Source: Verrucomicrobiales bacterium
GTDB lineage: Bacteria; Verrucomicrobiota; Verrucomicrobiia; Verrucomicrobiales; DEV007
Assembly: GCA_016795505.1 (NCBI GenBank)
Contig: JAEUHH010000047.1
Coordinates: forward strand, 1 to 37,560
Length of the DNA stretch: 37,560 nucleotides
Direction: 5' to 3'
Shown here: in pieces, positions 1-37,560 of the stretch
Numbering within the stretch: the first letter of the stretch is position 1
How the letters are laid out: each line of letters starts with the position of its first letter
Translations under genes and position numbers: made by a program
Notes under the pieces: generated by a model
Seen by the model: only the letters and a program-made list of their open reading frames with translations
Database searches by the model: none
Told to the model about the DNA's origin: nothing

Positions 1-786
1 GGGACAGCATCGGCCCGCCAAAGCTGGTCTGCGGCCCTACACGGCAAAAACTCGCAATCGCCCCGCCCGGAAAAACCACCCCAAATCACCGCCAAATCAG
101 GCCAAGGCTTGCGTCAGCGCGAACCTGTGGGACGGCTGTGCTCCAAAAATATTGTAGACCATTTGGGATTAACGGTACTGGATGGAACTGAAGCTGTAAA
201 AATCATTATCGGACCAGATGGAACTGGTCCAAATGGGGTTCCCACTGAAAGTACAGATTCTGATGGAGGGCATTGGGCATGGGCACGATTTGAATTAGTA
301 TTTAATCCTCGAATAATTGATTTAATAGTAGATAGGGCGAAGCAAGAACACTCCGAAGAAAATTACCAAGTCCCATGCACTTGGAATAATTACGAAACAA
401 TTATTCACTCTAAGGCGAATCCCCTTACGCCGGCAGCTCTTCAAGAGGAGCTTTCCGATGGAAAGGATTTTTACCTTATAGCTCTCCATGGCAGCATCCG
501 AGGCAAGCTGTTTCTAATCGCGGACGGGGCGCCTTTAGATTCGACGGGAAAATATATAAAATGGATGTTTTACTTAATGAGCGAAATTGCTTCAAGTGAC
601 GCAAAAAGGGGTGGTCCAATTAGCTTTCATTGCTGCCATTCATCTGGAATAAATACCGAAGGCCTGGAAAGAATTGTTACTCCAATCAATAAGACCACAG
701 GACAGCAAACAATGCAGTCATTCTATGACTATTTAAAAAATGTCGTAAAAGCGCTTTGTTGCGCCGCGAGAGATAACGATCTCTAG
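1..786 (+). CDS. 3' end of a protein with a possible caspase-like H/C dyad (partial at left edge)
   Basis: The frame is open from base 1 to the TAG at 784-786, so the gene probably starts before the window; a TTG at 109 is the only internal start I would consider. About the first 130 bases are GC-rich, then the sequence turns AT-rich, unlike all genes to the right. Counting from 109, a hydrophobic strand ends in LIALHGS (His127) and a second ends in ISFHCCHSSG (Cys175/Cys176). A His-Gly after one strand and a CCHSG-like motif after the next is the arrangement of caspase/metacaspase-like peptidases; the spacing of about 48 residues is reasonable, but the fold is inferred. Just before the composition change the peptide reads VDHLGL, which resembles the D-x-x-G-L end of Rhs core domains; this is weak. 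It could be the variable tip of a polymorphic toxin, or an unrelated protein. Function not established. Confidence 0.55.
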   Translation, partial: GTASARQSWSAALHGKNSQSPRPEKPPQITAKSGQGLRQREPVGRLCSKNIVDHLGLTVLDGTEAVKIIIGPDGTGPNGVPTESTDSDGGHWAWARFELVFNPRIIDLIVDRAKQEHSEENYQVPCTWNNYETIIHSKANPLTPAALQEELSDGKDFYLIALHGSIRGKLFLIADGAPLDSTGKYIKWMFYLMSEIASSDAKRGGPISFHCCHSSGINTEGLERIVTPINKTTGQQTMQSFYDYLKNVVKALCCAARDNDL

Positions 787-810
787 AGATCAAATTTTGC
801 GAAAAATATT

Positions 811-1560
811 ATGAAAAATGTTTTCTTATGTTTTCTTATGTCAATTTCTTTTCTTTCTTTATCTAAAGAGCCTGAAAAAGGGACCAAAGTCAAAGGGAGG
901 ATTGATTTTGCGTGCATTGGGGATCACCCGATTTGGTGCATTACAGCTTGGGAGAAGGATCAGTCAACCCATCTAAATCCGAAGATTTGGATTTGGAGAA
1001 ATGGAATTAAGGAAAGATTGCCTGTATATAGGCCAAATTCCAATTTGAGCATTACCCCTGAATCCACAATTCCGAGCGGAGATGGAGGGAACGAGGGAGT
1101 GAAATATAAGGCTGGAATCCATACCGACTCCTTTGGATCACTATTCGAAATCGCAGCAAAAAAATGGTCCTTGTTCTATCCAGACTTTTTCGTGGCTAGC
1201 ACTGAACCAAGGGACAGCTTCACCGATGACATTCCAATGAGAAAGAATGGGATGATAAATGCAATTAATATATTAATAGATTCCACCGTAAAGCCTCCAG
1301 AGATTTTTGGAGAGAGCAAAAACTTTGTAGACGCCCAAAAATTCAAAGAGCGGATTAAGGTGGAAGGGATGTCGGGCGATCTAGCCAATTCATTTTTTGA
1401 TTTTTATTTTAGGTCGCTATTTGGAAATGCTGTAGAAGTCACTGAGACGGATTTGGAATCCGGTTTTGTTGTCTTTAGTTTGGATCAGCAATCAGCTGAC
1501 ATATATATTGAATTGCTTTACTCATGCTTCTCAAATAGATCGCTTTTCCTCAAAAAATGA
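811..1560 (+). CDS. Secreted protein of unknown function (249 aa)
   Basis: I do not recognise a family. The ATG at 811 lies 24 bases after the preceding stop, so the two genes are probably co-transcribed, and both share the same AT-rich composition. The N-terminus (MKNVFLCFLMSISFLSLSKE) is a typical signal peptide with a lysine start and a hydrophobic core, and there is no lipobox cysteine. The mature part is mixed alpha/beta with several aromatic-rich segments (WCITAWEK, WIWRNG, FFDFYFRSLFG). If the upstream gene is a toxin tip, this neighbour would be the candidate immunity protein, and its export would place that action in the periplasm; this is inference from position only. Codon use differs from the rest of the window, which points to recent transfer. 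Confidence 0.65.
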   Translation: MKNVFLCFLMSISFLSLSKEPEKGTKVKGRIDFACIGDHPIWCITAWEKDQSTHLNPKIWIWRNGIKERLPVYRPNSNLSITPESTIPSGDGGNEGVKYKAGIHTDSFGSLFEIAAKKWSLFYPDFFVASTEPRDSFTDDIPMRKNGMINAINILIDSTVKPPEIFGESKNFVDAQKFKERIKVEGMSGDLANSFFDFYFRSLFGNAVEVTETDLESGFVVFSLDQQSADIYIELLYSCFSNRSLFLKK

Positions 1561-1578
1561 GGAATCCGCATGGGAGGA

Positions 1579-1620
1579 GGGGCTCCGCAAGGGGCAGACG
1601 CCGATTCCCGACAAAATGAA
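1579..1620. repeat. Diverged direct repeat, copy 1
   Basis: A stretch with GGGGCTCCGC, then GGG, then GATTCCCGACAAAATGAA recurs in degraded form at 2171-2217 (GGGGCGCTCCGC ... GATTTCTGACAAAATGAA). It sits directly after the stop of the previous gene. No good coding frame; treated as intergenic repeat. Confidence 0.45.
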
Positions 1621-1764
1621 CAACAAACCAACAGCGCTTTCCTCCTCTTTCTGGTCTGATCGCGGGCAGATCGTAGGGGCGGTGCCTGGTCGCGGCTCGG
1701 TCCCGTTCCGCCTCCGGCTTCTTCAGCGGATCCGTCATTCGCTCCTCCTCGGCGGGGCCGTTTG

Positions 1765-1807
1765 CGATCCAACCCTGTCTCATCGCCGATCCGACCCTGT
1801 TGGATCG
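1765..1807. repeat. Dispersed CCGATC...ATCGG repeat (two units)
   Basis: Two back-to-back units of the form CGATCCAACCCTGTCTCATC and CCGATCCGACCCTGTTGGATC. The same family appears at 2233, 9370, 9711, 22163, 28253 and at the head of each unit of the array at 36722. The ends CCGATC and (G)ATCGG are inverted with respect to each other, giving a short imperfect hairpin, as in REP-type elements. Every copy seen is outside coding sequence. Confidence 0.6.
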
Positions 1808-2170
1808 CGCCGTGGCGTGGGAGGGGCTTTTTCGGGGCAGGGAATCGGGGCTCACGGGCGGGGACCGGCTCAAGGGCTCTGGGGCGGGAGGGCCTGGCGG
1901 GGTGCCGATACTCCCCATCAATGGCGGGATGGCCGCGGTTGGTTTTTTTTGAAAAGACGCTTGATCTGATCGGCGACAATTTGGCATTCACCTGTCTGAC
2001 CATGAAAACCGGCCTGACCACCCGAGCTTTTGCCAACGCGATTGCGTCGGGCCGTGGATCTGTGCCGGCAGTCGGGGTGGCGAGGGCGAGGCGGTGCTGC
2101 CGGGGGAGCGGGATCGCTGCTTGGGGTTCTGAATCCGGCGACGGGGCTTCTGAATGGGGGCGATTTCACG

Positions 2171-2217
2171 AAGGGGCGCTCCGCTATGGGTCAGCCAAAG
2201 ATTTCTGACAAAATGAA
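2171..2217. repeat. Diverged direct repeat, copy 2
   Basis: Second copy of the element at 1579-1620, ending in GACAAAATGAA. In both places a CCGATC-family repeat follows downstream (1765 and 2233), so the whole 1561-2280 stretch looks like an old duplication of a composite intergenic element. Confidence 0.4.
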
Positions 2218-2232
2218 ACGTAGTCTTCCAGT

Positions 2233-2277
2233 CGATCCAACCCTGTCTCGTCTCCGATCCAACCCGGTCGCATCGGA
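2233..2277. repeat. Dispersed CCGATC...ATCGG repeat (two units)
   Basis: Units CGATCCAACCCTGTCTCGTC and CCGATCCAACCCGGTCGCA followed by TCGGAG. Same family as the copy at 1765-1807; noncoding context. Confidence 0.6.
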
Positions 2278-2360
2278 GAGGGCTCGGGGCAAGGGGGCGA
2301 CGGGAAACGATCTTTCCGGGCACGATCCGGCCCCTTTCGCTTGTCTGGCCGGAAACAGGC

Positions 2361-2653
2361 CTTTCACCGAGTGAAAACCCCATTGTTGGGGCAAAAACGC
2401 CCTTCTCACCGAGTGAAAACCCCATTGTCGGCGCAAAAACGGGCTTCTCACCGAATGAAAACCCCATTGTCGGCGCAAAAATGGCCTTCTCACCGAGTGA
2501 AAAGCCCATTGTTGGGGCAAAAATGCCCTTCTCACCGAGTGAGAACTCCCCTGTTGGGACGAAAACGGGCTTCTCACCGAATGAAAAGCCCCTTGTCGGG
2601 GCAAAGACGCCCTTCGGAACGTTTCCGCAGCCCATTGTCGGGACAAGAACGCG
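2361..2653. repeat. 42-bp tandem array, about seven copies
   Basis: Six clear units start at 2361 (41 bp), 2402, 2444, 2486, 2528 and 2570, followed by a decayed unit at 2612-2653. Each opens with CTTCTCACCGA, then RTGAAAA, a CCCATTGTYGG core and a GCAAAAA tail. Forty-two bases is exactly 14 codons, so several frames on both strands stay open and give 14-residue peptide repeats, but there is no start, signal or flanking domain that makes one of them convincing. Units are contiguous with no spacers, so this is not a CRISPR. I read it as a minisatellite-like intergenic array. A short unrelated repeat with two AATCCTGT copies follows at 2751-2791. Confidence 0.85.
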
Positions 2654-2750
2654 CGTCGGAGCACCCTCTCCCCTTCAACCCATTCTTCATCAGGCTCTTG
2701 CGCCAAAATCAGCAAGTCCACCCCGGAAGCGCCCCGGCATCGAAACTGCC

Positions 2751-2791
2751 ATCCTGTCAATCCTGCCTTTCAAATCCTGTCAATCCTGTCT
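2751..2791. repeat. Short ATCCTGTCAATCCTG direct repeats
   Basis: ATCCTGTCAATCCTGCC is followed at once by AAATCCTGTCAATCCTGT. The remaining stretch up to the gene at 2903 shows nothing else I can name. Confidence 0.5.
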
Positions 2792-2902
2792 GGAGCTCCG
2801 TTTCCGCGTCTCGTTGACACTTGGCGCCCTAAAACCCACTCCCCCCAAGATTTCTTCCGGTTTTTCTTTACGAAAAAGTCGATTTTTGAAATCCTCGCAC
2901 CC

Positions 2903-3301
2903 GTGGGCTCTTCCAAGGTCATCATCCCCTGCCTCGCCGGCTTGCGCGTGCAAGTCGATCAATTGCTCTACATGCCGGCACTGCAGGCGCCGCCGGATCG
3001 CCCCCACCCCTTCGCGTATTTCATCACCATCGAAAACCGCTCCGACCGCCCCGTCACCCTGCTGGGTCGCAAGTGGGTGGTGAGGCAGGAGGCCGGCGGC
3101 ACCCTGGTCGTGGAGGGCAGCGGCGTGGTCGGCCGCACCCCGACGATCGAGGTCGGCGAGACGTTTTCCTACAACAGCTATCATACCGTGGGGGCGAATG
3201 CCGAGGTGTCGGGGGCATTCCTGTTCAGCGACGAGAACGGCTGCCTGTTCACGGCGCGCATCCCCGACTACCACCTCGAGGTGCCGCTCTGGGGAGTCTG
3301 A
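2903..3301 (+). CDS. apaG: ApaG-domain protein
   Basis: This is a 132-residue ApaG-family protein, a fibronectin-III-like beta sandwich. The family hallmarks are in order: AYFITIENRSDRPVTLLGRK, the WVV strand, the GVVGRTPTIEVGETFSYNSY block, and a C-terminal strand. The length fits the family (about 125-130 aa). ApaG was linked genetically to Co/Mg resistance and Ap4A levels in enterobacteria, but its biochemical role is unsettled; the same fold occurs in F-box and PDIP38 proteins as a binding module. The start is taken as GTG at 2903; the frame is open further upstream (FEILAPVGSSK), so a slightly longer form is possible, and no clear ribosome-binding site decides it. It heads a same-strand group with the DUF423 and beta-CASP genes (gaps of 82 and 54 bases). 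Confidence 0.9.
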   Translation: MGSSKVIIPCLAGLRVQVDQLLYMPALQAPPDRPHPFAYFITIENRSDRPVTLLGRKWVVRQEAGGTLVVEGSGVVGRTPTIEVGETFSYNSYHTVGANAEVSGAFLFSDENGCLFTARIPDYHLEVPLWGV

Positions 3302-3383
3302 CCGGCTCCACCGCGGCGGGCGTCGTGGAGAGTCCGTTCGGCGCTTGCGTGACGCTCCGGCCCGGCTTTAGCTGGGTCCGAAG

Positions 3384-3749
3384 ATGCAAACCTCCTCCAC
3401 CCCGCTGCGCGTCGCCGCGCTCATCGTCCTGCTCGGCGTGGGACTCGGTGCCTTTGGCGCCCACGCCCTGAAACCCCAGCTCGAGGCGGCCGGTCGTCTC
3501 GATGCCTGGCACACGGCGGTGCACTACCAGTTGCTCCACGGCGTCGCGCTGTTCGCCCTCGCCATCAGCGGTCGGCGCCACCCGGTCGCGAGCGGGAGCT
3601 GGCTGGTGGGAGTCGTGCTTTTCTCCGGCAGCCTCTACGGGCTGTGCCTGCTCGACCAGGCCAGGTGGCTCGGCCCCGTGACGCCGCTCGGCGGACTGGC
3701 CATGATGATCGGCTGGCTCGCTCTCATCATCCGCCCGCCCCGCAGCTGA
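3384..3749 (+). CDS. DUF423 family small membrane protein
   Basis: 121 residues, with about four membrane segments. Family signatures are clear: the N-terminal helix ends in GAFGAHAL, followed by WHTAVHYQLLHG, then an LFSGSLYGL helix and TPLGGLAMMIGW. DUF423 (YgdD-like) proteins are inner-membrane proteins of unknown function found in most bacteria; length here is normal. It sits between apaG and the beta-CASP nuclease on the same strand, with short gaps. That neighbourhood says nothing firm about role. Confidence 0.9.
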   Translation: MQTSSTPLRVAALIVLLGVGLGAFGAHALKPQLEAAGRLDAWHTAVHYQLLHGVALFALAISGRRHPVASGSWLVGVVLFSGSLYGLCLLDQARWLGPVTPLGGLAMMIGWLALIIRPPRS

Positions 3750-3803
3750 CTCCGTGGCATTCGCACTTGTCATCCCGGCCATCCCGGACTATCACCGCTG
3801 GCG

Positions 3804-5198
3804 ATGAAACTCCAATTCTGCGGCGCCGCCGGCACCACCACCGGGTCCCAACACCTCCTCGAAGTCAACGGCTCCCGCATCCTGCTCGATTGCGGGCTCT
3901 ATCAGGGCAAACGGGACGACGCCTGGGAGCGCAACCAGCATTTCCCCTTTGAGCCGGCTGAAGTCGACGCCGTGGTGCTGTCCCACGCCCACATCGACCA
4001 CAGCGGCAACCTGCCGAACCTGTGCAAGCAGGGATTCCGCGGCAATATCTACGCCACCTTCGCCACGCGCGACCTGTGCTCTATCATGCTGGCGGACTGC
4101 GCCCACATCCAGACCTACGACGCCAAGTGGCTGAACAAACGGCGCAAGAAAAACGGCCAGGGCGAGATCCAGCCCATCTACGATGAGCGCGATGCCGAGC
4201 TGTGCCTGCGCCAGTTCGTCAACATCGGCTACGAGCGCCCCCTGCCCATCGCCGACGGCGTCACCCTCACCTTCATCGATGCCGGCCACATCCTCGGGTC
4301 CGCCCAGGTCGTGCTCGATATCGTGGAGGATGGCCGCAAGAAGCGACTCCTTTTCTCCGGCGACGTGGGCCGGGGAAACAATGAGCTGCTCCGCGACCCC
4401 GTGCTGTGCGACGGCGTGGACTACTTCATCATGGAGAGCACCTACGGCGGACGCGAGCACGAACTGCCCACCCAGGCCAACGAGCACATCGAGCGCGTCA
4501 TCAACCGCGCCCTGGAGCGAAACGGCAAGGTCATCATCCCCTCCTTCGCCGTCGAGCGCACCCAGGCCCTGATCTACGTGCTGCATGAGCTGACCGAAGC
4601 CGGCGCCATCCCCGAGGTGCCCATCTTCGTCGACAGCCCGCTCGCCGTCAGCGCCACCGAGATTTTCCGCATCCACCCCGAGTGCTTCAACGAGTCGGTT
4701 TACGAGTTCCTTTTCGAAAAGCGCAACCCCTTCGGCTTCGAGAACCTGCGCCTCATCCGCAATCTCAACGAGTCAAAGGAGCTCAACCACTTCGACCAGC
4801 CCTGCATCATCATCAGCGCCTCGGGCATGTGCGAAGCCGGGCGCATCCTCCACCACCTGCGCAACAACATCGAGGACCCGAAGAATACCATCCTCTTCGT
4901 CGGCTACTGCGCCGAGCAGACCCTAGGCTGGAAGATCCGCAACCGCTGGCCCGAGGTGAACATCTTCGGAGAGCCCTTCAAGCTCCGTGCCCAGGTCGAG
5001 ATCCTGGACAGTTTCTCCGGCCATGCCGACCACAGCGAATTGCTCGACTACTTCGACGGCACCCACGGTCCGAAGGAGAAAGTCTGGCTCGTCCACGGCG
5101 AGCCCGAGCGCAGCCATGCCCTCGCCGAAGCCCTGCGCGCCCGCCACCCCGGCGGCGAGATTTCCACGCCGCAGTGGAAGGAGACGGTGGAGTTTTGA
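3804..5198 (+). CDS. MBL-fold beta-CASP RNA-processing metallohydrolase
   Basis: 464 residues of the metallo-beta-lactamase/beta-CASP family (CPSF73-like, RNase-type), a cytoplasmic zinc-dependent nuclease acting on RNA. Zinc-site motifs are intact: SHAHIDHSG (His61, His63, Asp65, His66), DAGHILGSA (His162), SGDVGR (Asp187), SGHADHSE (His407, Asp409, His410) and VHGEPE (His431). The beta-CASP insert and the RNA-specificity domain (ISASGMCEAGRILHHL) follow in the expected order. There is no N-terminal KH domain and no RNase J C-terminal domain, so this is the short bacterial type often annotated as 'MBL fold metallo-hydrolase, RNA specificity domain'. The start ATG lies 54 bases after the DUF423 stop. 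Substrate unknown. Confidence 0.93.
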   Translation: MKLQFCGAAGTTTGSQHLLEVNGSRILLDCGLYQGKRDDAWERNQHFPFEPAEVDAVVLSHAHIDHSGNLPNLCKQGFRGNIYATFATRDLCSIMLADCAHIQTYDAKWLNKRRKKNGQGEIQPIYDERDAELCLRQFVNIGYERPLPIADGVTLTFIDAGHILGSAQVVLDIVEDGRKKRLLFSGDVGRGNNELLRDPVLCDGVDYFIMESTYGGREHELPTQANEHIERVINRALERNGKVIIPSFAVERTQALIYVLHELTEAGAIPEVPIFVDSPLAVSATEIFRIHPECFNESVYEFLFEKRNPFGFENLRLIRNLNESKELNHFDQPCIIISASGMCEAGRILHHLRNNIEDPKNTILFVGYCAEQTLGWKIRNRWPEVNIFGEPFKLRAQVEILDSFSGHADHSELLDYFDGTHGPKEKVWLVHGEPERSHALAEALRARHPGGEISTPQWKETVEF

Positions 5199-5282
5199 GA
5201 CCCGGCGGCTGAGTGGGCGAGAGCTACGAGCCGGCTTCGTCTTCGGGCGCCCCAAGGCTCTTCCTCCCGTCCGGTCATCCTC

Positions 5283-5329
5283 AATCCAGAGAGGGAGGCC
5301 CACGGAATTCACGGAAGGCACGGAACAGG
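5283..5329. repeat. 47-bp dispersed repeat, copy 1
   Basis: AATCCAGAG, GGGAGGCCCACGGAATTC, ACGGAAGGCACGGAACAGG. A near-identical copy in the same orientation is at 6932-6978. It lies just after the beta-CASP gene. Confidence 0.75.
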
Positions 5330-5369
5330 GACCAGTCGGAAAGTCGATGAGGGCATCTTCAACCATGTC

Positions 5370-5431
5370 GTAGCCGCCTTCGCCAGAGGGTGGCTCGATG
5401 CCCAGGTCCACGCTCTGGCGGGTGCGGCTAC
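5370..5431. repeat. REP-like inverted repeat, copy 1 (GTAGCCGC...GCGGCTAC)
   Basis: Left arm GTAGCCGCCTTCGCCAGAG pairs with right arm CTCTGGCGGGTGCGGCTAC, with a short unpaired centre. A second copy lies at 5465-5546. The hairpins sit between the convergent ends of two genes (5198 plus, 5658 minus) and could act on transcript ends, but there is no U-tract. Confidence 0.7.
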
Positions 5432-5464
5432 CGATCGAAATCAGCCGTCTATTGGAAGCATCCC

Positions 5465-5546
5465 GTAGCCGCCGTCGCCAGACGGTGGTGCGCCGGAGCG
5501 ATAGAAGGGCCGGACCGACTTCCACGCTCTGGCGAGCGCGGCTACG
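5465..5546. repeat. REP-like inverted repeat, copy 2
   Basis: GTAGCCGCCGTCGCCAGACG on the left and CTCTGGCGAGCGCGGCTAC on the right, with a longer centre than copy 1. Same family as 5370-5431. The rest of 5199-5657 shows no gene. Confidence 0.7.
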
Positions 5547-5657
5547 CCTTGCCAAAAATGCCTGACTGAAGACGCCGGCTCGCTTGATGTGCCAGCGCAC
5601 TCGTTGTCGGTCTCGGCAGCCTGAGCCAAGGGACCAGGCGACCGCCGTTTCGGCGCA

Positions 5658-6833
5658 TTATTCCCCGGCCTCGATCAGCCTCTCGATCCGCCGCCGCGCC
5701 TCCACCACATTCGCAGCGCGGATTCGCTGCTCCACCGATGCGTCGCCGGTGAGACGGGCCAGGATCGCGATCGCTTCCTCCGCCCGCACCGATGGCTGCC
5801 GCGCCAGCTCCGCCACATAGGCCCGCGTCAGGCCCGCCCCATGCGCCTCGTAGACCTCATGCCAAAAGGCAAACGCCAGCGCGTATCCCGGGACATACCC
5901 GTGTTTCTCCAGCCCGCGCTCGATCCGGCGCCGGTGGAAGACCCGGCCCGGCACCACCTGAAACGCCGTCAGCAGATCCACCGCCGCCCCATCGCCGACC
6001 CATTCAGTCGACAGGCGATCCCCGTAGTCCTCCGGCAGACCATTCACTTTCCACGCCACCAGTTCCGCCAGCCCATCGCCGATGAACCGGTTGCGCGGAT
6101 CATCATAGAGCCCCAGGGCCGACGTGAGCGTCGCTTCCGCCCATTCGTGCGGATTCACATCCAGAAAATCCCCGCTCTCCCACTCCTCCCGAAAGCAGAT
6201 CCAGGCCGACTCCTGGCCCGGCGGCGGCACCGTCAAGTAGAGCACATTCGGCCGCTTCGGCGCCGACTCGATCACCACCGCCCAGCGCGGCGGCTCCAGG
6301 CCCGTGATGGACCGGACCACCTGCCGCGAGCGGATCAAGCCCGCCCGCACCTCCCGGGCCAGGGCCGTCTCGCCGTTGCCGTGATACACCGCCACCCGCG
6401 AGTCGCCCAGCCGCTGCTTCCCCGCTGCCGTCCGCACCTCCACCGCCTCGATCTCGCGGCCGGACAGTTTGCCCGAGAGTGTGACGACGAGCCGCACCTT
6501 CGCCTCCGCCGGCTCGATCCGGATCGGAGGATTCCGCCGCCGTAGCGCCGCCTCGACCGGGATCAGGACCTGCCCCGCCTCATCGCCCACCAGCACCAAC
6601 GGCTCCGGCTCCGTCTCGACGACGACCCTCGCCCCACGAGCCGGCGCCCCGGAGTCCGCCTCGACCAGGAACACCGGCAGCACCTCCAATCGATCCGCCG
6701 GCACCTCCATCCGGTCCAGCAGCAGGAACAAATCCCGATAGCGATAGCCCCCCGTGGTCGCACACCCCGCCACCATCCCCACCCACGCCGCGAGGAGAGA
6801 GAAGCTGATCAGGCGGGACAGGAGCAAAGGCAT
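5658..6833 (-). CDS. Lipoprotein with a degenerate gluzincin-type peptidase region
   Basis: 391 residues with a lipoprotein signal: a hydrophobic segment then VAGC, followed by ATTGG. The middle holds carbohydrate/adhesion-like beta strands of no family I recognise. Around residue 229 is HEWAE, and 20 residues later GDGLAELVAW (Glu257). In peptidase-MA/gluzincin proteins the pattern is HExxH followed by an (E/D)GLAEY-type third ligand at this distance. Here the first His-Glu and the third-ligand glutamate are present but the second histidine is Glu233, so catalysis is doubtful. The C-terminal part (GYALAFAFWHEVYEAHG, then helices) also resembles the end of such peptidases. It would face the periplasm or outer membrane. 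Function unknown; the peptidase link is inference from motif spacing. Confidence 0.75.
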   Translation of the reverse strand: MPLLLSRLISFSLLAAWVGMVAGCATTGGYRYRDLFLLLDRMEVPADRLEVLPVFLVEADSGAPARGARVVVETEPEPLVLVGDEAGQVLIPVEAALRRRNPPIRIEPAEAKVRLVVTLSGKLSGREIEAVEVRTAAGKQRLGDSRVAVYHGNGETALAREVRAGLIRSRQVVRSITGLEPPRWAVVIESAPKRPNVLYLTVPPPGQESAWICFREEWESGDFLDVNPHEWAEATLTSALGLYDDPRNRFIGDGLAELVAWKVNGLPEDYGDRLSTEWVGDGAAVDLLTAFQVVPGRVFHRRRIERGLEKHGYVPGYALAFAFWHEVYEAHGAGLTRAYVAELARQPSVRAEEAIAILARLTGDASVEQRIRAANVVEARRRIERLIEAGE

Positions 6834-6931
6834 CGGGCGCGGCGGAAGGCCTCAGGGTAGCGTCCCACGCGGCAGAAGGCGAGGCGAAAGGCGGCGTTGG
6901 GGCAGCGGGACGGGGCGCGGCACTTACCCAA

Positions 6932-6978
6932 AATCCAGAGTGGGAGGCCCACGGAATTCACGGAAGGCACGGAACAGG
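6932..6978. repeat. 47-bp dispersed repeat, copy 2
   Basis: Same element and orientation as 5283-5329, differing at about one position in the core. A looser array of TCCGTG-TATTCCGTG-type words follows at about 7046-7100. Confidence 0.75.
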
Positions 6979-7197
6979 AGCTGACTGGAAGAGTGATGAA
7001 ACTCTCCAAAAAGGCGAGTCTTGAGGATCGATTCAGACCCGCAGCCTTCCGTGGAAATCCATGTATTCCGTGCATTCCCTGCACTCCGTGCATTCCGTGG
7101 GCCTCACATTGTCCTCATGTGGCTATCTTGCGACTCATGCGGAGCGGCCCATTCCCGGACGGATCTCCAGCACATCGCCGAGAACCGCAGCCCATGG

Positions 7198-7401
7198 TCA
7201 TCCCCTTCCGATGAGCAGCGAGAGGAGCCCTGCCAGCAACAGCAGCACACCGGCCCCGATGCTTTCGGCAATGACGGACTCCGACGAATCCCCCCAATCG
7301 AGCTCTACCTTCCCGAACGTGAGCGCCTTCACGGAAATGTATCCCACCCACCCTCAGACGGTGTGGAACACAAACTCGATGAGCCATAGGATTGCAGTCA
7401 T
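7198..7401 (-). pseudogene. Small membrane-protein gene interrupted by an in-frame TGA
   Basis: On the minus strand an ATG at 7401-7399 opens MTAILWLIEFVFHTV, hits TGA at 7356-7354, and continues in the same frame as GWVGYISVKALTFGKVELDW, then GDSSESVIAESIG and a C-terminal membrane helix (AGVLLLLAGLLSLLIGRG) before a second TGA at 7200-7198. Both halves look like one protein of about 67 residues: two hydrophobic segments around a short polar loop, a common small-membrane-protein layout. The stop falls where a Trp or Gly codon (TGG/GGA) would be one change away. It could be a pseudogene, a sequencing error, or an active 49-residue protein starting at the GTG at 7347. I see no sign of selenocysteine machinery. 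The remainder of 6834-7706 holds no gene I can support. Confidence 0.55.
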
Positions 7402-7706
7402 GGAGTCGGCTGTTCGCCACTCGTCGAAGTTCTCTCACGCCTCCCCAAAGGCGAGGCTTCGATCGAGGGCTGAAAATTGAGAGGTCTTGGCGCGTTAAAA
7501 CTCGCGGTGGGGCATGCGTTGAGAGTGACAGCTCAATGAACCGGCACACAGGCGCCCATCGCACATTCGGACACAGTGAAGCCATCCCCCCGCCAGGACA
7601 AGCCCTCATTCCGCCCTCCGGGAACGACAGCCGACTGACCACCTGGCTCAGCCGCTCAACACGACGCGCATCAGCGCCCTCCGGCCCCTCGACCGGGCTT
7701 GTTCAA

Positions 7707-8945
7707 CTATGGGTGCCGTCCACGGGCACGTTCCTCGCCTTGGCAACATCCTTTATTGTTCGCATTTTGTCGGTTTCCGTTCGAATCAATGAGGTAGTGC
7801 TCCGATGGCCACTTCGATTCATCCTCGTCGATAATCTCACTGGTTTTAGTATTGAAGTAAATTGAGGTGCAATTGCCGTTCTTGTCATCGATGATGAAGT
7901 ACGCCCAATGACGCAGCTCATCTTCTTTCGGCATTTTCCCTGTGATCTTCTCGACGAATTCCTGCAACTCTGGCGTATTCCAGTGCAATCGATCCCCTTG
8001 AATTCTAAGCCGGACTCCGGTTGCACCGCCATCCTTGAATCGCTTCGACACAAACGGATGCTTGAACGCCTGTTCGAAAGCTGAAGTGATCTCTTGCGGG
8101 GTCAATGAAACCACAACGCGACTGTCGTCTCGAATGGGGAAAACCGGCCGTACACGTGCCTCGTGTTCAAACTTCTGCTTCGGAGTGAACTCCGCGACCC
8201 ACGCGGGACCTTCTAAAGAGCAACTCGAAAAACTGCCCAGCATCGCTTCCATGCGGGTGATCTCGAAGTGGGGTTCGAACTCTTCTTTGAATGGGCTCGC
8301 CTCGTAAAGCTCCTGTCCTCGGTTGTTGGCCGCAGCTTGTTCTTCGGCCCAAATCTCTCGACTGCTCTTCGCCTTATTGTCCTTCTCTTGGATGATGATC
8401 TCACCTGTCTCGTAGTCGAAGCTGTAGCTTGTCTTATCAATCATGACCAAATGAAACGTTCCTCCGTAGAATCCGTTCGGCTCGGATTGAATTTCAGGTC
8501 GCCACATGTAGTGACTCACAGAATCCTCAAGAAGATCGGGCTTCCTAATCAGTTCCTTCACCTGATACTCTTTGAGTAGCTTCCCGAAGTCGTAGAATGC
8601 GATTGCCAAATCTGTGTGATTCTCTTGGTCACTAGCCCAAGGACCAATTCTGACGAAATACCGCCCATCCTCAGAAAGGTACCCTTCGAACGTATACCAA
8701 CCTTCGGTTCGCCAAACCTCTTTGAACTCGCCATCTTCGGAGATCTCGTAGGCGACACCGAACGGCTCCCGCTCTATCACGTATTTGTCGCCGTCCTTCT
8801 TCCTCTTCGGAGGCACCATCTTGAAAAAGAAATTGCCCCCTTCACTCGTGGCGACCCAAGGCCGCGGAGCGGCCGGAATGTCTGCCAGCCCCTTCATCGG
8901 CATCGCCGCCAATAAAGCAAGCGCGATAATCTGTGGGCGTTTCAT
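7707..8945 (-). CDS. Secreted protein of unknown function (412 aa)
   Basis: Start chosen at the ATG at 8945, which gives a proper signal peptide (MKRPQIIALALLAAMPMKGLA) and is preceded by an AGAG ribosome-binding stretch a few bases upstream; a longer reading frame extends upstream but through implausible sequence. The mature protein is acidic, rich in Glu/Lys and aromatics, with blocks such as YEISEDGEFKEVWRTEGWYT and GYLSEDGRYFVRIGPW that read like beta-propeller or WD-type blades, then YSFDYETGEIIIQ. A second half has a SLTPQEITSAFEQAF helix. Its GC content is lower than that of its neighbours. I do not recognise a family. The C-terminus (NNKGCCQGEERARGRHP) looks like read-on beyond the folded part. 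Confidence 0.75.
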   Translation of the reverse strand: MKRPQIIALALLAAMPMKGLADIPAAPRPWVATSEGGNFFFKMVPPKRKKDGDKYVIEREPFGVAYEISEDGEFKEVWRTEGWYTFEGYLSEDGRYFVRIGPWASDQENHTDLAIAFYDFGKLLKEYQVKELIRKPDLLEDSVSHYMWRPEIQSEPNGFYGGTFHLVMIDKTSYSFDYETGEIIIQEKDNKAKSSREIWAEEQAAANNRGQELYEASPFKEEFEPHFEITRMEAMLGSFSSCSLEGPAWVAEFTPKQKFEHEARVRPVFPIRDDSRVVVSLTPQEITSAFEQAFKHPFVSKRFKDGGATGVRLRIQGDRLHWNTPELQEFVEKITGKMPKEDELRHWAYFIIDDKNGNCTSIYFNTKTSEIIDEDESKWPSEHYLIDSNGNRQNANNKGCCQGEERARGRHP

Positions 8946-9208
8946 TTTCTCTTGCGAACAGTGCTTTTCGTATGACCGCCCGCAGTGATATCCACCTGAC
9001 GATCCAAGGGCAGAATGCCGGTGAATCCCCGTCCTGACAAGGATTTTCCCAGTGGGAGTGCGTCTATCGGGTCTGGCGGAACGGCTGGCTTCGTTCCACC
9101 ATTCCCTTTCGAATATCACGGCCTCAGGACGACGGGAACCCGTTCCTGAGCGAGCGAGGCGGACCCGGCATGCGGCGGCAGGGAGGGGCGCATGCCGCCA
9201 TTTTGGAA

Positions 9209-9383
9209 AGGCCGCCGGGCCGTGATCGGCCGCCCCCGATGCCGTTCCGCCGCCCCTGCCGGGGCGGTCTCGTCAGGGTGGGCCGGTATCCGGTGGCTGT
9301 CGCCACCGGCTGATTTCCGGGAAGCCTCCGGCTCCCTCTTTTGGCCTTCTTTCTCGACGCAGCCGCTCGCGATCGAACCGGGT
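9209..9383. repeat. 175-bp direct repeat, copy 1
   Basis: This block and 9550-9724 are aligned without gaps at an offset of 341 bases and differ at only a few positions. It contains the perfect hairpin CCGGTGGCTGTCGCCACCGG (9290-9309) and ends in a CCGATC-family repeat (CGATCGAACCGGGT). The reverse complement of the hairpin is at 9483-9502. No coding sense. Confidence 0.85.
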
Positions 9384-9391
9384 CTGATCGG
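9370..9391. repeat. Dispersed CCGATC...ATCGG repeat (single unit)
   Basis: CGATCGAACCGGGTCTGATC followed by GG, at the end of the 175-bp repeat copy 1. Same family as at 1765. Confidence 0.55.
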
Positions 9392-9482
9392 AATAGGCAC
9401 GCGATCGAGCGCGACCGTCGGGCGGGCTGGCCGTTGAGTTCCACTTTCCCAGCTTTCGAGCCGGAGGCTCGACGGAAATGAG

Positions 9483-9502
9483 CCGGTGGCGACAGCCACC
9501 GG
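9483..9502. repeat. Perfect hairpin CCGGTGGC(GACA)GCCACCGG
   Basis: Inverted copy of the hairpin found inside both 175-bp repeats (9290-9309 and 9631-9650). An 8-bp perfect stem closes a four-base loop. Confidence 0.7.
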
Positions 9503-9549
9503 TACCCGTCCCAAAAAAGCACGAGCGCCCCGGATGGGGCGCCAACAAG

Positions 9550-9724
9550 AGGCCGCCGGGCCGTGAGCGGCCGCCCCCGATGCCGTTCTGCCGCCCCTGC
9601 CGGGGCGGTCTCGTCAGGGTGGGCCGATATCCGGTGGCTGTCGCCACCGGCTGATTTCCCGGAAGCCTCCGGCTCCCTCTTTTGGCCTTCTTTCTCGACG
9701 CAGCCGCTCGCGATCGAACCGGGT
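9550..9724. repeat. 175-bp direct repeat, copy 2
   Basis: Second copy of 9209-9383, again holding the CCGGTGGC hairpin (9631-9650) and ending in a CCGATC-family unit, here expanded into a small tandem cluster. Confidence 0.85.
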
Positions 9725-9798
9725 TGTCTCTCCGATCCAACCCGGTCGCTTCTCCGATCCAACCCGGTATCATCGGAAGACATACCCGGTCGGATCAG
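9711..9798. repeat. Dispersed CCGATC repeat, cluster of three to four units
   Basis: CGATCGAACCGGGTTGTCTC, CCGATCCAACCCGGTCGCTT, CCGATCCAACCCGGTATCAT, then an inverted unit (ACCCGGTCGGATCAG). It is the largest cluster of this family in the window. Confidence 0.65.
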
Positions 9799-9970
9799 AG
9801 GCCGCCCCCGCGCCAGGGCGAGCCGGGGGGCCGACGCCGACGCGGACGGCCCGGGGGATGGTGGTGGACATTCTCCAGCGGCGGTATGTGATGCCGCGGC
9901 ATTTCATCGTGGGCGGGGGTCGGCGGGTGATGTTGGCTTTCAGCCAACGGGGCCCTGGCTCGGTGCCGAT

Positions 9971-10410
9971 TCCTGGGGCGTTGCCCCAGGCTACGGTGGG
10001 GCCGGGCCTTTGGCCCTGGGGATTTTCCTTTGCCGAGGCGATCTCTCGGGCGTTGCCCCAGGCTACGGTGCGGCCGGGCCTTTGGCGCTGGGATTGCCAT
10101 CTGCCGGGGCGATCTCTGGGGCGCTGCCCCAGGGTGCGCTGCGGCCGGGCCTTTGGCCCTGGGATTTCCCTCGGTCGGGGCGATCTCTGGGGCGTTGCCC
10201 CAGGCTACGGTGCTGCGGCCGGGCCTTTGGCGCTGGGATTGCCATCTGCCGGGGCGATCTCTGGGGCGTTGCCCCAGGCTACGGTGCTGCGGCCGGGCCT
10301 TTGGCGCTGGGATTTCCCTCGGTCGGGGCGATCTCTGGGGCGTTGCCCCAGGCTACGGTGCGGCCGGGCCTTTGGCCCTGGGGATTTCCCTCGGCTAGGG
10401 CGATCGGTAG
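9971..10410. repeat. 71-74-bp tandem array of paired GC hairpins, six copies
   Basis: Units begin with GGGGCGTTGCCCCAGGCTAC at 9975, 10047 (CGGGCG variant), 10118, 10189, 10263 and 10337, spaced 72, 71, 71, 74 and 74 bases. Each unit has two hairpins: GGGGCGTTGCCCC and GGGCCTTTGGCCC. All forward frames stay open through the array, which produces long false reading frames. It lies downstream of serA (minus strand, stop at 10578) with nothing else coding between. Possible roles are transcription end, RNA structure or chromosome organisation; none shown. Confidence 0.85.
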
Positions 10411-10575
10411 GGGCCGGGCTCACGGCTCAGCCACCAGTCGGGCATGCCGGGGCGGTTGGCTCTTCGATGCGGAGCCATTGCGGCACCTGGGATCACTCGC
10501 CCCGTGCCGTCCGCTGGATCAACCCGAGCACGATGTCCCACACAGCAGGTCTCCGCGGATCCCGCCGCAGCCCCA

Positions 10576-12180
10576 TCACAGGGTGACGAGCCGGGCGTCG
10601 TGGATGCCCTGGATCTGCAGGAGGCCCTGGACGATCTCGGGGCTCGGGGCGGAGTCGAGATTGAGCACGCTGATGGCGGTGCCGCCGGATTGATCGCGGC
10701 CGAGGGACATGCTGGCGATGTTCACGCCGTGATCGCCCATCCATTTGCCGACCTGACCGATCATGCCGGGGGCGTCGGTGTTCTCAAACAGCAGCAGGCT
10801 GCCCTCGGGCACGACTTCGACGAAGCGGTCGCCGAGTTTCACGATGCGCGGCAGGGAGCCGAAGAAGGTGCCGGCGACTTTGGTCTGGTCGTCATCGTTG
10901 CCGACGACGACTTCGATGAGGTCGGTGAATTCGCACAGCTCTCCGGCGCGGGACTCGGTGACGCGCATGCCGCGGGTCTCGGCCATGGTCGGGGCGTTGA
11001 GGTAATTGGCGGATCCTTCGCCGGCGCCGACTTCGAGGTAGCCTTTGAGGGCGGACCGGGTGATGAGGGTGGTATCGACTTCGGCGACTTTGCCGGAGTA
11101 GTTGATGCGGAAGAAGGCGGGCTGGGCGGGGGCGATCTGGGCGACGAGTTTGCCGAGGGTCTCGGCGAGTCTCAGGTAGGGCCCGATCTCGGCGAGGGTT
11201 TTCTCGTCGATATTGGGCATGTTGACGGCATTCACCACGGTGCCGCTGAGCAGGGTGTCGCGGATGGCGAGGGCGATCTCGATGCCAACGTTTTCCTGGG
11301 CTTCCTCGGTGGAGGCTCCCAGATGGGGCGTCAGGACCACGTCGTCTCGCTGCAGGAGGGGATCGTCGGCGAGGGGCGGCTCGGTCTCGAAGACGTCGAG
11401 GGCGGCGCCGGCGATTTTGCCGCTCTCGAGGCCCTCGACGAGGGCTTTCTCGTCGATGAGGCCGCCGCGGGCGCAATTGATGATGCGCACGCCGGGCTTC
11501 ATCTTCGCGATGCGCTCGCGATTGATGAGGTGGGTGGTCTCCTTGGTCTTCGGCATGTGGAGGGTGATGAAATCCGCCTGCTCGACGGCTTCATCGACGG
11601 TGTCGCACAGCTCGACGCGGAGGGATTTGGCTTTGCTGGCGGAGAGGTAGGGATCGTAAACGACCACCCGCATGCCGAAGGCCATGGCGCGCCGGGCGAA
11701 CTCGCTCCCGATGCGGCCCATGCCGAGGATGGCGAGGGTCTTGTGATACAACTCGACGCCGCTGTAGGCTTTGCGCCCCTCTTTGAAGCGGCCTTCGGCG
11801 ACGGACTGGTGGGCCTGGGGGATGTGCCGCGCGAGCGACATCATCAGGGTGAAGGCGTGCTCGGCGGTGGAGATGGTGTTGCCGCCCGGGGTGTTCATGA
11901 CCACGACGCCGTGCTTCGTGGCGGCGGGGATGTCGATATTGTCCACTCCGACTCCGGCGCGGCCGACGGCTTTCAGCACGCCGGCGCCGGCTTCGATGAC
12001 GGGGGCGGTGACTTTCACGCCCGACCGCACGATGATGGCGGCGTAGCGGGGCGCCAATGCGATGAGTTCGGCCTCGGAGAGACCCAGTTTCACATCGACT
12101 TCGATACCGGGGGCGGCGCGGAGTTCTTCGATCCCTTTGTCTGCAATGGGATCGGCGACGAGAACGTGGTGGATGGACAT
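10576..12180 (-). CDS. serA: D-3-phosphoglycerate dehydrogenase (long form with ACT domain)
   Basis: 534 residues. It oxidises 3-phosphoglycerate to 3-phosphohydroxypyruvate with NAD, the first step of serine synthesis, in the cytoplasm. The NAD motif GMGRIG is at 153-158. The catalytic triad matches the family: Arg238 in NCARGG, Glu267 in DVFETEP, His286 in TPHLGAS. After the catalytic part (about 1-315) comes the allosteric substrate-binding region and a C-terminal ACT domain (about 460-534, LLLFENTDAPGMIGQVGKWM), the long type seen in Bacillus and Mycobacterium, where serine feedback acts through ACT. The start is the ATG at 12180 (MSIHHVLVADP); the frame runs on upstream but that part is not conserved in character. 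It stands alone on its strand and is divergent from the gene at 12484. Confidence 0.96.
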   Translation of the reverse strand: MSIHHVLVADPIADKGIEELRAAPGIEVDVKLGLSEAELIALAPRYAAIIVRSGVKVTAPVIEAGAGVLKAVGRAGVGVDNIDIPAATKHGVVVMNTPGGNTISTAEHAFTLMMSLARHIPQAHQSVAEGRFKEGRKAYSGVELYHKTLAILGMGRIGSEFARRAMAFGMRVVVYDPYLSASKAKSLRVELCDTVDEAVEQADFITLHMPKTKETTHLINRERIAKMKPGVRIINCARGGLIDEKALVEGLESGKIAGAALDVFETEPPLADDPLLQRDDVVLTPHLGASTEEAQENVGIEIALAIRDTLLSGTVVNAVNMPNIDEKTLAEIGPYLRLAETLGKLVAQIAPAQPAFFRINYSGKVAEVDTTLITRSALKGYLEVGAGEGSANYLNAPTMAETRGMRVTESRAGELCEFTDLIEVVVGNDDDQTKVAGTFFGSLPRIVKLGDRFVEVVPEGSLLLFENTDAPGMIGQVGKWMGDHGVNIASMSLGRDQSGGTAISVLNLDSAPSPEIVQGLLQIQGIHDARLVTL

Positions 12181-12436
12181 GATTGACGGGGAAAAACGGA
12201 TCGGAGACTCCCGGAGTGGCCGGGAGCCCGGAAGGTATGGACAGCCGCCCGAGGCGCAAGGGGGAAGGCGCCCGCGGCAAGAGTTTTTCCGCCGATTTCT
12301 CCACGGGTCGAGGCGGGGTGCGTCCGGGGGTTTTGGAGCGGCATCGATGCTGCGGTGGGAGATTGTCGGTCCAGCGACCCGGAAGGTCATGGGATCAGCC
12401 GGTTTCCGCAAATACGGCGAAATTATTTATGGTTTT

Positions 12437-12442
12437 TATAAT
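12437..12442 (+). promoter_or_regulatory. Possible -10 element (TATAAT)
   Basis: A consensus TATAAT in an AT-rich patch 42 bases before the ATG of the SHD1 gene; a good -35 is not visible at 17 bases. The patch stands out from GC-rich surroundings. The other 12181-12483 sequence shows nothing more. Confidence 0.3.
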
Positions 12443-12483
12443 TATCTTGGCTAAAATTCACCGCGTTACCAGATTCAGGGTTC

Positions 12484-13356
12484 ATGGACAGAAGTCTCAG
12501 AGCCGGTTGGCTGAGTGTCTTGATGCTCGCGGGAGCGTGGTCCGCGGCGATGGGGCAGGAGGAAAATCCGGGTGAATGGCGGGCGTTTCAGGACAAGGAT
12601 GGCAATCGGATCGAAGCCCGCGCGGTCGCGCTCTCGTCCGATTTCCGCCGGGTCCAGATCCTTCGCCGGGACGGGCGTGCCTTTGACCTGACGGTGACCC
12701 GGCTCTCTCTGGACGATCAGCAGCACCTGCGGGATTGGTATCTCTCCCTCGCCACTCCCAAGCCGGACCAGATGCGGTTCGACCTGACGATCGCCAAGGC
12801 GGAAAAGCCCCTCTCCCGCGAGCGGCTGACCTCGGCGGTGAAGGACGCGCTGTGGGAGAAGCGGGAATATCGCTACGATATCCGCCTGACCAGCCTGTCG
12901 AGTGTCCCGCTGAGCGGCCTGAAGCTGGAATACACGCTCCTGATGGAAGATGTGGTCAAGGTGACGGAGCCAGATAAGGACGCGAGCCCCCCCACCCCCG
13001 GCGATGAGGATGACGACGCCCTGCCCCGCTGGCGCACGCTGCCGGAGTGCGAGATCCGCTATTTTCGGGGCACCATTGACCTCCCCGAGCTGACCTACAA
13101 CCGCCCTCATGCGACCGAAACGGCCTCGCTCGCCATCGATGCGCTGAAAAGCAGCGATCTCGACCGGGAAATCTCCCAGGACCGGCCGGCCGGTCTGCTG
13201 ATCCGGCTCGTCGATGCCGAAGGCCATGTCCTGCACCAGCAATCCGATCTCTCCCGCCAGCATCTGGCGCTGAACTGGGACACGCTCTCCAACCGCTGGG
13301 ACCCCCGCGAGGAAGCTGGCTCGGGCGTACTGATCAATTCCGTCGCGAAAAACTGA
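12484..13356 (+). CDS. Secreted SHD1-domain protein
   Basis: 290 residues. A signal peptide (LSVLMLAGAWSAAMGQ) is followed by an SHD1-type beta-barrel domain at about 30-85: EWRAFQDKDGNRIEARAVAL, then the VQILRRDGRAFDLTV strand and the LSLDDQQHLRDWY ending that marks this family in PVC bacteria. The rest (about 95-290) is beta-rich with an acidic loop (PGDEDDDALP) and no family that I recognise; it resembles the long secreted SHD1 proteins common in Verrucomicrobia. SHD1 modules in eukaryotes bind short peptide motifs; the role in these bacteria is unknown. It is divergent from serA and followed after about 240 noncoding bases by the SSB gene. Confidence 0.8.
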   Translation: MDRSLRAGWLSVLMLAGAWSAAMGQEENPGEWRAFQDKDGNRIEARAVALSSDFRRVQILRRDGRAFDLTVTRLSLDDQQHLRDWYLSLATPKPDQMRFDLTIAKAEKPLSRERLTSAVKDALWEKREYRYDIRLTSLSSVPLSGLKLEYTLLMEDVVKVTEPDKDASPPTPGDEDDDALPRWRTLPECEIRYFRGTIDLPELTYNRPHATETASLAIDALKSSDLDREISQDRPAGLLIRLVDAEGHVLHQQSDLSRQHLALNWDTLSNRWDPREEAGSGVLINSVAKN

Positions 13357-13600
13357 AGCCCGTGCCTCGTCGGCAGGTGGCATGACGCCCCGGCACCATC
13401 CCGTCGGCGGGAAACGATGCCTTTTCCGCCCCGTTCCCCGCCTGGAACGCGGAAATCCTGCCCGACCGGGGCTACTGCGCGATCCGACAAACGTCGCCGC
13501 TACCCGGTGACTTCGACCTGCCTGAGGCTGTCTCGAAAAAAATGCTGCATTGTTATTTTTTTCACTTGCCTTTCTGAACACTATTTTGTTTACTGTTCGC

Positions 13601-14050
13601 ATGAGCAATCTCAATCGTGTCATGCTAATCGGAAATCTCACCCGCACTCCTGAACTCCGGACCGTCGGCAACGGCGCCCAAGTCTGTGAGCTGGGACTGG
13701 CGATCAATCGCAACTGGACCGAACCGGACGGCCAACGCCGGGAGGAAGTGACCTACGTGGACATCACCGTGTGGGGTCGCACCGCGGAGAACGCGGCCAA
13801 ATTCCTCACCAAAGGGCGAAGCGTCTTTGTCGAGGGCCGGCTGCAGCTCGATACCTGGAAGGATGCCCAGACGGGTCAGGATCGCAGCAAACTGCGGGTC
13901 ATCGGCGATCGTCTCCAGTTCCTCGGCGGAGCGGGCAGCCATGAGCAGTCGTCCGAAGCTTCCGAGCCGGCCGGCGAATCCACGCCTGGTGGCGCAGCCA
14001 CCCCCTCGTCTCCCCAGCGCGGTCGGTATCAACAGCGGCGGGCGGCCTGA
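13601..14050 (+). CDS. ssb: Single-stranded DNA-binding protein (SSB) lacking an acidic tip
   Basis: 149 residues. The OB fold is at 1-110: MSNLNRVMLIGNLTRTPELR, then LGLAINRNW, YVDITVWGR, AKFLTKGRSVFVEGRL and the final strand LRVIGDRLQFL. It binds single-stranded DNA in replication and repair. The start ATG at 13601 matches the usual SSB N-terminus. The tail is Ser/Pro/Gly-rich and ends SSPQRGRYQQRRAA. The acidic DDDIPF-type tip through which main SSBs recruit partner proteins is missing; the end is basic instead. That suggests a second, specialised SSB, or that this group uses a different tail. An AT-rich stretch upstream (13545-13595) probably holds the promoter. Confidence 0.93.
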   Translation: MSNLNRVMLIGNLTRTPELRTVGNGAQVCELGLAINRNWTEPDGQRREEVTYVDITVWGRTAENAAKFLTKGRSVFVEGRLQLDTWKDAQTGQDRSKLRVIGDRLQFLGGAGSHEQSSEASEPAGESTPGGAATPSSPQRGRYQQRRAA

Positions 14051-14114
14051 TGCCGGCGAGGCTTTTTTTCGGTGCGGGTCTGGATTTCCGGCAATTCCGG
14101 TTCAGTATGTGCGG

Positions 14115-16451
14115 ATGATGAGAAAGCCCCCTTCTTCCCACTTCCCTCAGGCTCTCGCCGCCGCCACTCTGGCTGTTGGACTGCCGTGGCTCGCCACCGC
14201 TGCCGATACCGTCCTGGTGGAGGCGGAGTCTTTCTCCACGACCGGCGGCTGGCTGCTGGACACCCAGTTCATCGATCAGATGGGGTCTCCCTACCTGATT
14301 GCCCATGGGCTGGGGAATCCCGTGGCGGATGCAGAGACTTCCGTGGCCTTCCCCAAAGCCGGGACTTACCGCATGTGGGTCAGGACGAAGAACTGGGTGG
14401 CGAAGTTCTCCGACCCGGCGGCGCAGGGAGCCACGGGTTCGGCGGCTCCGGGACGCTTTCAGGTGGTGATCGACGGCAAGGCCATCGCGGCGGAATTCGG
14501 GGCCACCGGAGCCGAATGGCATTGGCAGGACGGCGGCGAAGTGGCGATCGCTGGCACCAAGGCACAAGTGTCGCTGCATGATCTGACAGGTTTCAATGGC
14601 CGGTGCGACGCGATCCTTTTCTCCAGTGATCCCGCCTTCAAACCGGACAATTCCAGCGCAGTCTTGCCGGCTTGGCGCCGTGAATTGCTCGGCCTCGATC
14701 CCAAGCCAGCCGATGAGGGTCCCTTCGACATCGTTTTCGTCGGGGGCGGCTATGCCGGCAGCTGTGGAGCGATTTCCGCGGCCCGCATGGGGCTGAAGGT
14801 GGCGCTGATTCAGAATCGCGGCGTTCTCGGTGGCAACGGCTCGTCTGAAGTTCGCGTATGGGCCAAGGGCAACACGCCGCCCGGACTTTATCCAGTGGGT
14901 GACATCATCCAGGAATTCACCGACGAAGCGAAGGCCTCGCCCGGCACTTTTGAGGAGTTTGAGGACGAAAAGAAGGAGAAGATTGTCCGGGCGGAGAAAA
15001 ACCTCAGCCTGTTTCTTCATCATCACGCCTACGCCGTCGAGATGGCAGACAAGAGCCACATCGGGGCCGTCCTTGCTTTCGACACCAAATCGGGTCAGGT
15101 GCGCCGTTTCACCGCCCGCAATTTTTGCGACGCCACTGGCCACGGCACCATCGGGATGCTGGCCAATGCCGACCGGGAGATGATCGACGGCGGGCGCATG
15201 GGCATGTCGAACATGTGGCGCTGGGAAAATGCTTCCGAACCCCAGACCTTCCCTGCCACCCCGTGGGCGCTGGCTTTGGAGGAAGGCGACTTCCCCTACC
15301 CGCGTAAATTCCACGCCGAATGGTTCTGGGAGAGCGGCTACGACAAACACCCTCTCGACGACCTCGAAGGCATCCGCGACTGGAACCTGCGCGCCAATTT
15401 TGGTGCCTGGAACGCCATGAAAAACAAAGGCGCCTTCGGTCGCTATGACGAAACCGGGGCCGAACACCGCAACGCCCGCCTCACCTGGATGGCCTATGTC
15501 GGCGGCACCCGGGAGACCCAGCAGTTGTTGGGCGACGTCATCCTCACCGAGGAGGACATCGTCTCCAAGAAGCCCTTCCCCGACGGCTGTGTCCTCACCA
15601 CCTGGTCGGTTGACCTCCATTATCCGGCTGAACAATATGTGAAGAAATTCCCGGACAACCCCTTCATTTCGAAGGCCGTTCATGGCTCCGGGGTCGATCG
15701 CAAACGGGGCTATCCGATCCCCTATCGCTGTTTCTACTCGCGAAACATCGAAAATCTCTTCATGGCGGGCCGCAACATCAGCGTCACCCATGAAGCGCTC
15801 GGCACGGTCCGGGTGATGAAGACCTGCGGCATGATGGGCGTCGTAGTTGGCAAAGCCGCCGCGATCTGTGCCAAGCACGATGTCTCCCCGCGCGATGTCT
15901 ATTACCAACATCTCGATGAGTTGATCGATCTCCTGCGCCTCCCCGGCAACATGCGCCGTGCCACTCTGAAGGACGAGTTCTTCGAAGATCCCCAGCTACC
16001 CAAGATTGTGGAGCCGGACTTGGAATTTGTGCCCCGGAGCAGTCTGTCCGGCATTGTGGTCGATGACCGGGAAGCCAAATTGACCGGCACTTGGACCGAA
16101 GGCGCGGGCCTGCCGATGCATGTCGAGGACGGCTATCACTACGCTGGACCGAAGTCCGATTCCACCGCGCGCTACGAGTTTACCGTGCCCCGCTCTGGCG
16201 AATACGAAGTGCGCATTTCATATCAGCCCCACGAGAACCGGGCCAGCAACACGCCGGTCACGGTCGTTGCGGCGGCTGGCGAAAAGACGATCAAGGTCAA
16301 CCAGAAGGTCGCCCCACCGCTGGCCAAGAGCTTCTATACTCTGGGAGCTTACCGGTTCGAAGCCGGCCAGCCCGGAGCGGTCATCATCAGCACGGAGGGA
16401 ATCGACGGAAACGCCCACGCCGACGCCGTTCAAGTCGTGCCGTTGGACTGA
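14115..16451 (+). CDS. Secreted FAD-dependent oxidoreductase with golvesin-like C-terminal domain
   Basis: 778 residues from the ATG at 14115 (a second ATG follows at once). Signal peptide: FPQALAAATLAVGLPWLATA. Residues about 30-185 form a beta-sandwich resembling a carbohydrate-binding or xanthan-lyase-type N-terminal module (VLVEAESFSTTGGWLLDTQF). A Rossmann FAD motif follows (VGGGYAGSCGAISAARMG, from residue 209), with VLGGNGSSEVRVW and, further on, LFMAGRNISVTHEALGTVRV, typical of the FAD_oxidored (PF12831) family. The C-terminal 130 residues (VVDDREAKLTGTWTEG, then ARYEFTVPRSGEYEVRISY) are a golvesin-type beta domain. The substrate is probably a sugar or polyol; this is inferred from family context in PVC genomes. 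It sits in the periplasm or outside. Confidence 0.88.
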   Translation: MMRKPPSSHFPQALAAATLAVGLPWLATAADTVLVEAESFSTTGGWLLDTQFIDQMGSPYLIAHGLGNPVADAETSVAFPKAGTYRMWVRTKNWVAKFSDPAAQGATGSAAPGRFQVVIDGKAIAAEFGATGAEWHWQDGGEVAIAGTKAQVSLHDLTGFNGRCDAILFSSDPAFKPDNSSAVLPAWRRELLGLDPKPADEGPFDIVFVGGGYAGSCGAISAARMGLKVALIQNRGVLGGNGSSEVRVWAKGNTPPGLYPVGDIIQEFTDEAKASPGTFEEFEDEKKEKIVRAEKNLSLFLHHHAYAVEMADKSHIGAVLAFDTKSGQVRRFTARNFCDATGHGTIGMLANADREMIDGGRMGMSNMWRWENASEPQTFPATPWALALEEGDFPYPRKFHAEWFWESGYDKHPLDDLEGIRDWNLRANFGAWNAMKNKGAFGRYDETGAEHRNARLTWMAYVGGTRETQQLLGDVILTEEDIVSKKPFPDGCVLTTWSVDLHYPAEQYVKKFPDNPFISKAVHGSGVDRKRGYPIPYRCFYSRNIENLFMAGRNISVTHEALGTVRVMKTCGMMGVVVGKAAAICAKHDVSPRDVYYQHLDELIDLLRLPGNMRRATLKDEFFEDPQLPKIVEPDLEFVPRSSLSGIVVDDREAKLTGTWTEGAGLPMHVEDGYHYAGPKSDSTARYEFTVPRSGEYEVRISYQPHENRASNTPVTVVAAAGEKTIKVNQKVAPPLAKSFYTLGAYRFEAGQPGAVIISTEGIDGNAHADAVQVVPLD

Positions 16452-16493
16452 TTTCTGCCGTTTGAGGTGATCGATTAGACGATTCTCCCGCTG

Positions 16494-16517
16494 GTCCGGC
16501 GTTTGAAAACGCCGGAC
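16494..16517 (+). terminator. Terminator-like hairpin after the FAD oxidoreductase
   Basis: GTCCGGCGT and ACGCCGGAC form a 9-bp stem around TTGAAA, 43 bases after the stop. There is no U-tract, so intrinsic termination is uncertain. Confidence 0.4.
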
Positions 16518-16728
16518 TGGTTGTCAAGTGGCGCGCACGGCCTTGGACGTGCGATTTCACAGTCGGAAGCGATTCCAGCTCAACCCATTCCGATGCCTCG
16601 CAGGCTAGCGCCGCCCACTGCATCGGGCACAGAGCCTGCGACCTCGGAAGCCGGTATGGTGGATCGGGAAAATGGCGGAACGATGACTTCTAATATTTAT
16701 TGTTTTTATATTTTTGATTGATTTACGG

Positions 16729-16734
16729 TATAAT
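16729..16734 (+). promoter_or_regulatory. Possible -10 element (TATAAT) of the hybrid kinase gene
   Basis: TATAAT within a strongly AT-rich stretch (16688-16745), 20 bases before the chosen ATG, which would give a very short leader. No clear -35. Confidence 0.35.
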
Positions 16735-16753
16735 TCTCGTAAAATTTCGGCCG

Positions 16754-18340
16754 ATGAGACCCCATTTCGGCGTTTTTCGCCGCTCGAAACCGACCGCAGC
16801 CCCTCCGACTGACGAGGCCATTCCAGTGACCATCGCTGTGCCCGAGTCGGCAGTGGATCCTGCCCAGTATGAGGCCCTCTCGGCCCGCGCGGCCGAACAA
16901 GACAAGACTCTTGAGCAGTTGGACCGCATCGTGTCTGAGTTCATTTCCTCTTTTCCGGAGCATACCCAGTCCATACCGGTACTGCGGCCGGGTGAGAACC
17001 CTCTCATCGCCACCGTGAGGCATCTGGTGGCCAGTCTGGACCGGAAGAACTCGCTGCTGGAGCAGGCCACCGCCAAAGCCCGCGCTGCGGATGCCGCCAA
17101 GGGCGAATTCCTCGCCAATATGAGCCACGAGATCCGGACGCCGATGAACGGCATCTTCGGCATGGTCAATCTGGTCCTCGACACGGAACTCACCCCCGAG
17201 CAGCGCGACTACATCCAGACGATCCGCTCCTCCACCGAGTCCCTGCTCCACATCCTCAACGACATCCTCGACTTTTCGAAACTCAGCAACCGACAGCTTT
17301 CCCTGGAGCCACGCCCCTTCCGGCCGGACCGACTGGTCCGCGATGTCGGCCGCACGTTCCGCGCCAATGCCGAGACCAAGGGCCTGCATCTCTCCTGGCA
17401 CCTCGATCCCTCCGTGCCGGCCTGCCTGGTGGGTGATGACTTGCGCCTCCGTCAGATCCTGTCGAACCTGGTCGGCAATGCCATCAAATTCACCTCGTCT
17501 GGCTCCATCCAGGTCTCCGTGACCAAGATTGGTGGCTCCACCGGAACCCTCACGCCGACGATCGAACTCCAGTTCTCCGTCGCGGATACCGGGCTTGGCC
17601 TGGCACCGGATCAGATCGAACGGCTCTTTCGTCCCTTCACTCAGGCCGACTCCTCGACCACGCGGCGCTTTGGCGGCACGGGCTTGGGCCTTTCCATCTG
17701 CCGGAGCCTGCTGGATCTGATGGACGGCAAGATCTGGGTCGAGAGCACCCTCGGCATCGGTTCCACCTTTCATTTCACTGCCTCATTCGAAGTCTCCAAG
17801 ACGATGCCCAAGGGCCTCGCTGATGGCCCCAGCCCGGAGGATTCCTGCCCGGTCTCGCCCTTCGACCGGCTTGGCGCCCCTGAATCCCCCGCCACTGCCG
17901 CCACCGCCTTCAAGCCCGCCTGCCGCGTGCTCCTGGTCGAGGACAATGCCGTCAATCAACGCGTCGGCCGCCTCACGCTGGAGCGCCTCGGTTTCCAGGT
18001 CGACCTCGCCGAGCATGGCGCCCAAGCCGTCGAAAAGGCGGCCACCACCGACTACGGCCTCATCTGCATGGACGTGCAGATGCCCGTGATGGATGGACGC
18101 GAGGCCACCCGGCGCATCCGGGCCCTCAATGCCCCCTCGTCAAAGGCCCGCATCCTCGCCATGACCGGCCACGCCTTCCGCGAGGATCGCGACCAGTGCC
18201 TCAAAGCCGGCATGGACGACTTCATCCCGAAGCCCTTCGACCTCTTCGATCTCAAGGAAAAACTGGATCGCCTGCTCATCGACGACAACGGCCAATCCCC
18301 GCCCTCCTCCGCCATGGAGGCGCTGGCTTTGTCCTCCTGA
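16754..18340 (+). CDS. Cytoplasmic hybrid histidine kinase with receiver domain
   Basis: 528 residues from the ATG at 16754. There is no signal peptide, membrane helix or PAS/GAF sensor; residues 1-110 are a short linker and a probable coiled coil ([20 protein letters not shown]). HisKA follows with the phospho-acceptor His125 in [11 protein letters not shown], then HATPase_c with the N box (LVGNAIKFT), G1 (DTGLGL) and G2 (GTGLGLS). A C-terminal receiver domain has [10 protein letters not shown], the phospho-acceptor Asp440 in [11 protein letters not shown], and the lysine in IPKPF. The layout resembles soluble BarA/LuxQ-type signal relays. No Hpt or response regulator is next to it, so its partner is elsewhere. 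What it senses is not visible; input could come through the coiled coil from another protein. Confidence 0.93.
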
Positions 18341-18502
18341 TCCAGTCGCCCCGCGACCGTCTCCACCCCCGCTGGCGGCCCAAATCCGTGTTTGACCCCG
18401 GCGGCGGCCTGTGGGACACAATCGCTCCACCGGACCCCACAACCGGGCATCGCCGATAGGCGTAGCCTCTACCGGTTTTACCTGACGCCGCCCCCGTATC
18501 CC

Positions 18503-21241
18503 ATGAGTCCCATCGCCTCCCGATTGAAAGGTTGCCGCTCCCTCGCCCTCGGTCTTTCCGCCGCCGCCCTCGGTCTCCCGCTGGCCGAGTCGCAGGAAGC
18601 CGACCGCTTTGATCCCGCCGCCGTCACCCCCACGCAGGTGCCGCTGGAGCTGTTCAAGCTGCCCGATGGGCTGGAAATCACCCTGTGGGCTTCGTCTCCT
18701 CTCTTTCACAATCCGACCAACATCGACATCGACTCTGACGGCCGCATCTGGGTCGCCGAAGGCGTGCGTTACCGCGGCCAGCACGGAAAGCGGCCAGAGG
18801 GAGACCGCATCATCGTGATCGAGGACTCCGACGGCGATGGCAAAGCCGACAAAAGCCACACCTTCGTCCAGGAACCTGGCCTCGTCGCCCCGCTCGGCGT
18901 CGCGGTGATCGGAAAAAAGGTCGTCGTCTCCCAACCGCCCGACCTCATCGTCTACACCGACAACGACGGCGACCGGGTCTTCGATGCGGCCAAAGGCGAC
19001 ACCCGCGAGGTGCTCCTGACCGGCTTCAGCGGCATCAACCACGACCATTCCCTCCATTCCGTCACCGTGGGCCCCGATGGGAAATGGTATTTCAACAGCG
19101 GTAACTGCGGCGGCCTGTTCACCGACAAATCGGGGCAAACCTTCCGCATCTTCGGCCCCTACCGACCCAAGCCGATCGGGCCATTCCAATTCCCCCACGA
19201 TGCCGCCCAGTATGCCGGCCAGCCCAGCGATGACGGCCACGTCTATGTCGGCGGCTTTGCCGTGCGGATGAACCCCGACGGCACCCAGGCCGAAATCATC
19301 GGGCACAACTTCCGCAACAGCTATGAGCAGTCCGTGACCTCGCTCGGCGACGTCTTCCAAAACGACAACGACGACCCGCCCGCCTGCCGTGTCAGTTGGG
19401 TCATGGAGCATGCCAACTTCGGCTTTGCCTCCAATGACGGCCAGCGCTCCTGGCAGGCAGACAAGCGCCCCGGCCAGTCCACCGCCGTCGCGGAGTGGCG
19501 GCAGGAAGACCCCGGCATCACACCCGCCGGTGATGTCTACGGCGGCGGATCCCCCACCGGCAACGTTTATTATGAAAACGGCGCCCTCGGGGACAGTTGG
19601 GTCGGCACCTTCTTCGCCTGCGAGCCGGGCCGGAACACCATTTTCGCCTACCAGCCGAAACTCGAAGGCGCCGGCTTCCGCCTCGAGCGCACCGACTTTC
19701 TGACCACCAATCCCGAGGGCGAATTCGCCGGCTCGGACTTCATTGGCGGCAGCCAGTCAGTCAATTCCGAAGCCAAAACCCTCTTCCGCCCCTCCGACAT
19801 CGCCGTTGGCCCAGACGGCGCCCTCTACGTCAGCGACTGGATCGATCCCCGCGTCGGCGGACACCAGGCGCTCGATGCCACCTTCTCCGGAGCCATCTAC
19901 CGCATCGCGCCGAAGGGCTTCAAGCCCCAGGTGCCCGCCGTCGACCTCGCCACACCCGAGGCACAGATCGCCGCCCTCAAGTCACCGGCGGTCCACACCC
20001 GCGCCGCCGGCTTTGAGTCGCTCAAGGCCCGCGGTCGGGCCTCGCTCGACGCCGTCACTCCTCTTCTCAGCGACCCGAATCCCTACCTGCGCGGCCGTGC
20101 CATCTTCCTGCTCTACCAACTCGGCGTCAGCGGTCCCCGCTACGCCGGCTATCCCCAGCAACACGCCGATCCCCAACTGAAGATCGCCGCCTACCGCGCC
20201 ATGCGCCGCGCCGGCCTCGACATCTCGGGGCCCGCCCTGGAACTGGCCCGCGATCCCAGCCCCGCCGTCCGCCGCGAGGTCGCCCTCTCCATGCGCGGCC
20301 TGTCCATCGAGCTCAGCCACGACATCCTCGTCGAGATCGCCCGCGGCTACGACGGCGCCGACCGCACCTACCTGGAGGCCCTCGGCATCGGCATGACCGG
20401 CAAGGAGGAGGATTTCTACAAAGCCCTCAAGGACGAGCTCGGCGGCGACGACTCCCGCCGCTGGAGCAAAGCCTTCGGCGACATCGCCTGGCTCCTCCAT
20501 CCGCCCAAAGCCGTCGAGGACCTCGCCATCCGCGCCAGCAGCGACGTCGTGCCCATGCCCGAGCGCGAGCAGGCCATGGATGCCCTCGCCTTCATCGACA
20601 CCCGCGCCGCCGCCGAGGCCATGATGACCCTCGCGCAGCTCGACAACCCGCTCAAACCCGGCGCCACCTGGTGGTTGCTCAATCGTACCTCCAACGACTG
20701 GGAAAAATACGACCTCATGCCCGAGCTGAAGCAGCGCGGCATCTTCGATCCCTCCAAGATCGTGCTCCAGGAGATCATCGCGCCCGATCCCGCCACCGTG
20801 CCCGACAACCTGCCTCCGCTCGCCGAAATCCTGAAGCTCACCGGCGATCCCGAGCGCGGCAAAGTCACCGCGCAGCGCTGCCAACTCTGCCACCAGATCG
20901 GCGGCATCGGCGTCGAGGTCGGCCCCGGGCTCGACGGCTGGGGGCGCGGCCAGACCGCCGAGGTCATCGCCCAAGCCCTCGTCCATCCCAGCGATTCCAT
21001 CGCCCACGGCTACGATGCCACCGAGATCAAGACCAAGGACGGCAAGACCATCCACGGCCTCCTGATCAAGGACAGCAATCCCTTCATCATCGTCAGCATG
21101 GGCGGCGTCACCCAGATCGTCCCCGGCGGCCAGATCGCCTCGCGGCAGAAAATGAACCGCTCCCTCATGCTCAGCGCCGCCCAGCTCGGCCTCACCGCCC
21201 AGGATGTCGCCGACCTCGTTGCCTATCTGAAGGCCAACTGA
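18503..21241 (+). CDS. Secreted PVC-type propeller/HEAT/cytochrome c protein
   Basis: 912 residues. Signal peptide: LALGLSAAALGLPLAESQ. Residues about 45-475 form a PVC-type beta-propeller of the putative membrane-bound dehydrogenase family (DGLEITLWASSPLFHNPTNI, VAPLGVAVIG, GPDGALYVSDWIDPR), with DSDGDGKAD and DNDGDRVFD loops that look calcium-binding. Residues about 500-770 contain HEAT-like helical repeats. A cytochrome c domain closes the protein with CQLCH (Cys793, Cys796, His797) and the GPGLDGWGRGQT loop. Such proteins are found in large numbers in Planctomycetes and Verrucomicrobia and are thought to oxidise sugars or alcohols and pass electrons through the haem; no substrate is proven. 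Start chosen at ATG 18503 because it begins the signal peptide. The next gene starts 21 bases after the stop. Confidence 0.92.
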   Translation: MSPIASRLKGCRSLALGLSAAALGLPLAESQEADRFDPAAVTPTQVPLELFKLPDGLEITLWASSPLFHNPTNIDIDSDGRIWVAEGVRYRGQHGKRPEGDRIIVIEDSDGDGKADKSHTFVQEPGLVAPLGVAVIGKKVVVSQPPDLIVYTDNDGDRVFDAAKGDTREVLLTGFSGINHDHSLHSVTVGPDGKWYFNSGNCGGLFTDKSGQTFRIFGPYRPKPIGPFQFPHDAAQYAGQPSDDGHVYVGGFAVRMNPDGTQAEIIGHNFRNSYEQSVTSLGDVFQNDNDDPPACRVSWVMEHANFGFASNDGQRSWQADKRPGQSTAVAEWRQEDPGITPAGDVYGGGSPTGNVYYENGALGDSWVGTFFACEPGRNTIFAYQPKLEGAGFRLERTDFLTTNPEGEFAGSDFIGGSQSVNSEAKTLFRPSDIAVGPDGALYVSDWIDPRVGGHQALDATFSGAIYRIAPKGFKPQVPAVDLATPEAQIAALKSPAVHTRAAGFESLKARGRASLDAVTPLLSDPNPYLRGRAIFLLYQLGVSGPRYAGYPQQHADPQLKIAAYRAMRRAGLDISGPALELARDPSPAVRREVALSMRGLSIELSHDILVEIARGYDGADRTYLEALGIGMTGKEEDFYKALKDELGGDDSRRWSKAFGDIAWLLHPPKAVEDLAIRASSDVVPMPEREQAMDALAFIDTRAAAEAMMTLAQLDNPLKPGATWWLLNRTSNDWEKYDLMPELKQRGIFDPSKIVLQEIIAPDPATVPDNLPPLAEILKLTGDPERGKVTAQRCQLCHQIGGIGVEVGPGLDGWGRGQTAEVIAQALVHPSDSIAHGYDATEIKTKDGKTIHGLLIKDSNPFIIVSMGGVTQIVPGGQIASRQKMNRSLMLSAAQLGLTAQDVADLVAYLKAN

Positions 21242-21262
21242 TCGCGCCACCGCCCCGACTCC

Positions 21263-22147
21263 ATGTCCCTGCGCCTCGAGATGCTCCAGGTCGCCCGGCT
21301 CGCCCCGGCCGTTCTGGGAGCCGAAGCCAGCGGTCTCATTGAGCATTTCATCCGCAGCCAGCACCACGCGGACGGCGGATTCAGCGACCGCGCCGGCCAG
21401 AGCGACCTCTACTACACCAGTTTCGCCGTCGACACCCTCACCGCTCTCCAGGTCGAGGTGCCTTGGGAAGGACTGTCGCCCTACCTGGACCGGCAGTTCG
21501 ATGCCCTCGACGACCTCGACTTCGTTCACCTCTGCTGCCTTGCCCGGCTGCTTTCCGCCCGGCCCGGCCGATCCGATCGCGTCGGCGAGGTGCTGAGCCA
21601 GTTGCATCGTTACCGCTCCGCCGACGGCGGCTACAACCAGATCGACGACGCCCCGACCGGCTCCGCCTACGCCTGCTTCCTCGCCTACGGCGCCCATGCC
21701 GACCACGGCCTGCCCTTGCCCGATCCCGATGGCGTCGCCCGCTGCCTCGACGGGCTCGCCACCCCCGATGGCGCCTGGGCCAATGACACCGTCTTTCCCA
21801 TTCCCAACGTCCCCGCCACCGCCGCCGCCATCACCGTGCGGCGGAATCTCCGGCTGCCCGTTCCCCCCGCCACCACCGACTGGTTGCTCGGTGCCTTTCA
21901 TCTCGAAAGCGGTGGCTTTCTCCCTTTTCCCGAGGCGCCCATGCCCGATCTGTTGTCCACCGCCGTCGCCCTGCACGCCCTCGACGGCCTGCAGGTTCCC
22001 TTCGGCAAGATCAAGGAGCCCCTGCTCGACTACATCGACACCCTCTGGACCGCCGAGGGCGGCTTCCATGGCACCTGGGACGATGACGATCTCGACATCG
22101 AATACACCTACTACGGTCTCCTCGCCCTCGGCCACCTCGCCCTGTGA
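21263..22147 (+). CDS. Prenyltransferase/squalene-cyclase-type alpha-toroid protein
   Basis: 294 residues built from about five alpha-alpha repeats, each led by a glycine turn: DGGFSDRAGQSDLYYTSFA, DGGYNQIDDAPTGSAYACF, DGAWANDT, SGGFLPFPEAPMPDLLST and EGGFHGTWDDDDLDIEYTYY. This is the toroid of protein prenyltransferase beta subunits and terpene cyclases. The zinc ligands of protein prenyltransferases (D-x-C and a late His) are not seen: the matching place reads DIEYTYY. A DDDD run is present near the C-terminus but not the DxDD context of squalene-hopene cyclase. The protein is short and without signal peptide. It starts 21 bases after the cytochrome gene, so they are probably one operon. 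Enzyme or binding protein cannot be decided. Confidence 0.85.
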   Translation: MSLRLEMLQVARLAPAVLGAEASGLIEHFIRSQHHADGGFSDRAGQSDLYYTSFAVDTLTALQVEVPWEGLSPYLDRQFDALDDLDFVHLCCLARLLSARPGRSDRVGEVLSQLHRYRSADGGYNQIDDAPTGSAYACFLAYGAHADHGLPLPDPDGVARCLDGLATPDGAWANDTVFPIPNVPATAAAITVRRNLRLPVPPATTDWLLGAFHLESGGFLPFPEAPMPDLLSTAVALHALDGLQVPFGKIKEPLLDYIDTLWTAEGGFHGTWDDDDLDIEYTYYGLLALGHLAL

Positions 22148-22162
22148 GGGCGGGCGGTTTTT

Positions 22163-22206
22163 CAATCAGACCCTGTTGCATCGGCGATCAGACCCTGTTG
22201 CATCGG
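22163..22206. repeat. Dispersed CCGATC...ATCGG repeat (two exact units)
   Basis: Two units of CAGACCCTGTTGCATCGG, preceded by AAT and GAT respectively, just after the toroid gene stop. Same family as at 1765. Confidence 0.7.
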
Positions 22207-22292
22207 AAATCCCGGACTCCGGCTTTCGCCCGTTGGCGCGATCGGTCCGGCGGGCATTTTTTCGGCGGCGGCGACATTTTTTTCTTGCATGG

Positions 22293-22306
22293 ATTACGAG
22301 TGTAAG
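22293..22306. promoter_or_regulatory. BlaI-type operator 1
   Basis: ATTACGAGTGTAAG, an imperfect palindrome of the TACA-N-TGTA type bound by BlaI/MecI repressors. Its centre is 24 bases from operator 2, and both lie just before the blaI-like gene. Confidence 0.7.
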
Positions 22307-22316
22307 ATTTCATTCG

Positions 22317-22330
22317 CTTACAACTGTAAG
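22317..22330. promoter_or_regulatory. BlaI-type operator 2
   Basis: CTTACAACTGTAAG, a perfect palindrome containing TACA and TGTA, 26 bases before the ATG at 22357. Binding here would block transcription of the repressor-protease pair, which is classic autoregulation. Confidence 0.8.
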
Positions 22331-22356
22331 CCGAAGTTCTTTCCCTCCCGTTCCAG

Positions 22357-22755
22357 ATGCCCAAGACCCCGCCAGCTCCGCGTATTTCAGACTCCGAATG
22401 GACCGTGATGCGGGTCTTTTGGAATCGCGGCGAGGCCACCGCCTCCGATGCCGTCACGGCGCTCGAGGATGAGACCCACTGGAAGCCGAAGACGATTCAA
22501 ACGCTGATTCGTCGGCTGGTGCAAAAAGGTGCCCTGACCTATGAGAAGCAGGGCCGGGAATTTCTCTACCGCCCCGCGGTGGATGAAAAGACCTGCGAGA
22601 GGGCTGCCAGCCGGGAATTCCTGGACCGGGTCTTTCAGGGGCGGCTCGCCCCATTCCTGGCGACTTTTGTGGAAAACAATCCCTGCTCCGACGAGGAACT
22701 CGCCGAACTCAAACGCATCCTGGAGGATAGCCAAACCGATGGAACCGATCGCTGA
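22357..22755 (+). CDS. BlaI/MecI family transcriptional repressor
   Basis: 132 residues, the usual family length. The winged helix is at about 8-78: RISDSEWTVMRVFWNRGEAT, the recognition helix region KTIQTLIRRLVQKGAL, and the wing YEKQGREFLYRP. The C-terminal helices (about 85-130) form the dimer region that is cut by the partner protease in BlaI and MecI. The gene overlaps the next one by 17 bases (ATG at 22739, stop at 22755), so translation is coupled. Two operator-like palindromes lie upstream (22293-22330). By family knowledge it is a cytoplasmic dimeric repressor released by cleavage. The genes it controls besides its own pair are not visible here; no beta-lactamase lies nearby. Confidence 0.93.
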   Translation: MPKTPPAPRISDSEWTVMRVFWNRGEATASDAVTALEDETHWKPKTIQTLIRRLVQKGALTYEKQGREFLYRPAVDEKTCERAASREFLDRVFQGRLAPFLATFVENNPCSDEELAELKRILEDSQTDGTDR

Positions 22756-24637
22756 TTTTCTGACCGCCGCCGTCGCGTGGACGGCGCGCAATTCCCTCTC
22801 CGCCGCGGTGCTCACCATCATCGTGCTCCTGGTGACGCGCCTGCTGGGCGGTCGCCTGCACCCGCTGCTGGCCACCTGGCTCTGGGGCGCCGTCGGGGTG
22901 CGTCTGGTGCTGCCGGTTGCTCCGGAGAGCGCCTTCAGCCTCGCCCGGTTGTTGCCCAGTTCACCTGAACCCGCCCCGGCACAGACCGATTGGCCGGGCC
23001 AGTGGGAAGTAGTGGCTTCGGTGGACCCGTTTCACGTGCCGGCTGGCGATCTGGCGGCGGTGGCCGCGCCCGCCAGCCCGGTGCCCTGGCTGGCTCTCCT
23101 CGGATCGCTCTGGGGCGCGGTGGCTATCGGATTGCTGGGGCTGACTCTCTGGCGGCAGTGGGTTACCTCCCGTCGTCTGGACGAAGCTCCGCGCTGGACC
23201 GAGCCGACGGTGAGAGCGCTGCTGACCGATTGCGCCCGAGAGGCCGGAGTGGCTCCCGGCTTTCAGGTCGTCGCGGGACCGGCTGGCGGCGGTGTGGCCG
23301 TCTTTGGCGGTCTGCGTGTGACGCATCTCATCATCCCGGCGGATTTTGCCGACCGCTACTCGGTCGCCGAGCAGCGAGGCATCCTGCTGCACGAACTGGC
23401 CCACATCCGCCGACACGATCTTATCTGGAACTGGGCCACCCATGTCATCCAGTGTCTGCATTGGTTCAATCCCCTCATCTGGATCGCCGGCCGCCGCTTT
23501 CTCGCTCTCCGGGAGACGCTCTGTGACCGCGACGCGGTGCAGCGCCTCGCCGACGCCGACCGCCGCAGCTACGGAGCCGCCCTGCTCAAAGCCATCGAGC
23601 AGGGGCGCCCCGCGACAACAGCGCATCCGGCTTTTGCCCCTTTCTTCTCTCAAACCTCTGAAATCAAACACCGCCTAACCATGATCCTTAAACCCCAATC
23701 CACCCCCCTGTCGATCCAACTCACCGTCGCCGCGCTCGCCGTGGCCACGGGACTCGTCACCTTCACCGCCGCCCCGAGCCTCGCCGACGAGGAACGCCCC
23801 GAGCGCGGCAGCGAGCGCGAATCCGCCCGCGATGGTGAACGCGAACGAGGCCGCGAAGAATCCCCGGAGCGCTCCCGCGAAGGCGAGCGCGAATCCGCCC
23901 GCGACGGCGAGCGGGAACGCGAAACGCCCCGCTCCTCCCGTGAAGGCGAGCGCGAGCGCGAACGCGAAGGCGACAGCCCCGAGCGCGGCCGCGAACGCTC
24001 CGAGCGGGAAAGCGCCCGCGATGGCGAGGGCGAGCGCGGCAGCAGCCGGGAACGCGAAGGCGGCGACCGCGAGGGCGCCCCGGCCATGCGCGGCGGCGCC
24101 GTGGGCATCGCCATCCAGCGCGACGGCGTGTCCATCAATGGCGGCCGGCCCGTACCGTTGGTCAACCTGCGCCGCGAACTGGAAGCCGTCAGCGCCAAGA
24201 GCGCCGTGCTCCAAGCCGCCCAGGGCGTGCCCTTCCAGACGGTGGAGACCGTCATGACCGCGCTGAAGAGCAGCGGCATCCAGGAGATTTCCTTCGGTAA
24301 CGCCGCCACCGCCGCCCGCGATGGCGACGGTGGAGCGTCCCGCGAAGGCATGCGCGACGGCGACGGTGGAGCGTCCCGCGAAGGCATGCGCGACGGCGAC
24401 GGCGGACGGTCCACTGGCCCACGCGACGGCGATGGCGCTCCCAAAGCGGGCCCCCGCGACGGTGAAGGTGCCCCGAAATCGGGTCCCCGCGATGGCGAAG
24501 GCGAACGGCCCAGTGGCCCCCGCGACGGTGAAGTCCGCCGCGAAGGCGCCCGCGAAGGCGAAGTCCGCCGTGAGGGTGACGCCCCCCGCGAGGGTGCCCG
24601 CGAAGGCAGCGAGTCCCGCCGCGAGGGCGACCGCTGA
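22739..24637 (+). CDS. M56 (BlaR1-like) membrane metalloprotease with ExbD/TolR-like domain and charged repeats
   Basis: 632 residues. Membrane segments lie at about 15-35, 45-62, 117-140 and 323-345. The zinc protease motif LLHELAHIRRHD has His218, Glu219 and His222, followed by LHWFNPLIWIAGRRF and ETLCDRDA, typical of peptidase M56. After the last helix comes the exported part: residues 351-449 are an extreme Arg/Glu/Ser low-complexity stretch (repeating ESARDGERE and SREGERE). Residues about 450-520 form a folded domain resembling the periplasmic part of ExbD/TolR (GVSINGGRPVPLVNLRRELE, then VPFQTVETVMTALKSSGIQE). Residues 525-632 are Gly/Asp/Arg-rich tandem repeats (RDGDGGASREGM and variants). 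No penicillin-binding domain is present, so this is not a beta-lactam sensor of the BlaR1 kind. Start at 22739 gives a 17-base overlap with the repressor gene. Confidence 0.9.
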   Translation: MEPIADFLTAAVAWTARNSLSAAVLTIIVLLVTRLLGGRLHPLLATWLWGAVGVRLVLPVAPESAFSLARLLPSSPEPAPAQTDWPGQWEVVASVDPFHVPAGDLAAVAAPASPVPWLALLGSLWGAVAIGLLGLTLWRQWVTSRRLDEAPRWTEPTVRALLTDCAREAGVAPGFQVVAGPAGGGVAVFGGLRVTHLIIPADFADRYSVAEQRGILLHELAHIRRHDLIWNWATHVIQCLHWFNPLIWIAGRRFLALRETLCDRDAVQRLADADRRSYGAALLKAIEQGRPATTAHPAFAPFFSQTSEIKHRLTMILKPQSTPLSIQLTVAALAVATGLVTFTAAPSLADEERPERGSERESARDGERERGREESPERSREGERESARDGERERETPRSSREGEREREREGDSPERGRERSERESARDGEGERGSSREREGGDREGAPAMRGGAVGIAIQRDGVSINGGRPVPLVNLRRELEAVSAKSAVLQAAQGVPFQTVETVMTALKSSGIQEISFGNAATAARDGDGGASREGMRDGDGGASREGMRDGDGGRSTGPRDGDGAPKAGPRDGEGAPKSGPRDGEGERPSGPRDGEVRREGAREGEVRREGDAPREGAREGSESRREGDR

Positions 24638-24656
24638 AAGCCGACCCTTTTTTCTC

Positions 24657-24693
24657 AGCCAGCCAGTCCGGGTAGGCCCGGGATTGGCTGGCT
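24657..24693 (+). terminator. Hairpin after the M56 gene
   Basis: AGCCAGCCA pairs with TGGCTGGCT, and CCGGG pairs with CCCGG inside, 19 bases after the stop. The T-run lies on the left side (CCCTTTTTT), not on the right, so as a plus-strand terminator it is incomplete. Confidence 0.45.
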
Positions 24694-24794
24694 CCTCACC
24701 GACAGACGCCCCGGGACCGCCGCCGTCCCGGCTGCCTTCCTGATGAACGCCAGCCACACCGGCCTGGCTGGCGGCTTCCCCTTGCCTTGTTGCC

Positions 24795-26786
24795 ATGAGA
24801 GCCCTGTCTTGCCTGCCCCTCGCCGCTGCGTTCTCGCTTCTGCTCCCCGCGGGCAATGCCCCGGCCCAGGATGAGGATCTTCCCTGGTCCTTCCGGCCCG
24901 TGGCCCGGCCAGCGATCGATCCGACTGCCTACGCGAACTGGGCCCGCGACGATCTGGATCGGCTCATCGCCGCGAGGCTGGAAGCCGCCGGGCTGCGGCC
25001 AAATGGCGACGCCGACCGGCCGACGCTGATCCGCCGCGCCGCCTTCGACCTGACCGGACTGCCGCCGACGACCGCAGAACTCGACCGGTTTCTCGCTGAT
25101 CCCGCGCCGACGCACGAGGCCTTTGCCCGCGTCGTGGACAGCTACCTCGCCAGCCCGCGCTTCGGTGAGCGTTGGGCGCGTCACTGGCTCGATGTGGCCC
25201 GCTACGCGGACAGCGTCGGGCGCACGTGGAATGCCCCCTTTCCCTATGCGTGGAAATACCGCGACTGGGTGATCGCGGCGTTCAATGAGGACAAACCCTA
25301 TCACCGATTCGTCGCCGAGCAGATCGCCGGCGACCTGCTGCCCGCCGCGACCGTCGAGCAGCGCCGCGAGCAGGTCATCGGCACCGGCTTTCTCACCCTC
25401 GGCTCCCTGACCCTCAACAATGGCGGCGGCGACGGCTACCTGCTGGACCAGATCGACGACCAGATCGACGTCACCACCCGCGGCTTCCTCGCCCTCAGCA
25501 TCGCCTGCGCCCGCTGCCACGACCACAGCTACGACCCGGTCACCCAGATCGACTACTACGCCCTCGCCGGCATTTTTCACAGCTCCTGGACCTATCCCGG
25601 TCAGGCTCATGTCAGCGACCACACCGCCGCCGGCTACCTCGATCCCGAGATGCTCGTCAGCCTGCCCACTGACCTCGACTCACCGCTGAAACGCGTCTCC
25701 TCCATCCCCTCCGGCGTCCACACCATGGGCGATCTGCGGCAGTTCGGCGGAAAGGCTCCCCCGCCCTACGATCTCGTGGCCGACTGGGCCATGGGCATGC
25801 GCGAGGGCAAGCCGGCCGACTGCGAGCTGCGGGTCAAAGGCATCGCCTACGACCTCGGCGATGCCCCGCCCCGCGGAGACATCCGCATCCCCGGTCTGCC
25901 CGATTTTCCGCCCGTCCCCGCCGATGCCAGCGGCCGGCTCCAGCTCGCCCAGTGGATCGCCTCGCCCACGCATCCGCTGACTGCGCGGGTGATGGTCAAC
26001 CGCATCTGGCAGCACCTCTTCGGGCGCGGGTTGGTCGAGACAGTGGACAACTTCGGTACCACCGGCCGCGAACCCAGCCATCCGGAGTTGCTCGATCACC
26101 TCGCCATCCGTTTCGTCGAGGGCGACTGGTCGGTGAAACGGCTCATCCGCACCATCCTGCTCAGCCGCACTTATTCCCTCGATGGTTCTGCCCAGCCAGC
26201 TGGGATGGAGAAAGACCCCGACAACACCCTCTACTGGCGCACAACACCACGTCGGCTCGAGCTGGAGCCGATTCGCGACACCCTGCTCGCCGTCTCCGGC
26301 GATCTGGAGCCCGAGCCACCCGCCCCCGGTCATCTCGCCGGCATGAGCGGCCGCGGCAATGGTCGCCTGCGCAGTGAACTCGGCTTCGACTCACCCTATC
26401 GCACCATTTACCTGCCCATCCTGCGCGACCTTCTGCCCGACGAGTATGCCACCTTCGATTTCCCCGATCCCAGCGGCGTCAACGGCCTGCGCCACGTCAC
26501 CACCGCGCCGCCCCAGGCCCTCTTTTTCCTGAACAGCCGCTTCGTCGCCGATGCCGCCCGCCGCACTGCCATCCGCCTGCTGGAGGGGGAAAAAAGCGAC
26601 GCTGACCGTATTCGGGCGGCCTACCGCCTCATTCTGAGCCGCGATCCCGCCGCCGCCGAGGTGGCCGACGCGGAATCGCTGATGACAACCCTCGACGCTG
26701 CGGGCAGCGACGATCCCGAGATCCATCGCTGGTCCGTATTCATCCAATCCCTCTTCGCCGGCGCCGAGTTTCGCTACGTGTTGTGA
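24795..26786 (+). CDS. Secreted DUF1549/DUF1553 (PSD1-type) protein
   Basis: 663 residues. Signal peptide (LPLAAAFSLLLPAGNAPAQ), then DUF1549 at about 45-260 with RRAAFDLTGLPPTTAELDRF, RFGERWARHWLDVARYADS and the haem-like motif CARCHDH (Cys238, Cys241, His242). DUF1553 follows at about 370-630 (RLQLAQWIASPTHPLTARVM, NRIWQHLFGRGLVETVDNFG, PPQALFFLNSRFV). The long PSD1 family usually has an N-terminal cytochrome (PSCyt1) and often a central concanavalin-like domain; both are missing, so this is the short form. The gene is followed 42 bases later by a DUF1501 gene, the normal pairing in Planctomycetes and Verrucomicrobia. The role is thought to be degradation of complex polysaccharides outside the cytoplasm, without proven biochemistry. 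Confidence 0.93.
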   Translation: MRALSCLPLAAAFSLLLPAGNAPAQDEDLPWSFRPVARPAIDPTAYANWARDDLDRLIAARLEAAGLRPNGDADRPTLIRRAAFDLTGLPPTTAELDRFLADPAPTHEAFARVVDSYLASPRFGERWARHWLDVARYADSVGRTWNAPFPYAWKYRDWVIAAFNEDKPYHRFVAEQIAGDLLPAATVEQRREQVIGTGFLTLGSLTLNNGGGDGYLLDQIDDQIDVTTRGFLALSIACARCHDHSYDPVTQIDYYALAGIFHSSWTYPGQAHVSDHTAAGYLDPEMLVSLPTDLDSPLKRVSSIPSGVHTMGDLRQFGGKAPPPYDLVADWAMGMREGKPADCELRVKGIAYDLGDAPPRGDIRIPGLPDFPPVPADASGRLQLAQWIASPTHPLTARVMVNRIWQHLFGRGLVETVDNFGTTGREPSHPELLDHLAIRFVEGDWSVKRLIRTILLSRTYSLDGSAQPAGMEKDPDNTLYWRTTPRRLELEPIRDTLLAVSGDLEPEPPAPGHLAGMSGRGNGRLRSELGFDSPYRTIYLPILRDLLPDEYATFDFPDPSGVNGLRHVTTAPPQALFFLNSRFVADAARRTAIRLLEGEKSDADRIRAAYRLILSRDPAAAEVADAESLMTTLDAAGSDDPEIHRWSVFIQSLFAGAEFRYVL

Positions 26787-26828
26787 GCCGACTCAGCAAA
26801 CTCAATTTCCCCCCATTCCCCATTCCTC

Positions 26829-28157
26829 ATGCACCGCCGCCACTTCCTCCTCCACACCGGCCCGGCTTTTGGCAGCCTGGCGCTCGGCGCGCTGCTCCCG
26901 CAGTGGTTGCCCAGCGCGCTGGGCAATCCCCTCGCGCCCAAGACCGGCCACCATCCGGCGAAAGCCCGGCGCGTCATCTTCCTGTTCATGAATGGCGGCC
27001 CCAGCCATCATGAAACCTTCGACTACCGCCCGGAACTGGCCAAAGCCGCCGCCTCGACGCCGCGCCTCCTCGCACCGGGCGTGGCTTTCCGTCCGGCCGG
27101 ACAAAGCGGACTGATGATTTCCGAGGCCTTCCCCGAGCTGGCCCGCCACGCCGATGATCTCTGCATTCTCAACGGCATGAAGATCGACACCAACGGCCAT
27201 CACCAGGCCGTGGTGCGCCTCCACACCGGCAACGAGCGCTTCGTGCGGCCTTCCATGGGCAGTTGGGTCGTTTACGGCCTCGGCAGCGAAGCCGACGACC
27301 TGCCCGGCTTTGTCACCATCAGTCCCATCGCCGATCTCGGTGGCGCGGGCAACTACGGCTCCGCCTTCCTGCCGGCCAGCTACCAGGGCACCCGCATCGC
27401 CGGGAGCGGAGCCGGCAGCGTGCCGCACCTGTCGAACGCCCGACTCTCCACCGCCGATCAGCGTGCCCAACTCGACCACATCGGCCGGTCGAACCAGCGA
27501 CTCGCGGAGCGGTTTCCCGGCAATCCCGCCTTCGACGGCGTGATCCAGAGCTACGAGATGGCGTTCAAGATGCAGACCTCCATCCCGGAGACCTTCGACC
27601 TCGCCGCCGAGCCCGAGTCGGTGCGCGCCCTCTACGGCATCGGCGACGGCGTCACCGATGGCTTCGGCAGCCAGTGCCTGATGGCCCGCCGCCTCGCCGA
27701 GCGCGGGGTACGCTTCATCCAGCTCACTTCGAATGGTTGGGACCACCACATGAATGTCGCCCAGGGCGTCCGGGACCGCGCCGCCGCCAACGACAAGCCC
27801 ATCGCCGGCCTGCTCGCCGATCTCAAGCAGCGCGACCTGCTCAAGGACACCCTCGTCGTGTGGGGCGGCGAATTCGGCCGCGGCGCCCACGAGGACAATG
27901 CCGGCGGACGAGGGCACAACGGCAGCGGCTTCACCTTCTGGATGGCTGGCGGCGGCGTGAAAGGTGGCTACGTCCACGGATCGAAGGACGACCTCGGCGC
28001 CGAGTCCGTCGAGGGCATCCTGAATTTTGCCGACCTCCACGCCACCATCCTGCACCTCCTCGGCCTCGACCACGAGCGGCTCAGCTACCGCTACGCCGGC
28101 CGCAACTTCCGCCTCACCGACACCGAGGGCGTCGTGGCGCAGGAGATTCTGGCGTGA
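26829..28157 (+). CDS. DUF1501 (sulfatase-like) secreted protein
   Basis: 442 residues of the DUF1501 family, related to the alkaline phosphatase/sulfatase superfamily. The N-terminus MHRRHFLLHTGPAFGSLALG has an Arg-Arg pair and hydrophobic stretch consistent with Tat export. Family blocks: RRVIFLFMNGGPSHHETFDY, then SEAFPELARHADDLCILNGM, GSWVVYGLGSE, RRLAERGVRFIQLTSNGWDH, VVWGGEFGRGAHE and a late DLHATILHLLGLDHERL. The conserved Asn/Gly-Gly-Pro-Ser-His and WGGEFGR motifs are intact, so it should be active if the family is enzymatic. It pairs with the DUF1549/1553 gene just upstream. Reaction not known; possibly removal of a sulfate or phosphate from polysaccharides, by analogy to the superfamily. 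Confidence 0.93.
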   Translation: MHRRHFLLHTGPAFGSLALGALLPQWLPSALGNPLAPKTGHHPAKARRVIFLFMNGGPSHHETFDYRPELAKAAASTPRLLAPGVAFRPAGQSGLMISEAFPELARHADDLCILNGMKIDTNGHHQAVVRLHTGNERFVRPSMGSWVVYGLGSEADDLPGFVTISPIADLGGAGNYGSAFLPASYQGTRIAGSGAGSVPHLSNARLSTADQRAQLDHIGRSNQRLAERFPGNPAFDGVIQSYEMAFKMQTSIPETFDLAAEPESVRALYGIGDGVTDGFGSQCLMARRLAERGVRFIQLTSNGWDHHMNVAQGVRDRAAANDKPIAGLLADLKQRDLLKDTLVVWGGEFGRGAHEDNAGGRGHNGSGFTFWMAGGGVKGGYVHGSKDDLGAESVEGILNFADLHATILHLLGLDHERLSYRYAGRNFRLTDTEGVVAQEILA

Positions 28158-28252
28158 AAGCCCACCGCGCCAACAGGCGACTCTGTCCGGCAGATCAGAG
28201 GTGCCCCCGTTGATCCGGCGCCCGCAATGCCAGGGCCTGCGGCCTACCCATT

Positions 28253-28299
28253 CCGATCAGACAGGGTATGATCGCCGATGCAACAGGGTCTCATCGGAA
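28253..28299. repeat. Dispersed CCGATC...ATCGG repeat (two units, inverted)
   Basis: CCGATCAGACAGGGTATGATC, then GCCGATGCAACAGGGTCTCA with ATCGG. The second unit is the reverse complement orientation of the copy at 22163. It lies between convergent genes. Confidence 0.65.
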
Positions 28300-28319
28300 G
28301 ACGCCCAGCCCACCCGGCC

Positions 28320-28748
28320 TCAACGCGGCGCGACGCGCACGATGGAGGGCACGCCGTTGGCGTCGTTGACGATGCTCATGTCAAAGCTCCAAAATGTGGC
28401 GATCTTGTGCAGAATCTCCCGGCGGGAAAGATTCGACGACTTCAGGTGGAACAGCGGGGCCTCGGCGGGGATGTTGACCAGGTCGTATTTGATGTCTGCA
28501 ATGGGCTCTTGCTCGAAGACCATCGCCGGGGTCATGTTGCGGTATTCCACCTCGAAGCGCTCGTCGAGCCACTTCTGCAACGCTGCGAAATCGGTGGCGA
28601 GAAAGTCGGCCGGCACGGTGTTCAGCGGCGGGGCCGTGTAGCCGCCCATCACGGTCGGCGGCGCGGGCGGGGCCGATTCGCAGCCAGACCAGAACAGCGC
28701 GGCCAAAAGGACCGCCAGCAGCGGAAAACCGGTGGACGAGAGTTGCAT
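28320..28748 (-). CDS. Small lipoprotein with a probable STN-like domain
   Basis: 142 residues. Signal peptide with lipobox WSGC, then a Pro-rich linker (ESAPPAPPTVMGGYTAPP). The C-terminal 90 residues (FEVEYRNMTPAMVFEQEPIA, then the helix SRREILHKIATFWSFDMSIV, then GVPSIVRVAPR) have the strand-helix-strand order of secretin/TonB short N-terminal (STN) domains, in which 'PIADI...L...I' and a helix with a ILxxIA motif recur. STN domains usually sit in secretins or TonB receptors; a free-standing lipoprotein version is unusual. It is convergent with the DUF1501 gene and divergent from the Nudix gene. Function unknown; the domain call is inference. Confidence 0.7.
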   Translation of the reverse strand: MQLSSTGFPLLAVLLAALFWSGCESAPPAPPTVMGGYTAPPLNTVPADFLATDFAALQKWLDERFEVEYRNMTPAMVFEQEPIADIKYDLVNIPAEAPLFHLKSSNLSRREILHKIATFWSFDMSIVNDANGVPSIVRVAPR

Positions 28749-28884
28749 GACGGTCGGACATTAGCCGGATTTCAGTGGCTGTCTCGCACTTTTCCGTGAC
28801 GGTTCTGCGCTGGCCGTTTGACGGCGGGCGACTCGTCCCCTTTCCTCTGCGCCATCGAGCACCCCGCCCCCAGCTTTCCCCGCC

Positions 28885-29445
28885 ATGTCTGATTTTCCGG
28901 ACCCAACCCGCAATCCCTGGATCACCCACTCGTCACGGGAGGTCTACACGAACCCCTGGATCCGGGTGCGCGAGGATCAGGTGACGAATCCGGCGGGTGG
29001 CCGCGGCATCTACGGCGTGGTCGAGTATCGCAACCGGGCGGTCGGCGTGGTGCCGATCGACGAGGAGGGCCACACCTGGCTCGTCGGCCAGTATCGCTAC
29101 ACGCAGGACACCTACGAATGGGAGATCCCCGAGGGCGGCTGTCCCGAGGGCGAGGATCTGCTGGAGACGGCGGCGCGGGAACTGCGCGAGGAGACCGGCC
29201 TGCTGGCGGAGCGCTACGAGCTGCTGCTGGGCGAGTTGCAATTATCGAACTCGGTCAGCAACGAGCGGGCCTGGCTCTATGTGGCCCGTGGGCTGACGCA
29301 GGCCGAGACGGACCCGGAGGACACCGAACAGATCGCCATCCGACGGCTTCCCCTCGCCGAAGCCATCGCCATGGCCGAGCGGGGGGAAATCCGCGATGTG
29401 ATGTCGGTGGTGGCGCTGCTGCGGCTGAAGGGTCTGGGCCATTGA
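28885..29445 (+). CDS. Nudix hydrolase, ADP-ribose pyrophosphatase type
   Basis: 186 residues. The Nudix box at residues 84-106 (GGCPEGEDLLETAARELREE, then TG) contains the REUXEE core with metal-binding glutamates. The N-terminal strand block (NPWIRVREDQV, then VVEYRNRAVGVVPIDEEGHT) and length match the ADP-ribose/ADP-sugar pyrophosphatase group (NudF-like), which hydrolyse nucleotide sugars to nucleotide and sugar phosphate in the cytoplasm. The C-terminal helix (EAIAMAERGEIRDVMSVVAL) also fits. It is divergent from the lipoprotein gene, with a 136-base gap, and convergent with the DUF1080 gene. Substrate preference cannot be read from the sequence alone. Confidence 0.9.
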   Translation: MSDFPDPTRNPWITHSSREVYTNPWIRVREDQVTNPAGGRGIYGVVEYRNRAVGVVPIDEEGHTWLVGQYRYTQDTYEWEIPEGGCPEGEDLLETAARELREETGLLAERYELLLGELQLSNSVSNERAWLYVARGLTQAETDPEDTEQIAIRRLPLAEAIAMAERGEIRDVMSVVALLRLKGLGH

Positions 29446-29473
29446 GCCGCCACGACGCCGGAAGATCCGGGGA

Positions 29474-30331
29474 TCACTCGTTGGCGTCGAGTTTCAGTTC
29501 GCGCACCCAGATGTTGCGGTAGCGGACGGGATTGCCGTGATCCTGGAGTTTGAACGGACCCTTTTTGATGACGTTGTTGTAGTTGGCCACGGAGCGGTGC
29601 CCGGTGGTGCCGAGGTAGGCCTGGCGGTGATGGGTGAGCACGCCGTTGTGGAAGACGGTGATAAAGGCTTCCTTGATCAGCTTGCCGCCTTCGTCCCAGC
29701 GGGGCGCCTCGAAGACGACGTCGTAGGTCTGCCATTCGCCGGGCTTGCGGGAGGCGTTCACCAACGGCGGCTTCCAGCCGTAGAGGGCGCTGGCCTGACC
29801 ATCGGCGTAGGAGACATTGTCGTAGCTGTCGAGCACCTGAAGCTCGAAGGCGCCGAGGAAAAACACGCCGGAATTGCCGCGGCCCTGGGAATTGCCCTGC
29901 ACTTCGGCGGGGGCAGCCCACTCGATGTGCAACTGCACGTCGGTGAATTCGCGCTTGGTCTTGATGTAGCCGCCGACGCCGTGGCCCTTGGGCGGGACTT
30001 CGAAATAGCCGTCTTTCACGATCCAGTCAGCGGGCGCGCCGTCTTTTTCCATGACCCACTCCTTCGACAGGTCGGACCCGTCGAACAGCACGATGGCATC
30101 GGCCGGGGCCTGTCCGGGCGCGGAGCCGGGGGTGATGACTTCCGGGCGAGGCCGGGCGTCGTCGTGGACCCGCCATTTGTCGCCGGGCAGGTAGGGCGTG
30201 TCGGTGTAGCCGGTCGGGGCGGCTTTGGGAGCCTCTTTGGCTTTGGCTTTGCCCTTGTCCTGCGCCACGAGCACGGAGGCGGTGGCGAGTCCGAAAAAGG
30301 CGAGGGCGGCGATGATCTGGCGGGTTTGCAT
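29474..30331 (-). CDS. DUF1080 protein (3-keto-disaccharide hydrolase type)
   Basis: 285 residues. Signal peptide (IIAALAFFGLATASVLVAQ), then a Lys/Ala-rich linker (KGKAKAKEAPKAAP) and a DUF1080 concanavalin-type beta-sandwich from about residue 75: ADAIVLFDGSDLSKEWVM, DWIVKDGYFEVPPKGHG, FTDVQLHIEW, GRGNSGVFFLGAFELQVLDS and the final RYRNIWVRELK strand. DUF1080 members have been shown in Bacteroidetes to hydrolyse 3-keto-disaccharides, and the family is very abundant in PVC bacteria; whether this copy does so is inference. Exported. Its start faces the DUF6807 gene at 30514 across 182 bases, so the two may share regulation. Confidence 0.92.
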   Translation of the reverse strand: MQTRQIIAALAFFGLATASVLVAQDKGKAKAKEAPKAAPTGYTDTPYLPGDKWRVHDDARPRPEVITPGSAPGQAPADAIVLFDGSDLSKEWVMEKDGAPADWIVKDGYFEVPPKGHGVGGYIKTKREFTDVQLHIEWAAPAEVQGNSQGRGNSGVFFLGAFELQVLDSYDNVSYADGQASALYGWKPPLVNASRKPGEWQTYDVVFEAPRWDEGGKLIKEAFITVFHNGVLTHHRQAYLGTTGHRSVANYNNVIKKGPFKLQDHGNPVRYRNIWVRELKLDANE

Positions 30332-30513
30332 GAGGGATCGCGAAGAGTTGGGATTGTGGCGGGAGTTATGGAACGAAATGCCGGCTCTGCCAAGGGCAAA
30401 GTACGCCGGGAAGCCGTTCCCGCGGCCATCGGAGCCGGCGGACCCGCGCGATTTCGGGGTTGCCTCTCCGCGCGATCTCTGCGAAAAGGCGCCTCCGAGA
30501 AAAAGACAAACTC

Positions 30514-31512
30514 ATGAGAAATCCCACCCTCCCCTGTTGGCTCGCCCTGGCTCTGGCCAGCATCCCCGCCCTGCCTCTGGCTGCTGCCGATGGTTTTGCA
30601 TGGCAGGACACGCCGGGCAAGCACATCGACCTCACCCACAACGGCCGCGCGGTGGCCCGCTACGTGTATGAAAAGATCGACCTCTCGTCGCCCGAGCGCC
30701 GGGAGGAGACCTACAAGCCCTTTCACCACGTCTTCGACTGGAGCGGTCAGGGGCTGCTGACCAAGGGGGCGGGCGGGAAATTCACCCATCACCGCGGGAT
30801 TTATTACGGCTTTTCGAAAACCGGCTACACCGATGCCGCCGGCAAGGCGCAGACCGTCGACACTTGGCACTGCAAGCCGGTCAAAGGCGACCAGCCCGGC
30901 ACCTACCAGTCGCACGAAGCCATCGTGGAGCAGGCCGCCGACGCGAAAAGCGCCTCGCACACCGTCCGCATCGCCTGGAGAGGCAATGACGGGGCCGCTT
31001 TTGCCCACGAGGATCGCCGTCTGGCTTTTTCCTTTGCCGATGATGGCGCGCTGATCGTCGATTTTTCCTCGAAGCTCGTTCCCGTGTCCGGCAAGGTCAC
31101 CGTGGATGGCGACCCGCAGCACGCGGGCTTCCACTACCGCGCCGCCGGCGAGGTGGCCGACTCCACCGCCAAGGAGACCTACTACATCCGCCCGAAGACC
31201 GGGAAGGATGCCCCCGGCAAGACGATCAACTGGGACGCCAAGAATGACACCGAGGCCACCCGCGACCTGCCGTGGAAGGCGATGAGCTTCGTCACCGGCG
31301 GCAAACGATACACCGTCGTCTATCTCGACCGGCCGACCAATCCCAAGCCGGCCCGCTTCTCGGAACGCGACTACGGACGCTTCGGCTCCTACTTCGTCTC
31401 GGAGGCGACCGCGGAAAAGCCGCTTCAGGTGGCCTACCGGCTCGTCATCAGCGAAGGCGAGCGCACCCCGGAAGCCTGTGAAGCCCTGAGCCAGGCCTGG
31501 CTCAAGCCCTGA
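30514..31512 (+). CDS. DUF6807 (PmoA-like) secreted protein
   Basis: 332 residues from ATG 30514. Signal peptide (LALALASIPALPLAAA), then the DUF6807 fold: RYVYEKIDLSSPERREETYK, FHHVFDWSGQGLLTKGAGGK, FTHHRGIYYGFSKTGYT, VDTWHCKPVKGDQPGTYQSH, HAGFHYRAAGEVADST, then LPWKAMSFVTGGKRYTVVYL. Databases often call this family 'methane oxygenase PmoA'; that name is misleading, as there is no relation to membrane methane monooxygenase. The family is a secreted beta protein often linked to sugar metabolism in PVC bacteria. The conserved His pairs (FHHV, THHRG, HAGFHYR) could form a metal site. Divergent from the DUF1080 gene; likely same pathway by position. Confidence 0.88.
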   Translation: MRNPTLPCWLALALASIPALPLAAADGFAWQDTPGKHIDLTHNGRAVARYVYEKIDLSSPERREETYKPFHHVFDWSGQGLLTKGAGGKFTHHRGIYYGFSKTGYTDAAGKAQTVDTWHCKPVKGDQPGTYQSHEAIVEQAADAKSASHTVRIAWRGNDGAAFAHEDRRLAFSFADDGALIVDFSSKLVPVSGKVTVDGDPQHAGFHYRAAGEVADSTAKETYYIRPKTGKDAPGKTINWDAKNDTEATRDLPWKAMSFVTGGKRYTVVYLDRPTNPKPARFSERDYGRFGSYFVSEATAEKPLQVAYRLVISEGERTPEACEALSQAWLKP

Positions 31513-31544
31513 GTCGCCCGCGCCCGGAGTCGGGCAAAAAAATA

Positions 31545-31570
31545 CCGGGAGCCGATCTTTCGGCTCCCGG
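31545..31570 (-). terminator. Intrinsic terminator of the glycine-zipper gene
   Basis: A perfect 11-bp stem (CCGGGAGCCGA / TCGGCTCCCGG) with a TCTT loop. Read on the minus strand it is followed by TATTTTTTTGCC, a good U-tract, so it ends the gene at 31614-31892. It lies 33 bases after the DUF6807 stop and may also stop that transcript, less efficiently. Confidence 0.8.
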
Positions 31571-31613
31571 CACGGGGGAAAAACAGTTGGATTACACGGT
31601 TCCTGCCTGAGGA

Positions 31614-31892
31614 TCAGTAGCGGCGGCGCTCGTCGTAGCGACCATCGCTATAGCCACGCTCATACTGCTTCTCAGTGGCATCACCGATGAGGGCGCCGGA
31701 AAGGCCGCCCACGGCCGCACCGACGAGGGCACCGCGACCGGCGTTGCCGGACTGGTTGCCGATCAGAGCACCGGCACCGGCACCGATACCGGCACCCATG
31801 GCCGCACCCTGCTGGGTGGGCGTACAGCTCGTGAACGAGAAGGAAACGGCGGCAATGCCGCAGACGGCGATTTTGACGAGTGAGAATTTCAT
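31614..31892 (-). CDS. Glycine-zipper lipoprotein
   Basis: 92 residues. Signal peptide MKFSLVKIAVCGIAAVSFSF with the lipobox-like TSC (Cys23). Then a glycine zipper of small residues with regular Gly-x3-Gly spacing (GAAMGAGIGAGAGALIGN, GRGALVGAAVGGLSGALIGD), ending in a charged tail with YERGYSDGRYDERRRY. This is the YMGG/OmpA-type glycine-zipper family of small outer-membrane lipoproteins (for example SlyB- and Rick17kDa-like), which are thought to insert a helical hairpin in a membrane. Start at ATG 31892 gives the signal peptide at once. Terminator downstream on its strand. Confidence 0.85.
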   Translation of the reverse strand: MKFSLVKIAVCGIAAVSFSFTSCTPTQQGAAMGAGIGAGAGALIGNQSGNAGRGALVGAAVGGLSGALIGDATEKQYERGYSDGRYDERRRY

Positions 31893-31975
31893 AGGTGTTA
31901 AAAGATTCACGGAGAGAGGGACGGTCCGCAAGGCAATTTTATGCGAAGAAATCGCGAAAAAGCCCGAAAAGTTTC

Positions 31976-32647
31976 CTATTCCAGCCCCGGCACCCGCGCA
32001 TTGGCGACCAGACGGGATGAGGACTTCGGGCCGGGCAGATGGAAGTCGAAGGCGCTCACCCCATGGATGCGGCGGCCGCGAAAAGACCGGCCACTACTGG
32101 CCCCGAAAAGAACCGGCTGTCCATCCGACTTCAGCGTTCCAAGAAAGATCATCACGTGCGAGATGGGTGGCTGTCGCTTGCCAGTCTCGTAGGTGCCTTC
32201 CCAGAAAAGCAGGTTACCCGGACGCAGATCACGCAACGCCGGATCGGCTAGGCTGGGCACCCGGCCGGGGATTTCACGCAGCGTGCCGGCTTCCCTGGCC
32301 CAGACGTATTGGTCATACGACGACCGCGGCGCCTTGACCCCGGCCGCCACCAGAGTGTGATGGATCGTGCCGGAGCAGTCCATGCCGCCCCGCGCCGGAT
32401 CGCAGGAGCCGAACGTGTAGCCCAGCTCCCGCCGCGTCAGCGCCGAGGCGATGTCGTAGAGCCGCTTCATCGGCTTGGGCAATTTGCCATATTCCACGAT
32501 ATCACCGGCCCTGAACGGAGCCACGACCGCCTTCGTCCCCGCCGCTCCGCACGCATGTGCGGCGGACCAGCAGCCGGCCGCCACCGGCACGGCTCGCGCC
32601 CACCAATCCCGTCGCGTATACAAGTCTGCCGACATCGCCGGGACCAT
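31976..32647 (-). CDS. NlpC/P60-type cysteine peptidase, secreted
   Basis: 223 residues (start at 32647; an ATG at 32635 is equally possible). N-terminus YTRRDWWARAVPVAAGCWSA has an Arg-Arg pair and hydrophobic stretch as for Tat export. The peptidase domain has the catalytic Cys91 in GGMDCSGTIHH, and His164 in ISHVMIFLG, the Cys-His arrangement of NlpC/P60 enzymes that cut peptidoglycan stem peptides; LRPGNLLFWEG is the expected strand between them. The third residue (His/Asn/Gln) is not clear. Export would place it in the periplasm. It lies upstream of the glycine-zipper gene on the same strand (83-base gap), and its 5' end is 72 bases from the divergent FAH gene. Confidence 0.87.
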   Translation of the reverse strand: MVPAMSADLYTRRDWWARAVPVAAGCWSAAHACGAAGTKAVVAPFRAGDIVEYGKLPKPMKRLYDIASALTRRELGYTFGSCDPARGGMDCSGTIHHTLVAAGVKAPRSSYDQYVWAREAGTLREIPGRVPSLADPALRDLRPGNLLFWEGTYETGKRQPPISHVMIFLGTLKSDGQPVLFGASSGRSFRGRRIHGVSAFDFHLPGPKSSSRLVANARVPGLE

Positions 32648-32718
32648 TCACCACCTGGCGCCCACCGGCCAGTGGGAAAAACGTGCGCTTTGACCGATCC
32701 CGGCTAAAATGCCGCCCC

Positions 32719-33567
32719 ATGACTGGCATCTTTCGCTCTCCCGACGGCTCCCTGCTCCTGTTCCAACCCGACGGCGGTTGGCGCCAAGCCCCGGCTTCCC
32801 TGAGCCTCGACGCGGTGTTCACCGCCGAGGCCCCGGAATCCGTGGCCGACGACGCCTACGCTCAGGGCACCCCCTGCGACGCCGTCGATCCCATCGAGAC
32901 CGAGTGGGCCGCCCCGGTGCAAAGCCAGGAGATCTGGGCCGCCGGCGTCACCTACTTCCGCAGCCGGGCCGCCCGCATGGAAGAAGCCGAGAAAGCCGGC
33001 GGCGACATCTTCTACGACAAAGTTTACGAAGCCCCCCGGCCCGAGCTGTTCTTCAAAGCCACCCCCGCCCGCGCCCGTGGTCACCACGACGCCCTTGGCA
33101 TCCGTCGCGACTCCACCTGGGATGTCCCCGAGCCCGAGCTGACCCTCGCCATTTCCAGCCGCGGCCAGGTCTTCGGCTGCACCATCGGCAACGACATGAG
33201 CAGCCGATCCATCGAGGGTGAAAACCCGCTTTATCTCCCTCAGGCCAAGGTTTACACCGGCTCCTGCGGCCTCGGCCCCGCCCTCTGGGTCGGCCATCTC
33301 CCCAGTGCCTCCACCACCATCCGGCTCACCATCCGCCGCGGCGGCCAGATCGCCTTCAGCGGCCAGACCCAGGTGTCCCAGCTGAAACGCACCTTTGACG
33401 AACTCGCCCACTGGCTTTTCCGCCACAACGAGTTCCCCCTCGGCGCCCTGCTCATGACCGGCACCGGCATCGTGCCCGACTCCGACTTCACCCTGCGCCC
33501 CGGAGATGAGACCATCATCGCCATCGATGGCCTTGGCGAATTGCGCAACGCCATCGAAGCCGTCTGA
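32719..33567 (+). CDS. Fumarylacetoacetate hydrolase-family protein, probable sugar-acid dehydratase
   Basis: 282 residues from ATG 32719. The family core is in the second half: VPEPELTLAISSRGQVFGCT, then IGNDMSSRSIEGENPLYLPQ, AKVYTGSCGLGP, and TGTGIVPDSDFTLRPGD. Metal ligands of the FAH fold (Glu in EPEL and the Asp before SSRS) are visible. The block IEGENPLYLPQAK is characteristic of the branch that includes 2-keto-3-deoxy-D-arabinonate dehydratase, which makes 2-oxoglutarate semialdehyde in pentose oxidation; the exact substrate is inference. Cytoplasmic, no signal. The Gfo/Idh/MocA gene follows after 54 bases on the same strand, which supports a shared sugar-oxidation role. Confidence 0.87.
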   Translation: MTGIFRSPDGSLLLFQPDGGWRQAPASLSLDAVFTAEAPESVADDAYAQGTPCDAVDPIETEWAAPVQSQEIWAAGVTYFRSRAARMEEAEKAGGDIFYDKVYEAPRPELFFKATPARARGHHDALGIRRDSTWDVPEPELTLAISSRGQVFGCTIGNDMSSRSIEGENPLYLPQAKVYTGSCGLGPALWVGHLPSASTTIRLTIRRGGQIAFSGQTQVSQLKRTFDELAHWLFRHNEFPLGALLMTGTGIVPDSDFTLRPGDETIIAIDGLGELRNAIEAV

Positions 33568-33621
33568 TCTCCCGCCCCAGCCATCGTCGTCCACCCCGAC
33601 CCAACGATCCCCCCTCCCGAC

Positions 33622-34782
33622 ATGCACTCCCCCATCGGCATCATTCTCAACGGCGTCACCGGACGCATGGGCACCAACCAGCACCTCGTCCGCTCCATCC
33701 TCGCCATCCGCCAACAGGGCGGCGTCAAACTGTCCGACGGATCCCTCGTCCAAGTCGATCCCATCCTCACCGGTCGCAGCCCCGAAAAACTCCGCCGTCT
33801 CGCCGAGACCCACGGCGTCGCCCGCTGGACCACCGACCTCGACTCCGCCCTCGCCGACCCTCACAACGCCATCTTCTTCGACGCCTCCAGCACCCTCCAC
33901 CGCGCCCGCTTCGTCGAGATGGCCGCCGCCGCCAAAAAGGCCATCTACTGCGAAAAACCCACCGCCAACGACCTGTCCGAGGCCATCCGCCTCGGCCGCC
34001 TTTGCCGCGAAGCCGGCGTCAAAAACGGCGTCGTCCAGGACAAACTCTGGCTTCCCGGCCTGCGCAAAGTCCGCACCCTCATCGACCAGGGCTTCTTCGG
34101 CCGCATCCTCAGCATCCGCGGCGAGTTCGGCTACTGGGTCTTCACCGGCCACGACGAGAACCAGCCCGCCCAGCGGCCCTCGTGGAACTACCGCGCCGAA
34201 GACGGCGGCGGCATCATCATCGACATGCTCTGCCACTGGCGCTACGTCCTCGACAACCTCTTCGGCCCCGTCAAAGCCGTCAGTTGCCTCGGCGCCACCC
34301 ACATCCCCGAGCGCATCGACGAGACCGGCCGCCCCTACCCCTGCACCGCCGACGACGCCTGCTACGCCACCTTCGAGATCGACAATCCCCAGGGCCCCAT
34401 CATCGCCCAGTTCAACAGCAGTTGGGAAGTCCGCGTCCGCCGTGACGACCTCCTCACCATGGAGATCGACGGCACCCACGGCTCCGCCATCGCCGGCCTC
34501 CGCAAATGCTGGGTCCAGCCCCTCGGCGCCACCCCGAAGCCGGTGTGGAATCCCGACATCGAGCAGCCCCTCCGCTTCCGCGACCACTGGCAGGAAGTCC
34601 CCGACACCACCGACTTCGACAACGCCTTCAAGATCCAGTGGGAAAAATTCATCCGCCACGTCGTCGAGGACGCCCCCTTCCCTTGGGACCTCATGGATGG
34701 CGCCAAAGGCGTCCAGCTCGCCGCCGCCGGCATCCAATCCTGGCAGGAGCGCCGCTGGATCGATCTCACTCCCCTCGAGTGA
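33622..34782 (+). CDS. Gfo/Idh/MocA family oxidoreductase
   Basis: 386 residues. N-terminal Rossmann domain ([20 protein letters not shown]) and the family's EKP motif ([19 protein letters not shown]), then the C-terminal beta-sheet domain with [20 protein letters not shown], where the lysine/histidine catalytic pair is expected (Lys in EKP, His in CHW). These enzymes oxidise or reduce hydroxyls of sugars and inositols with NAD(P). No signal peptide, so cytoplasmic. It follows the FAH-family gene by 54 bases. Substrate unknown; a uronate-derived or pentose-type sugar would fit the neighbours. Convergent with the lyase gene at 34798 (15-base gap). Confidence 0.92.
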
Positions 34783-34797
34783 GCCCCCCTGCGCCCC

Positions 34798-35622
34798 TCA
34801 GCGCAACGATAGATCCCAAAAATCCGCCCAGCACGGCCGCGTCGGCGCCCACGACCGGTCCGAGCCCCCGTGGAACGTCTCAAAATAGAGCGAATCCACC
34901 CCGAAATCCCCCACCGAGCGCCACACCAGGTCCGTCCGGTGCAGCACCTCCCGCTCCACCAGCTCCCCGCCCTGCTCCGAGCCGATCCATACCTGCACCT
35001 TGCCGTTGTTTTTACCCGGATCGTTCATCTCCACCCGCAGCCGCACCCGCACCGGCACATCCACCGGGAAGCGGAAATCCTCCGGAAACCCCATCCGGTC
35101 CCCATACCGGTCCGGCTGCCGCGTGTGATACACATACGCCTCCCCCCGACCGTCCGCCCGCCACATCAGACGGGCCGAAAAGCCATTCTTCCCATCCGCC
35201 GGACGCCCCCCGCTCACATTCTCCGGCCCCCCGCTCAGCCCCGGCAGCTTGCCCCCCTTCACCCAGTCAAAATCCCGACTGAACCGCACCCAGTAGCGCA
35301 GCTCCGCCGCCTCGCGCCTCCCGATCGGATAGCGCCACCCACAGCCGCCCCGCTCTGGGCCGATCTCCCCCACCCGGTAGTTCACCCGCAGCCCCAGCGC
35401 CTCCCCCGCGCCCGGCAGCCGCACCACCGAGACATTCCCCTCCCGGACCCCGTCCTGCCATCCGCAGCCCGGCCAATCCGCCTTCCACTGCTCCACCGAA
35501 TACAGCCCCGGCTCGCCCCCGATCCCGATCCGCACCACTTCCGCACACCGCCCCGCTGCCGCTGGAAAAAGCAGCGCCGCCCCGACCCACAGCCATCCCA
35601 TTCGATCGATCACCCGTCGCAT
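34798..35622 (-). CDS. Polysaccharide lyase family 14-like secreted protein
   Basis: 274 residues. Signal peptide (MGWLWVGAALLFPAAAGRCA), then a jelly-roll domain with the blocks typical of PL14-like proteins: LRYWVRFSRDFDWVKGGKLP, GLSGG, FSARLMWRADGRGEAYVYHT, PVRVRLRVEMNDPGKNNGKV and the last SLYFETFHGGSD strand. PL14 members cleave alginate or glucuronan by beta-elimination, giving unsaturated uronates; this copy's polymer is unknown. Exported. The alternative start at residue 8 (MGWLW) gives a cleaner signal peptide than the one taken. It lies beside cytoplasmic sugar-acid enzymes on the other strand. Confidence 0.85.
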   Translation of the reverse strand: MRRVIDRMGWLWVGAALLFPAAAGRCAEVVRIGIGGEPGLYSVEQWKADWPGCGWQDGVREGNVSVVRLPGAGEALGLRVNYRVGEIGPERGGCGWRYPIGRREAAELRYWVRFSRDFDWVKGGKLPGLSGGPENVSGGRPADGKNGFSARLMWRADGRGEAYVYHTRQPDRYGDRMGFPEDFRFPVDVPVRVRLRVEMNDPGKNNGKVQVWIGSEQGGELVEREVLHRTDLVWRSVGDFGVDSLYFETFHGGSDRSWAPTRPCWADFWDLSLR

Positions 35623-35848
35623 CCCCCAGTCTCCACACAGCCATCCGCCCCGTCAAGCCACCGCCCGACGCTGCCAAACGGCCGCAGAGAACCCTCGCCC
35701 CTTCTCCGACCAATTCTTCCGAACCCCCGCAAACAAAAGAAAAACTCTCCGCCACAGCCTTCCGACAAATCCAGCTCTCCCAAAATATCCGACAGACGAT
35801 TCCGACATTCTTCTTGTCCCCAGCCCCGTCATCCCGCACCATCGCCCC

Positions 35849-36478
35849 ATGTCCTCCTCCTCCGGCCGCACCCCGCCGCGCCTCGAGCCCGTCCCCACCC
35901 TCGGCGCCCTTGCCAACCTGCAGCGCTGGCAGTACCTCGCCCTCCTCGGCGACGGCCAGCCCCGATCTGCCAGCGAAGTCGCCCGCCACTTCCATCGTGA
36001 CTTCGATGGCGTCAGCAAACACCTGCGCCTCCTCCGCAAAGCCGGACTCCTCACCTCCCGCCGCGGCAGCGACCGCCGCACCGAACTCTTCCACCTCCCC
36101 GCCCCCTTCCGCCCCGCCGATGGCGTGCTCGATCTCGGCTTCGCCCTCTTTCGCATCCCCGACATCCGCACCGGCGACCTGCCGCCCGAGGAGCCCCTCA
36201 TCGCCCCCGTCCCCGTGCCCGAGCCCGCCGCGCCCCCCGTCGAACCACCCGCGCCCGTCAGCCGGCCCCAGCCCGAGCCCCGCCCAGCCGAGCCGCCTCG
36301 CCCCCCACGTCCCGCCCTGTCCCCCATCGCCATCCGCACCCTCTTCCAGCCCCCCGATCCCCTCGACGACGAGCCCGCCGACTGGGACGACGAAGACCCG
36401 GACGACGAACCCATGCCCGGCTTTGGCGAAATGCTCACCCGACAGATGCCGCCCGGCGGCGGAAATCCCAAGAAATAG
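35849..36478 (+). CDS. Winged-helix (ArsR-like) protein with Pro-rich acidic tail
   Basis: 209 residues. Residues 15-90 form a winged helix: LANLQRWQYLALLGDGQPRS, then ASEVARHFHRDFDGVSKHLR (recognition helix), LLRKAGLLTSRRGSDRRTEL (wing). This is closest in form to ArsR/GntR-like regulators, without metal-binding cysteines. Residues about 125-175 are almost all Pro/Ala/Glu (VPEPAAPPVEPPAPVSRPQP), and the end is acidic (DDEPADWDDEDPDDEP). Such a tail is not usual for small repressors. No neighbour shows an obvious target. In PVC genomes, similar winged-helix proteins with low-complexity tails are common. Function beyond DNA binding is not known. Confidence 0.8.
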   Translation: MSSSSGRTPPRLEPVPTLGALANLQRWQYLALLGDGQPRSASEVARHFHRDFDGVSKHLRLLRKAGLLTSRRGSDRRTELFHLPAPFRPADGVLDLGFALFRIPDIRTGDLPPEEPLIAPVPVPEPAAPPVEPPAPVSRPQPEPRPAEPPRPPRPALSPIAIRTLFQPPDPLDDEPADWDDEDPDDEPMPGFGEMLTRQMPPGGGNPKK

Positions 36479-36545
36479 GATCGCCTCCCGCGATTTCACC
36501 CCGCGCCCCACACTCGCAAGCCACGGCGCCAGCAAACAACCCACC

Positions 36546-36641
36546 GGGACCGCAGGCGTCCCGCCTGCCCCAGAGCCCCAGAGCCCCAGAGCCCCAGAGC
36601 CCCGGCGATCCTTCCAGAGCGGGCGAGACGCCCGCGGTCCC
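36546..36641. repeat. Inverted-repeat element with a CAGAGCCC tandem in the loop
   Basis: Left arm GGGACCGCAGGCGTCCCGCC (36546 on) pairs with right arm GGGCGAGACGCCCGCGGTCC (ending about 36640). Between them, four exact copies of the 8-mer CAGAGCCC run from 36571 to 36602. Noncoding; lies after the winged-helix gene. Confidence 0.65.
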
Positions 36642-36687
36642 AGTGGGTTACCCAGTAAATGACCCAGTGGGTTACCCAGTGGGTCAT
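36641..36687. repeat. Palindromic GACCCAGTGGGT/TTACCCAGT cluster
   Basis: Words GTGGGTTACCCAGT and ATGACCCAGTGGGT recur and form an almost symmetric 29-bp palindrome (ATGACCCAGTGGGTTACCCA, then GTGGGTCAT). No coding sense. Confidence 0.5.
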
Positions 36688-36721
36688 CTACCAGCGCCCT
36701 TCCGAGGAATCCGTGCCCACT

Positions 36722-37560
36722 CCAATCAGACCCGTATGCCACAGAACTGAGCCAAAGGGGTCGATTGCCATGCCGACCAGATGCCGCAGGCATCACAGCC
36801 GGTAGCCGGTGGTTGAGCGAGGCACGAGCGATACCACCGGTCCATCCACCCTCATTCGAGCATCCCGCAGGGATGCCAGCCATTTGCCACTCCCGCCATC
36901 GCCTCGCCCGCTGGCATCCCTCTGGCTTGCTCGGTCTCGTCTCCATTTCGTCCGGTGGTATCGCCGCTACGCTCCTCAACCATCGGCTACCGGCTGTGAT
37001 GCCTGCGGCATCGATTCCGCTCGAAACATCCATAGGCAACGACCAGCCGTCTTCATCCCGTGCCCATTCCGATCAGACCCGGTTGGCACGGGAATAAGGG
37101 CGTCGGGTCGATTGCCCTGCCGATTGGATGCCGGAGGCATCACAGCCATTAGCCGGTGGTTGAGCGCAGCGATACCACCGGTCCATCCACCCGCATCTCG
37201 AGCATCCCGGAGGGATGCCAGCTGCTTGCCATTCCGCCTGCCGCCTCGCCCGCTGGCATCCCTCCGGGATGCTCGGTTTTTTTTTCCATTTGATCCGGTG
37301 GTGTCGTCGCTACGCTCCTCAACCACCGGCTAATAGCTGTGATGCCTGCGGCATCTATTTCGCTCGAAACACCCATTTGGACCGCTGAGCCGTCTTAATC
37401 CCCGTGGCATTCCGATCAGACCCGAATGGCACGAGATCAAGGGCGTCGGGTCGATTGCCCTGCCGATTGGATGCCGGAGGCATCACAGCCATTAGCCGGT
37501 GGTTGAGCGCAGCGATACCACCGGTCCATCCACCCGCATGTCGAGCATCCCGGAGGGATG
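36722..37560. repeat. Tandem array of ~345-bp long-hairpin units (2.4 copies, runs off window)
   Basis: Units start at 36722, 37069 and 37412, each with a CCGATCAGACCCG-type word. Within unit 1 the outer arms are 36780-36840 (GATGCCGCAGGCATCACAGC, GGTAGCCGGTGGTTGAGCG) and 36952-37012 (CCGGTGGTATCGCCGCTACG, then CTCCTCAACCATCGGCTACC), which pair over about 55-60 bases; inner arms GAGCATCCC...GGGATGCCAG (36858 on) and CTGGCATCCCTC...TTGCTC (to 36932) extend the stem. So each unit can fold into one long hairpin. Unit 2 has a TTTTTTTTT run in its loop region (37278-37286). The copies differ by some base changes and 343/347-base spacing. No plausible coding frame; long open frames on both strands are a by-product of composition. 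Confidence 0.85.

Follow-up and report, generated by a model that had tools for sequence, protein, structure and literature searches.

A BlaI–M56 protease pair from Verrucomicrobiales with an ExbD/TolR-fold outer domain and probable pectate-lyase-like and PSCyt2/PSD1 targets

The closest described systems to the locus studied here are the BlaR1/MecR1 proteases and BlaI/MecI repressors of Staphylococcus and Bacillus. BlaI/MecI repressors bind TACA...TGTA-type dyads. To our knowledge, work on BlaR1-like proteases has centered on antibiotic sensing, and many M56–BlaI pairs are without a known input. The pair described here, found in Verrucomicrobiota, resembles the BlaR1/MecR1 systems in its adjoining repressor, its HExxH...E...D protease, its model match and a hydrophobic P1' position. 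It differs in having an ExbD-fold domain on charged disordered arms where those have a penicillin sensor, and in its probable lyase, PSD1 and DUF1501 targets.

The window, a stretch of 37,560 nucleotides from a Verrucomicrobiales bacterium, contains a BlaI/MecI-type repressor gene (blaI, 22357..22755, plus strand, 132 amino acids) adjoining the gene for an M56 protease (22739..24637, plus strand). The protease start lies 17 bases inside the end of blaI, which gives a protein of 632 residues and corrects an earlier reading. The repressor matches PF03965 (E 6e-36; Penicillinase_R domain 123.7 bits, above the Pfam cut-off of 22.6) and MecI (1okr, E 3.5e-20). The M56 domain of the protease (PF05569, E 6e-43; residues 17–316, 22787..23686, plus strand) has the zinc motif HExxH plus E...D (H218, E219, H222, E259 and D263), and these five residues are invariant in 39 of 39 sequences. 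BlaR1 chains, including 8exp–8ext, occupied ranks 1–6 in a structure search with the full-length protease model. The membrane and zinc parts are therefore BlaR1-like, as an earlier note on this DNA had stated. In all 37 repressor sequences compared, the residue that aligns with P1' of the known cut is hydrophobic (F, L or M); here it is F104. The protease residue that aligns with P1' of BlaR1 self-cleavage (Phe284 in S. aureus BlaR1) is Cys in 33, Phe in 5 and Ile in 1 of the 39 sequences.

BlaI and the M56 protein belong to the same families as the S. aureus pair, as would be expected of an ordinary beta-lactam sensor–repressor pair. However, Pfam and NCBIfam scans at E ≤ 1 found no penicillin-binding domain in the protease, and we reject an ordinary beta-lactam receptor on that ground. 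The NCBIfam model blaR1_generic scored 99.3 bits, far below its cut-off of 400, and matched residues 24–340 only. Among the operator targets read, mostly at sites within the fetched loci, no beta-lactamase was recognized. We consider a beta-lactam pair very improbable.

In place of the penicillin sensor, the outer domain of about 70 residues (residues 450–523, 24086..24307, plus strand) is confirmed by sequence profile and structural model to have the ExbD/TolR periplasmic fold. In a search of the whole protein, ExbD (PF02472) matched residues 455–520 with an E of 0.002 (18.6 bits). The bare domain matched at 5e-5 (23.8–23.9 bits, below the cut-off of 25.4), and two relatives exceeded the cut-off (L060, 27.4 bits; L122, 26.2 bits). 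ExbD was matched at E ≤ 0.1 by 35 of 38 aligned domains, the window's included, and a comparison by hhalign of the domain family with eight ExbD proteins from the same genome gave a probability of 98.6 (E 7e-16). The domain model (pLDDT 89.6) consists of two strands, a helix, a strand, a helix and a strand. Foldseek placed ExbD at all of ranks 1–5 with this model (TM-score 0.73–0.75 over the model); ranks past the top five were mixed, with unrelated ribosomal proteins at 6 and 8. VIA-align gave Z-scores of 9.8 to 8pek and 9.5 to TolR (5by4), the best unrelated row scoring 7.4. Designed helical repeats misled a PDB profile search based on a ten-sequence alignment (A1), which had ExbD seventh (E 0.077). 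Conservation of the domain in relatives, together with its fold, rules out a chance resemblance. Profile, model and PDB search thus agree with the ExbD/TolR-like module that the earlier note had placed here, and the structure prediction it had called for at residues 450–520 returned the expected fold. The likeness to the C-terminal half of PF02472 extends to fold, profile match and Z-scores of 9–10. In contrast to ExbD and TolR, the match begins at profile position 55 (positions 55–124), is preceded by a charged stretch, and lacks the N-terminal membrane helix, whose region is occupied here by the M56 body and the charged arm. The protein is not a penicillin receptor, nor is it a true ExbD.

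The ExbD-fold domain is framed by two charged stretches, also anticipated in the earlier note, that appear disordered. In the full-length model, pLDDT is under 50 at residues 351–451 and 524–629 and high in between. The N-side stretch (residues 350–449, 23786..24085, plus strand) is 30% E and 27% R, and the C-side stretch (residues 524–632, 24308..24634, plus strand) is 26% G, 19% R, 13% E and 12% D. Between the last membrane helix (residues 324–342, 23708..23764, plus strand; from hydropathy, and a helix in the model) and the N-side stretch is an AxA-like motif, S-L-A (residues 347–349, 23777..23785, plus strand), suggestive only of a possible signal-peptidase site. After the last helix, 34 of 38 ExbD-type relatives have such a motif, as do 17 of 39 other M56 proteins, a count that omits one M56 protein without a clear last helix (L113). 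Signal peptidase might therefore release the charged arm and ExbD-fold domain as a secreted protein, leaving the M56 part to work alone. The BlaR1 sensor is itself cut off by signal peptidase, according to PMC9834060, and one relative genome (G089) has a secreted tail-like protein under the operator, ahead of its lyase gene. However, shedding and sensing coexist in BlaR1, and the motif is also present in the 17 other M56 proteins; we consider release with an independent M56 part quite unlikely.

The 80 fetched relatives yielded 78 M56 reading frames, two loci (L076 and L079) having none, and 38 of these frames carry the ExbD-fold domain. One locus outside the 38 (L096) has its ExbD part in another frame, and two proteases (L101 and L102) are identical over the M56 part. 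The window's protease falls within a supported Verrucomicrobiales clade. Four proteases of this clade (L077, L080, L084 and L202) are missing the domain, one of which (L080) keeps a lyase gene behind it, and similar terminal domains occur in a few M56 proteins from other branches. In a phylum sample of 387 genomes, the domain profile (E ≤ 1e-8) identified at least two, a lower bound, with up to 15 candidates scored per genome, that says little about rarity. No relative was found in a viral collection.

Two candidate BlaI operators precede blaI, TTACGAGTGTAA (22294..22305, no strand assigned), with an extended core GGATTACGAGTGTAAG from 22291, and TTACAACTGTAA (22318..22329, no strand assigned), 24 bases beyond the first. 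These conserved TACA...TGTA-type dyads appear from sequence to stand at promoters; a consensus scan found no sigma-70 promoter within 22100–25000. At least two dyads with ≤2 mismatches occur near blaI in 28 of 34 ExbD-type relatives. The reversed motif reaches two copies in 0 of 34 and occurs at least once in 5 of 34. The paired operators of the earlier note are thereby upheld. In the 6.5-Mb draft genome, TTACRNNYGTAA occurs at four places only (the reversed pattern at 19): two before blaI and two on another contig, between a pectate-lyase-like gene and a divergent gene. The genome scan that the earlier note had suggested thus located a second locus. Sites with one mismatch on contigs C31 and C54 were rejected as targets, as their reading frames had no recognizable link. 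In seven sister-group genomes, a scan for a second operator form, TTACANNTGTCA, gave sites at blaI and elsewhere, including two inside PSD1-like genes (L207 and L210); none of its sites in these genomes was at a recognized lyase or PSD1 promoter.

The operator-associated lyase-like protein matches PF09492 (53.4 bits against a cut-off of 22), and a search with the profile of its family finds pectate lyase 1r76 (E 4e-14). It resembles this family and the solved enzymes 1r76 and 1gxm by sequence, with partial coverage. In 26 of 80 loci, a lyase homologue is located behind the protease on the same strand. PSCyt2/PSD1 and DUF1501 genes often come next, and no operator (≤1 mismatch) was found between protease and lyase in any of the 26. 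In the window, the protease gene is followed by genes for a PSCyt2/PSD1 (DUF1549/DUF1553) protein (24795..26786, plus strand) and a DUF1501 protein (26829..28157, plus strand), both recognized by Pfam and probable regulon members. A strong hairpin without a T tail lies between the protease and PSD1 genes (24657..24693, plus strand; z −2.45, from the stretch folded as a whole). It was absent from the output of a terminator scan and could hinder read-through.

PSD1 homologues are found behind 19 of 38 ExbD-type proteases and DUF1501 homologues behind 16 of 38. By contrast, none of 30 other M56 loci, only 15 of which have more than 4 kb downstream, had a lyase, PSD1 or DUF1501 homologue behind the protease. 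Because both families, PSD1 and DUF1501, contain paralogues, chance may account for some of these neighbors. Five ExbD-type loci (L064, L066, L068, L089 and L122) have no target gene behind the protease, with 3.5–6 kb of room.

For lyase genes located elsewhere, an operator is upstream in three of four same-genus genomes. These are the only three with a site (≤1 mismatch) among 20 lyase homologues scanned outside the operon; a further one (L155), treated separately, had no site in the 114 bases available upstream. At the same threshold, a site was absent upstream of the remaining same-genus lyase (G187) and of 16 more distant homologues (35–47% identical, three being second copies in same-genus genomes), which are possibly paralogues. 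In G089, the site is ~650 bases upstream of the lyase gene, before another gene, whose product is a distinct secreted protein that has a charged stretch and a coiled coil and, judged by eye, resembles the tails of the L077 and L084 proteases. PSD1 genes located elsewhere have an operator upstream in two genomes (G047 and G550), and the PSD1 start could not be placed in two loci (L059 and L094). In the genome of L101 (G554), no PSD1 homologue follows the lyase, and two extra operator-like places (L225 and L231) are not at PSD1. A polysaccharide deacetylase gene is under the same operator in one relative, and an M19 dipeptidase gene is divergent across the operator from lyase genes in two. A BlaR1-type switch likely controls secreted polysaccharide-processing genes, and we have high confidence in the circuit and its target genes.

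Several ligands may be considered for the ExbD-fold domain. The periplasmic ExbD domains of Serratia and E. coli contact peptidoglycan transiently and through its glycan chains, whereas B. subtilis peptidoglycan, which has non-acetylated glucosamine, had no interaction with the Serratia domain, as described in PMC10771500. Because of the Serratia and E. coli interactions, peptidoglycan binding by the window's domain is possible by analogy. The domain might thus bind the organism's own peptidoglycan strands and report wall damage or remodeling, and the deacetylase and M19 dipeptidase genes of the relatives could act on the wall. However, no wall-synthesis or wall-repair gene was recognized among the operator targets read, which are mostly pectate-lyase-like and PSCyt2/PSD1/DUF1501. 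Targets of this kind, together with the deacetylase of one relative, point to polysaccharide processing rather than to the sensing of cell-wall state that the earlier note had proposed, which is possible but unsupported by the controlled genes. We regard own-peptidoglycan sensing as unlikely.

Alternatively, the ExbD-fold domain might capture a peptide strand and not a glycan, either from TonB, coupling gene control to transport, or from the protease's own outer loop. An ExbD dimer takes one TonB D-box peptide by strand recruitment (PMC10907165), and loop EL1 of BlaR1 sits competitively in the sensor active site (PMC9834060). The charged arm replaces the N-terminal strand of ExbD, and the sheet edge could be free. 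On the other hand, most of the loop (residues 62–112) falls below pLDDT 50 in the single-chain model, where it forms no strand. We regard peptide capture as doubtful.

The best explanation overall, and one we hold to be probable, is a one-step switch of the BlaR1/BlaI type equipped with a new sensor. It builds on features evident at the sequence level: the order of the genes, the zinc residues, the fold of the domain, and the operators with their co-location with targets. BlaI would occupy GGATTACANNTGTAA-type operators and repress its own operon, the secreted pectate-lyase-like gene, and the PSCyt2/PSD1 and DUF1501 genes. The M56 protein would cross the inner membrane, placing the zinc site on the cytoplasmic side and holding the ExbD-fold domain outside on a long charged disordered arm. 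A ligand or partner meeting this domain would cause a change that the membrane part relays to the zinc site, after which BlaI would be cut and the genes expressed. That the ExbD-fold domain is the sensor seems reasonably probable. The most likely ligand, by our guess, would be a glycan from the cell wall or from polysaccharide under degradation, a proposal with somewhat less than even chances. The complete proposal, in which a BlaR1-type protease has taken up a Ton/Tol motor periplasmic domain as its glycan receptor and controls a lyase and PSCyt2/PSD1/DUF1501 regulon by cutting a repressor directly, is tentative.

Other M56 proteins also combine an M56 body with outer parts related to outer-membrane systems. 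These are the genome's second pair (L004), which likewise has its own BlaI gene beside the M56 gene, and L122, which also ends in the above-cut-off ExbD match. Both have secretin/STN-like parts, but their secretin and STN matches are below Pfam cut-offs, they belong to other M56 branches, and they have no charged arm. In the open-licence literature, we found no publication on M56, ExbD and BlaI in combination (others may exist), and only a Chryseobacterium genome paper for BlaR1 with ExbD. The same literature yielded no publication on DUF1501 and DUF1553 together, none on BlaI alongside planctomycete-specific, DUF1549 or PSCyt proteins, and, among the matches listed, no earlier work on M56 in Verrucomicrobia or on M56 with TonB. 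Nothing was known of PSCyt2/PSD1 functions according to a 2017 survey (PMC5615132).

One M56–BlaI pair now has a recognizable and unexpected outer module and a target set, backed several ways by comparative evidence. A BlaI operon ahead of PSCyt2/PSD1-type genes provides a testable switch for asking what these proteins do. If the ExbD-fold domain is indeed a glycan receptor, it would mean that BlaR1-like receptors have a class of ligands other than penicillins, and it would give a regulatory handle on the PSCyt2/PSD1 proteins.

The blaI gene of the window (22357-22755) encodes 132 amino acids and is followed by the gene for the M56 protease (22739-24637, 632 residues). The M56 peptidase domain spans residues 17-316 (Pfam, E 6e-43), and a match to ExbD covers residues 455-520 (E 0.002; 5e-5 for the bare domain, slightly below the curated cut-off). 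Residues 349-449 consist of 30% Glu and 27% Arg, and Gly, Arg, Glu, and Asp are abundant in residues 524-632. Two M56 genes are present in the source genome (120 contigs, 96.6% complete), along with 14 matches to ExbD that include the protease's own.

The ExbD-like domain is genuine. Of 38 aligned domains (the window's and 37 from domain-holding relatives), 35 match Pfam ExbD, and in profile comparison the family matches eight true ExbD proteins from the window's genome (probability 98.6, E 7e-16). The AlphaFold2 model of the domain has a pLDDT of 89.6. Its five top Foldseek matches are ExbD structures (E 3e-4 to 1e-3); further down, unrelated ribosomal proteins take ranks 6 and 8 and TolR ranks 9 and 10. 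VIA-align gave Z scores of 9.8 (8pek), 9.7 (8p9r), and 9.5 (TolR, 5by4), the top unrelated row having 7.4. Composition, Pfam, profile comparison, and modeling thus confirm the BlaI-M56 pair described in the earlier note, with a TolR/ExbD-like domain at residues ~450-520 between charged stretches. Elsewhere in the genome, a frame without M56 (C94:1280-1489, L018) ends in an ExbD-like periplasmic domain.

Confidence in the full-length model is high for the M56 body and the ExbD-fold domain, whereas residues 351-451 and 524-629 have pLDDT below 50. Six Staphylococcus aureus BlaR1 chains lead its Foldseek ranking, with ExbD chains from rank 10. All 39 sequences conserve H218, E219, H222, E259, and D263; of these, H218, H222, and E259 align with His201, His205, and Glu242 of BlaR1, reported as its zinc ligands (PMC9834060). 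P301, kept in 38 of 39 proteases, aligns with Ser283 at the BlaR1 self-cleavage site; the next residue is Cys in 33 of 39, whereas BlaR1 has Phe284. In BlaI, the position corresponding by alignment to P1' of the known cut site holds F, L, or M in all 37 sequences. The S. aureus BlaR1 sensor is described as being cut off by signal peptidase (PMC9834060); an AxA-like motif lies beyond the last helix in 34 of 38 ExbD-type proteins (M56 proteases with the ExbD-fold domain), as compared with 17 of 39 others.

When 189 genomes of the order were searched with the 74-residue domain, 11 matched at E ≤ 0.001; of the ten matches beyond the window, nine are M56 proteins with this architecture and one is a true ExbD (L030). 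Within the window's own family, the profile matched 25 of 74 genomes (E ≤ 1e-5), and the 12 scoring above 100 bits, window counted, are all M56 fusions. Six lower-scoring matches were read: three M56 fusions (L044, L048, and L051), two true ExbD proteins (L045 and L052), and a protein without M56 (L050). A contig scan with the full alignment, keeping the best 80 of 423 relatives, gave M56 reading frames in 78, of which 38 contain the ExbD-fold domain.

In a tree of 83 M56 domains, one supported clade (98/93) holds 49 rows, 38 with the domain (window counted), seven cut short, and four without it. The M56 and ExbD-like domains have probably been joined more than once, judging from the sequence tree, because L122 and the pair L048/L051 fall outside this clade; the placement of L048/L051 is unsure owing to long branches. 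These three M56 proteins of other branches carry a terminal ExbD-like domain, along with a weak secretin match in L122 and, by eye, STN-like, coiled-coil, or PDZ-like parts in L048 and L051. Four relatives (L059-L062) have an EF-hand-like extra tail by pattern, which in L060 is above its Pfam cut-off. Two members of the supported clade, L080 and L202, have a charged arm and an EF-hand pair, with no ExbD-fold domain found; in L080 a pectate-lyase-like gene still lies behind the protease. The protease of the genome's second BlaI-M56 pair (C75:99531-100746; L004, L143) has weak secretin and STN matches outside, both below Pfam cut-offs, a possible further reuse of outer-membrane-system domains. 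The M56 tree groups the proteins of L074 and L087 (contigs labelled Akkermansia muciniphila) and L135 (Klebsiella pneumoniae) with Prosthecobacter-like proteins or the second M56 of the window's genome; these are possibly misnamed bins.

The two operators proposed before blaI correspond to dyads, TTACGAGTGTAA (22294-22305) and TTACAACTGTAA (22318-22329), that recur in relatives. Of the 34 ExbD-type loci whose upstream sequence is long enough, 28 carry at least two dyads near blaI that match TTACANNTGTAA with no more than two mismatches; the reversed motif occurs twice in none and once in five. Spacing is 20-24 bases in the 17 loci holding two dyads within one mismatch, and most sites share an extended core, GGATTACRNNYGTAA, followed by T or G. 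The 6.5-Mb draft genome contains TTACRNNYGTAA four times, as against 19 for the reversed pattern: one pair precedes blaI, and the other (4897-4908 and 5085-5096 on contig C6) forms a second locus beside a pectate-lyase-like gene. The extended core is present in 19 of 33 fetched loci with the exact pattern, at blaI in 17 and before PSCyt2/PSD1 (DUF1549/DUF1553) genes in two. The other 14 have no lyase or PSD1 homologue, one being at blaI (L228) and one inside a DUF1501-like gene (L178); each group counts one place twice. A separate interspersed repeat near GATCAGACCCTGTTGCATC has five window matches within three mismatches (chance mean 0.00), with copies at 22164-22204, 28277-28295, 1788-1806, and 9371-9389.

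The C6 pair sits between the divergent lyase gene (C6:5152-6672; PF09492, 53.4 bits vs 22), whose product has a signal-like start, and a gene that starts near the first site and whose product matches TPR weakly. The profile of the lyase family hits pectate lyases of known structure (1r76, E 4e-14). Among the best 80 of 423 relatives, 26 loci have a lyase homologue behind the protease on the same strand: 24 of the 38 ExbD-type loci, L080, and L096. The gap is 53-141 bases in 14 and 352-809 in 12, several wide gaps containing other reading frames of at least 90 residues, and in none of the 26 was an operator (≤1 mismatch) found in this gap. Twenty lyase homologues outside the operon were scanned. 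An operator accompanies that of the window's genome, that of G138 (directly upstream), and that of G089 (~650 bases upstream, preceding a secreted charged coiled-coil gene and then the lyase); none matched at the lyase of G187 or at 16 more distant homologues (35-47% identical). The G089 secreted protein (L149/L195), with its charged stretch and coiled coil under a BlaI-type operator, resembles by eye the protease tails of L077 and L084. In G089 (L195) and G138 (L196), the gene on the other side of the operator from the lyase genes, in divergent orientation, encodes a peptidase M19 (membrane dipeptidase).

PSCyt2/PSD1 and DUF1501 genes, at 24795-26786 and 26829-28157 in the window, come after the protease or lyase, by position in 19 and 16 of 38 ExbD-type loci, respectively. 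Neither was counted in that position in 30 other M56 loci, of which 15 offer more than 4 kb of downstream sequence; a DUF1501 homologue stands at another position in two of the 30. Of ten additional loci with a charged tail but no ExbD domain found, most of them truncated, two include a lyase and none PSD1 or DUF1501. The protease-PSD1 gap is 41-83 bases in L060-L062 (start codons estimated) vs 157 in the window, where it contains a strong hairpin without a T tail. Outside the operon, PSD1 genes have an operator in G047 (77% identity to the window's protein over 656 residues) and in G550, the genome of L090, where a PSD1 homologue was not counted behind the lyase; none was found at PSD1 in G554, with two extra places read. 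The extended operator also accompanies a G089 gene for a polysaccharide deacetylase (PF01522, E 4e-9). For lyase and PSD1 genes outside the operon, an operator is present in several cases, not all.

By analogy with BlaR1, a ligand or partner would bind the outer domain and alter the zinc site, and BlaI would be cut, releasing the target genes. The partner may be a glycan or a peptide, since published work describes ExbD domains interacting with the glycan chains of peptidoglycan (PMC10771500) and capturing the TonB D-box (PMC10907165); we prefer a glycan because of the target genes. A passage of PMC5615132 states that nothing is known of PSCyt/PSD functions and that sulfatase genes often lie close to those for PSCyt proteins and putative pectin lyases. 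The earlier note's interpretation is supported in part: comparative evidence favours a regulon under a BlaR1-type switch whose outer module is new, and the target genes suggest polysaccharide processing rather than sensing of the cell-wall state.
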